This document shows positions 1 through 64,000 of a DNA stretch of 64,000 nucleotides, piece by piece. The translations under genes and the position numbers were made by a program. Positions within the stretch are counted from its first letter, which is position 1. The number at the start of each line of letters is the position of its first letter. The stretch comes from Tachypleus tridentatus (Eukaryota; Arthropoda; Merostomata; Xiphosura; Limulidae). Under the pieces are notes generated by a model. It saw only the letters and a list, made by a program, of their open reading frames with translations. It had not been told where the DNA came from and did not search any database. The DNA lies in the NCBI RefSeq assembly GCF_004210375.1, contig NC_134831.1, positions 44,984,035-45,048,034 of the forward strand, read 5' to 3'.

Positions 1-480
1 TCTCTAAATATCTCTTAAAAATGAAGGCATACCTTTGATAATTCTCAGTAGTTAGAGTAGAGTCCATATCATTAAGTTTCAGAATCCAAAATGATTATTG
101 ACTTATATGTATGCTTCAGTTCGTTTTTCTAAATTATAAATTAATGAGTCAATGACTGGTAAGCATCGTGAACTTAAGACTACCTTGAGGAACGCTGTCA
201 CTGACAGCACCGTCAAAATAACTAATGTGGTAACTCATTTTTCTCGGAGGTGGGGGCTATTAATGTTATTAATGTTATTTCAACAACCGTTGGAACATTT
301 TGTTTTCTTTTTTATTCATATTCTTAAAATTACCTTCTCAGTTTCTGTGTATATGAAAATAATGACTGAACAACGAGGACAGCAACAGATAAGTTTAAAT
401 CATCTTCCTGCAGGATTTAATTTGTTTCATTAAAACCGGTAAGAATATCTTTCACTAATGTTATCAAGAAAACTATCACA
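1..480. other. No gene recognised
   Basis: AT-rich sequence. The longest open frame (152-433, plus) has no recognisable motif and no splice context, so I do not call it a gene. Confidence 0.5.
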
Positions 481-499
481 AACTTTTTCGTCTTCTTAT

Positions 500-965
500 T
501 GAAATTTTCAACATTACGTGTTATCTTGTTTGAATGTTATCACTGATCAAAGTATCACGTGTTGTGCCTTGTTTGACTAGTATCATCGATCAAAGAAAGC
601 ATAATATATTGCCTTTTGTTCCACTGGCACCATTGATCAAATAAAGCATTATGTAGTCTATCTTGCTTTACAACTATCGTTGATCATAGAAAGATCGTAT
701 TTCAATAGTATCACTAGTCAAAGAAAGTATAATGTATTATCTCTCGTTTGACTAGTATCATTGATCAAACAAAGCATCTTGTATTGTCTTTCTTGTTTGA
801 CTAGTATCGCTGATCAGAAAAAGCATCGTGTATTATTTCTTGTTTGACTAATATCACTGATTAAAGTAAACATCATATATTTTCTCTTGATTAAGTAGTA
901 TCACTGATATAAGAAATCATCTTGTATTGCCTCTCTTGTTTAATTGGTATCACTGATAAATGATT
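500..965. repeat. Degenerate tandem repeat, about 8 units of roughly 50-60 bp
   Basis: Successive blocks carry TTTGACTAGTATCA, then TGATCAAA, then AAGCAT and TGTATT in the same order, with variable spacing and point changes. The array abuts the decayed hAT element to its right. It is a decayed minisatellite with no coding signal. Confidence 0.75.
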
Positions 966-2500
966 TAAGAGTTATTTGAGTCCCATCATGAATATAATTC
1001 AAAGCTGTGATAGCATCGGCGCGTGCAAACCATTGTTTTCTAGATAGTAATTGTACAATTGTATGATCATGTCTGTTGAAGAAGACAATATTCACCAACG
1101 ATGAGTTGATGCAGAAAAAGTAAAACGTATAATAACACAAAATCAGAATATGAAACTTCTTATAAAATTCATACCTTTTTATTGTCTACAACAATATTTA
1201 AGGTGTGTTCAAGGCAGGAAACAAGAACTTTGATTCTTGTCTGCAAACCGAGTACCACCCAGCCAATTTTGAGGAAGATAATGAAATTATTTTCCTTTGA
1301 AAGTAGCTTAATATAACATCATCTAATTATTCTGTTCTTTGACGGTAACTTGGGATAAATTGCAGAAATATCGCAATTGGAACTTGATATTCATCATATT
1401 GAATTATAAAGGTTAATTGATTGAATACCATGTCGAAGTTGAGTCAACACTCACTAAATAGTACTTCGTGTTTCTTTTTTTACTTTCAAAATGATTTCAG
1501 ATGATACTTTATAACTCATGAGGCTGATAAATTCATCACAAATGTTGGCAGGAAGACATGAGGAATTTTCTTTACTAGCATTTTTATGATTTTCAATGTT
1601 GTCTTTGAGGAATAGATCAAACTCGCTCAGCAAATCTAATGCTCCTGAATAATAACCATTGTTCTGTGAACTAATGGCTTCATGACTTCTACGGAATGCC
1701 AAACATCTTGTTGCCAAAAATGTCAAAGCAACAGTGACGTTTTTTAGAACATTTTGCCAGTAAAGTTGCTCTTTGTTAAATCATTTAAATAACGCTTGGT
1801 CCATTTGGCCAAGTTTCTTTTGACGATTACAGTAAAATGAGCATACAATGTTCATGTTCAGGGCCATTTTATTGTTCAGAAATTCGATTTACAATCATCG
1901 AGTCTTTATAGAAAAAAGTTGAAATTGTACTATTAAGTAATTTGCACACAAAACAGTACGTCCCCAGTAGCACAGTGGCATGTCTGCAGACTTATACTGC
2001 TGGAAACTCGGTTTTGTTACCCGTTGTGGGCTGAGCATAGATGGCCCTTTGTGTAGCTTTGCGCTTAGACACAAAAACAACAATACAAAATAGTAGACTG
2101 AAACCAGTTGACAGAGTATATAATAACGATCCGCGGTGGAACGAAAATTTTCATTAGACAGTTCGCGTTTAAAAGCAGAATGCGACCAATACTTTTTCTG
2201 GAATTCATAAATGCATTTGGAATTCTGGAAATTAATAGTCATGATTCTGGCATAATGAAGGACCATCACTAACCCAAAACGAATGTAACTCATTAGTAAT
2301 AAAATGCCGCAATAAGGAGTCAGTTGATGAATTGGATTCAGTGGAAGCGCTTGCTGCAGTTGTCAACTGCATTGTTTCCAATATTACCTCGTGTTGATAG
2401 CGATTTGCACCTCCGGCAGATGATGAAGCAGCAACGTTCTCACCATTGTCATCTTTTTCTGAGAATAAAACTTGCTGACCTAGCAGATGCAAATGATGAT
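965..2500 (-). pseudogene. Decayed hAT-family transposase (DUF4371/ZMYM1-like)
   Basis: Minus-strand translation gives pieces of the zinc-finger-MYM type hAT transposase in the right order. Near 2290-2110 the block FKRELSNENFRS resembles the N-terminal TTF-type zinc-finger region. At 1726-1454 TFLATRCLAFRRSHEAIS and the following residues match the region before the catalytic core. At 1140-940 LSRKQWFARADA matches the family's L-S-D-T-R-W-x-A-R-x-D-A stretch. The pieces lie in different frames with stops between them, so it is a fossil. A SINE B copy sits inside it. It is a different lineage from the two hAT copies near 5 kb and 22 kb. The identification rests on remembered family patterns. 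Confidence 0.55.
1961..2093 (+). mobile_element. SINE B (tRNA-derived), inside the hAT remnant
   Basis: It starts CCCAGTAGCACAGTGGCATG (A-box-like), passes a weak B-box (GTTTTGTTACCCG) and ends in the tail GCTTTGCGCTTAGACA followed by A/C-rich repeats. The tail resembles that of SINE A. The 132-aa minus-strand frame over it is partly an antisense artefact. Confidence 0.75.
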
Positions 2501-2515
2501 AACGGGACTAATTGA

Positions 2516-2899
2516 ATAGTATTACGTACTTGAAAAAATGAAATTAATTTTGGTAATTTAGTGTTGCTGTTTTTCTTTTTCAGTACCACTTTAAATCAAG
2601 GTTGTTGATAGAACCGCTTATTCATTCTAAAAACATACTGGGGTAAATCACAAAAATTATTAATTTTATAAAATATAAAATTTAACGAAAAAAATAAATA
2701 TGGAACAAAATGCATATTACAAAAGAGTGCAAAAAATGGTGAATGTGCGAATGCTAACCAATATTAAATAAGTCAAATAAAAGAAACATATAAAAACAAT
2801 ACTGGATTTACGATGCGAAAATTCCTCAGGGTCACGAGTAGAAACTATGACTAACAAAGCAAAATATATTATAATGAGGATTAGCAATGGCTCAGTGTT
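2516..2899. other. AT-rich spacer
   Basis: No motif, gene or recognised repeat seen between the hAT remnant and the SINE at 2912. Confidence 0.4.
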
Positions 2900-2911
2900 T
2901 ACTGTAGACAT

Positions 2912-3196
2912 GGCCTGGCATGGCCAAGCGTGTTAAGGCGTGCGACTCGTAATCTGAGGGTCGCGGGTTCGCATCCCTGTCGCGCCAAACATGCTCGCCC
3001 TTTCAGCCGTGGGGGCATTATAATGTAACGGCCAATCCCACTATTAGTTTGTAAAAGAGTAGCCCAAGAGTCGGCGGTGGGTGGTGATGACTAGCTGCCT
3101 TTCCTCTAGTCTTTCACTGCTAAATTAGGGACGGCTAGCACAGATAGCCCTCGAGTAGCTTTGAGCGAAATTCAAAAACAAACAAACAAAAAACAA
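2912..3196 (+). mobile_element. SINE A, full length, with target-site duplication
   Basis: The head is tRNA-like: A-box TGGCCAAGCG, an anticodon-loop-like CTCGTAA (CGT, threonine) and B-box GGTTCGCATCC. A long conserved body follows and then the tail GAAATTCAAAAACAAAC. The 12-bp duplication TACTGTAGACAT flanks it at 2900-2911 and 3197-3208. The tRNA cloverleaf is degraded, so this is not a working tRNA gene. Confidence 0.92.
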
Positions 3197-3208
3197 TACT
3201 GTAGACAT

Positions 3209-4078
3209 AGGAGGCAGTGACGTAGGTAAAGGTAGGTCAGAGAAGGTACCTGATAAGCACAAGGGATTGATTTTTTTTTAGTTCAAGGGATTGATAAAGA
3301 CTTTTATAGAAAATGGTCATAACTTAACTGTGTCAGGGATACTGCGAAGAATTAATTGTAGAGGATACTAAGGCTGAGTTCTAGGTTTAAGTTAATACGT
3401 AAAAATGAGCAGATTGGGTGTTTGGACTTGTTGGATCAATTTAATAGAATAAGGAAACTTTTTGAAATGGGTGGTTTACATTTAAATATAGTAAAGACTG
3501 ATTCGTTTGCAAGAACTATTAACTATTAACCAAACATGCTCGTCCTTTCAGCCGTGGGGGCGTTATAATGTGACGGTCAATCCCACTATTCGTTGGTAAA
3601 ATAGTTGACGGTGGATGGTGATGACTAGCTGCCTTCCCTCTTGTCTTATACTGTCAAATTGGGGCGGCTAGCACAGATAGCCCTTGTGTAGTTTTGCACG
3701 AAATAAAAAAAAACAAATAAAGAAACTCAGCTACAACGAAAGTTTTAAACTATGATAAACAATGGTGATGGTCAGGATAAACTAGGTGCAAAAACACACG
3801 ATGTACAGAAAAGTTTTGAATAGGAAATTATTATAAAAGTATCTCTAACGATAGGCTTAATTGTTACTATTGTAAAGTTAGAAGTAAAAACAAATATATA
3901 ATAGATTGCTTTTAGGGCACTAGTTATGGAGAATTTTAATATAATGGGAATAACGGAAACACAGTTAAATGTAGATAATTTTGATGACATAAAATTATTT
4001 GAAATGAAAGGTTATAAGCTATTTAATAGGGATACAGTACCATAGAGAGGAGAAGGAATAACTTTATATGTAAAATGT
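3209..4078 (+). mobile_element. LINE fragment, endonuclease end (CR1/L2-like)
   Basis: Around 3895-4078 the plus strand reads IMGITETQLNVDNF and then KGYKLFNRDTVP and EGITLYV. This matches the apurinic endonuclease domain of non-LTR retrotransposons (I-x-G-I-T-E-T-W-L, G-Y-x-L-F-R-x-D, G-G-G-x-x-L-Y-V). Stops interrupt the frame. The left part (3209-3530) is a weaker upstream segment, a SINE A fragment interrupts it at 3531-3724, and the hAT element cuts it off at 4079. Confidence 0.6.
3531..3724 (+). mobile_element. SINE A, 5'-truncated
   Basis: It begins inside the body at CCAAACATGCTCGTCC and runs to the A-rich tail. The tRNA head is missing, and an internal piece around TAAAAGAGTAGCCCAAGAG is deleted. 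Confidence 0.85.
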
Positions 4079-6370
4079 GAGTTTTCACGTTTCTTCTGAA
4101 GAGCAAAAGCATTGATCATCTCTTCCATTTTGTTCTCCATCATAAAATTTGTTATTTCCCGTTTAATATTCAAAATAGTGACATGAGACAGTCTTTCTTG
4201 TCCAATAGTGAAACGTACGTACGTTTTGATTCGACGTAAATTAGAAAATGACCTTTGACGAGAACGGAATGTGGCTGGAACACTACTGAACATTAATGAC
4301 AACTTAGAATAATTCGAAAGGTGTTGAGATATGCCATTCTCATAAATCAATTTTGACAAATAGTAATTTTGTTTTTCTTGATCGAGAAGATCAACCACTA
4401 TCTTTTTTCTGGAGATAACTGATTCTTATTCATTCCATAAAAGTCATAAAGTAATGAGACATCATCTCTACCATCTTGTTTCTCTGGTTGCATTATGACA
4501 AAAGAGAGACCGCAAAGAATACTTTGATCATTTTCATCGAAACGATATTGAATGCAGATCTCTTGCATAAGAGGTTGGACTATCAAAATCTGCAGTAGCA
4601 GATGCAAATCCAGCTTCTAAGGCATGTTTTGTCGGTATTCGGCGGTGAGGAAAGATCAGTTTTTTTGAAACTGATATCATCTTCTTCCTTAATTATTTCT
4701 TTATGTCTTTCATCAAATTTGTGGGTTCGTCCCATACCTTATTTACGTTTGTCTCTAGTGATTTAAGGTTATTGACTGTCGCATCAGCAGATTTTATCGC
4801 CAAAAAGAGATCCATTTTTTCTGATTGAAGGTAAAATGACAAAGATGAAGTTTTATTTAAAGTTTTTTCCATGACTATTTGAGTGAAGACGAATTCTAAC
4901 TCACAGATTGAAACCAAAAGGTCTTTATCCATGGCGGAAGTGCTGGGATTGTTTAAAACAATTTTAAGAAGAGTGAGAATTGTAGCTTCAATCCTGTTCT
5001 TCAAGCGGGTCTCACTCTGAGACGGAAGTGCAATGAGTTTCTCGCCACGATGTTTTTGAATTTTCTGAACAACTTGGTGACGCTTGGAACTTCCCTTCAC
5101 AAAAGAATAAATTGATTGTATTGTCCCTAGAGTGTTTCTCAGTGATTGAGTTTTATTCAGGGTTTTTTTGAACGGCAAGGTTAAGCAAGTGTCCAAAACA
5201 ATGGACATAACTTGATTTTGGAGCCACAGTTTTGTTTAGACTTTGAAGCCCAGCATGCTCATCTTTCATGTTACCGGTGCCATCGTATCCTTGGCCAACT
5301 ATCAAAGAAAGATTGAGACACCGTTGCACTAACGTTTCTGTAAGCAATTCCAAAAGGGCTTGGGCTTTCATTGATTTCAACACGAAGAAGCCTAAAATAT
5401 TTTCTTTAATGACAACTTCTGAAATGTAGCAAGGCAGAAAGTTGCTCGTTGCGACTGACATCCATGGTTTCATCTGTGATGACAGAATAAAAACTACAAG
5501 ATTTTAATCTATCGGTTATTAATTTTTCTCACGTTCATCGCAACCAGATTAAAACTTCATTTTGAATATCTCAACTCAACCATTGTTTATGTCAGCCAAC
5601 TGAAACGATAAACTTTTCCTTAAACTATGGAAGATCCCTACTTTGCAGGTGCAAAAGTTCAAGAAAATTCACTCTATTTACATCAGAAGAATCACATAAA
5701 TTAAGACAATCTTCATGGTCACCCCTAATGGCAATGTTTTGCTTAGAAAGAAAAACGCGCATTTCTATCACTTTTAAAAGATAATGTCTACTCATTTGTA
5801 CTTCATTTTCTCTTTGTTTTTTGGCTTAAACTTGTACAGAACTCTGAAGAATTTCTGTTGTTTTTGAACGGATCCATGCAAATTCAAAACCATTAACTTT
5901 TTCTGCCGATTGATCTATCCAAATAGTTCCATTTTTATCTTTTTCTGAATCATTACTGGATGAATTAGAATTTACTATAAGAGATTTCACCTCTTTCGAA
6001 AGAGTTTCTTCCTGAAAATCATGTGCCTCTTTTGAAACTGTGCTTTCGACTTTTGTCAAAACTGGGTCAGTCAAAATGATTTCTTGAGAGTTTGAATCAG
6101 TTTCTACTTCAACTAACTGTTTATTAGTTTTGATTTACATCGTGAGAGAGATGATGCAGATGGAGAAGGACAAAAACTTTGATATCTTCTTTTGCGATTC
6201 TGGTATGATTTCAGAAAACCTTGTACTTCTACCGGTCTTCAAAAGATCACTGTGGCAGCATTGAATATGCCTGTTTTTATACTCAATGTTCATGACATTT
6301 TCACATTCTAAGCATTTGACTTTGTGACGATCACTTGCATGTCTTTTTCTCAGTACCTTTGTACTTATTA
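4079..6370 (-). pseudogene. hAT transposon copy 1 (DUF4371/ZMYM1-like transposase), decayed
   Basis: Reading down the minus strand: an N-terminal segment near 6316-5826; the catalytic-core entry TDETMDVSRNEQLSA near 5490-5440; GQGYDGTGNM and HCFGHLLNLAVQ (5310-5165), the hAT core's G-x-x-x-D-x-x-x-x-M and H-C-x-x-H motifs; a helical stretch at 5208-4693; and the C-terminal dimerisation block SFSNLRRIKTYVRFTIGQ (about 4250-4190). Two apparent frameshifts split the protein: one after the TDETMDVSRNEQLS block, one in the A-run after LNLAVQ. Compared with copy 2 (20926-22995) it lacks a stretch of about 250 bp encoding the TTF-type zinc finger. Exact termini are not resolved; the left edge interrupts a LINE. 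Confidence 0.75.
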
Positions 6371-7165
6371 CGAAAAAGACCTAGAACAGAAAAAGGTAAA
6401 AATGATTATTCCAAAAATGGGGAAAAAAATCAGTGAAATGAAAATCACTAGTATGATCTTAAAAAATATATTTTATATATTCATTATTTGACCTCCCATT
6501 CCCTGGTCAGGCTAAAATACCCCAACAAATGGCGTAAATTACACAAAAACAATGGCCAAAAATTATAGTTTTAAACCTTACTAAATTATTCACAAAATAT
6601 AAATACATTTTAGATCAAAATAAACATTTAATAATATAATTACGAAAAATATTTTTTATTATATAATTAAAATACAAAATTAAAAACAAAATGTTTTTGT
6701 TCTAAAAAAAACTTTGTCACCAGATAAATAGTTATTATAAAAACAGAAAATTTTATTCTGTTTATATATTTATTTTATAAATACTGATTAGAAAAACAGA
6801 AAAAATTATAGATATTCACTATTGAACCATAACGAGACGTAAAAGAAAAAAAAATGATGCAAAATTACATTGGTTATTACAACATCTCGCTTAATTCACT
6901 GTTCAGGTGTTTACTGATATGCTCGCCCTCCGACGGTAAGGAAATGAGTGAAGAAAAAACAAAAGTCAAATCTTAATCTCTCTATTCTTACGGTGATTTT
7001 TCTGTCTTTCTATCCAATCCATATTTCTTCCCTCTTCCTTCCATATTTTCTTTCCTTATTTTTTGGGTTTTCTCCGAATGGGGGGTCAAATGATCCTCCT
7101 GGCTTTTGTTTGTGAAGTTTCATAAAAAATGCTTTGCAAAATCAGTTAACAAAGTTTTGAATTTT
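6371..7165. other. AT-rich, no gene recognised
   Basis: 6371-6880 is very A/T-rich with A-runs, and 6880-7100 is ordinary sequence with a pyrimidine-rich stretch. No coding motif on either strand. Confidence 0.45.
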
Positions 7166-7905
7166 ATTGGATTGTCAACAAGGTTTCTATAAAGGAAAGT
7201 CTTGCCTTACAAATCTTTTGAGATTCTTTGTAAAGGTTATTGCTTAGAAGATTTTATGTTGTTTCTACAGAAATACGAGTCAAAACAGGTTATGATTTCA
7301 TTGTATATGTCACTGGTTAGGCCACGTTTGGAGTACTGTGTTCAGTCTTGGGCTCCTTTCGTTAGGAAGGACACTGAAATGCTGGAAAGGGCCCTGACGA
7401 TAGTGCCGAAGATGGAGTGGTTGTCGTACGAGTAGAGGTTAAGATCTCTAAAATTGTTTTCTCTTGAAGAATAACGAGTTAGAGAGGATCTGATTGAGGT
7501 GTTTAAGATTATTAAGGGAATTAACAATGTTAAAGAATCATCATTTTTTCATACTGAATGGTGAAAATGGTAGGATTACGGGACTCAAATTTAAATTTTG
7601 CAGGGTAAGAGTCATTTTCAAGAAGTCAGTTTTATTTTTATAACAGGGTGGTTGGCCTTTGGTAAAGGTTGCTTTTGAAGGCAATAAATATATGTAAGTT
7701 TAGGAGAAAACTTGATAACTATATGAATGATAAAGGTTGCCTTTGTTGTTTTTTATTTAGTAGTTTTAGTTTAGAGGATGAGACAGCCCATGTTGGTCCC
7801 ATGTTGTTTCTAACATTATGCTACGTTAATAAAACATTTCAATATTCTTACACTAAGGTTTCATACAGCTGTCAGTGTTATTATTTTGAATCAAAGGATA
7901 TTTAA
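7166..7905 (+). mobile_element. LINE fragment, 3' part of reverse transcriptase ORF (CR1/L2-like)
   Basis: It starts with a degraded G-F-x-K-G-x-S-C-L-T-N-L-L motif (about 7180-7220). It then jumps by internal deletion to LVRPRLEYCVQSWAPFVRKD (7310-7370) and the C-terminal block E-x-L-I-E-V-F-K-I-I-K-G-I-N (7485-7530), the typical end of the CR1/L2/Jockey ORF2. In-frame stops after LSYE and after LEE show it is dead. The part after 7600 is the likely 3' tail region. Confidence 0.75.
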
Positions 7906-8039
7906 GCTGCTTTTTCAGTTTATTTTATATCCACACATGAGCAATATTTTTGCACAATAACATGTAAATATCATTTAATTCATACTGGTGAAAAAAATTG
8001 CACATTTATAAATTGAAATCAGTTCTTATTTATTTGTTT

Positions 8040-8100
8040 TAATTTAGAGTAAAGCCACATTGGGGATTGAGCTATCTGCTGTGTCCACCATCAGGAACAA
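8040..8100 (-). mobile_element. SINE tail fragment
   Basis: Reverse-complement matches the shared tail AGCAGATAGCTC / ATGTGGCTTTACTC of the SINE C type seen at 42395-42505. Confidence 0.45.
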
Positions 8101-8500
8101 ACCTTCATTTTAACATTGTAAGTCCATAGACTTACCTGTGTTCTACCGTGAGACTTTTGTTTTAACGCAAAACCACGCAATACGCCGTGTTCTGTTCACT
8201 GGAGGAAGTGGATTTTAGCACTGATGTCAGTAAACTTAACACTAAGCTCACTGGGAACCTCTGTTTTTCATAACAGTATAGAATCAAAGTAAGTGGTATT
8301 TAATATCTATAGGCCAGCATCAAAGTTTTATTCGTGATATCAGGAACAACATATATGCTCAAGAAATATTGATAAAAATTATGAAAATCCTCTAACCAAA
8401 GCGCTTTCTTCTTCAGGGGCAAGCTAAGAATAGTGGTGTAATCCGATGAGTGATATGGAAAGGGAGTTGAGTGACGTCATCTGGTCTTCCAGGAATGTTT

Positions 8501-8766
8501 GTTTGAACTTCACGCAAAGTTACACGAGGGCTATCTGCGTTAGTCTTTCCTAATTTAGCAGTGTAAGAGTAAAGGGAATGTAACTAGTCATCACCGCTCA
8601 CTGCCAATTCTCGGGCTACTCTTTTACCAATGAATATCGCCATTGACCGTAACATAATAACGCCTCCAAGGCTGAAAGGGCGAGCATATTTTGCGCGAAG
8701 ACGATTCGGACCTGCGACCCTCAGATTACAAGTCGAGTGCCTTAACCATTTGCCTGTGCCGGGCCC
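8501..8766 (-). mobile_element. SINE A, full length, minus strand
   Basis: The reverse complement runs from GGGCCCGGCACAGGCAAATG through the body to the tail at 8501. Flanking repeats AGGAATGTTT (8491-8500) and AGGAAATGTTT (8767-8777) look like a slightly diverged target-site duplication. Confidence 0.88.
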
Positions 8767-8777
8767 AGGAAATGTTT

Positions 8778-9229
8778 GATATATTTTTCCATGTACTTTG
8801 GTAAGCGCGTTTCATTTCCAGTACCGTGTGGCTGGCGACGATAGTTGTTACGTAAAATAAACAACAACAAAACGTGTTAGGGATATTTTGCGTTAGAAAC
8901 GGTTTAAAAATAAATAAATAAAACTATACTTCAGTGTTCAAGTAAAAATAGGTGAAACCTGGAGATGATTGCAAAAAAGATGATAAACTAATTAATTTAT
9001 ACAAACAGGTATGGAAAATTATCTTAAATAAATGGTAAGTTTAGACAAATTAGGGTTTGCGCTACATGAAAGAAATAAACAAAGAACAGAAATTATTTTT
9101 CTGACAAAGATGACACTAATGATTGGAAATCACTGATGTCACAATCTAGATTGATTCGAAAAGATCGAACAGTATTAAGATTATCGATCCAATAAGATTT
9201 TTTTTCTCTTTATAACCTTTAGTTTCGAA
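8778..9229. other. Spacer, no gene recognised
   Basis: Nothing recognised; A-rich plus strand, possibly old repeat. Confidence 0.35.
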
Positions 9230-10650
9230 TACCGTTTCCATGTCGATGAGAGTGCCATTGCTAATGGAAAGATTGGGCTAGTTAAAGTGTTGGGCAACAG
9301 AGAGATCCTTTCACGTGTTAATAGAAGATTTGTGGTTCTTGGAACGTTCTCTGAAAGTTCCTTGTGTATGTCTACATATTGGTGATTGCACTTTTTACAC
9401 TATCTAATGTAAATGGTATTTTTTGTTTCACAAGTAATTTCTTTGAACCTTTTAAAGTTTCTATGGTTGTGCTTGTCAGAGAATGAGTCAGTAGTTTAAT
9501 GAATGTGCAGGATTGACAATGAGCATTATTGCATGGTTGAGAACCATCTTTTTCAGAAGTAGACAAGGAGAACTTCAAGAAATATCTGTTTAAAGCTATC
9601 GTTAGGGAAAATGAGAATGTTTGGTTTTTTTCAGAATTTGTGAGACGTTCCTCAGTTTAAAGTGATAGATAATACAAGATAATTACTCTTGTTAGAGTAA
9701 TTCTGTTTGAAAGTTTATTATTACTCTGTTTTAGGATATTTTTTCCGCTGACTGTTGTTAACCTTTTCGATCTGTCGGCCGATTTCTTTATCTGTATATC
9801 TCTTATTTTCTAGCATGGTTTGCTTTAAATCTTTGATGTGTTTTCTGTAGTATGTTTCACCTGAGCATATTTTCCTTATTCTGAGAGCCTGACTGTAGGT
9901 AATGTTCCATTTAGTGTGAGCGAGGTGACTGTTTTCATAGTGAAGATATTGTAGTTTTGTACAAGTAGATGTGTACAATTCCATCCTTTAAAAAGACAGT
10001 GACATCAAAAACGTTAATCTGAGTAGGTGAATAATCAAAGGTAATCTTGATTGTTTTGTGAAAGGAATTTGAATATGAAATAATTTCTTTAAGTGGTTCA
10101 AGACCGACCGTCCAAATAAAATGTATGCTGTCTATGTAACATTTCCATGTATGGTGTTTTACAGGATTTAGTTCTAAAAGCTGGCTTTCAGTATGATCTA
10201 TCAGATATAAAAATGTTGGCATAACTGGGAGCCATTTTAGTACTGTTAACCTCCTTATTAAATTCGAAGTTGTTCAAAGTTAAAACCAAGCTGGCAAGAT
10301 CAGTTATTGTTTGAGATTCTGATTTGTGAAATATGTTTAATGTGGACTTTAGAGTTTCTAGTCCTTCATCATGTGGAATATTGGTGTAAAGAAAAAGATC
10401 CATTATGCAAAGAAGACTTTTGGATGTCAACTGTTCAGTAATATTAATATCTTCTATGGTGTTAAGAAAGTGGGTAGTGTCATTTATGTCAGAGGGAAGG
10501 GTACAGGGAATACCTTTTATGCGTTCCTCAGTATGTTAGAAACTAAGGATCGCCCAGGATAGTTTGGTTTGTATTTTTTGTAAGAGATAAGATCTATCAG
10601 CAAAAAGCTTTCCAAAGTATTAAATACTGAAATATTCCTATGTTTTGGCC

Positions 10651-10771
10651 CCCCCAGTGGCTCAGCGGTATGTCTGCGGACTTACAACGCTAAAAACCGG
10701 GTTTCGATACCCGTGATGAGCAGAGCACAGATAGCCCATTATGTAGTTTTGTGTTTAATTCAAAACAACAT
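10651..10771 (+). mobile_element. SINE B, nested in the Penelope-like element
   Basis: CCCAGTGGCTCAGCGGTATG opens it, GGGTTTCGATACCCG is a good B-box, and AGCACAGATAGCCCATTATG leads into the tail. Penelope-like coding resumes on both sides, so the SINE is the younger insertion. Confidence 0.88.
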
Positions 10772-11174
10772 CCTTTGTTTTGAAGAAAATTCTTTAAGTT
10801 TGTCAGTTATGGTCTTAATAAACTGAGTTGTAGGTTTATGAGAGTTTTTATAATCATTCAGCTCCCGTGATGTAGACTTATTTGTTAAGAATAACAATAG
10901 TCCCACCCTTATTTTCTGAGCTTGTTTCAATATTATTGTTCGATTTAAGATTGCTTGAAGCAGTTATTTCATTTTGGTTAATATTATTAGGGCATTGCTT
11001 GGAAGATTTTAAGGTTTATATCGTCATTTTCTACTGCTTTAATATAACCCTATATGTGGTTCCCTGTCTCGTAGAGGGGTGCATAAACACTTTTCTGTAA
11101 AGTCCACTGTATGATGATTTACAATAGGATGGAATGTTTTGTGTAAACATTCGCAAAGTCTTATTTTTCTAGAA

Positions 11175-11317
11175 CAGTGATTCCCAACCTTTTTTATGCC
11201 ACGCACCTCTAAAAATTTTAATATGTTCTCGAATCCCTACAGTAATTATTTATTTAAGAATAAATGTGAAGTTGGCCAAAACAAATGTTATCTCGCACCC
11301 TTGGTTGGGAACCACTG
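11175..11317. mobile_element. hAT-type MITE with terminal inverted repeats and 8-bp duplication
   Basis: The ends are CAGTGATTCCCAACC and GGTTGGGAACCACTG, inverted with one mismatch. Flanks are TTCTAGAA (11167-11174) and TTCTAGAG (11318-11325), the 8-bp target duplication expected of hAT transposons. At 143 bp it cannot encode a transposase. Confidence 0.88.
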
Positions 11318-11339
11318 TTCTAGAGAATTAATGAAGGTG

Positions 11340-11597
11340 TCAGAAAGTTTGGTTTTTGAATTTCGCGCAAAGCTACACAAGGGCTATCTGCCTAGCCGTT
11401 CCTAATTTAGCAGTGTAAGACTAGAGGGAAGACAGTCACCACCACCCACCGCTAACTCTTGGGGTACTCTTTTACCAATAACAGATTGATAGTAATGTTA
11501 TATACGCCCCCACGGATGAAAGAGCGAACATGTTTCGTGTGACGGGGATTCGAATCCGCGACCCTCAGATTACGAGTCGAACGCCCTAACCACCAGT
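11340..11597 (-). mobile_element. SINE A, minus strand, nested in the Penelope-like element
   Basis: Starts with GAATTTCGCGCAAAGCTACA (tail) and ends with the tRNA-like head (GATTACGAGTCGAACGCCCT). The Penelope-like frame continues to its right. Confidence 0.88.
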
Positions 11598-12300
11598 AAT
11601 AAGTTTGTATCTGTTATTTGGGCAGAATTCGAGACCTTTACTAAGCGAGCTGAGTTCTGCTTCAGAGAAAGTTATGTCTGAAAGGCTAACTACGTTAGAT
11701 ATATGGGGAGTATTCATTGTTACCTGTACGATTTATGACGTCACTGTTATTTCCAACAGATTTGTTAGTTTACAAAGGCTTATATGCTTATTAGTGGATA
11801 AAGTGTTTAAAAATATTTTTAAATTGTTTATTGCGAGATAAAGGGATTTTGATAGTATCTGGTAGAATGTTTAATAATATGGTAGTTTCTTTATGATAAT
11901 GAAAAGGATACGAAAGAATGTTATTAGAGGTAATTGGTAGAAAGTTGATTTTTGTTTAGAAGGAATCTATCAATTTTCTTTGTAAATTTTTTAGTTCTTT
12001 TTGTCCCATGTGATAATAATGGTAAATTTATTTATCTAGAATATCGACATAATGTTTTAGTGACATTCCTTTGTTCTAAGGTGTTTTCAAGGGTCTGTTG
12101 AAGAAGCTATAGTCATGTGTTCCTTTTGTGATTGGTGCGAGAGTAAGAGATAACGTTTTAATTTTTATGTTATATACTAGTAACGTGATACGTTAATAAT
12201 GTCTTGTGTATTTCTCAGCGAGTTTTCTAAGTTTCTGAAATAGTCGCTTTCTGTTGTAATTAAGTAATTCGCCGCTTAGTTCACGTTGAATGTTGACAGA

Positions 12301-15167
12301 TGTTGGCGTGAGAGTAGGGAAATTTAACAGAAGAAAATTGTGAGTAGCTTTAGACTGTACTGTGTATTACACATTGATCAGTGCATTGCTGGTCATTGTG
12401 AGAGCCGAAACTATAAGATGATGGACTGGTGTCTTCTAGTGAAGGTAATTCTACGAAAGACTGACTGACTGACTTGTGGGGATTGTAGTGTGACACATGC
12501 AGTGTGTTTACACTAATACTGATTTTGTGTAGTTTTAGAATATAGGGAATGGAAGGGTTTGTGGAAAAATAAGAACGAACAAAAGAAGCACATGTAAAAC
12601 GGATGTTGCTGTTTGTGGAATGTGATGTTCTTGAGGGGAAAGTGTGATTTGTTGTTTTTCTAGCAGAACTAAAGAAGAACTTGGAGGTTCACTATGGGAG
12701 TGAACGAGGTTTTATTTGGGTGGATCGAGTGATAGATGTATTATAGTGTAAGACGTTGACAGCTTATAAGGAAAGGAGAAATGTAGATTTGAACAGACAA
12801 AGATAAAATAGCTATTAGAAGTAGGAGACAAGTTTTATTATATTTATCTGACAGTAAAAAAAAATTAGCGCTTAAAGAAAAAGCATGCTGGTTGTCAGGT
12901 AACCAACACGGGAATATTTTGCAAACTGGACAAAACTATCTGTTCAATAAGCAGTTCTAAGTTGAAATCACCTGGTTTTAGATCTTCAGACATTACACAA
13001 AAATATGCATCTTAAATATTTGTAAAGTGAAATGATTTTACTTTATTTAATATCTACAAACGTAAACTTATAAAATTTGTAATGCATTTCACAAAGACTG
13101 TGTATTGAGGTCAAGTCTCAAGTTCAGTAGTTCTACTCAAAAACCAAGTATCTATTTTTCAGAAGAGAATATTTTAAATTGATATCTCAGTTATGAACAT
13201 TCTCAGAATTTTTACCATTTTACAAAAAACATGGATATTTTTACACCACCCAATACAATAACTCCCACTACTTCCTTAAAAATATTGCTACAAAATAGAA
13301 ATTTAACACGTGCTAAAATATACTGAGTCCAACCATTGTATACTTCAACACAAGCTAAGTAATACATGAAAAATTATTTCAAGGGTGCAGTGTTGACAGG
13401 TGATATTTCACATTTTATACTGTATGATTTTAATAAAAATGATCGAAAAATATAGGAACAATAATTACATATTACAGAATTTCATATAATTATACACTTC
13501 TTTTACAATATTTACTTAAAATTTCAAATATATAGATTAAATTATACTTTTAAAGCATATTAATTATTAGCAATGTTTGATAACAGAAGGGATTCTATAT
13601 CTGTATCTATGATGGTTTGTTTTTTAAATTCTAAATCCCATTAATACAAACAAATAGGACACAATGCAATTCCTCCAACATATACTAATCTCTTTTTTTA
13701 TTATTAAATGCAGGAGTTGAACAAATATCCTAGAGTAAAAAAAATCTATTGGACATAAATTTACATATTTGATTTCCCCCAATGAAACAAACTGAATCAA
13801 TGTAATTTTCACTGATATTCAGTTTTCCAATGAGATTCATCTTTTTTTTCCATCTGAATTAAGGGACATAATAGTTAATTCTTACATTAAACATACTTCT
13901 ATATTGAGTTTAAAATACTATAGTTAATCTGACAATGTTCTATTCAGAAAAACAGACCATATTAAACAGTATTGCACAGAGAAATTAGAGTGGTATCCAA
14001 ATCACTTAAAAAGTCACACAAAAGTTCATTTTTCTTGTTGCAATGGAAGAATAGAATTTAATTTTCTAAAAAAAATGACAAGGCAGAACTAATATATGGC
14101 TAATGCAAATTTAAGTTTCACAGATGTACATGCTTTTATATGAAATAATGGAATGTTACTATATTTTCTATCATTACAAATATCTGGTACTTGAAGAATA
14201 ATCTGTTTTCTTTTGAAAATTCACTGTGGAATCTAAATAATGCTAAAAGTATGTCTTTGAGAAAAAAAGTTAAAAGAAAATCAACAACAGACTGTACTGA
14301 TAAAATGTTTTGATAAAATAGATTTACAGATCAAATACTTCATTCAACACTAGTAGACATAAATAATTACAAGAATTTGATATTTTCTACAAGTCTTAAC
14401 TTGTACATACAAATGAGGTGATACAGATATAGTAAAGCCTCCTGAGGGTAATTTTATACCATCTTTCAAAGTCTGATCCAAAACTATTTTTTTTATGACA
14501 AACAGTTCAGTAACAAATATTTAATCTGACTAGGTGAAACTCCTGTGAAACCAAACTTCTTGTAAAAGAACACTACTTGTTTAACCCAATATCTTTTTGA
14601 AAACAAAATACTGATGTTTTTACCTATAGATCTTAATCAAAGAAGTATATCACAAATGAAAAATACTCATTACCAAATATGAGAAATAAAACATTGCCTT
14701 ACACTTTTTCCAGTAACAAGTCTTAATATTTTCTACAAATCAAGCTGACAGAATTAGTAATTTTTTTATTATACCTGAGAAACAAAACTAAAACATTATG
14801 TAGTACTGTAAGTGGCATGCTCTAATAAGGAGTTAATATGAATAAACTCACAAATTTATAAATGTTTTTAATACAAAAAAATATTTTAGAAAAATGAACA
14901 TAAAACTAACTGAACAAAAAAATGAAGATATTAATTTATATGCTACCTATATACCCCTAAGTTACATACTTCATTTAGAACTCAAGTGTTTATGAATTAA
15001 GAAATTTAAAATAATGTGTTCAGAGCTATCAAACATGGTTTTCTAATGGGTTCTATCAGCCTTATAAGCACATTCTATACAATATAATTTTTGGTGTTTT
15101 TTGTTTTGTAAAAACAAAATAAAGATAAATTTAAATTAGATTGAAGATTAATATAAATATGCAGCTT
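12301..15167. other. 3' flank and probable 3' UTR of SNAP29
   Basis: 12.3-12.8 kb is nondescript. From about 12.8 kb to the stop codon at 15168 the sequence is uniformly AT-rich and free of the SINEs that crowd the neighbourhood, which would fit a long 3' UTR, but there is no direct proof. The minus-strand frame at 13624-13812 has no homology signal. Confidence 0.4.
14765..14770 (-). terminator. Candidate polyadenylation signal for SNAP29
   Basis: AATAAA on the minus strand, about 400 bp past the stop codon. In such AT-rich DNA the hexamer occurs often by chance, so this is only a candidate. Confidence 0.25.
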
Positions 15168-15334
15168 TCACTTCTTCAATATTCTATGAATTTGACGGTT
15201 CTGATGTTCTAGTGTGTCATCAGCTCGATCGACCTTCCCTGTAATTCGATATAAAGTCTCATTCTGGTCATCCAGTTCTTCTCCAAGCCCTTGAGCCAGT
15301 TGGGTTAATCGGCTTAGACCTTCACTCATATTCG
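15168..15334 (-). CDS. SNAP29: SNAP29 coding exon 4 (terminal)
   Basis: Residues 225-279 and the stop: NMSEGLSRLTQLAQGLG, zero-layer Gln in LDDQNETL, ending HRILKK and TGA. The acceptor is a long pyrimidine tract ending TTCTTCAG. Split codon A|CG (Thr) joins it to exon 3. Confidence 0.95.
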
Positions 15335-18300
15335 CTGAAGAACAAAAAAAAAAAAAGTGTATTTCTATAGCATCTAGGCAGCTAACCTCATTCAAATGAA
15401 AAAAAAAAAAAAACATTTTTATAACTACCAAAACTGGAAATTTACTAGTTATTCAATGAGGTAACAATTATTTGCTGTTCTACTGTATAATTTCTTCTAA
15501 ATAAATTTTTACACTACGAAAATAAAACTAGAGTTTTACACAAATTAGAGAAACCCTATAGACAGAGTGATTTTGGATGTTGTTGTTATTGTCTTTTGGC
15601 ATTTTATGATGCAAAGCAACTAGGCTATCTGTGCCAAACAAATGGTAAAAAACAAACAGTAAAATTATTATAAAGTGTAAAAGGAAATCAAGTTAAAACA
15701 AAACCAGTGTCCCAATGTCTGATAAAAATTGAAATAAAATTAAAAAGACCAATGGCCCTTACAAAGTTAAAAACATTTGTAATGTGGACAGTGTTACCAT
15801 TGCCAATGACACTGTCCAAAATCAGGGATAAACCCATGGTAAAAACATGTCACCTTCCCCTCAGAGGTCACCACATACAACAAACATTTGAGTGGATGTT
15901 CAGATCCAAGGGGAGGTAAACTGAAAGTACAGAACCTTTTCTGGAGGTCCCCTCACCATGTATAGGAATCCACCTTGAGGGGCCAGTTAATGGCATTAAT
16001 TTTTTACACTTTCACTATAAAAAAAAAAAGAAGTCAAATTGTGACACTACACAGCCAGGCTCACTAAGGACATTAAAATGAGTGTAAAGAAAGTTCAATG
16101 AATGGCATTAATTTTTTAAATTTTGATTGCAAACAAAAGTAAAATAGTGACATTATATTTTAGTCTCGATTGTTGACCAAGTAAAACTTAAAGTGGCATT
16201 ACTTTTAAACTGACTATGCATAAGTATGGTTAGTGATATAATATAGGTATTAATTTAACACTATATTTGGGCAACAAGTGGAAGTTGATGTTCAATTATT
16301 CTCACACGGAACTAATCTCCCACTTTGTTTAATGTAGACATCTTCAAGTACAACAATTTAGGGTTAAGTTACATATTTTAATCCTGAACTGTTGTAGACA
16401 AAAATTTACCATACACACAATGTTGTATAACAATGGAACAAGCTGAAAATAAGATTAATACTCTTTAATGGGTTTCTCCTTATAAATATTCATGAAACTA
16501 TTCTACTGAAACTAAATTAACTGATTTTCTGTTAAAAATAATTGTCTTTAGATTTCATATGATAAACAGATATAAGTTTACTATTTGTTAAGAAAAGCTG
16601 TTATGCTACTAGGTAAGCTCTTTACACAGATTAAAATAATTCATAAGGTGGAAATCAAAGTATAATAACAAATACCAAAGTAAAAGTATTATGCAATAAT
16701 GTTTACATATCTTTTAAGTTTTTTTTACCAAGTTTTTTGGAAGTATCAAAAACCTAAGAAATAATTAATTTTACAAGCATCAATAACATAATAATCTTTA
16801 GAACAAGTTTTTGTTGTTACCATGGAACTTTAGGAAGAACTCATTAAAATAATTCAGATATTATAATTTTACAGTACAGGCTAGAAGAAACCATACAAAC
16901 ATGTGGAAGCTGAAAAATAAATGAAATATCTTAAGACTTAGTGGTACTTAGCAGTGTTTAAGCAGCATGTTATAAAAGTCAGTGCTTCCTATCTAGCTAG
17001 GTCTAGTCATAATTAAACAGGAAACTTCTTGTTTGTGTTAAAGATGTTTACAACTTAATGGTATTATGTATTATTTTTCATCCACGTCAACCAATTTCTA
17101 AAAACCACAGGTATCACCAAGTTAGTTAGAAATCAACATTTATTTCATATAACTTTCTATTTAGTAATGAAATTTTTTGAACTATTAAAGAATAACATTA
17201 ACTTGCCATAACTATTTTTTACTAAAGCAATCTTACCTGAAGCAACAGTAGTCGTGTTTGTAGATCATAGTGTAATAATTAACATATCAAGTAAAAGCCA
17301 CATTATCACTGAGACAAATTACACATGAATAATAGATACCACTGTGATTAGTTTTGTAACAAGTCACCATTAGGACACACTTGTGAGTGATGTACAAGCT
17401 GAATGTATGCATACCATCGCGTACAGTCACATAAATAAAATAAGTACCACAAATATTTTGATTACTTAGATAGTTGGAATAATCAAAAACAGTAATAACT
17501 GGAACTACTGATTCTGATTAATTTGATATTTTGTATATTACAACACTAATTGATTACTCTGAACTAATAAAAAATAATGATAATAAACCATAATGGGAAT
17601 ATTTCAGTTACTTGACAAGTTTACATGACACTAACTGATGTTCAAACATAATAATAATGATAATAAACCATAATGGGAATATTTCAGTTACTTGACAAGT
17701 TTACATGACACTAACTGATGTTCAAACATAATAATAATGAAAATAAACCATAATGGGAATATTTCAGTTACTTGACAAGTTTACATGGCACTAACTGATG
17801 TTCAAACATAATAGGTTATTTTAAGTGATTGATCTAATCATCCAGTTCTATTTAATACATTTACTAATTTTGTCTTTAGTTATGAATTAGTCCATAACAA
17901 TTGAAGTTTCTAACATGAAATATTATACAGTAATAGATCAAGTTCCAAAATGTTGAGTCAACACACATATTTTCCTTTTAACTGCTAAGCATTATTTGCT
18001 TCCTCGTGTGTTTTGCAGGATTCCTGTAAAAATTACCAATTAAGTATACTATTGAGATTCTGTTCATTATAGTATCATAAGGCTATCAAAAAAGTATCTT
18101 ATAATTTGTCAAGATACATAATAATTTGAAGTTTAGGTTGAAGGTTGGGAGAAAATGACAGTACTTATGGTATCTCTTGTGATTCTGCTAAGTATGTGTT
18201 TTCTGAAACCATTATTTTAAGATACTGAGCTATAATTACAATATAGAATTATTTAAGCACTATAAGGATAATCAAGTGAGAAAATTAATTATTATGACAT

Positions 18301-21300
18301 TACCTTTATGTAAGGTTCACCCAGTATCAAATCACTGTTTATAGACTCAACTGTTCTAAAATTATATAGTTGTTACTTTAAATACAAAAACATCAAAGTA
18401 ATTTACTGAATGCAGCCAGTGGTTCCTGGCTGAGCAAACTTACTTAAATTTTTATTAAACTTTTCTTCATACTCTTGAGCTTTTATACTGTAAGCAGAGT
18501 CAGCTGACTGGCGAACTGCTGGTGTTGATCCTGTAAACTCAAGATCATCAACTGCTTCACTAAATCCTGAGGTGTCCAGCCCACGAACCCTCAACCCAGG
18601 ATGTGATGACAAATTTGAAGTTGCACCTTCCTCCTTGATCTTGGTTACTTTTGACATCAAGGCACCAGGTTTTTTGTCTTCTGGTTCATCCATTCTTGTT
18701 TGTACTCCTGTACCACTGAAGTAGTTCTTGATACTTCCAAACAAACTCTAGTAATCAAATGTACAATATTATTAATAGTATTAACAACATAGTCATTTGG
18801 AAATTAGAACTTTTTCTTCTTTCACAAATGAACTCTGTGTAACTTTGCTGTAACTTAGAAATACTTAACTATAATCACATCATCTTGAGGGATCCTGACC
18901 CTAAGCTATCCAGTTTAAATTGGATGTTATAAAAGAACAAAGAGGAAAAAAAGTAACAGATGATAAACAGCTACTAAATTCATCCAACAAATCAACACAT
19001 TCCTCCACATTCAAAATATTTTCCAAGAAAAAATTTGAAACTAAGATTTGTTTTTGTTCTGTCTGTCCCAAAGCATCTAACCTATATAAAAATATACATA
19101 TAGTGATAGGTGTAAAGGGGCTGAAAACCTTATACATATAGTGAGTGTTGATATAATAAGCCTAAAGTAAAGACACAGTGTGATATCACCTATCCTACAG
19201 CATCAGAAAGGAATATATAGAGCCATAATGCTTTTCCCACCACATCTAGTTTCCACCATGTTTTTGTCACAAATTAACTCATTTTCCTGTAAGAAAAGTC
19301 CTTGAAAGTGGGATTGTGTAATAGATGTATATCTAACTATATAATTAACATTCAAATGGTGATAGTTTTAGACTGAAATTGATCATAACTTACAAAGCTA
19401 AATTTGTGAACAATAATTATGGGTTTACTCAAGGCCGGATTAAGGGTTTTATTGGCCCTAGACTTTTCAACTTATAGAGGTTCCCTTGAGACAGAATCTC
19501 TATGTGCAATACATTTATAGCACATTTATACATTTATAGCTTGAGGCCCTAGGCTTCAGCCCAGTAAGCCCATACCTTAATCTAGGGTTGGGTCTACTTG
19601 TAAAAGTAGATAATTAGGGATATGGTGTGATACATGTAAAGAATGGGTAAAGGAGAAAACCGTTTTAATTTAACTTTGTACGTCTTAGTATAATACCATA
19701 TTATAACAAAACCTTACATCTATAATCTGTGAAAGCAGTCTAATAGAAAATAACTATAACTGGATTTACTGTAGAAATGTAAAGGAGGTCACATTAATTT
19801 CTACACCTGTCTTTACTAATATGCAGCAGTGGTACACATTTCAGTCATGGGTTTCATATTTGTATTTTCAAAATGGATGGTAAACAAAGTTGGAAACTAA
19901 AATATTATCACAGAAAAAAGACAGCAGAAGGGAAAAGTTTCTTAAAATTTTTTTTTTTTTTATTCCAGGTATAATATAATTTGTTAATGTAGAACACATG
20001 TGAAAAACAGTAGTCAAAGAATCTATTAGGTTTATTGTTAATTTCTAGCATAAAATGATTTAAAAGGTGGAAATTGAGAACATTTGGATGCAACTAATCG
20101 TTGCTCTATAAGGTTTGATGTTGTGCTGCATATGGAGATCAGAATAATAATATTTTGATTACATTTAAAAAAACAAATTTTGAAGGTATAAAAAAATTAT
20201 GTATTGTGAACTGAACAGCTGAAGTATTGAGTAAGACTGATAAAACATTGAAAATTCTTAAAGATATTTTTTATATATCAAAAATAAAAAAAAGCTTAAC
20301 TACAAAACAGAACCAGGCTGGCTCACAAAGGATATAAGATAAAAAAAATTAAAGAACAGCACCATAATTGAGGAAATTGAGAAGATTATAGAATACAAAG
20401 AAAGTTGGCCAAATAGTGAAGTAGGACATCAAAAAGGACATGTGACTAAAGGATGGTTGAACATGTAAAACTTAACAGGAGGACTTCTTTAAATACAGTA
20501 AGTGTAAAAAAATATTAGGATGGATGTAAGTCTGATGACTTTGGTTAGGCTATTAAATTCTGCTCTGTCTTCAGCTTTTACACAAAGATTTAAGCAGTAC
20601 TCCTCATCTTAAACAATTGACAGATGGAAACAAAATCAAACAATATGATAACATTAATTCTGAGCCTGTTGATAAAAATTGGGAAGATTAAATAACAATA
20701 ACATTCCTGAGTCAGATAATATTTCCCCAAGAATTTTGAAGGAAGTTACAGATTTAATAAGTGAGCCACGTACTACTATTTATCATCAGTCCTTGAATGG
20801 GGGCAGGTACCAGAGGATCGAAAGTTGACTAATGCTATTTCTCTTTTGAAAGGAGGTGATAAAAACTGTCCCACTAATTATAAACTCATTAGTCTTACAC
20901 AGGCTCATAGGGCAGATTTCCCAACTGAGGATCAGTACCCTAACCCCTCTGAAAAAGTAACACCATATCTTTGTTATTAAGAATCAAAAAACATAAATAT
21001 AAATTTTCAGTACCCTGACTGCTCTGAAAAAGTAACAACATATATTTGCTTTTAAGAATCAAAAACCACAAAAAAATTTTTCATTGCAGCAATTTTTTTT
21101 TACTTTCCTAATGCATATAACATAAGACCAAATAAAATTCAAATAATCAGCAAGTTTTCATGATTCTTCTGATGAGCAAAAGCATTGATCATCTCTTCCA
21201 TTTTGTTCTCCATCACAAAATTTATCATTTCCCGTTTAATATTCAAAATGGTGACATAGGACAGTCTGTATTGTCCAATGGTAAAATATGAGTAAGTTTT

Positions 21301-24300
21301 GATAAAAAGCAGAGGAATGATCAGTTTTTTGAAACTGATATCTCCTTTTCCTTAATTATTTCTTTTATGTCTTTCATTAAATTTGTGACTTCGTTCCATA
21401 GCTTCAAAAAAATTTACGTTTGTCTCTAGTGATGTAAGGTTATTGATTGTCGCATCAGCAGATTTTATGCCCAAAATAATATCCATTTTTCTTATTGAAG
21501 GTAAGATGACAAAGATGAAGTTTTACTTAGTTTTTTCCAAAACTAGGACAATGAAGATGAATTCTAACTCACAGATTGAAACTAAAATGCCTTTATCCAT
21601 GGTCAAAGTGCTGGGAACGTTTAAAGCAATTTTAGGAAGGGTGAGAATTATAGCTTCAATGCTGTTCTTCAAGCAGGTCTCACTCTGAGACGGAAGTACA
21701 ATGAGTTTCTCTCCCGATGTTTTTGAATTTTCTGAAAAATTTGGTGATGCTTGGAACTTCCCTTCACAAAAGAATAAATTGATTGTATTGTCCCTAGAGT
21801 GTTTCTCAGTGATTGAGTTTTATTCAGGGTTTTTTTGAACGGCAAGGTTAAGCAAGTGTCCAAAACAATGGACATAACTTGATTTTGGAGCCACAGTTTT
21901 GTTTAGACTTTGAAGCCCAGCATGCTCACCTTTCATGTTACCGGTGCCATCGTATCCTTGGCCAACTATCAAAGAAAGATTGAGACACCGTTGCACTAAC
22001 GTTTCTGTAAGCAATTCCAAAAGGGCTTGGGCTTTCATTGATTTCAACACGAAGAAGCCTAAAATATTTTCTTTAATGACAACTTCTGAAATGTAGCAAG
22101 ACAGAAAGTTGCTCGTTGCAACTGACATCCATGGTTTCATCTGTGATGACAGAATAAAAACTACAAGATTTTAATCTATCGGTTATTAATTTTTCTCACG
22201 TTCATCGCAATCAGATTAAAACTTCATTTTGAATATCTCAACTCAACCATTGTTTATGTCAGCCAACTGAAACGATAAACTTTTCCTTAAACTATGGAAG
22301 ATCCCTACTTTGCAGGTGCAAAAGTTCAAGAAAATTCACTTTATTTACATCAGAAGAATCACATAGATTAAGACAATCTTCATGGTCACCCCTAATGGCA
22401 ATGTTTTGCTTAGAAAGAAAAACGTGCATTTCTATCACTTTTAAAAGATAATGTCTACTCATTTGTACTTCATTTTCTCTTTGGTTTTTGGCTTAAACTT
22501 GTACAGAGCTCTGAAGAATTTCTGTTGCTTTTGAACGGATCCATGTTATTATTCAATTTTGATGGCTCACACATTTAGGACGTTTTTGTAATTTTTCTGA
22601 TTTTGACCATTTAATGAACTCGCATGTCTTACAAGATTTTGGAGCAAACTTTTCACAAGGGTAACAAGTTACAGAATCAGAGCCTTGATGATAAGATACC
22701 CAAGGAAATTCTTTATACCACTTAGATTGAAATGATCCGGAAATCCCGTAGATAATCCGAGATGGGAATTTGGAAAGTTGTAGTTGTTGTGGACCAGCAA
22801 ATTAAAAATCACTAACTTTTTCTGCCGACTGATCTTTCAGAATAGTTTCATTTTGACCACCTTCTGAATCGTAACTGGATGAATCAGTATTTACTATGAG
22901 AGGTTTCATGTCTTCTGAAATAGTTTCTTCCTGAAAATCATGTGCCTCTTTTTAAACATTGCTTTCGAATTTTGTCAAAACTGGGTCAGCCATACTGATA
23001 TAGGTGATATACATTTAGGAGATGGGTTTCATATTTGTATTTTAAAAGTAGGTGGTAAACAAAGTTAGAAACTGAAATATTATCACAGAAAAAAGACAGC
23101 AGAAGAAAAAACTTTCTTACAATTTGTTTGTTTTTTTAATCCAAGTACAATATAATCTGGTAATGTAGAACACGTGTGAAAAACAGTAGTAAACTTTATC
23201 AAGGTGTTAAAAAATCACATGATGTTGAGAAAGTGTCAGACATTTGCTTCAATATTTTTTTGGTAGTTATATTTTCGAGAACTGTTTAGATCACACTGGG
23301 TGAGTATCTGACATTGTATCAAATTACTTTTTATAAGTATCATATGTAAACTTATTTTGATTTCATTTTTTGTGTTCTACTATATAAAAACAAAATATAT
23401 TTCTCAATATACAAAAGTTTGTGGGTTGAATGAAAAAATGTGTCAATAAATATTTCTTACATGAATGTCCCTCACAGGACTAAACTGAAATGACCTACAG
23501 TCTGGTATACATCATATATCTGAAGGTATGCAACCTGTTGTTAGTTAAGCATTTACAATAATGTACTTAGAAACACCAAAACCAACTCACTTGTATGACC
23601 ATAATAGAATGTTCAGAATGATAAGCAACTGGAATGCAGTCTGGTGAGGGAAACTACACTTATCATTTTCATCGGTATTAAAACAGTCACTTATAACAGT
23701 ATATGTTTAATTGAAAATAAAATAATAAAGATTAGAACAAAATTTATCTAACCTTTCACTCCTTGCTTGGGAGTCAAATAGCAATAGATTAACATGCTCT
23801 CTCTTTATCTATTTTTACAACACAAATAGAAATCATTGAACCAGTTATAAATGATACTGTGCTAGAAATACCAAGGATTAAGTGAAGTGAAATCCAGGTT
23901 TATGTTAGTAAAAATCCTGCAAGTTAACATTATGAAAAGCAGTAATATGGTGTAAATTGGTAAAAACACACATTATTAAGAATAACATATCTACACTATA
24001 CTAGTATACTGCATATCTAACATATATAAAAGCCAATGTCTGACACTTCATGTCACACTTTATTCTTCAAACTAGAAAGAGTCATAAAAACCAAAATGCA
24101 TTTATTTAGGTAGAATAGCTCAATTAATGTCTGGCCATTATGATTTTAGTGATGAAAGTGCAAGAAGGGTGTCATGATACCTTATAAATGTAGTGAGTAT
24201 TGATATACTAAGCCTTACAATAAAAGCATAGTGTGGAACCACCTAGTCTAGAGTCAAATGCATAAAATTGATTACGAAAGTAAAAATATTGCTCAATTTT

Positions 24301-27300
24301 AAAGTTAAATCATTTTTAAATTAAGCCATTTCCTATTATATCACCAACATTTCAAATACAAAACAAACATCTTTAATTAATGGAGACTCTACGTTAAGAA
24401 ACCAACAAACATTTTTCTTGTTTTCTTTTCTACACATTTCCTTTTACACTTTCAGTATACAAACTAACAATAATATTAGGTTACGTTTTGTTGCAGCAAC
24501 ATGACATAAAAGCCATTTTCAGAATGAGGTGTTACAAACACACTGGCTTTTATATATTAGAAGTTGTTAATTTAACCAACCTTTACCAGGAATTAATCTA
24601 TGAATATGCCACAAAGGAAATTATTGATGTCTGACTTCCCAGCTACACTTTTCTGCCCTTTTTTTTTAGTCAAGCTTGATTTTGCAAAATGTATTTGTTT
24701 CAGTTATCTATGAAACAGAAGGTTATGGTATACCATGGGGTAAGGTTGAGAGTACTTTACTCATCATTTTTGACAGGCTATAGATTTGTAAGTTCATATT
24801 TACTAACAAACTATCAATCCTTGAGAATGTAATCCTAAAGGTTTAGTTTCTAACATCATTTTCCTGTTCTTTCTCTGATTTAAATAGTACAGCATCTCAT
24901 TCACAACCTTGTAGAACTTAGCAGCATGTGATCTGAAAACTGCTAATGTAGGCCTCAACAAATCTGGGGCAACAGGTTGACAAGGCAACTAAAAACTCCA
25001 TCATTGTGCTAGTATTTTATCCAATTTTATTCGTGTTCAGGGCTGTGCTAAATAGGAACTCAAATCTAGCATAGAACAATGGACAATAACTGAAGATGAG
25101 TGAAATCTTAATGTGTATTTAATTTGTCTACCACTATAACTCTATTATACCATGCAACTATTTACAAACTTCATAACACAAATGCAAAAATTGTCAAAAG
25201 GAGAAACAATATTCCTTCCTCAGGCAGTGCTGCTCTGAACAGTTAATCCCAAACTTTTCCCAACTCAAATTATCCAAACACTTGAACCAGTTTACAGGTA
25301 TTATACCAAATATGCAATGAAAACTAAAAACTACCTTGAATACTAAATACCAAGAACTAAATTACTTACTAAAATGTAAACATGAATTAGATCACCAACT
25401 TGCCTGCTACCTCAAACCAGATGTATAGAACGATATACAAGAGGCCATTAACCAAAGCAACTCCATACAAAATCAAAAAAAGATTCTGCACACAGCAAAA
25501 AACTGGAAGCTAGAAAACTAAAACATGAAAGGTAATACAACAATGAGCCCAATCTAATCTTGTTATCAACAGATCAGATATACCACTAAATGACTCTGAC
25601 CTATAGCTTCTTAATAAAGGCCTCATTACTGTAGTTAACCAAATTGAAAACTAATATCATAAGCAACAAGATAAAAGATATTTTACAACCTGAAATAAAA
25701 ATACCAACTTAAAATGTATAGAAGCTGACAGTCAATACTACCGTAATCATGAACAACACAAAATACATTGACAAGATGAACATCTTTTCAGAAAAAGAGA
25801 GTTTCAAATCCACCCCAAACAATCCAACAAACAGATGAAAAAAACTACTGAACAAAACCTTGTCTCAAATGAAGAAAGACAACTTGATTACTGAAAATAT
25901 TTATTTTTAACTGATTCACATACACCACAACTTTATGGCATTCCCAAACTACACAAATGAGACTGTCCCATATGACCTATACTATCCACTGATGGCTCAT
26001 TTAACTATTATCTTGGTAAACACATGGTCTGGGCCCTCACACCTTACATAACTTTTGCAGGTTCCATCTCTGAATTGAGAATTGCATTAAACCAACTCAA
26101 CCTTAAAGCCTTAATGGCTAGCTTTGATGCTGTATCACTTTTCACAGAAGTCCTTGCCAAAGAAGCTTGTAATATTACACTTGAGACTTACAGTGATGAC
26201 AGAAAGTGTTTGTACCTCTGTGTCGTGAGTAGTTTTTCCTCATAACTCAAAAAGTATCATGATTAGGATAATGAAAGTATAGTGTATTATAAATATTATA
26301 CTAACACACATCTACATAAATTTTTATGTAATTGAACAACAAATAAACTGTTTATAAACAAATAATCAAACATAGGAGGGGCAGAAAGTGTTCATGCATC
26401 TACTTTAATGGTCAGTTGTGTAGCCTCTTAGGTGAATTACTTGGTGCAATCTTTCCTCATAGCCCTCCATGATCGTTTGACAGTACTCGACTGGTGCTTT
26501 CTTCCATTCTTCTTCAAGAAGGCCTCTAACTCTTGCAAGTTTTTTGGATGATGCTGATGAACCCTGGTCTTCAACTCATGCCAAACGTTTTCAATTGGGT
26601 TGAGATCGGGTGACTGCGATGGCCACTCCAGAACGCTTATATGTTTCCTCTGCAACCAGGATTGCACATATTTCAACGTGTGCTTAGGGTCACTGTCGTG
26701 CTGGAAGATCCAACAATGCCTGAGCTGCAAGTTCTGAGCATCATTCTTGATATAAGTGCCTGATATATCAACATACTCTTCTTTTTCATGATTCCATTGA
26801 TGGGGTGAAGGAACCCCATAGCATGATCAAGCTACCTTTATGTTTAACAGTAGGGATGGTGTTATGTGGAAGAGTTCATTCCCCTTTCTTATGGAAAATA
26901 TAGCAAACATCATTGTAGCCGAAAAACTCGATTTTAGTCTCGTCTGACCAAAGAATACTCTTCCAATAGGTAAAGGTTTTATCTACATGCTTTCTTGCAT
27001 ACCTCAATCGTGCTTCTAAATGAACAGGCTTTAAATATGGAGTTCTACGAGGATGGCATGCTTTGAACTCAAAAGAGCGTAAAATTTTTGTAACTCTAGA
27101 AGTGCTTACCTCAATCGTGCTTCTAAATGAACAGGCTTTAAATATGGAGTTCTACGAGGATGGCATGCTTTGAACTCAAAAAAGCGTAAAATTTTTGTAA
27201 CTCTAGAAGTGCTTACTTCAACCCCAGTTTCCCTTACCAGTTTCTGTATGTCATTATGTGTTAAAAGATGGTTCCTACTAACTTCTTTGAGAACCTTCCT

Positions 27301-29878
27301 CTTGGTTCTCTCTGGAATTTTGGTGGGTCATCTGGAACGAGGGAGGATAGCAGTTGATCCTGGGAGCTTAAACTTGGCAATTATCCTTTAAACAGTAGAT
27401 TTCGGCACATTAAGTTGTGTAGCAATACCAGAAAGAGACACACGAGACTTGTACTTTATAATTCGTTTTTTTAAATCACTGGACAGTTGTTTCCTGTTTA
27501 CCATGATGATCAAGTAGATAATGACGGAGATGGCTCAAACTGTCGGAAGTACATTTTTTGCTGGCTAAATTCCACTAATTATGAACCAAGTGTCTAGTTC
27601 TGGAACAGTATAACGTAGTTTATTTGCCAAACTAAACAAAATTTTTACAGGAATAACAGGTTTTACACAAGTTTTGAACAGTACAAACACTTTCTGCTCC
27701 TCCTATTTTTGGTTATTTGTTTATAAGCTGTTTATTTGTCATTTAATTTACATAAAAATTTATGTAGATGTGTGTTAGTATAATATTTATAATATATTAT
27801 ACTTCTATTAGCCTAATCGTGATACTTTTTAAGTTATGAGCAAAAAAACCACTCGGGAAGCAGGGGTACAAAGACTTTCTGTCGTAACTGTACCATAATG
27901 ACCCCAATCATTTAATTCATGTCTCAATACATTTTTTTATTTCGTTCCTAGAATTTATAATAACAACAACTTCATTTTCAACTATAACAATTTCACTTAA
28001 AAAGATGGTTTACACATGGATAACCCTGTTTAATCTGTTTATAATCCAGATGTAAAAACAAGCCAAAATATGCACTTTATCCTCTCCTTCAATGGTACAG
28101 ATATGTCGACAACATCGTTGCTGGTTTCACTTCAACAGAAGATATACACATTTTTTCTAACACATAAGCTCCATTCACTCAAACATTAAATCAACCATTG
28201 AACATGAAAATAATATATAGTTTTCTTTCCTTAATCTTGAGATTATTTGATCCACCACATGGTTCAAAAACCAAAATTCACTAAAAATCACTCACACAGG
28301 TCTCCTGGAAATATGCCCATAAATCAAATTAAAAACTTTCCTCAACTGATTACATAGACGAACATAAAACATTCCTTTATTCACACCAACAGACTTCTAC
28401 TAATCATTGTTGAAAATTTTCCACACAACTATTAGAATAAAAACAAGAAAACTCAAATCACTAACAAAATTGACACTAGCACACCAAACAACAACACAAT
28501 ATTACCCTGCAGTTTTCTATTTATCCCTGAAATTAGTTTGAAAATAATCAACAGTTGGAGAAAACTTGCAATTAAACATAAACTTCCAGTTTTCTTCAAA
28601 TTCATCTCAAAACCTGGTCCTTAGCTAAAATCATTGTTTAAATAAAAATTACATAGACTTGCACAATAACAAGTTCATTTATAAAATAACATGCAATAAC
28701 TGTCCAGAATTTTACATTGGAAAATTGGAAACCAGATTCACTGAATATAATAAAAAACCCTCCTGTGTTTATCACTATTGCAATTAAAAGCAAACAAACC
28801 ATGGTATATCTGTATAAATCACTATGATTTTAAACAAAGAACAAGACATTAATAAACAGACTAGAAAGTTATCTTATTTGAACCAAACAGTTCCACCCTA
28901 AACCAACACCCTAGGATACCAAGATACCTATAATAGACTGTGAAACAATCTCTGGTCATGTGACGTCTTTAAATGTGTGTACCTGGAGATGCCATAATTC
29001 TGTCAATTGTCATATATTTACAATAAAGTGATTTTTTGTTACTTATTCAAGCCATCTTAAAACTTTTAGTAGTGAAATTAGATTAGGCACACCTTTTAAG
29101 AGTAAATTTCCAGGAACAGCCTTGAAGGGTGAATTTTTTTTTTTGCTTTCCACAAGTTACTATTTATTATGTCTTTAGTCCTAACAGGATACAGTTTGTC
29201 TATTATATACAGTGGTATCTCACCTCCTCTTTAAAATGACTATCACTAAAATAAATAAATTACAACTTAAAATTTCAAAAATATTTCTGTTATGAATGTT
29301 AAGCAAACCTACTATTATAATTCCACATAGAAATATTTATTATTTATTTGGATTTGCATTAATTTGGGTTTCACACACAAACTAATTATAACCATCAAAA
29401 TTGATATTCATTTAATATAAAGTTTGAGAACAACAAAAGAGCATTATGGGTCCATCTACACCATCATGGCCACTAAAACACTCAAAGCTAACTCTTATTA
29501 TTTAAATATTTATGAAATTTTCCCTTAAGTTTACTGCTCCACCAGACCTCTTGGCAACCAATTCCAAAAGCCAATCACGCGCATAACTGTCTTAGCTGGA
29601 TATAACTCCTATTCTGCCAAAATTTATATCTGTATACCACAGTCCTACCATTATCACCATTAATCCTGAAAAATGATGACATATCAACACTATCAGTTCT
29701 ATTTATGTTAGTGAATTATATCCCTTCTAATTCTTCTTTGTTACAGGGAAAACAATTTCAGCTATCTCAACCTGTCATTAAATGATAATCTTTCCATCCC
29801 AGGTATCACTCTATTGGTCCTCCTATAAACCCTTTCCATTAATTCAATGTACTTACCTTAGTTTTTAACTCCATTGAA

Positions 29879-29918
<40 letters not shown>

Positions 29919-32584
29919 CAACAACTGTTTTGTTACGACTATATTTCACAATGTTAATATTCTAAACAATACGGTAACTTAAAACACTATTAATAAGTAT
30001 AATTATTAATAAAACACACACTGATAAACAAACTGTTTTTGTTAAATATAACTTACTTTCATGGAAGTTAAATGTTTTTGACTGATTCTCATTGTACTGT
30101 TGATGTCATCCACTTTTCTTTCAATATTGCGTAATTGTTCTCCTTGTTTATCAAGTTCCTATGTATTTTAAATAATAAATTCAGTTAAGCACATTTTAGA
30201 AAGAATAACATCATACATTAACCATTATGCTAAAACCTTGTTGAATTAAAGTAACAAATGGGAAAGTCTTTAACTGAATTTCTTTCATAAAACTATAGAT
30301 AAAAAAATGTTTGAAGTTTTAGAAATTTCAGAATTTTATATTTTTAAATATGCATGTTAAAATTACATAAACCTGCAACATATGTTTAAGCATTCAAGAA
30401 CTGTAAGTTCAAGTCTTCTTGAAGTAAATGTTATAAAGTACTACAAGACTATCTTAAACATAAAGTTGACTATATTTTAACTTAATAACCTATGAGCAAC
30501 TGTTTGTGTCATGTAAAATAATCAACTAGTGTTCTGATTATTCAAACTATTTAATAATCAAAATTATCATTAAAACAGTGTACATCATGAAAACAAACTA
30601 ATCAAACTAAATGTTTCCAATTAATAATGTATTCAGTTAATCTAGTTATCCATTAATTGAAAATAGTGTCTCTGACAAGTAGTTTTCAGTTACAGCCATC
30701 TAGTAATTCAAAATATTACTATTATTATATTTATATCATACTCTCAATTAATTAAGTTTATTCAGCGTAATCAATTAGTTGTGACTCATGAAAGTGATCA
30801 AATAATGAAAAGCAGGGTTTCCAATTATTAATATTTTCAATTATCCAAGTAATAGAAATATGCCCATTATACCTATTTGTCATTAAGTCCAGAGTTATAC
30901 AATAACATATTTGCTCTGTCCACTGTGGTTATCAAAATTCAACTCATAGTGTTGTATGTTATTTTATACTGCCTAGTGAGGATAAGTAATTACATTAATG
31001 GTATTAATGTACCCAATGGTACATTTAAATATGACATTTCTGAGAGGAAACTCTTAACTGCCCCAAGTATACACTAACTCTAGCTCAAACAAAGTGTAAA
31101 GTGTAACTATATTTTCTAACTTGAGTACACTTTATTTTTATCATTTCCTCAAAACAGTAAATTACAACAGCACCATACCAGCTTCTTAAATGAAATTACA
31201 TAAAAATTTCAAATAACAAACTACAAAACAATTGCAATTAACAAGTTTGCATGTAAGTATACCTGACATTGCATGACATGCAAAAATAAGACTGACTCAA
31301 TCTGCACACTTGTAGCAAAATCACCAGCAATATGAAAATTCCAGAATGCTTGGATACAGTTAGGCAATCTAAAAGCTATTGATCAGGACCTCAACACAAA
31401 AGTCAGAAATTACATTAATGGCAGTTTAATGAAGTGGAAAATTCAAATGTTCTACTGAAAATATTTAAGTTAAAAAGGGCAAGAAAACATCTTTATAGAC
31501 AAACATAGTAACTGTTATTTATATACATATTAAACTTAAAGTGCCTTTCTGTCTGAATCTTGTAAACAGATTACAATGTTTCACCAACAAATAGTAAAAC
31601 TACTCATATGTTGGTTTTCTTTAAAACTCTTCTTTTTAAATACTAAACAATTCATTGGTAATTATTTAATCTCCCTAAAAGTAACCTAAATAATATAATA
31701 ACTTTCTGATTATGGGAATGTTATACTTTCTTCCAAGTAACAAGTGCATACAGTTACCAGATGTCCCAGTAAAACTGGTATTATCTCAGTTTTTAACCTA
31801 ATTTGTAACACAACCAGAACAGTATTGAATTGTTCCAGTTTTTCTGTACCTCAATGTCATTACGTATACAGCTATAGAAATGGAAATTTGAAGACCTGCT
31901 AAGAAGAAAATGAAGGAGTAACCTTTTCTTTTGGGTAGGTTAAAGAAAATGTAGGCATATCTTTTTTTTTATCTTTTATTGCTTTTAATTAGACGAGTTA
32001 TAAGAAATTTTTTTGTTATTTTAAAATACAGTGTAATAACCATCAGATTGTTTAACATATGATAAATTCTTATTGCAATTTTAAACTGTTTAGCAGCTGC
32101 TACAGTCACTTCCTATGGAGAAAAAGAATTCCAACTTCCAGTATTTCATTCTGAAAACCTATTACAATTTATAATTATAGCCCAGGTACACACATTTCAG
32201 AAGAGAAGCTAACATAGAATCGTATTAATAATTAGGAAACTTAAAATAAGTTACAATAAAGAGAAGTTTATTTTGTTGAATACCTATATCAATTACCAGA
32301 CTTCACCAGTAACTCACTTCAGCTGTAGCTACTCCAATCTGTTCACTCTCATGAATAAGACCCAATGAAGACTGGGTACTTTGAAGAGTCCTTTCTTGAA
32401 TTTTTCTTCGTTCATCTAATAGCTGCTGTCGCTTTAAACCTACATCATTATCATTTCTCATCCCATTTCCTAACATGTATCCAGATGATCCTTGCTTAGG
32501 GTGAGACAGAAAAATAAAATCATCCACATCTTCGTTATCATCATCAAGAAACGGATTGTAGTTAGGTTTACCCATATGCGCCAT
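15168..32584 (-). CDS. SNAP29: SNAP29, synaptosomal-associated protein 29 (spliced, four coding exons)
   Basis: Qb/Qc SNARE that supplies two of the four helices in membrane-fusion complexes, including autophagosome-lysosome fusion with syntaxin-17 and endocytic trafficking. Exons at 32318-32584, 30057-30158, 18444-18747 and 15168-15334 join with matching phases (0, 0, 1) at GT-AG introns to give 840 nt, 279 aa (vertebrate SNAP29 about 258). Visible features: an NPF motif at residues 10-12, the EH-domain ligand typical of SNAP29; a Qb SNARE helix at about 60-122 with zero-layer Gln94 (DKQGEQL); a linker without cysteines, as in SNAP29 and unlike SNAP25; and a Qc SNARE helix at about 222-277 with zero-layer Gln248 (LDDQNETL). 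The start ATG at 32584 precedes the NPF and is the only sensible start. Introns are 2.2, 11.3 and 3.1 kb; intron 2 holds nested transposons. No coding damage is seen. Confidence 0.95.
15580..15641 (-). mobile_element. SINE tail fragment in SNAP29 intron 3
   Basis: Reverse complement reads GGCACAGATAGCC then GTTGCTTTGC, the SINE tail shared by families B and C; the head is missing. Confidence 0.45.
15700..15920. repeat. Unclassified GC-richer island with a strong hairpin
   Basis: In AT-rich intron 3, this stretch is distinctly more GC-rich. At 15785-15817 GGACAGTG and CACTGTCC, with CATTG and CAATG inside, can fold into a stem of at least 13 pairs. The open frame at 15707-15919 has no recognised motif. 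It could be an unclassified short repeat. Confidence 0.4.
17571..17812. repeat. 80-bp unit in three near-perfect tandem copies
   Basis: The unit (TAATAAACCATAATGGGAAT opening) recurs at exactly 80-bp intervals at 17581, 17661 and 17741, with only one or two base changes between copies. It lies in SNAP29 intron 3 and must be a recent expansion. Confidence 0.95.
18444..18747 (-). CDS. SNAP29: SNAP29 coding exon 3
   Basis: Residues 124-224 plus one base: SLFGSIKNYFSG ends the first SNARE region, then a charged Ser/Gly/Pro-rich linker, then EYEEKFNKNL opening the second SNARE helix. Acceptor TTACTAG; donor GTAAGT at 18443. Using the downstream GTAAAT instead would put exon 4 in a frame with an early stop, so this donor is preferred. 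Confidence 0.93.
19127..19200. repeat. Dispersed repeat, partner at 24177-24250
   Basis: ACCTTATA, GTAGTGAGT, TTGATAT, TAAGCCT and CACCTA occur in the same order at both sites with scattered differences. Unclassified; both lie in SNAP29 intron 2. Confidence 0.55.
19845..20010 (+). repeat. Direct repeat, left copy
   Basis: About 170 bp that recur in the same orientation at 23018-23190. Both copies contain GGGTTTCATATTTGTATTTT and TATTATCACAGAAAAAAGAC. They flank the LINE and hAT copy 2 (see findings). Confidence 0.85.
20330..20924 (+). mobile_element. LINE reverse-transcriptase fragment in SNAP29 intron 2
   Basis: Around 20700-20910 the plus strand reads WGQVPEDRKLTNAISLLKGG and then DKNCPTNYKLISLT. 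This matches the non-LTR RT block G-x-V-P-x-D-W-K-x-A-x-I-x-P-x-x-K-K-G and N-Y-R-P-I-S-L-T. The upstream part is degraded. It ends abruptly where hAT copy 2 begins. Confidence 0.75.
20926..22995 (-). pseudogene. hAT transposon copy 2, decayed, near-identical to copy 1 in the core
   Basis: The left end GCAGATTTCCCAACTG resembles hAT termini and is followed by two 75-bp tandem copies (20933-21082). Minus strand: C-terminal block TIGQYRLSYVTILNIKRE at about 21280-21225; the core with GQGYDGTGNM and HCFGHLLNLAVQ at 21980-21830; and a TTF-type zinc finger (FQSKWYKEFPWVSY, then CYPCEKFAPKSC) at 22800-22560 that copy 1 lacks. It lacks about 400 bp of the C-terminal region that copy 1 keeps. The two frame breaks of copy 1 are present here at the same places. 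It breaks off within the N-terminal region near 22990. Confidence 0.78.
23018..23190 (+). repeat. Direct repeat, right copy
   Basis: Partner of 19845-20010, same orientation, roughly 90 percent alike by eye. Confidence 0.85.
24177..24250. repeat. Dispersed repeat, partner of 19127-19200
   Basis: See the partner entry. The surrounding 23.2-25.2 kb is intronic, AT-rich and otherwise unrecognised. Confidence 0.5.
24803..24988 (-). other. Unrecognised open frame with coding-like composition
   Basis: A 61-codon frame including LLRPTLAVFRSHAAKFYKVV has a more protein-like composition than its surroundings and can be extended upstream only in another frame. It could be a relic of a retroelement ORF. 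No family recognised and no clear splice sites. Confidence 0.2.
26437..27504 (-). pseudogene. Tc1 transposase, inactivated
   Basis: DDE-type cut-and-paste transposase. The start is ATG at 27504 (VNRKQLSSDLKKRI, helix-turn-helix region). ILWSDETKIEFFG near 26945 holds the first catalytic Asp, FQHDSDPKH near 26705 the second, and WPSQSPDLNPIENVW near 26630 the third acidic residue. The stop is at 26437. It is dead: an in-frame TAA lies in the DNA-binding domain (after KSTV, near 27390), and a 107-bp tandem duplication (27001-27214) shifts the frame. The family is usually about 340 aa. Confidence 0.92.
27001..27214. repeat. 107-bp perfect-to-near-perfect tandem duplication inside the transposase
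   Basis: ACCTCAATCGTGCTTCTAAA opens both units at 27001 and 27108. The copies differ by one base (AAAAGAGCG versus AAAAAAGCG) plus the junction. 107 is not a multiple of three. Confidence 0.95.
29882..29914. repeat. (TA)n microsatellite
   Basis: About 16 uninterrupted TA units, near the 3' end of SNAP29 intron 2 close to exon 2. Confidence 0.95.
30057..30158 (-). CDS. SNAP29: SNAP29 coding exon 2
   Basis: A 102-nt exon, residues 90-123, beginning ELDKQGEQLRNIE and ending SMK. Acceptor ACATAG, donor GTAAGT, phase 0 on both sides. It holds the zero-layer glutamine of the first SNARE helix. No start codon marks it, so an ORF scan misses it. Confidence 0.94.
32318..32584 (-). CDS. SNAP29: SNAP29 coding exon 1
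   Basis: Residues 1-89: start codon in GCAATGG context, NPF motif followed by an acidic stretch, and the N-terminal half of the first SNARE helix, ending GVATAE. Donor GTGAGT follows directly, phase 0. Reading past it soon reaches a stop. Confidence 0.95.
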
Positions 32585-33859
32585 TGCTAAACAAATACGT
32601 CACAACGAAAAATGAGCCGTTAATTCTTACAATATTAAATCAAGTAATTCAACGCCTTAAAAAAACTTTCTTTTTTTCTGCATATTCACAACAGTATTAC
32701 TATAATTAATTTTAATCTAATAACTCTCTCAATTTTACATAATCTTGAGATTTTAAACAAATAAAACACCAGGTAAACATATTTATAATGCTTTATTTTA
32801 ATTTTGTAATTTTTTAAACTCTACCATCTTCAATACATTTATTGTTCGGTTTGTTTCAATGCATTGCGAAAACAAACTAGAAGATGAAATAAATTATACT
32901 TGTCATAAAATATCAGTATTAGGCCTATTATACGTCTTACAATACATTCTTTATTCTTAGTTTCGTTTTCCGTCATATTTACTGCTGACTCATCATGATA
33001 ATGGGACAGGACAAACACAGTAATGTTTATTAATTTATTTTCTTGACAAAACGTGAAAATATAATATAAAAGCCTAGATGGGCCAACTGTCCCATTACTG
33101 CTCTTAAATTTTATGTTATGTTAAAACGTTTTATATGTATATGTAATATATTTATTTTTAATTTTCAGTGCTGACTAAAGAATAGAAATGAATTTCAATC
33201 ATAACAACAAACTTATTGAAAATGCGAAAATATTTCTTTATGAAATGTTTAATAAATAATTAAAAATATTTAACTGTTGTATATTTTAATTACTAAGTTT
33301 GATGTCTTCTTTTTGTCTTGTAAAACTTTCCTATAAAATCTTTATTTTATAGAGTTGTACATTTCACCTTTATTTTAATTTGAAAATTAACATACAATAA
33401 AAATACCCTTTTTTAACCATATCAAACTTGTAAGGAAACTAAACTTGTGTTTTCTTTAACTAGACGGTTTAATTTTATATATAATAAACAATTTTAAAAC
33501 TGTTTCATATGTATTATATCATATATATGGTGTGTTTGTGTTATATATATATATTTCTTTTCACTTACTTGTTATTTGTCCATTGAAGGACTTCTGGATG
33601 AAATAACACCTAACATGGTCGAATGCAAAATAACTTGGGTAAGTCTACCTCATCTTGTTACAGAAAAAAAAAAATTATTCTGTCATTCTGCGAGATTATA
33701 ATCGAAATGATGTAAAAGCAACAACAACAACAAAATAAGCTTAAAATATTCAAGATGTAATTTTACCTCAAACTCTTCACAAACATATTTTCTTACACCA
33801 ATATATCACTATGTTCCTCCCGAATAATCGCCGTGGTGAAGTAATTCATGATGACAAGA
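32585..33859. other. SNAP29 5' flank
   Basis: Holds the presumed 5' UTR and promoter of SNAP29. AT-rich with no recognised repeat up to 33.5 kb. No TATA or initiator can be assigned with confidence. A short TA run lies at about 33541-33553. Confidence 0.4.
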
Positions 33860-33965
33860 AACCCACTTTATTAACCCAAAGATGATTTAAGAAGGTCGAA
33901 AATTTGTTCTGTACTTCATTTTAATTAAAAATTTTAATACCCATACCAGCAGTCTTTAAGATACA
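33860..33965 (+). repeat. Penelope-associated terminal repeat fragment
   Basis: AAGATGATTTAAGAAGGTCG, then TTCTGTACTTCATTTTAATT, then CCCATACCAGCAGTCTTTAA. The same sequence pattern occurs at 53960-54100 (minus) and as two inverted arms at 59993-60352. The GACCGAAGAAGGTCGAAAC-like core is typical of terminal repeats of Penelope-like elements. Confidence 0.6.
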
Positions 33966-34017
33966 TATCACTGTGCTCAGGTTTTGTAATTTTGTTCCGA
34001 GTTCTTTTAGTTTTGCT

Positions 34018-34233
34018 TTTTTTTCAATTTCACGCAAAGCTACACGAGGGCTATCTTCGCTAACTGTTTCTAATATAGCAGTGAAAGATTAGAGGGAGAG
34101 CAGCTATTCATCACCACCAACCACCGACTCTTGGGCTACACTTTTACCAACGAATAGTGAGATTGACTGTACCATTATAACGCCTCCACTGCTGAAAGGG
34201 CGAGCATGTTTGGTGTAACGAGGATTCAAACCC
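34018..34233 (-). mobile_element. SINE A, minus strand, head-truncated
   Basis: Tail at 34018, body in order, then the B-box region (GGATTCAAACCCTCG), where it stops and SINE C sequence begins. Confidence 0.85.
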
Positions 34234-34235
34234 TC

Positions 34236-34322
34236 GTACATTGGGGAACCCAGGGAGGGGAATTGAACCGCTAATTTTAGGATTGTAAATCCAAAGACAT
34301 ACCGCTGTACAAGCGGGAGAAC
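34236..34322 (-). mobile_element. SINE C (tRNA-like) head, minus strand
   Basis: GGGGAATTGAACCGC (B-box, reverse), GGATTGTAAATCC and ACCGCTGTACAAGCGGGAG match the head of the SINE at 42395-42505. It abuts SINE A without a spacer, so the two may have inserted at one site or formed a hybrid. Confidence 0.6.
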
Positions 34323-34528
34323 GTGTGTAGAGTAAATAAACACAGTTTTTGACTAAAATGTGTACTTTGATTGTATTTTTATGTGTTGAAGGACCACTAC
34401 AACTTTATTTGATTTAATTATTTCAATTGAGTGATTCATATTGCATATTAGATTACTAAAGATATTCCAGTTAAAATTTTCTAGAAATAAATTTTTAAGT
34501 ATTTGTTTGAAGTTAAGCAAAAAGTTAC

Positions 34529-34636
34529 TCATTGGACTGCCCGTGATGTTGCCCACCAAAGATATTGAAACACAGTTTTTAGCGTTTTCCGTCTGTGCCA
34601 TTGGAGGCACTTCTAAAGGGATACCATAAGCAATAT
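34529..34636 (-). other. Orphan exon-like segment
   Basis: A 108-nt segment between an acceptor-like TTACAACAG and a donor-like GTAACT codes without stops for IAYGIPLEVPPMAQTENAKN and then CVSISLVGNITGSPM. Its composition is protein-like against a very AT-rich background. I do not recognise the protein, and no partner exon was found. It might be a lost exon, a retroelement fragment or chance. Confidence 0.25.
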
Positions 34637-35270
34637 CTGTTGTAAATTGGCCAAATGAATTAATTAGAGATATTGATCAAATGTGTTTTTAAATAAAAGT
34701 TTAAAAATTACAAAATAGATATGTTCCTTATATGTATATGTATATCTATATACATAGTGAGAGAGAGAGAAAAAATGGGTGCACTTAAATACTAGGTTGG
34801 ATTTCAAAGAGTGTAAGGGATGAAATAAATAGAAGGATCAAAATGTAAAACATTTAAAATTACTGCTATGATAGAAGACTTGAAGAATTATAAAATTTCA
34901 AAACAGTTGGTCAAACTTGACATTGGTAAATCGAAAATTATGTGAAAATGACTGGCTGAAAGTATAAAATCTAAGAATAAATATTGTTATTAATGCATTA
35001 AGGATAAGCTGAGGGTTAGGATGAGATTAAAGTTTTCAAGGGTTGATAAAGGAAGGCTTATTACCGATTATTATGAGACGATTTGGTTATTAACATATAA
35101 TTCTCTTTCAGTATCTAGGAATGAACGTTCAAGCAATATTTTTAATCCTGAACAGTTTTTATACAGAAACGAGATTAGTTTATAAATGATCGCATTAGAC
35201 CTGAATATATTAAGGAACAATTGAAAAGAGTATTTTTGTTTGTTTGTAACCACGTAGGTGTCGTCTCTTG

Positions 35271-35556
35271 GCTTGTTTGTTTGTTTTTGGAATTTCGCAC
35301 AAAGCTACTCGAGGGCTATCTGTGCTAGCCGTCCCAAATTTAGCAGTGTAAGACTAGAGGGAAGGCAGCTAGTCATCACCACCCACCGCCAACTCTTGGG
35401 CTACTCTTTTACCAACGAATAGTAGGATTGACTGTAACTTATAACGCCCCCACGGCTGAAAGGGCGAGCATGTTTGGCGCGATGGGGATGCGAACCCGCG
35501 ACCCTCAGGTTACGAGTCGCACGCCTTAACACGCTGTTTTCAAACATGCCGGGTTT
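35271..35556 (-). mobile_element. SINE A, minus strand, in the LINE
   Basis: TTTGTTTTTGGAATTTCGCA (tail) through the complete body to the head; the tRNA-like A-box region is altered (ACACGCTGTTTTCAAACATG). It causes much of the 138-aa antisense frame at 35401-35817. Confidence 0.88.
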
Positions 35557-35997
35557 GAAAAGAGTTAACAATGATAAAGTTACTGGGAGAGATAATGTTT
35601 CCTTATTTGTTTGAAGAGAGTTAAGAATTGTATATGTGTATATTGATATTTTTAGTAAGTAGTTGAATAGTAGACAGATGTCAGATGATTGGAAGGTGAT
35701 TAATATATTGCTAATATAACAGAAACGCCTAATTACGCTATGTAAAACAAGTTTTGTTCCTGGATAGTTAGTGTTATTTCTTAATTGCTTATGTTGTAAA
35801 AGTACAGAAAATAGCAATTATTCCCTTCAAATTTTGCTTTTGTGAACTGAATAATGAAATTTAGAAAGTAACCTATTTTTTATGTAAAAACGGCCAAATT
35901 TGCACATTTTCGTTTACATAAGGTCTGAATAAAACAACATATGAATCAAGATTTACACGTATTTATACTAAAGCTATACAAAAATGAATAAAGATGT

Positions 35998-37193
35998 TTA
36001 GAAGTGAGTAGTTTCTCGAGATTTACGATTGTAATGTAAATCACTTTCACGTACCAGCCCCCAAATATAGTCTCCCTTCATGTTTTCGTTATACGCTCCT
36101 TGGTAGCGGCGTTTAAAGTCCAGTATATCTTGGTGGAAGCGCTCTCCTTGCTCCTCTGAGTATGCTCCCATGTTCTCCTTGAATTTATCAAGATGAGAGT
36201 CGAGGATATGGACTTTTAGGGACATCCTGCAGCCCATTTTGCCATATTTCTTTACCAGAGCATCAACCAGTTCCACATAAGTTTCGGCCTTGTAATTGCC
36301 CAAGAAGCCCCGAACAACTGTGACAAAGCTGTTTCTTTTTCCTGGCCCGGCATGGCCAAGCGCGTAAGGCGTGCGACTCGTAATCTGAGGGTCGCGGGTT
36401 CGCGCCCGCGTCGCGCCAAATATGCTCGCTCTCCCAGCCGTGGGGGCGTTATAATGTGACGATCAATCCCACTATTCGTTGGTAAAAGAGTAGCCCAAGA
36501 GTGGGCGGTGGGTGGTGATGACTAGCTGCCTTCCCTCTATTCTTACACTGCTAAATTAGGGACGGCTAGCACAGATAGCCCTCGAGTAGCTTTGTGCGAA
36601 ATTAAAAAAAAACAATTTTTTTCCTTCCTACTGAGCTTCTTGGAGAATTCTGTGTACTCCAGGATCTTCTTTGTTTGTGATCCAACGAAGACACCAGCTT
36701 TGCCTCAGACAGCTTAGGGAAAAGTCTCGAAGGTACTTGAAGACTGCAGATTCCTGATCAAGAGCTGTGACAAATTGTTTCTAAGACCCATCTTTGTGTG
36801 CAATGGTAGGAACAACACCTTCTGGAGGTCCACTAGTGACTCACACTTTACATTGCGCCACCTCACAGAGAACTTGGTCCGTTGTGGCCAGTATTTCCTG
36901 TTGTAGTGCGCTGCAGTGTCTCTGCTGTCCGAAAGGCAAAGATAACAGGGAAACTTGGTAAAGCTTCCTTTGAGAACCATCAGGAATGACACCATTTTGA
37001 AGTCTCCGATAATCTCCCAGCCATACTCGTCATACTTCATGGTTTCCAGCAAGGTCTTGACGCTGTTGTGTTTCTCTCTGAGATGCACTGAATGAGCCAG
37101 GGGAAAGAGACAGATACTTATTCCCGTTATGGAGCAGCACAGTTTAAGGCTTCTGCATGCGTCTGGAAAATGCTTGCAGCTTGTTGATGCCAT
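35998..37193 (-). pseudogene. Unnamed transposon protein with GERFHQD motif, broken
   Basis: Minus strand. The first part (37193-36714) has PLAHSVHLREKHNSVKTLL, YGWEIIGDFKMVSFLM, a C-x2-C plus distal H pattern (CYLCLSDSRDTAAHY) and VLFLPLHTKMGLRNN. The second (36303-35998) has GNYKAETYVELV, MSLKVHILDSHLDKF, EEQGERFHQDI and RRYQGAYNENM, then the stop. I recognise this order from a protein family repeated in arthropod and cnidarian genomes, but cannot name its function. A frame slip after STFETFP and the SINE insertion break it. Invariant His, Glu and Asp residues in the second half could form a catalytic site; that is inference. The N-terminus is shorter than in relatives I recall. Confidence 0.65.
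36344..36612 (+). mobile_element. SINE A, full length, inside the TIR element
   Basis: CCCGGCATGGCCAAGCGCGT head, B-box GGGTTCGCGCCC, full body, A-rich tail. Copy 2 of the TIR element has the empty site here, where coding runs through, so this insertion came after the copies separated. Confidence 0.93.
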
Positions 37194-38215
37194 TTCTGAT
37201 AAAATAAGATAGGTCTATGTGTTCACTTAGGCAGCTAGAACTCAACTGAAGTGGTGAGTGGTGAGTCCCTGTATATATATATATATATATATATATATTA
37301 CTATGGAATGTTCTAGAAAATTCTAAAAGGTTCTTGAAATTTCTCGTAAGTTCTACAACATTCTAGAGAGTTCTTAAAAATTCTTGTAAGTTTGAGAAAA
37401 TTCTCCATCAGCTATTCAGCACTGAATCTACCTGGAATGTTCTGGAAAAATGAGTAAATTTGAAAATTTCATTACCCTGATCACAAAAGCAAAGTTTGAA
37501 GAGACAAATAGGTCTTTCTATTTACTTTAAGCATAAGCAATTGGGAAATAACACTTTCTGCCCAGGAACAAGAAAAAGTAAAAATTTTGTTACGTAGTGT
37601 TATCACAATAATTAGGAGTCTATTAATTTTACAGTAGTGGTGGGAAATGTTTTTGAAAATCTGATAAAAAGCTTCAAAGTTTCCTTTAACAAAGTTGTTG
37701 AAGTCAACATTGTTTCACTAAGAAAAAATCTTTCTTTACTAATATTTTGATATTTTATCAAGATGTTACTTCTTTTGTAGATGAGGGTATGGGTGTGGAT
37801 TTGCTTTACCTGGATTTTTAGAAAGCATTTAAGAAAGTGTCAAACAAAAGGCTCGTTTATTATAGTTTTCTCTGTTGGCGTGGTTCATTGTATAAAAAAT
37901 ATCTAGATGAAAGAAAGCAACTCAGAGGTTGTTATGAAAGAAGATCAGTCTTACTGGATTAAACTCATAAGCAGGATACCTCAGAGCTCAGTTTAAGGAT
38001 CCTTGTGTTTCTTATTTACATAAGTGCATAAATGCAGTAATGAACAAAAAGTACTTTAGCTTATAATATTAATGTACTGGATGTTGCGAGCTTTGATGAG
38101 AACACTGTCGCTGAAGAAAATGATATATGTTATTTAATGAGTGGACATACAAATGGCAGATGGATTTTAATTATAATAAATGCAAGGAAATACATGTTTA
38201 TTATAATATGAATTA

Positions 38216-41200
38216 CAAGTATAATCTATAAAAGATCTTTTCCAGTTTTGACCAGCTAACTTCCAAACAGCACACACGGTATTTACACCATTGTCCAATG
38301 TTCCGACAGGAAGGTAATCAGAAATGCTGTTCTTCCACGCGTCTTACATTTTGTAAAGTTTAATTATTTTGTGTTTGAGAGCTGAAGACTAAACACATTG
38401 TCTTGAAGATTTATAATAATGGTACAGCAGACCTTTATGCAGTTCTAGATGCTCATCCAAGCGCAACAGGTTATCTACATCTGTGTTTCATTTTTGATCT
38501 GCAATGATGATGCTTTGCCTTATAGCATGGTAAGTAATGCACAAAGTAGATATGACTGACTGGATTATATTTAGAGGTTACAGTCTTTACACGTTGGTAG
38601 AGAACAATATAGTGATACTTGTCTCTTATGGCATGTAAAAGGTGGTTTGTAAGCATAGTCATAGGGTTTGGTTCCACATAAGTCACAAATGAATTTATTT
38701 GAAGTCCAGGTTATGCAGTTGAGGAAGTTATATGTGGAATAAAGAATTCACTTAGAGGCAGTTGTAATGCATATACAAAATATTTTTTATGATAGGATAT
38801 TGATTAATTCCTCTATATCAAACTACCAAATTTATCTTGAAATAATCCCAGATCAAATTATCAAACTCCTCGTTTTGGATATTGATATTTTCATTAATCA
38901 AACGTTCTACTATGTTGGTTCGTATGGATACAACATCGAATAGGTTATCTATTAAAGCAATACGACAAATTCCTCCAGTCATACTTTTTATTATATAACA
39001 GTGATTGCAAATCTTCCAATGTATCTTACAGAAACTTTATAATATCCTTTACCTGTTTTACTATGTCTTCAATACAATTAATGTTTTTCAGTTTTCTCTC
39101 TTCAGGCAATATACATTATTAAGGTGAAACATTGTTAGGCGAATTTGGAGATAACGTTACTTACAAAAAATTGTGCAACGAATTTCTTCGATGGTACAGC
39201 TATCGTAATAGGTCCACCGGTCAGTCTAAATTAACTGAAGCAAGATGACATCACGGTTGAAAATATGATGTTTTATACACGGTTTTCCGTGTCTTATGAT
39301 TTCTCAAAAAGTTCAATGGATTTACTTTCGCAAATAGTTTTTTCAACTTCGTTGGCTTAAATATAATCTTCCATCAAACTATATGCATAATCGCTTATTA
39401 ACTGGTCTGTCACCAGGAAGTGATTATTGTATCAGAGAAGTGCAGGGTCCAGAAGAAGTCAGCTCTTAGCCAAAGTACTTCATTTACTTTTACTGTGAAG
39501 GTCCAAGATGTTAATCATTCTACTGCAGACTCAAGACCAACAGTCAATGTCTGGTGAACACAGACTAGTAGGTCAAATCATGATCACAAAAATCAATCTT
39601 ATGATAACAGAAGCAAAGATAATTGGAGGAGAAATAGTGTTTGGCAAGGCCTATACAGGACGCTCAAGCCTGTTGCAAATTAAAATAACACAACTCTATC
39701 TGTAGTTTGATTTCCTCTGACCAGCTAAGAAGAACTGGAAGTGATGCTAGTGAATAACATCTGTCAATCAATCAAAGCTGTTTCCCCAGCGGGTGAGAAA
39801 GCAGGCACTTACAGATAAAGAACATGAACCATGGATTGGTGATCCTTTCTGTGCCAGCAGGTATTGGTGTATACTGCAATAATTATCATAACTCACAATG
39901 GAACCTGGCTGTATGATGAATTGCTGGAAGCAACTCATAAGCCTGCTAACCTGAACTAAGGACCAGTTAACCGTCAGAGTGTTGTAGGTCCCTGAGTATA
40001 TCTATTGCTAAAATATTGGCAGAATCTCAGACAGGCATTGCCCCACACCATAAATTTTACTCCAGTGTTGAAGGAGTGGAAAGAAATCTGGACTGGCTTT
40101 TAAATAGTTGCAGGCAGGTAAATACATGAAACACTTGTACTCAGAAGCAGGTAGCATAATGCTTGATTCTAAGTCTATACAATTCAGCCGTGGAAGACAT
40201 CTAGTGCTTGATGAAAGATGACTAGGATATAATTGTATCTAAGCTATGTCACTAATTCAACCCTGTAGAAAATCAGGTGATCAACTGGACAAAGCTCAAG
40301 ACTCCATTCGTGAATATTTTGGAGGCTAAGCTGGTGATTGTAGAGAGAAAGAGCTCTTGCCTGAACTAGGAAGGATCACAAGACCACCACAATGACCAAC
40401 TGTAAAGCAACAGCAGCCATGGAAAATCTACTTGTGAATTTAAAGTGAGGGGAAGTAAAAAATAAGTAAAATTATTTTTCTGTTATATTCTTTGTTAAGG
40501 GGCATTCTTGTAATACCTTGATTGTTAAATGGTTAATGTTTTGTTAGATACTACTCATGGTTAAATCTGTGTGTGTGTGTATATATATATATATACACAC
40601 AATATATATATATATACATATATATGCTATTTTATTGTTTAATGTTATATTTTCATTATTTTATTGCTTAAGTGTTTTATTTTTCTCTGTAATGTATTAA
40701 AAGAGCTTTACTTCTAAGTACTTTGATTATTCTATTACGTAATGCGTCATCTATAATTTAATTTTCAGTTGTAACTAAAGGGATTTATTTTACTGTTATA
40801 TAATATGTGTGATTATACATCCTAATTAAATGGGTTTTCTTATAATTATTTCATTATCTATTGTTTTATTACTTTTAAGATTTAGTCCGATATAGGTAGA
40901 CATAGTCTTCAGTCCACAAAATATACATTTCAGCTTTAATGATAACAATTAATGGTGCAGCAGTTTTGAACAACTAGTGAACCACAAATAGGATTATACA
41001 AAACTTAGAAAACCACAGATTTTTCATTCCAATGGGAGCAGTTTTTGACTCCTGCAGTCTTCAGAAAGTTATTTGTGATTCTGTCTCTACCCACAACATA
41101 ACTGAGAATTTCTACCTGTATTTGTATTAGTGAACACTTCTTTGGTTTCGTTTGTACAGTTGCCCACGCTTTCAGCAGCTAACTGGAACATGACAAAACA

Positions 41201-42394
41201 TCAAGACATCGTTTAAATATATCAAGAAGTTTTCTCAGTATAAGCTCAATAAGCCATTCAAAACTTACAGACCTAATACAAAGGCTGGACGGCCTGATGT
41301 AAAAGTTGCACAAATCATCTTGAGTACTTAAAGGAGTTTTGAATCTGCTTGACATACACTTATTCTTTCTGGCAATCACTTCTGGAGACGACCAAGCATA
41401 TGATGTACTTTAATAAAGACTAGCCATGTCTCTAGACCTCCTGGTAAGCCTGTACATTCGTTACTTTATCAGACATGCCTCGCCTATTAGTGGTGAAGTC
41501 ATATTGTACAGCCTAATCACTTATCTGGTCCATAAATACATCAGTAAATTTAACTAGTGATTTCGTCAATGAATTTTATTCTGATTGCTTACACAATCAT
41601 TTGCTAATGACCTCAAATGCTTTTCTGTGTGACACGGGAGAAATAACCTATGATGTGCAGGGTTTTTCAACTATTTACACTTCACTACCATATTAAAGAC
41701 CACTCCAGTAAAAAGTTGAATAGTGTCTGCGATTGCAGAGCAATACTGAAATTATATTACATTTTATCGAAATCACTAACCTCCAGTTTTCGTCAGAGCA
41801 AGAAAGATAGAGAAATAAAGTAAAATCAGTGATAACTTGTAAGAATGTTAATAAAGACAAGTAGCATAACACGATTTTGAAGCACTCTTTACCATGTTCA
41901 GACTTTTCTGAATAAAACTTATGATTTGTATTTAGATTCTCGTGAATCAGAGTTTTCTCAAGTAAAATAGATTTTATTCACTGCAACATAATGAAATATG
42001 GAGTTCCTCATTTATTCATGCTTTGTGTGTATCTAACTATGTATGGTAATGCTTAGTATGTAGGGACGGGCCGAGAAAAAAAAAAAAGAGATCACTGCAT
42101 TCATTTTATTACTCTATGATATTTAACGCTAAAGTGAAGATATAGCTTCATTTGAGCATCAACTGCCTTTATCGAGTACTTCACAGCTTGTATAGTAGTA
42201 CCATTATTCTGTTCTTCTACCACATGTATTTCTGTGAGAAAATAATTAAAAGAAAAGTTACTACTTTGCAGTGAATTAAGTTTATAAGTATATGTTGTAC
42301 AAATTGTTCTAATATAACGGATGTTTGTGACTTTTCATTGCACAAAAGTGATATCTGCTAAACAGTTTCAGAAAAACTAAAAAAGAGTGTATGT
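38216..42394. other. Intergenic, no gene identified
   Basis: No recognised gene. Minus-strand frames at 38471-38686 and around 39130-38820 have protein-like stretches (for example VVSIRTNIVERLINEN near 38900) with stops, so they may be old retroelement or pseudogene relics. 39400-40450 is less AT-rich than its surroundings and contains a 65-codon frame (39508-39705) with no motif I recognise. Confidence 0.35.
40571..40626. repeat. (TG)n/(TA)n compound microsatellite
   Basis: GTGTGTGTGTG followed by TA units, ACACAC and more TA units. Confidence 0.9.
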
Positions 42395-42505
42395 TTTTTC
42401 ATAGCAAAGCCACATCGATCTATCTGCTGAGCCCCACGGGGGAATCGAACCCCTGACTTTAGCGTTGTAAATCCGTAGACTTACCGCTGGACTAGCGAGG
42501 GACAA
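42395..42505 (-). mobile_element. SINE C, complete
   Basis: The reverse complement starts TCCCTCGCTAGTCCAGCGGT (A-box), contains GGGTTCGATTCCC (clean B-box) and ends CAGCAGATAGATCGATGTGG then CTTTGCTATG. The tail parallels SINEs A and B. Confidence 0.8.
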
Positions 42506-43433
42506 GAACTAACAACTAATGTTAATTAATATTCAATGTATTAAGGAAATCAAGTATTTTTACAACTTACAGATCTATATACCTACTAATGATGTCTGAG
42601 TTTTGAAACACCAGTCTCTTAATTATCAAAACAATGCATTTTATTGCAATCTACTTTTGTTTAAATTTGAAGTGGGACCAAGCCTGGCAGCTCTGTGTAT
42701 GTGTTTGGTATCACATTTCATGGTCTGAAATCTATATGATGCCATTCTAATTAATCGGCATGACCACAAAATGTGGTGGAGTCAATTGTATGCACATTCA
42801 GTGAGTTGTAAAGTGCATGATTTGTAAATATCTCCTTAACTTCTGTTCAGGAGGTACAATTACCAACCTGGAGGAACCATTCCAGTTTCAAATACCTCTA
42901 GTGTAATCGCAAATTAGAGAAACTAACAAAACTGATATTACATTAACGACATATATTACCATTGAATTACAAAAATAAAACAAATGTTGACGTAAAAACC
43001 TACTTCAATGAAACTATTTAGAAAAAAATGGGAAAAGTAACAAATATTTTTACAAAAATCAACTGTGATATAGGGATGGCGATGTTAAAAATTCAGAAAT
43101 AAGGTAGGGATGATGCACAAACCCATATAAAAATCATGACTTAAGTAGCCAGTAAATACTGAGTCAATCTTACAAGCTTATGGTTATTAGCCACTCAAAG
43201 AATGTATAGAACTATGTAGTTTAAATGCTTTTATTCAAACCTGAATTAATAAACCTGACAGGAATGAAACATTTTAGTTGTAGATAAAAGTTATTTTTGG
43301 AAATGTCTGGCAATTTATGTAGTGATTTCTGTATGTTTTTTTATATTTATTCCTATTTTCTTTCAGAACATGACTTTTGTATACTTTTTACTACATGTAT
43401 ATGTATAAACATTGTAGTTCTTTATAATTAGGA

Positions 43434-43703
43434 CCCGGCATGGCCAGGTGGATTAAGGTATTTGACTCGTAATCCAAGGGTCGCGGGTTCGAATCCCCGT
43501 CACACCAAATATGCTTGCCCTTTCAGCTGTGGGGTCGTTATAATATAACTGCCAATTCCACTATTTGTTGGTAAAAGAGCAGCCCAAGAGTCGGCGGTGG
43601 GTGGTGATGACTAGCTGTCTTCCCTCTGGCCTTACACTGTTAAATTAGGGACGGCTAGCGCAGTTAGCCCTCGTGCAGCTTTGCGCGAAATTCAAAAAAC
43701 AAA
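43434..43703 (+). mobile_element. SINE A, full length
   Basis: Head CCCGGCATGGCCAGGTGGAT, B-box GGGTTCGAATCCC (consensus-perfect), full body and tail GCGCGAAATTCAAAAAAC. Its intact promoter boxes suggest a relatively young copy. Confidence 0.93.
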
Positions 43704-43825
43704 ACTTTATAAATTATCTTTGATATATGAGCTTTAACCTCACCCATTTGGTGTCTACAGAATATATATTGTAGTCATTATTTGGCCTATTTTATTGTTT
43801 TATGTTTTGTTTGCTCCAAGAGCGT

Positions 43826-43905
43826 GTTTGGTTATTTTTAATTAATCACAAAGTTACACAACGGGCTATCTGTGTTGTGCCCAACACGGGTGTCTAAGCC
43901 CGCTT
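43826..43905 (-). mobile_element. SINE B tail, degraded
   Basis: CACAAAGTTACACAACGGGC, then TATCTGTGTTGTGCCCAACA, as in the other SINE B copies; the head is lost. Confidence 0.55.
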
Positions 43906-44473
43906 CGCTTCTTCTTTGTGGGTATTTGGATATGTTGAACTTTAAATACCCGGGAGGGTTAGGTGCACAAGACCTCTTTCTCCGATTTCCAGCTTAATAG
44001 GTCTTCAAACATACCGCCGTGTTACTTTTTACTACTTTTTACTGAGGGGCCTTAGGGCATTTTATTTTAGTCTGCGTGTAGAAAAGAAATTCAAAATATG
44101 TAAAATCTTTGTTATAATTTGTCCATTTTTAAAGTAAGGTATTATAATATAAAATATTATTTCTTTTACTATTTTAAAATATTTCTGATTTTTCTTCTTG
44201 TTATTAGACTTCTCAAAATATGCTTTGTCATTGGTAAATATACATGAAATAAGTAGTGCACAAAATCCAGAGAAATACAACGTTTATCACGTTTTTTTTC
44301 TTTTAAACTTGTTTTATAAAATAACAATACGCATGAAATTGTGCAAGTAATAAATGGCCAAATTGATATTTATAATGGGCTAAAATGCATTTAAAGGACT
44401 TTTCTACTAGCACTTATAACAACTATAAATTTACCAATATTATTGATACTAACTTTTCCCTTCTTAAGTGTGT

Positions 44474-44740
44474 TATGGCTTACTCGTTAAGGCGTGCGCT
44501 TCGTAATCTGAGGGTCGCGCGTTCGCGCCCGAATCGCGCCAAACATACTCACCCTCCCAGCCGTGGGGGCGTTATAACTTCGGTCAATCCCACTTTTCGT
44601 TGGTAAAAGAGTAGTCCAAGACTTGGCGGTGGGTGGTGATGACTAACTGCCTTCCCTCTAGTCTTACACTACTAAATTAGGGACGGCTAGCATAGATAGC
44701 CCTCGAGTAGCTTTGTGCGAAAAAAAAACGAACAAACAAA
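44474..44740 (+). mobile_element. SINE A with target-site duplication, 5' end slightly short
   Basis: Flanked by the 11-bp repeat CTTAAGTGTGT at 44463-44473 and 44741-44751. The head is altered (TATGGCTTACTCGTTAAGGC). Downstream, 44752-45195 is T-rich sequence with no gene; its long hydrophobic frames are composition artefacts. Confidence 0.92.
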
Positions 44741-45195
44741 CTTAAGTGTGTATCTTTATTTTTCTGTTATTTTGTTATCTCCGCTTTTTTTTTGTCTTGT
44801 ATTCATTTTATCCTGTGTTATCTTTTATTTTAGATTCCCATGTTTGTCTGTTTTTATTCTCGAGTTTATTTTTGTTTTCTTGGCCTGTACATATTTTTGA
44901 TTTCTATTCTAGTGTTTATCTCTGTGTGTCTTTGTTTACTATTTCTAGGTTTATCCTTCTCTGTTCTTTTGTTTATTGGTATTTTATGTCAACCTGTTTA
45001 ACTTTTTTTTACATTTAAAAGTACATCAGGAGGCAATTGAATTAGATAATCTTTTATTTTGTTGTAAAACAATTTTAATAACGTAAAACACTGAACTAGT
45101 ACATAATGTTTCCATAGAAAGTACATAATATCAGTACTATATACTTGAAGAATAAATTTATATATTTGCAAAACGTTTTTGCTTAAAGCTTTCTG

Positions 45196-45201
45196 TTTAT
45201 T
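45196..45201 (-). terminator. Candidate polyadenylation signal of the peroxidase gene
   Basis: AATAAA on the minus strand, about 42 bp past the stop codon at 45243. Plausible position for a short 3' UTR. Confidence 0.45.
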
Positions 45202-45242
45202 TCGCACACTAATTTGAAAAAAAAAAGCAGCTATAGTTATTA

Positions 45243-45427
45243 TTAGTACATTTTTATTGCACTCCAATGAGAAAGATCCAGTTCCGATTCGGCCTTGATT
45301 TGTTGACAGGGTACTAATGAGTTATTGTATCCTATAGGACGGAAGACATCGCGTTGGAGGTACTGCTCGTCAGTGTTTCGACAGATAAGGGCAGCTAGTG
45401 TCGTTTTCTTAATCTCATTTAATTGAC
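45243..45427 (-). CDS. Haem peroxidase terminal exon
   Basis: GQLNEIKKTTLAALICRNTD, then EQYLQRDVFRPIGYNN, V-P-C (the conserved terminal-region cysteine), ending LDLSHWSAIKMY and TAA. Acceptor TATGACAG. Four codons before the stop is the tryptophan region W-S typical of the family end (L-x-x-W). Confidence 0.95.
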
Positions 45428-48400
45428 CTGTCATATACATAAAGGTCAATAAGTTTTATATGAAACATAATTTCTTATCCCTTGATAACCAAACGAGTTA
45501 AAACTGATTTATGTTTATATAGACGATGAGAAAAAACGTTTCAATGGAACGGAAAAGTATGACAAAACCATATTTGACCGTTGATATTTTTACTCATATT
45601 ACTTTAAAATATTCAATACTGATTTCAGATTACAGGCGTATAAAAGAAGCAGTTTAGAACTATCTATAATTCTAACAAGTAATACCTAAGATACTTTTTA
45701 TTCATTACAATAACATACCTGCTGCGCTGGGCCTAAAGCAACCTAAAGTCGATCACAAATGGAGTTTGTAACAATGCACGATTGTCAAATTTGTGGTGTA
45801 AAACGTATAGAATAGTGAAGTAAACAAACTGATCAGGTTTAACAAATGTTACGTATAGAATAGTGAAGTAAAAAATTGTTTAGGCTTAATAAATGTTATA
45901 AAAAGATTCCTCCATGATATTCATTTTGAACATATTTTCAATTTACAAATTGTATATCAGAGGTGTATGTAAAAATAGCATTCTTGTCATAGTCCCGCCT
46001 AACTGTTGTATTTGATGAAAGTTCTCCTAGATCGTGAATTCAGGTAAAAATAAGAACAAAAACACCTGAAATGTTAATTTTTACGCTTCTCAAATTTGGA
46101 CTACAAAATAAACTAATTGCGTAGGATGTGATAAAATTTTCTCATTTGGACGTTCATCACATTTCACCAATTTATTTATGTGATGAAACGATTACAGATC
46201 TAACAGTGTTTAACAAATTAAAAAAAATTGAATACTATTTTTAATAACTGCGATTATAAAAGCTTACTGCAATAATCTCAGCAAAATGTCACATAGATTA
46301 GCTTCCGAGATAGTAGTTTGTTAGTGTAATCAGTACTACACAAGATTTTAACACCTTTGTTGTCAACAATATACAGGATTTTAACAGCTTTGTCGTCAGT
46401 AGTAACTGTTGGACAACTGTACAACTTATAATTTTTTTTAAAGTATTTTATACAAAAACACTTCTATAAAAACGTACAACAATTAATTATTAAATAATTT
46501 TATTACAACCAAGATGTTCAACATTGTGTGCGAATATCTCGTTAAGTGCTGATTCAAAGAAAGTGCTGACATATGTCATTTAAGTAGAATTAATAATTAA
46601 TTTTATTGTTGTTATTTTTGAAATAATTTAAAGTTTTGTGTTTGTATGATGTACGTCTACAGTAGTCTTAATGTTTTTTGTTTAGTTAGTTTTTTCGTCA
46701 TCAACCACTATTAAATGTCATTTGAAAAAAAAAAAATGTTATTATAATCACGGTTAGAATATCAGGTGATGAAAGGATAAAGTTAACAATGATTAAATGT
46801 CAGGTAAAGATGTGGTTAGAATAACAACTACGATGCATATATAAGGTTTATTTGTTTGTAGCTACACAAAGGCTATCGAAACCCGATTTCTAGTGTTGTA
46901 TGTCCACAGTCATATCTCTGTGCCATTGAAGGGGAGAAGAGCGTGAAGGAAGGGTCAAGTAGCTGTAACAACATTTCAGGTTAGAGGAGAGTTAAAATGT
47001 TATTTGTTACATGCCAGGTGAATGAATGGCCAAATGGTCATGGCTGTTTATCGGGTGAGAGAAAGGTAAAGTAACTATGACAATATTTTAGCTGAAGAAT
47101 GAGTAGATGTAAAAATGGCTATATGTCAAGTAAGGTACGGTAATGATCATAACGACCATAGCTAGGTGTCAGGAAAATGTTAGGAAATAATGATCACGCC
47201 AACCTTATGTCACAAATGAAAAAGATGATTCATAACGAAAATAGCTAGTAGTCAAGTGAAAAAGCCATATATGGTGAAGAAAGGGTCAAATTAGCCATGA
47301 ATTGAAATCAGGTGAAAGATGTTTTATAGCTATGACATCAAAAACTGATTGCTACCCAAGACGTCGTGGGATACCTTTGATCTCAAAGCTTAAGAACTAG
47401 GCCACTATGTTTACAAAACTCTTCAATAAAATAAATCAATAGTTGTTTTCTTATGTTATTTAAGGTTTATTCGGTGTAATATTTTGACTCCCATGCTGTA
47501 GTCTTTATCAGTCACAATTTCGTATACGGTAAGCCTAAATAGACTGTTGTCAGTCCTGAGAAAAATTAAAATGTGACAAGTTCTACGACCTAGTTGACTA
47601 ACAAAAATGACACTATAATCATTAACTTTTCTAAGAAAATAATATTACTAAAAAAAAGAAAATTTCAGCATGATATAGTCTTAATTTTAATAAAATTAGT
47701 CTTAATAAAATTAAGGGTTAAAATGTCATTAACTCTTATCGTTCACTAAATACACGTGTAGATTTTTTTTCAAGATTTCATTGTTATTCTAAATGGCTTT
47801 TTTGTTATTAAGCACAAATATGCACAATGTGTTATCTGTGCTGTGTCAATTTTGAATATTGAAAACCATTTTTTAGCATTACAAGCCGTAGCGTACTTAC
47901 TGAGCGACGGCGTTGGAGCATTTTGAATAAACGAAGTAAGAGCAAATGTTCAATGAATAGCCCACACTTTGATTTATTACAGATGTGTACTAGGATGGCA
48001 GTGGTCACTTTATCTTCTCTTTATATTAGAATATCTTTGGGCGATGTTTATCTACCTTAAAGCTGTGGCACTTTTTCTAGCAGGTTTGGGTTTCACTGTT
48101 ATATCTGTATTACATTTTTTGATATCTCTTTAGTGTTCAAACATTCGGATATCAACAGTTCACATGGTTTCTCCAACACAATGTTTGAGACTTTACATAT
48201 ACTGCCATAAAGAACACATTTTTGGTTATCTTTAGATTTTCTTGATTCTGACAAGAATGTTTCTTAGAGAAGAAAATTTAAAAACAGTGTTTCTGGTATG
48301 TATATTAAACATAAAGCTTTTGTTTTCCCAATATTTCATACAAACTATGATAAAATTACTATAGCATGTAAGTTTAGAAGTTAAATAAGTATTGTTGAGC

Positions 48401-51400
48401 ACAGAGATTAGTGTGTTTTTATTAATTTTTGGGGTAATTATTCTGCAAAAGCATATTTTGAAGAAACTTAATTTCTGCTCCGAGGTTTTCTTTCGAAAAC
48501 GTGTTGATGGCATTTTTATTTAGTGTTTCCATAATGCTTTTTTTAAAGCTTGAATTAAGTACTTTAACTGGTAGTTAATTTTTGGTTACCATGTGTATTA
48601 CTTCTGTAGACAGATCTTGTGAATTCTGTTATAGATTTATTTTTGGTCACTTTCACGCCCACTTATGAAAATTATAGATAGTTCTAAACTGCTACTTTTA
48701 TACGCCTGTAATCTGAAATCAGTATTGAATATTTAAAGTAATATGAGTAAAAATATCAACGGTCAAATATGGTTTTGTCATATTTCTCGGTTCCATTGAA
48801 ACGTTTTTTCAATGTGAAATACAAGTACAGTGTATAGATGTACAATACCATCATCTTGTATTATATTAAATACAATGCATTTAATACTACTTATTGTTTG
48901 AGATCTTGGCTTTGGTTGCTGGGATAATGAAGAAATTTGCGAGAGCTATCCAGTAGGTGTCAATATATCTCCCATTTTGTCTTATGTTACAATATTTATA
49001 AATATTTTAAAATAACGTCGCGTGCGTAGATAATCCATTTAAATAGCTTTTTACACAGATACTTATGACGTCATTTTGTGACTTCTTCATGCTCCAGTGG
49101 GAAAAATGAAAAATCTTGACTTGGGGTCACGACTTGAAAGTTGGGAAATATTGACCTAAATATAGCAAAAGATAACCATATATAGAACCAAAATATTATT
49201 TACCTTCCGTGAATGCTCCAGGAAAGTTCAGATGTTCATACCAAAATCTGTCTCCATACTTCATTGTTGCGAATTGTCGAGCGATCAGGCACGCAAACGT
49301 TGGTCCTACCAAACCACCTTGAACATGTTTTTCAATGGTGCCACCAATAATCAGGTCTATGTCTTCTACACGTCTGTGAATGAAAGTTCAAGAAATGAGG
49401 AAAATACAATGTATTTAATATAATTTCCCAAAGTATTTTGTAACTGAACGAGAGATCTGCCATTTGACATCTTTTGTAACGTGCAATACTCGGCCATTAG
49501 AAATAAATTCAAGCTAAACTTTTAGCTAATTAAATTTTCAGCATACACTACCTTTGTCAGTCAGATGTAAATATCAGTAAAGTTCAGAATATTCTGATTC
49601 ATTTTAACTGACGAGAGCCAGTTGAAGGATGTAGCATGGAAATTCAGAAAATTCCTGTATACTGCGCCTGGTGATAACCATTTGTAAAGTGCAACAAATG
49701 GCTTCAGAACTTTTTAACACGTTGTTTCTGATAGAAATGTAGCAGCAAAATTCTTAGAATTCTGTATGCAGTGTCTGATCACATTTATTTGAAAATAAAT
49801 TCTTATAACGCATTTAAGGCCTCAAAGTGTGGAGTACGATTTTCTTTTTTTTCCATTTTTTTGTTTTGTGATAACGATTTGTGAGCCGCGAAATCTTAAT
49901 TTCATAGTCCGAATAGCCATGCATGGGCCTGAGTCATTTCAGTTTCTAAAATTATATTTAAGTTATTTTTTATACACAGAAAGAAAACTAAAGCATGCTT
50001 TCAAATTTTCAATAAATTAAGAGAACCACGTTCTTAACTCGAAATTTACTTTCGAGGCACTGTCATATTTCGATAAAAGCTAGATTCAGATGCATATCCA
50101 ATTAGTGCAAACAAAAGAAACAAATTCTGACATACTTGTATATCTTCTTCAGTTTCTCAACAGCATCGTAAAGCATTTCATTTTCAAGTTCTTCGAAGTT
50201 TGTGATTGGTTTAAGTTTACACCATTCCCGCCACCTCACATAACTAGGCAGCCCGTGGTCTCGGCCACGTTGGATGTCAGTTGCTAACATATCAATTCCA
50301 ACAACACTTCGAGAAGACGACATAAGATAGTGTTTCATCTAATAAAAGAATAATAATAAATATGTTACTTTTCTTATACTTTAAGCAATAACGTACACTA
50401 CAAATTACTGGTTTGTTATAGTTCTGAAACGGATTCTTTTAATCGAAAAATAGTGTGCCATTAAACGTTAAAATAATGCATCAGGATACTTACTATTAAG
50501 TACTAAAACCACGATACATAATACTTTGTCACAGATTACCAGAATCATGAGTCAAATAGTATACTATACTGCGTAATGATTATGAACTAGACAATTTATT
50601 ATAAACTACCACAATCATGAACCAGGCATGATAACTACAGAATATAGTAACCATGGGCCAGGCGTGGTAACTAAGGAATATAATAGCCATGTATCAGCCA
50701 TGGTAACTACAGAATATAGCAACCATGAGCCAGGCGTGGTAACTACAAAATATAAGAACCATGAGTCAGACATGGTAACTAAAAAAATATACTAACCATG
50801 AGCTAGGCAAAATAACTAAAGAATATAAGAATCACGAATCAGACATAGTAACTACAGAATATATTAACTATGAGCCAGGTGTGATAACTATAGAATATAA
50901 GAACCACGAGTTAGACAGCTTCAAACAGAGTATCAAAACTACGAGCAAACACTGTAGTATGTAATATCAGAACTATCAGCCAGAAACTTTGCACTGAGGC
51001 TAATGTTTTCGGATATTCAGGTAAAACAAAACAATAAATTAATTATTCAGATATTATCTCTGCAGTGAATTCAGTACCTCATTGTAATGGTCTCCAATGC
51101 CATATCTACTAGCGACTCGGGAAACAGAAGAGTTATCCAACTAAGAAGATAAGGAATCATCTTCATCCTCTCCATCTAGTAGTTTTATTCCTGTGACACC
51201 TCAACACAAACTGCCCCATATGATTATTATTCAAGAAGAGCTAAATGACGTGATTATTGACTTGTATCTATCAAGGAACATAGGAAACTTCTTGGTTTTC
51301 GTTTACAGCAACGGAATTTACTTGTTCCAGGAACAAGAGTTTTAATTTACCACAGTCGCCATCAATGTCTTGATTCTTATTAGAGCATGCAAGATACTTT

Positions 51401-54400
51401 ATATTTATGTACACATTTTGATACCTTAATGGACGAATTAAGTATTGAACTTCATCCTCAAGAATGGAAACGTTTATAAATTCATCTGAAGCTAGTCTGA
51501 AAGTTGTACTTTTTCACAATAGGAATGCTAAGCCTGTTGCTTATGTGAACACAAAAGAAAATTATTAAAGAATGCAAATTTTATTTGAAGCCATTAAATA
51601 TGATCACCATAGGTGGAATATGTGCGGTAATCTGAAAGTTTTTGTATTTTTCTAAGCCTGCAGATTAGATACATCGAACACTGCTACATTTTGTGTCTCT
51701 AGGACAGTCGAAATAATAAAAATCATTTCAAATGAAGGAATGGCAAGTGAGAGAGAATTACATACCAAGGGAACAAAATTTCGAGTATTAACCTTTTATG
51801 AATCCTCAAAATATGTTTATGCTCTTCTTCAGATTAAACTGGGACTAATTGAGAATTTTGTAGAACGAATGAACAAAGATGGAAATGGTTTCAGATAGCC
51901 GTTTGACAACTTTCCAAAAATCAGTGAAACAAAAATAAAATAATGTGTCTTTCTTGGATCACAGATCAGGAAAATGCTGATGTAAAATGATTTTGAAACA
52001 GCACTCAGTCACAAAGAACTTTCTGTCTGGCAATAATTTACATTGGTTGCCAAATTTTCTGTGATGGTAGATGATGTGCTCGAGAACTACAGAAAAACGT
52101 GGTCTAAGATTTCACTAAAATATGCATTTCTTACACTCCCATTCAGACTTATTTTCAAATGATCTACGTGCAATGAGAAATGAGCATGGTGAGTGCTTCC
52201 ATCAAAATATTTCTGCAATGACAAAGTAATATCCAAGATGAATGAATCCTGCTATGAAGAAAGATTACTATTGATTCTTACAATATGAAACTAAGAATAC
52301 TCACAGAAGACGTAAAACGTCAACAAGGTATTTTGTAACAGAAAATAAAAAATAACACTGTGATAAAAGTTCTAAACATAACTTCAAGGTATTTTCAGTA
52401 TATACGTTTCTTATAATTATTGATTTGTTAAACTGGTAATACTATTATGCATTGTTTTGGAATATCCTTAAATGCAATTTTTAAAGAAAAATAAAGTTAT
52501 TAAAGAAAGAAAATGTTATGTATATGATGTATAAGAATATCTTAAATACATTTATTACAACTAGAAACAAGAATTTTAGAATCAGAATTCAAAAGTGACT
52601 AAGAAACAGTTGCATTTGTTCCTGGAAGCGGAGATGTTTTGTTATTCTTTTTGTTCAAGTTAATGAGAATCAGAACTATGAGCCAGACGGTTTAAAACTG
52701 AGAATCAGAACTATGAGCCAGACAGTTTACTCCTGAGAATTAGAACTAGCAGCCAGACAGTTTAGTCCTAAAAATTAGAACTATAAGTCAGACAGTTTAG
52801 TTCTGAAAATCAGAACTATAAACCAGACAGTTTAGTCCTGAGAATCAGAACTATGAGCCAGACAGTTTAGTCATGAGAACCAGAACTATGAAACACACGG
52901 TTTAGTCCTGAGAGTCAGAACTATAAGCTAGAGAGTTTAGTCCTGAGAATTAGAAATATGAGCCAGACAGTTTAGTCCTGAGAATCAGAACTGTGAGCCA
53001 GATAGTTTAATAGAGAGTATCAGAACTATGAGCCAGACAGTTTAGTGCAGAAAATAAGAACTGTGAGCCAGATAGTTTAGTCTTGAGAATAAGAAATATG
53101 AGCCAGACGGTTTGGTACTAAGAACCAGAACTGCGAGGCACATAGTTTTTAGTCCTGAGAATCAGAACACTGACCCGGATGGTTTAGTACTGAGAAGCAG
53201 AATTATGAGCCAGACGGTTTATTACTGTAAATCAAAACGATGAGACAGAAAGTTTGGTACTGAGAATTAGAACTGAGAGCCAGACAGTTTAGTCCTAAGA
53301 ATTAGAACTATGAGCCAGACAGTTTAGTGATGAGAGTTAGAGCTATGAGCCAGATAGTTTAGTCCTGAAAATTAGAAATATCAGCAAGACAGTTTAGTCC
53401 TGAGAATTAGAAATATGAGACAGACAGTTTAGTCCTGAGAATCAGAACTGTGAGCCAGACAGTTTAGTCTCGAGAAACATAACTAAGCGCCATATAGTTT
53501 AGTACTGAGAACTATAACTATGAGCTAGACGGTTTAGTGCTGGGTATCAGAACTGTGAGTCAGATAGTTTGGTACTTAGTATCAGAACTGTGAGCCAGAT
53601 AGCTTTTAGTCCTGAGAATCAGAACTATGAGATCGACGGCTTAGGACTGAGTATCAGAACTGTGAGTCAGACAGTTTAGTCTTGAGAATTATAACTATAA
53701 ACCAAGTAGTTTAGTCTTGAGAATCATAACTAAGCGCCAGATAGTTTTGTCCTGAGAATCATAACTATGAGCCAAACAGTTTTGTACTGAGCATCAGAAC
53801 TATGAGCCAGAAGTTTAGTACTGAGTATGAGAAATATGAACCAGACAGTTTAGTACTGTGTATTAGAATTGGAAGCCAGATAGCTCAGTAATGAAAACCA
53901 GAATCACGAACTATGAGTCAAATGAAATCATTGTGATTATATCCTTCCTTATACTTTTCACTGTATATGTCAAAACGGCTGATATGAGTAGGGAAAACTA
54001 TATGTAGAGGAGCGAACAACGTTTCGACCCTCTTCGGTCATCGTCAGGTTCACAAAACATAAAGCTTTCTCTATTCATACCAGACATTTTTACATATATA
54101 TATTTTTCAAGTGGGTTTTCTCGTCATCACGGATTCGTTATATTTTGTATGAAATAAAAAGTTATTAAGAAAGAATTTCATTTCATACGTCGGTTTTCGT
54201 CATTTTTTCTTGTGAACAAACATAAAATTAAATTGAACCGTGTTAGAAAGCTACTCTTATGAATGAAATAAACTTTAATGTAGGCTAAATGTTAAGATTA
54301 TTTAAATAATAATGATTCGGAAAGAGAGTGACGAAAGGAGAGAAGCGAAATTACTCTGCGATTAGTTTGGTTCTTGAATAATACAAATTCTATTTCTTTC

Positions 54401-57400
54401 CCTGTAGATAACGTATGTGCGTTCTGGAAATATTATTTTAACTGTAACATTTTAAAACAAGTACTTTATTAATTTCTTTTTAAACATGACACTTCACAAT
54501 AGGCTGTCTTTTTTTGTGCCCACAGCAGAAATTTAGCATTGTAAGTCCTTTAGTTTACAGACAAATCACTGGCTTTATAGTGTGGTGATTTCTAACTATA
54601 TTATAGTAAAATATAATTACCCATTAAACACTCGTAATAATATAAATATTTATATTAAACCAGATAACGTCTTGACATACACCCTTGTGCAAATTAATTG
54701 AAACAAGACGGAAAACTACGATTTTGTCAATTTTTTGCGTTTTATTTCTGAGAATTCAAAAATAACTCACAAATTAATACATGATATGACCGCCTTTATT
54801 TTTCAGAAGATCATTAATCTGCTTTGGCATCGAGTCCACGAGTTGACTGCAATCTTTACTAATTTTTGGATTGCGGTACCACACCTCAATTATGGTCTCC
54901 ATTAGCTTATCTTTCGTAGTACAGTCTTTTCCCCGAAGTCTTTCTTTTCAAATCATCAAAAGATTTTCAATAGGATTTAAGTCCGGAGAGTTTCCAGGCC
55001 AGTCCAGCACCTTTATTCGTGTTGTATTCATAAAATGCTTCACAAGTTTCGATGTGTGGCACGGAGCCAGATCTTGTTAAAATATGCCAGATTCTTCTGG
55101 AAATCTCTTTTTCAATTCTGGAACGACTTTTCTCTGCAAAACTTCAATGTACTGTGGTCCTCGCATCATATCTTCTACGATATGTAAGCCTCCGACGCCA
55201 TAGTAGCTGAAAAAGCCCCAAAACATTTTCTTCAATGGATGTTTTACGAACTGATTGATGTGAGATTCTCGAAGTTTCTCACCTGGAGATCTGCGAACAT
55301 TCAGACTTCTTTGACTCAGTACGAAGAAGTGAGTCTCGTCACTGAATAACACCTTCCTTCATTGTACTTGCGTCCAGTTCTTGTATTTAAGACCCTACTG
55401 ATACCGTTTTTTCTTCATTGAGTAGGTAAGAAGTTGCTTTTTGACTGGTCTCCTTGCCCTTCTAACACAATTTTGAATGTCGTAATATTCCTCAAAATTT
55501 CGTCATATATCCCAAAAATAGATCGACCGTACTGCAAAACACAGTTAATGACGCCGTCTGTGTGAAAAAATGACTATTAAAGGAAATCAGCGGGACCAGC
55601 GAGTCTGCACCGACCGCCATGCTAAAAATATTGAAAAATGACCATTTGTTTCAATTAATTTGCACAAGGGTGTAAATGATAAATGTATAACAAGAAACTG
55701 CATGAAATACCTAACTATAAAACTATTTCTGTTTTCGAATCTAATATCAGCACAGATCGCCCTCGTGTAGCTTTGCGCGAAATTCAAAAACAAAAACAAA
55801 CGAACCTAATACCACATGTAGAAATTATTTACAAGGAATGATTATTATAACTTAAAGTAATTTATTTAAACGTTGTTGCTGTTAAGGAGTTGAAAATAAT
55901 ATAACATTCTCATGATTTCTGTATGTGTTATTTCTTAATTACTTATGTTGTAAAAGTACAGAAAATGGCTATTATTCCCTTCAAAATTTGCTTTTGTGAC
56001 CAGGGTAATGAAATTTAGAAATTAACCTAATTTCTATGTAAAAAACGGCCAAATTTGCACATTTTCCTTTGCATAAGAGGCCTGGCATGGCCTAGCGCGT
56101 TAAGGCGTGCGCTTCGTATTCTGAGGGTCGCGGGTTCGCGCCCGAGTCGCGCCAAACATGCTCGCCCTCCCAGCCGTGGGGGCGTTATAATGTTACGGTC
56201 AATCCCACTTTTCGTTGGTAAAAGAGTAGCCCAAGAGTTGGCGGTGGGTGGTGATGACTAGCTGCCTTCCCTCTAGTCTTACACTGCTAAATTAGGGACG
56301 GCTAGCACAGATAGCCCTCGAGTAGCTTTGTGCGAAATTCCAAAAACAAACAAACAAACCTTTGCATAAGGTCTGAATAAAAAAACATATGAATCAAGAT
56401 TTACACGTATTTATACTAAAGTTATACAAAAATGAACAAAAATGTTTAGAAGTGAGTAGTTGCTCGAGATTTGCGACTGTAATGTAAATCACTTTCACGT
56501 ATCAGCCCCCAAATATAGTCTCCCTTCATGTTTTCGTTATACGCTCCTTGGTAGCGGCGTTTAAAGTTCAGTATATCTTGGTGGAAACGCTCTCCTTGCT
56601 CCTCTGAGTATGCTCCCACGTTCTCCTTGAATTTATCAAGATGAGCGTCAAGGATATGGACTTTTTAGGGACATTCTGCAGCTCATTTTGCCGTATTTCT
56701 TCACCAGAGCCTCAACCAGTTCCACATAAGTTTCGGCCTTGTGATTGCCCAAGAAGTCCCGAACCACTGCGTCAAAGCTGCCCCGAGCTTTATTTTCCTT
56801 CCTACTGAGCTTCTTGGAGAATTCTGTGTACTCCAGGATCTTCTTTATTTGTGGTCCAACGAAGACACCAGCTTTGCCTCAGATAGCTTAGGGAAAAAGT
56901 CTCGAAGGTACTTGAAGGCTGCAGACTCCTTATCAAGAGCTGTGACAAATTGTTTCTAAGACCCAACTTTATGTGGAATGGTAGGAACAACACCTTCTGG
57001 AGGTTCACTTGTGACTTACACAGAGAATTCGGTCCGTTTTGGCCAGTACCTCCTGTTGTAGTGCGCTGCAGTGTCCCTGCAGTCAAAAAGGCAAAGATAA
57101 CAGGGAAACCTAGTAAAGCTTCCTTTGAGACCCATCAGGAATGACACCATTTTGAAGTCTCCGATAATCTCCCAGCCATACTCGTCATACTTCATGGTTT
57201 CTAGCAAGGTCTTGACGCTGTTGTGTTTCTCTCTGAGATGCACTGAATGAGCCAGGGGAAAGAGACAGATACTTATTCCCGTTATGGAGCAGCACAGTTT
57301 AAGGCTTTTGCATGCGTCTGAAGAATGCTTGCAGCTTGTTGATGGCATCTCTGATAAAATAAGATAGGTCTATGTGTTCACTTAGGCAGCTAGAACTCAA

Positions 57401-60400
57401 CTGAAGTGGTGAGTGTTGAGCTCCTGTATATATATATTACTATGGAATGTTCTAGAAAATTCTAAAAGGTTCTTGAAATTTCTCGTAAGTTTTACAATAT
57501 TCTAGAAAATTCATGTAAATTTAAGAAAATTCTCTATCAGCTACTCAGGACTGAATTTACCTGAAATGTTCTGGAAAATGGGTAGATTTGAAAATTTCAT
57601 TACCCAGGTCATAAAAGTAAAGTTTGAAGAGAAAAAATAGGTCTTTCCATTTACTTTAGGTATAAGCAATTGGGAAATAACATTTTCTGTCCAAGTCAGT
57701 TGTAAAGTTGTAAAAGTAAAAATTTGGTTACATAGTGTTATCAATGACATCCATATTTAAACCATATTATAATTCCTTTATGATTTGTCTAAGGCTGTGA
57801 TAGTACCCTTGTTTGATATACAACAGACACATTCAGTGTTTCACATATTCAACTGGATATATATTATTACAACAAATAAATTCACTACATCAGATATTCA
57901 ACTTGATATAGTACATGTTATTAGAGCCCGGCATAGCCAGGTGGTTAGGGCGTTCGACTCGCAATGCGAGGGTAGCGGCTTCGAATCCCCGTTGTACCAA
58001 GCATGCTCGCCCTGTCAGTCGAGGGTGCTTTATAATGTGACCGTCAATCTAAATATAACTGCCTTCCATCTAGTCTTACACTGCTAAATTAGGTACGGCT
58101 AGCGCAGATAGTCTTCGAGTAGCTTTACATGAAATTCAAAAAACAAACATATGTTATTAGAACAGAGCCATTTACAGCTAAATGCTCAATTGGATATATA
58201 TGATTAAAATAAGCTCATTCATTGCACCAGATGTTCAACTGAATAATTGTTATTGCAACAAACCCCTTCATCATCTCAGATACTCAGTTACATACCTATT
58301 GTTAGGATAAACTGATTCTACTGTTTTTGATGTTCAAGTAAACACACGTATTGCTAATTCCCTATTCCAGTTTCTAATGTGTTCAGTTGTATACATATTG
58401 TTGATTTGATGGAGTATTCATTATCACTCTTGAAGACCCTGTGTGATTATTTAAGTGAAAATCCATACAAATTAACTATCTACACTGTGTTTGTTTGTTG
58501 AATTTCGGGCAAAGCTACAGGAAGGCTATCTGCGCTAGCTGTCCCTAATTTAGCAGTGCAAGACTAAGGGAAGTCAGCTAGTCATCATCACCTACTGCCA
58601 ACGTTTGGACTACTCTTTTACCAACGAATAGTGGGATTGACTGTCACATTACGACGCCCCCTCGGCTGAAAGAGCGAGCATGTTTGGTGTGACGGGTATA
58701 CGAACCCGCGACTCTCAGATTACGAGTCGAGTGCCTTAATCACCTGGCCATGCTAGACCTACTGTGTTTGTTTTCCGCGGAAATCGAATTCTAAATTTTA
58801 GTGTCATGAATCCCAAAATTTTTCCAATGCGTCACTGGGAACAGATGAGATTTAAACAAATATTTTAATAAAAAAAAGAAGCAACTTCCGAAAGTGTGTC
58901 TGAACGTATTAACAATAGAGTTAAGGCAGCACAAGATACATAAATAAAATAATTTAAAACAGAAATCGTAACAAGTGGATAACCAAAGTATGACATGTTT
59001 CGAACAAAAACTTTGTATTAGATATAATGAATAAAGCGAGAAGCGATGCTTTTTTTTTTTCTATTTATATGTTTTCTTTAATGACAAAGCTGCGCAGGGG
59101 GTTATAAGCAAAGCTATCCATTTCATCATTAGGAAAGGATATGTGTGATCATTGTTGATAACATATTTATTGCTTGTTAAAGACTTTACATAGTTAGGAA
59201 TACAAAGTGGTTTATTTATATAAATAACGTACAATGTTAAAAGATATACACAATCATTTGTTTTTTCTCACGCCAATCTATAATCTATAACATTTTGACT
59301 TTACATGTTTCAACATCTTATAAGCCATGGATAGGCATGAGATAAAAATGTTTTTGATTGTTTAGCCATTTTAACATTGTAGGTTATTTATTTATTATAT
59401 TAACACAAGTGTCATAAAAATCTATTGTGTTTTATGTTTACCATAACCCTTACTTTTATGGCTTTTTTTATTTATAACCAGTCTTTTATGAGGTCGTACT
59501 TAACAGCGCGTTTTATACTCGAAAATAAACTTTATAGGGTTGCGTGATAACATATTTTAAATAGCTTAGTAAATGAAATAAGTGCCATGAAATTCACAAA
59601 CACACAGAAGTAAACCAAAAGTACTGCGTGAAAATTGTTTTCAAAAATCAAAGTATCAATTACAATGACAAAAAACCCACTTGAAGTTTGTTTGTATGTT
59701 TATGTTTTAATTTCGCGCAAACCTATGTGAGGGCTATCTGTGCTAGCCGTTCCTAATTTAGCAGTGTAAGACTAGAGGGAAGGTAGCTATTCATCACCAC
59801 CAATCGCCAACTCTTGGGCTACTCTTTTACCAATAAATAGTGGGATTGACCGTCACATTATAACACCCCCAGGACTTAAAGGACGAGCAAGTTTGGTGGG
59901 ATGGGGATTCGAACCCGCGACCCTCAAAGTACAAGACGAGCGCTTTAACCACCTGGCCATGCCGGAACCTCACTTGAAGTAAAAATGTTTTTTAAAGACG
60001 ACTGATGTGGGTATAAAAACTTTAACTAAAATAAAGTACAGAACAATGTTTCGACCTTCTTACGTCATCTTCAGGTTAACAAAGAGAGTTTGCAACTGAC
60101 CGTTGCCGGGCACATTTCTTAGGGACGAGAGCACAACATAAGTGGAGCTATTTTTTGATTTTGCGTTTGTATTTGTTTACGTATTTAGTGTATTGGTGTT
60201 TTCTTCGGTTACGTTGTGCCCTAAGACATGTGCCCAGCAACGGTCAGTTGCAAACTCTCTTTATTAACCTTACGGTGATCTAAGAAGGTTCAAACATTGT
60301 TCTGTACTTTATTTTAATTAAAGTTTTAATATCCATACCAGCCGTCTTTGGAATACATCAGGAGAACAGTGCAGAAGAATAGGGATAGCAGAAAAATAGC

Positions 60401-61717
60401 TGATTATGAGGAAAGAGACAGTAGAAGTAAGATTAAGTAAGAGAATATCATAAAGTAAAGATGTTAGAACGACAAATAGTGTAGAGAACGTTAGAGTACT
60501 TTTTAACATTAACAACGACTCCCCACTTACATCATGAGCGTAATAATAGCCAACTTTCTGGGCATATTGCTGAGTTATCCCTACAAGAACCCGCGTAACT
60601 GGATCAGATGATAGGTCACAATACTCATCTTGCCGGAAAAAATCATGCACAAGATCTGGAGAACGTTCGACTGGAACATCTTTACGTTTTATCCAGTCTT
60701 GGACCATGCTGTGTAGACGGAAAGCTCCGGCTGTGAATGAATTATACGTTGTAGGATTTAGGGCTTCATCATACTCAAAATAAGGCTTGTAATACTCCTT
60801 CTCATAGACCTCCCCAAGTATAAGTGGTCTTAAATGTTTGTCAGTGATGTGCTGCAAAATAGCTCCAATAATCTTTCTAACTTCCTGATAAAGTTTTTCG
60901 GGTTCCCAGCCGCTGTTAGACAAAAGATCAACGAGGCGATTGTGTTCCCTACTAAACAGGGTAGTGAGAGAAGAAATAGCTGGTTGAAGAGTAGACAATG
61001 GGTCACCGCTGCGAAAGCATCGACTGTCACAACCCCTGTTAGAAACTCGGCATTCTTTTATGTCCCTGGGCAGAAGTTTTAAGTACGAGGAGGAAGTGTC
61101 AAATAGAAGCTTGGCTAAATAATGTAGGAAAATATGTGATACTAAAATAAATAAAGGAAATTAAAATAAATAAAGAAAATTTTAAAGTATTTAAAAAACA
61201 CGTTTCCTTTAAGTTAAAATTGTTAAGTCTCATAACAACAATATTCAAGAATTATACACCAACAAATACCCTATTCATGAATTCATTATTCATCTATCAG
61301 TTTACCCGTGTTTATCACCACGTACAATAACAAGTTTTGAAAATATTGTTTGTATTACTTCACCTTAATATAACAGTTACTCTACCCGCCTTTTAAATAA
61401 GAAAAACAATCGATTGCGAGCTTAGCTCACTTTACTGAAGTTAAGACTTATTAACTGTTACCCGAAGTTAGTGAAGTACATTAACCAAACAAAGATTCGA
61501 TGTTGTTGTTCATGTTTAAATCGGAACAAATAACATCATTTATACCTCCATTTCCATCTTCTGATCTTAGTTTCTTTGCTTCCTCTTGGGAAGATCCGTA
61601 TATATTCGATGCATCAATAAATGAAGTTGAAACGATGACTTGTTCTCGATGTTGAACTGAAAAATGTTTAATCCTAAAATCACTGAGGACTCCCACACAG
61701 TCGGCAGTTTCAAACAG
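45243..61717 (-). CDS. Animal haem peroxidase (peroxinectin/chorion-peroxidase type), C-terminal 437 aa, partial gene
   Basis: Peroxidase-cyclooxygenase superfamily enzyme, normally secreted, oxidising halides or phenols with H2O2. Exons 61546-61717, 60531-61114, 50136-50338, 49204-49373 and 45243-45427 join with matching phases (1, 0, 2, 1) at GT-AG introns. In the partial protein: calcium site T31-x-F33-x-D35-x-S37 (TSFIDASNIYG); ECRVSNRGCDSRCF; GDPLSTLQP where the family has G-D-x-R-V-N; REHNRL at 113-118; proximal His192 in AFRLHSMV; IQRGRDHGLPSY; and EDIDLIIGGTIE, then GPTFACLIARQF and GDRFWYE. The distal-His motif and signal peptide should be in exons right of the window. The oddity is Leu97 in place of the distal catalytic Arg. 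Coding is otherwise intact, so it is expressed or only recently inactivated. Confidence 0.94.
45531..45675 (+). repeat. Long inverted repeat, left arm
   Basis: About 145 bp matching the reverse complement of 48671-48811 at roughly 95 percent, including CATATTTGACCGTTGATATT and CTGATTTCAGATTACAGGCG. The arms are 3 kb apart inside the last peroxidase intron. Confidence 0.92.
45803..45898. repeat. 48-bp tandem duplication
   Basis: ACGTATAGAATAGTGAAGTA opens units at 45803 and 45851; both end AAATGTT. Confidence 0.88.
46740..47340. repeat. Very degenerate tandem repeat with a SINE B insertion
   Basis: Blocks with ATGTCAGGTGA, GAAAGG, TAAAGT and ACTATGACAAT recur about every 45-50 bp in varying states of decay. 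A SINE B fragment (reverse, 46855-46935, ATCGAAACCCGATTTCTAGT) interrupts it. Confidence 0.5.
46855..46935 (-). mobile_element. SINE B fragment
   Basis: Carries the tail (GTAGCTACACAAAGGC), directly followed by the B-box TCGAAACCC and the head end (TCTGTGCCATTGAAGGGG); the middle is deleted. Confidence 0.65.
47810..47905 (-). mobile_element. SINE B, decayed
   Basis: TTATTAAGCACAAATATGCA, then TGTTATCTGTGCTGTG and AGCATTACAAGCCGTA follow the SINE B order in reverse with many changes. Confidence 0.5.
48671..48811 (-). repeat. Long inverted repeat, right arm
   Basis: See 45531-45675. The region between the arms holds only decayed repeats. Confidence 0.92.
49204..49373 (-). CDS. Haem peroxidase exon
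   Basis: RVEDIDLIIGGTIEKHVQGG, then LVGPTFACLIARQFATMKYG, then DRFWYEHLNFPGAFTE. Acceptor CATTCACAG, donor GTAAAT. Missed by a start-to-stop ORF scan because no ATG opens it. Confidence 0.95.
50136..50338 (-). CDS. Haem peroxidase exon with IQRGRDHG motif
   Basis: MKHYLMSSSRSVVGIDMLAT, then DIQRGRDHGLPSYVRWREWC, ending EKLKKIY plus two bases. Acceptor TTTTATTAG, donor GTATGT. The Asn that hydrogen-bonds the proximal His in myeloperoxidase is Asp here, as I recall for many arthropod peroxidases. Confidence 0.94.
50510..50975. repeat. 36-bp minisatellite (about 12 units) in a peroxidase intron
   Basis: Consensus blocks GGTAACTACAGAATATA then AACCATGAGCCAGGC repeat every 36 bp (for example 50651, 50687, 50723, 50759). 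It begins about 170 bp downstream of an exon acceptor in genomic order, within the large intron. Confidence 0.9.
51070..52345 (+). pseudogene. Divergent, decayed member of the GERFHQD transposon protein family
   Basis: Plus strand in three frames: DVIIDLYLSR (51250), PGTRVLIYHSRHQ (51335), DELSIELHPQEWKRL (51425), LQIKLGLIENFVERMNKDGN (51830-51890), FPKISETKIK (51912), GSQIRKMLM (51960) and EHGECFHQNISAM (52175-52215). The order equals that of the family at 35.7-37.2 kb, and this copy retains the N-terminal part those copies lack. Multiple stops and shifts. No terminal repeats seen. Confidence 0.6.
52664..53935. repeat. 35-bp minisatellite, about 36 units
   Basis: Unit GAGAATCAGAACTATGAGCC then AGACAGTTTAGTCCT, period exactly 35 at the left end (52681, 52716, 52751) and drifting rightward with small indels. 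It shares TATGAGCCAGAC and AGAAT with the 36-bp array 1.7 kb to the left. Confidence 0.95.
53960..54100 (-). repeat. Penelope-associated terminal repeat
   Basis: The reverse complement reads CCTGACGATGACCGAAGAGG, then GTCGAAACGTTGTTCGCTCC. The same layout ends in CATATCAGCCGTTTTGACAT. Related to 33860-33965 and 59993-60352. No adjacent RT coding. Confidence 0.65.
54101..54677. other. Intronic spacer with a SINE trace
   Basis: AT-rich. At about 54490-54570 CACTTCACAATAGGCTGTCT, then TTAGCATTGTAAGTCC is a decayed minus-strand SINE B/C. Nothing else recognised. Confidence 0.4.
54680..55672 (-). mobile_element. Tc1/mariner-type element, 993 bp, TA target duplication, dead transposase
   Basis: Inverted ends CACCCTTGTGCAAATTAATT (28 identical bases on each side) are flanked by TA (54678-54679, 55673-55674). 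Minus-strand transposase: KVLFSDETHFFVLSQRS near 55350 (first Asp), QDLAPCHTSKLVKHFM near 55070 (second Asp), VLDWPGNSPDLNPIENL near 54990 (third acidic residue), ending with a stop just inside the right-hand repeat. Three nonsense changes are visible: TGA before RKVLFSDE, TAA before QDLAPCH, TGA after NLLMI. The N-terminal DNA-binding part is largely deleted. Confidence 0.93.
55744..55803 (+). mobile_element. SINE A tail only
   Basis: ATCAGCACAGATCGCCCTCG, then TGTAGCTTTGCGCGAAATTC and CAAAAACAAAAACAAACG. A 5'-truncated insertion. Confidence 0.8.
55924..57743 (-). mobile_element. TIR-bearing DNA element, copy 2, with broken GERFHQD-family gene
   Basis: Close relative of 35730-37604, in the same orientation and inside the large peroxidase intron. 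The inner terminal repeat TGTTATTTCTTAATTACTTA is at 55926 and its inverted partner near 57675. The right end continues to GTAACCAAATTTTTAC-like sequence at 57743, while the outer left repeat is missing. Coding (57348-56440) has the same blocks, and here the centre is continuous: GVFVGPQIKKILEYTEFSKK, then KARGSFDAVVRDFLGN. It is broken by an extra T near 56665 and by a 21-bp loss near 57017. The TA microsatellite is shorter than in copy 1. Confidence 0.75.
56078..56358 (+). mobile_element. SINE A, full length, with 12-bp target-site duplication
   Basis: CCTTTGCATAAG at 56066-56077 and 56359-56370 flanks it. Copy 1 of the TIR element shows the uninterrupted site (TTACATAAGGTCTGAA), proving a later insertion. 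Confidence 0.95.
57744..57914. other. Short intronic spacer
   Basis: No recognised feature; AT-rich. Confidence 0.3.
57926..58150 (+). mobile_element. SINE A with internal deletion and target-site duplication
   Basis: ATGTTATTAGA flanks it (57915-57925, 58151-58161). About 55 bp of the body, the GGTAAAAGAGTAGCCCAAGA to GGTGATGAC part, are missing. Confidence 0.92.
58498..58759 (-). mobile_element. SINE A, full length, minus strand
   Basis: Tail at the left (TTGAATTTCGGGCAAAGCTA), tRNA-like head at the right. ACTGTGTTTG borders both sides and is the probable target-site duplication. 58162-58497 and 58760-59677 hold nothing else I recognise. Confidence 0.9.
59688..59970 (-). mobile_element. 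SINE A, full length, with target-site duplication
   Basis: CACTTGAAGT at 59678-59687 and 59971-59980. Complete body with B-box GGGGATTCGAACCCG in reverse. Confidence 0.95.
59993..60352. repeat. Foldback pair of Penelope-type terminal repeats
   Basis: Left arm 59993-60125 and right arm 60215-60352 are inverted copies: AAAGTACAGAACAATGTTTC, AGAGAGTTTGCAACTGACCG and GGGCACAT occur in both, pointing toward each other, with about 90 bp between. The right arm ends about 180 bp from the splice donor of the central peroxidase exon. Confidence 0.9.
60531..61114 (-). CDS. Haem peroxidase exon, central catalytic part
   Basis: A 584-nt exon: KLLFDTSSSYLKLLPRDIKE, then ECRVSNRGCDSRCFRSGD, then PLSTLQPAISSLTTLF and REHNRLVDLL, helix LYQEVRKIIGAILQHIT, proximal-His motif NSFTAGAFRLHSMV, ending YYYAHD. 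Split codon G|CC joins the previous exon. Donor GTAAGTGG at 60530. A 226-aa reading frame continues past the donor for about 70 codons to 60318, but that tail is intron. Confidence 0.94.
61546..61717 (-). CDS. Haem peroxidase exon (first in window)
   Basis: Begins LFETADCVGVLSDF after acceptor AAAAG, holds HREQVIVSTSFIDASNIYGS with all four loop calcium ligands expected from myeloperoxidase (Thr, Phe, Asp, Ser), and ends GNG plus one base before donor GTATAAAT. The acceptor's pyrimidine tract is poor, but an in-frame stop lies just upstream, so the edge is close. Confidence 0.9.
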
Positions 61718-62011
61718 CTTTTAGTAAACTATACATACAAACGTAGAAGATAGCGAACTTTTCATAAAATTGCTCATAAAGGCATCTGTATTACAACGTT
61801 TTAAATAAATATCAAATATTTTCTGAACTCTCGTAATACTTTTTATAAAATCTGTAAAAACATGTAATACGATGTTCTAAATAAAAATCGAATATAATGA
61901 GCTCACGTGATATTGTTTGCGAAACATTTCTGTAACGCAATATTTTAAATAAGCAAACGCAGACTTGAAGTCTTCACAACATATTTTATAAAATGTACAT
62001 TGGTTGGTTGT
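61718..62011. other. Intron upstream of the first visible peroxidase exon
   Basis: No further peroxidase exon recognised here or up to 64000. In particular, no G-Q-x-x-D-H-D distal-His motif was found on the minus strand. Confidence 0.5.
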
Positions 62012-62125
62012 TGTTGTTAAACAAAAGGCTACACAAAGAGCTGTCTGTGTTCTGCCCACCATGCATATCGAAACCCGGTTTCTAGCGGTGTAGCTCCGGA
62101 AACCTCGCTGTGCCACTGGAGAAGC
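62012..62125 (-). mobile_element. SINE B, minus strand
   Basis: TTAAACAAAAGGCTACACAA, then CTGTCTGTGTTCTGCCCACC, ATCGAAACCCGGTTTC (B-box) and CTGTGCCACTGGAG (A-box end). Confidence 0.82.
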
Positions 62126-62577
62126 AAAAATGTATCGGCAACACAAAGTTCTAATAAAACGTAAATAATATCTTTAGATTCTTCTAATATTCTCTGTAAA
62201 TATGATCTTCATTGGTAAAAAAAACAAAAAACACCTTCTAAGTAAACACAGGATGTCCTGAACTATTTCTAAAATCGCCTGTAAAAGATATATTTTCAAC
62301 AAAGCTGCAAATAAACACACAAATCTGGAATCTTGGCGATACAGTCTATCTATAATAATGAAAAAAAAATTGCGTTGTGTAAGCAAAAAAATGACTGACA
62401 AGTGAGAACTACTGTGAGGCGTATGAGGTCAATAAAATTAATGCCTATTATCTGTCAAGAATAAATTTTAAGAGTGGATATTAGCGAGGTTGAAATCGAT
62501 ACATTAATTAAAGGTATGACAGCCATCAACGTAGGAAATTAATGGTGTCAGTTTGTTGTGTTATAATTTGAATTATA

Positions 62578-62816
62578 CAGGGTGTTCGGAAAGTCACTGT
62601 GCACTTATATATTTATTAACAGACATGTTTCAATATAGAATACAGGAGGTAAATATGAATGACAATTATAAACAATTTGAAAGTGAACCCCGTTAGCATC
62701 AATACAGGCCTGGATCCTTCTTATTTTCTTTCTAAACACCGCTATCAGTTGCTGGCTTGAAATAGACTGAATAAAATATGATTACAAAACTGCACAGTGA
62801 CTTTCCGAACACCCTG
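62578..62816 (-). mobile_element. Mariner-type MITE, 239 bp, with a transposase C-terminal relic
   Basis: Ends CAGGGTGTTCGGAAAGTCAC / GTGACTTTCCGAACACCCTG form inverted repeats of about 25 bp flanked by TA (62576-62577, 62817-62818). The minus strand between them reads QLIAVFRKKIRRIQACIDAN and then GVHFQIVYN, followed by PPVFYIETCLLI and a stop, the C-terminus of a transposase. It is thus an internal-deletion derivative of an autonomous element. Confidence 0.92.
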
Positions 62817-62889
62817 TAGAATACTATGTCCGAACCAATCTGGAACTACTTAGACAACATAAATACATACGGAAAAAATCTTTGATAAT

Positions 62890-63570
62890 TCATATAATGG
62901 ACTAAGGAAAGTTCTGGAAAGTTAATCTCAAGCTTAATTCCAATAAAAATAGGAATTATTCCATCAACAGATGAGTTTTCTTGGACACGTATTCAGCAGA
63001 GAGAGAGAGAATGTATACAAACCAACTGAAGACTGACTTCATCCAGAACTGACCGACCAAAGAACCTAAGTAAGGTAAGAAAATATTTTTTGGACTGTGC
63101 TCTTACAAGCATAGTTTTGTAAAATCATCCTCTGACGTATCTCGCTTTTTACACAGATCACTTGAACAGCTAAATGTGTTTTGTTGGGCTTTTGGTCACG
63201 AACAAAAATTCAACAAACTTTAGAAGGAACGGAACGCAACTCCTGTATTAGTGTACCCGACTCTGGAAGCTAATTTTAGACAAAGAATCAAGTAATTTTG
63301 CATTGGGAGCAAAGAAGTCACAAGTATAACACGAAAATCAATATCATGGTTGCATATTATAGCACGGCAACGAATATTGAAGAAAATAGTTACTCTGTAA
63401 CTTGATAAGGGTTCTGTGTGTTGTCATTTCTATCATTACCTCTATGGACAAATGTTTACACTTTGGACAGATCTTGCACTACTGAAGTGGCTGATTAATT
63501 TTTGCAATCCAAAAAAAACCAAATAACAAAATGGTTTTGAAGGCTCCAGTAATACAACTGACTTGGTCAT
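62890..63570 (+). mobile_element. Ty3/gypsy retrotransposon pol fragment (RT-RNase H junction), decayed
   Basis: Plus strand across frames: LKLNSNKNRNYSINR (62930), FLGHVFS (62970), FFGLCSYKHSFVKSSSDVSR (63090-63140), ATPVLVYPTLEANF (63230-63275) and YHYLYGQMFTLWTDLALLKW (63430-63495). These correspond in order to the family's S-F-L-G-H, Y-R-x-F-V, S-x-P-V-L-x-Y-P-D and R-H-Y-L-x-G-x-x-F-x-x-x-T-D-H-x-x-L-x-W. No LTRs recognised in the window. Confidence 0.8.
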
Positions 63571-63646
63571 ATCTATGAAACTGTTGACACAATATCTCAA
63601 ACACCATGTGTTACCGAAAAATATAAACACTATGAAAAGGGTTGTT

Positions 63647-63766
63647 TGTTTGTTGTTAAGCACAAAGTTACACAATGAGCTATCTGTGCTCTGCCCGAAA
63701 CGGGTATCGAAACCCAGTTTCTAGCGCTGTAAGTCTGCAGGCATACATACCGCTTCGCCTCTAGGG
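63647..63766 (-). mobile_element. SINE B, full length, minus strand
   Basis: TTGTTGTTAAGCACAAAGTT (tail), then ATCTGTGCTCTGCCCGAAAC, ATCGAAACCCAGTTTC (B-box), CTGTAAGTCTGCAGGC and ACCGCTTCGCCTCTAGGGGG (head). Confidence 0.88.
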
Positions 63767-64000
63767 GGCTTGTGAAAAGTGAGAAGCACAAGAGTAAACC
63801 ACAGCATAGTCCAACATGTGACATTCATGAATGGTAATGAAAACTGATGTGTTCCAGCAATCAATTGAAATAGCCTCAAGTCAAAGATGTGAGTTTGAAA
63901 CCAATTATTTAGTGGATCAAAATCAAAGACGAAAGACCCTTGTAGCAAACAGTTGCTTTTTTACAATCTGAAAACAAATTTGTATTGACACAGAGGAATT

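Follow-up and report, generated by a model that had tools for sequence, protein, structure and literature searches.

What kind of mobile element do the two copies of a GERFHQD-encoding sequence in this part of the Tachypleus tridentatus genome represent, and is its protein of a type already described? The region analysed, referred to here as the window, is the whole stretch of 64,000 nucleotides at positions 44,984,035 to 45,048,034 of contig NC_134831.1, and its features are numbered from its first letter. A first-pass annotation had proposed that the two copies belong to an unnamed type of DNA element encoding a cut-and-paste transposase. GERFHQD-type proteins are presumably abundant among the unnamed animal entries of sequence databases.

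Copy 1 is a non-autonomous deletion derivative of 1864 bp at 35736..37599, with its coding strand on the minus strand. It lies between two TTA target site duplications, neither assigned a strand, at 35733..35735 on the left and 37600..37602 on the right, and the limits of 35730-37604 given earlier for the element are corrected to exclude them. The alignment of its inverted repeats spans ~127 bp at about 76%, with the aligned part of the left terminal inverted repeat at 35754..35880 (plus strand) and that of the right at 37446..37571 (minus strand). The minus strand carries a transposase fragment with the second Asp (in GDF), the CxxC, and the LH region at 36714..37214, relative to which the segment holding the first Asp is out of frame, and a C-terminal fragment with H(4)H and EEQGERFHQD at 35998..36330. 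A SINE-like insert occupies 36349..36618 on the plus strand (ends approximate, from an alignment gap; match at 36365-36615). The AT-rich TTCTAGAAAATTCT tract that had been noted in both copies is present in both, with a 20-bp period, and in copy 1 occupies 37306..37404 (plus strand).

Copy 1 was thought to sit inside a LINE, and related LINE copies indeed run across the insertion point without the insert. When the flanks of copy 1 were joined and used for searching, 7 of 38 non-self matches crossed the joint. Six LINE relatives were fetched, and five continue through the joint while one (L107) is gapped there. In these five the joint has a single TTA only in L111 and a single TTG in the other four, followed by TC, in an alignment that is loose at this point because the LINE relatives are only ~70% alike.

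Copy 2, at about 55925..57737 on the minus strand, belongs to the same lineage as copy 1. Its inverted repeats lie at 55926-56034 and 57574-57682 and its right end is GTG followed by TTA. Inverted termini had been claimed for both copies; each does contain inverted repeats, but copy 2 does not have full inverted termini because its left end has lost the outermost ~35 bases. It retains a transposase fragment at 57016..57369 and a C-terminal fragment with GERFHQD at 56446..56664, both on the minus strand, and a SINE-like insert at 56078..56360 on the plus strand (ends approximate, from an alignment gap; match at 56094-56360). In a pairwise alignment the copies are collinear except for one SINE-like insert each, at different positions, and the window has exactly two stretches that match the GERFHQDI codon pattern, against none in 100 shuffles; this upholds the original observation of two copies with common coding blocks. 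In both, the minus strand encodes frameshifted fragments of one protein from which the first ~250-270 of 568 residues are gone.

The two copies are also related by descent. They share a frameshift after the LGL segment, a place that is intact in 9 of 20 other copies, while the remaining 11 could not be read with the exact pattern applied. When 22 copies were placed in a tree over 432 columns, copies 1 and 2 came out as sisters (99/95), with the bootstrap not yet fully stable; the copies were picked by likeness to copy 1, so that closer relatives may exist outside the sample. Of the inner branches of this tree, 15 of 19 lack resolution, as might be expected after a burst of transposition. Copies 1 and 2 descend from one element that was already broken, and neither encodes the whole protein as it stands. 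Given the break that they have in common, protein made by another copy must have moved one of the two or both. These sister non-autonomous elements with the same broken gene (35736-37599 and 55925-57737) are only 20 kb apart, a spacing that would fit a local hop as one possibility.

Relatives of the element are abundant in the genome. We searched 2.17 Gb, scoring only the best candidates of each first look. With copy 1 as query, a DNA search found 171 matches from the best 40 of 12,126 candidates, three protein searches gave 150 matches each from the best 150 of 9,374, of 9,867 and of 3,652 candidates, and a search with the protein of a full-length relative, L106, gave 91 matches from the best 77 of 21,471 candidates. 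These match totals are not copy numbers, because only the best candidates were scored. For analysis of the termini, 20 genome copies whose ends both match copy 1 were taken from the DNA search and combined with the two copies of the window. We identified the ends by their likeness to CACTATGTAAC and GTTACATAGTG, with up to 3 mismatches allowed, and could read them on both sides in 19 of the 22 copies (L043, L044 and copy 2 were left out).

The ends and their surroundings are highly regular. The element starts with CAC in 17 of the 19 copies, L034 and copy 1 having CGC, and ends with GTG in 16, the exceptions being L031, L034 and L036. The four flanking bases next to CACTATGTAAC are A (18/19), T (18/19), T or A (19/19) and A (17/19), those after GTTACATAGTG are T (17/19), T or A (18/19), A (15/19) and T (17/19), and the base bias is much weaker farther from the element. 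The target is ATWAT, with ATWA on the left in 16/19 copies, TWAT on the right in 11/19 and both in 9/19, compared with a background of 2.2% of outer-flank positions. An exact 3-bp duplication is found in 9/19 copies, where pairing the flanks of different copies gives an expectation of 5.6 (permutation p 0.05); with a target so constrained, the duplication is marginal by these counts alone. At single loci, TTA is duplicated on both sides of copy 1 and of L106. In L037, one of the copies in which the duplication does not match, a CACTATGTAAC outside the element is preceded by TAA, as in its segmental duplicate L038. This extra CACTATGTAAC lies just outside the element at about 470-510 of L037, with TAA before it, and L038 does not have the extra end.

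These data also bear on the possibility that the sequences are a multicopy host gene or its pseudogenes rather than a transposon, which would suit a protein that has no curated family. Copies without common inverted termini had been named in the first-pass annotation as the observation that would speak against a transposon; instead, copies genome-wide share their termini, and insert-free sites exist. The T that occupies the first base of the presumed left duplication in 18/19 copies counts against a gene, as does a full-length copy enclosed by inverted repeats. In addition, only for L037 and L038 among the 22 copies does the likeness of both flanks extend over most of 400 bases; the flank stretches common to other pairs are 40-280 bases long and presumably SINE sequence. 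We consider a host gene origin extremely improbable, and return to the transposon.

The full-length relative L106, chosen for its long frame, contains an element of 2,453 bp (266-2718). Its inverted repeats, at 262-374 and 2600-2722, enclose an open frame of 629 codons, of which 568 follow the chosen Met without a break, and its ends read ATTA|CACTGG...CCAGTG|TTAT, with TTA duplicated in ATTAT. All 568 residues are present without a stop in 9 of the best 77 candidates, L106 included, at 94-100% identity, and these unbroken, closely similar frames suggest that the transposon was recently active in this genome. Common termini, a constrained target, insert-free sites and a full-length relative with an unbroken frame enclosed by inverted repeats show that this is a DNA transposon, and very probably the protein is its transposase. 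The proposal of a cut-and-paste transposase is thereby upheld by the shared ends, the ATWAT target, the sites free of the insert and L106.

Along the L106 protein, Cys pairs near the N terminus (at 19, 63 and 99) are followed in order by D269 (LFID), D323 (CGDLK), C342xxC345, L390-H391, H499(4)H504 and GERFHQD at 520. Conservation was counted over the rows of a protein alignment that come largely from broken copies. D269 is kept in 18/23 rows and D323 in 20/27, C342 in 26/27 and C345 in 22/28, L390 and H391 each in 28/32, and H499 in 14/16 and H504 in 16/16, while E521 is kept in 13/16 rows and E518 in equally many. The C(2)C, LH, H(4)H and DDE motifs thus appear to be present and mostly kept, although each is short and weak taken alone. 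From this pattern, a catalytic triad may be formed by D269, D323 and a Glu near 521 in the EHGERFHQD segment. Conserved His, Glu and Asp residues in the second half of the protein had earlier been put forward as active-site candidates, a proposal that is only partly borne out. Of these a Glu of EHGERFHQD stays as a candidate; the candidate Asp residues, D269 and D323, lie upstream, and the LH and H(4)H motifs account for the His residues.

Searches of Pfam (E up to 10), NCBIfam and PDB sequences with the intact L106 protein found no match. One fragment gave Pfam lines for Interferon (E 0.016) and UBN_AB (E 0.29), both below the curated cut-offs, and the other fragments gave no Pfam lines; one fragment also gave two lines against PDB sequences (E 1.2 and 1.4), and PHROGs returned one line (E 0.2). 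Two AlphaFold models, based on 58-row and 38-row alignments of sequences of this genome, had mean pLDDT values of 51.2 and 54.0; they are too weak to reveal an RNase H or other nuclease fold, and the Foldseek list obtained with them (best E-value 0.85) was therefore set aside. The search of viral contigs for relatives was empty and a longer pattern had 0 matches there, and plasmids gave no match. Two viral contigs with the GERFHQDI codon pattern were rejected because their frames are unlike the family by eye, as were 15 stretches that matched in the genome contigs searched, none of which looks family-like in translation.

The TWA target would be consistent with a PIF/Harbinger element, since TWA duplication is typical of that group. 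PIF/Harbinger transposases have a Pfam model, DDE_Tnp_4, whereas the protein described here has a CxxC insert and lacks any match in Pfam at E values up to 10; the termini of the element, moreover, start with CAC. We therefore give an assignment to PIF/Harbinger almost no credence.

The window contains a third relative, absent from the earlier annotation, at about 51200..52345 on the plus strand (limits approximate). It is diverged and broken, reads EHGECFHQN, has several stops, and over 80 aa is 35% identical (E 7e-8) to the C terminus of copy 1. Part of it, used as a query, brought up the group to which L106 and many unbroken frames belong. No inverted repeats usable as ends were found around 51200-52345. 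Minisatellite arrays at 50616-50917 and 52664-53858, with 36-bp and 35-bp units that have ATGAGCCAG in common, flank the third relative in the same direction, as if it had been inserted into one array.

Other repeats in the window include a SINE-like repeat of up to ~270 bp, with about 13 copies counting the one inside each element copy; the others are at 2927-3189, 3530-3720, 8496-8746, 11347-11590, 34012-34236, 35270-35535, 43453-43703, 44486-44739, 57944-58149, 58488-58739 and 59688-59949. Its longer copies are 81-94% alike to the one at 35270, and our impression is that it is tRNA-derived. Two tandem repeats, at 17573-17813 (80 bp, 3.0 copies, 98% matches) and 26996-27221 (107 bp, 2.1 copies, 97% matches), are unusually alike between units and are therefore probably recent.

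In a working model of transposition, a complete element would make one protein of ~568 aa, in which the N-terminal Cys pairs perhaps bind DNA and a predicted DD...E core with a CxxC insert carries out catalysis. The protein would bind the inverted repeats and cut at CAC and GTG, and joining the element to ATWAT at a staggered break would then duplicate TWA.

These features can be set against published descriptions. According to the main text of one study, Chapaev transposons have CAC/GTG termini, and the Chapaev3 group (Merrow, Garfield and Conan) belongs to the Chapaev-Mirage-CACTA (CMC) transposons (PMC4079192). The Chapaev3 elements examined there duplicate 3 bp, TWA, preceded by A and followed by T, as confirmed by paralogous empty sites; Garfield measures 2,289 bp, its transposase has 556 aa and shows the motifs C(2)C, LH and H(4)H, and internal-deletion derivatives are described for these transposons (PMC4079192). 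The element studied here is filed as Chapaev3-type because its testable features agree with that text, save the duplication, which is marginal over 19 copies. It follows the description in its CAC/GTG ends, in TWA between A and T, in the three motifs, in size (about 2.3-2.5 kb, with 568 aa here and 556 aa there) and in its internal-deletion derivatives. With high confidence, we assign copies 1 and 2 to the Chapaev3 group of the CMC superfamily, as inactive cut-and-paste elements with internal deletions. Likened to Chapaev3 by published description only, the element is likely of that type and not a new enzyme family, and the label of an unnamed type is given up, since ends, target, duplication, sizes and motifs fit the Chapaev3 account.

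A distinct, undescribed transposase superfamily that shares Chapaev3 ends and target by convergence or deep ancestry would account for an intact protein without a Pfam match even at E 10, and the Chapaev3 comparison is one of published features rather than of aligned sequence. However, CAC/GTG, TWA between A and T, C(2)C-LH-H(4)H and the lengths of protein and element all fit the features given in PMC4079192, and we judge such a superfamily quite improbable. A further, somewhat speculative reading, for which we see a slim chance, is that the GERFHQD proteins form a transposase clade apart from all named Chapaev3 families, invisible to Pfam and recently or still jumping, with copies 1 and 2 recording a non-autonomous local hop. 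GERFHQD and six other peptide words of the family were not found in the papers searched. In one set of listed matches only PMC4079192 contains the word Chapaev3, and none of the matches listed deals with Chapaev in horseshoe crabs; the main text of PMC4079192 uses neither Limulus nor horseshoe, and the available text of the review PMC5745447 mentions Chapaev and horseshoe crab once each. The finding leaves known transposase mechanisms unchanged. It gives a likely Chapaev3-type transposase identity to proteins that match no model in Pfam or NCBIfam, and this genome, where candidates number in the thousands and several frames are unbroken, would be useful for studying the choice of ATWAT by CMC transposons.

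Among other known systems, Transib has a CACTATG-like end and a 5-bp duplication. The element resembles Transib in its CACTATG-like end and is unlike it in the duplication, which is not 5 bp (0/19 copies), and Transib was rejected. CACTA/EnSpm elements have CACTA/CACTG-like termini and a 3-bp duplication, both of which are seen here; in contrast to them, the present element matches no Pfam model and its target is confined to ATWAT. In the main text of PMC4079192, most Chapaev3 elements are said to have one frame, with Garfield and Merrow having two exons. Unlike Garfield and Merrow, L106 has one frame over 568 codons, and the elements of this genome differ from those described in PMC4079192 in host and in family.
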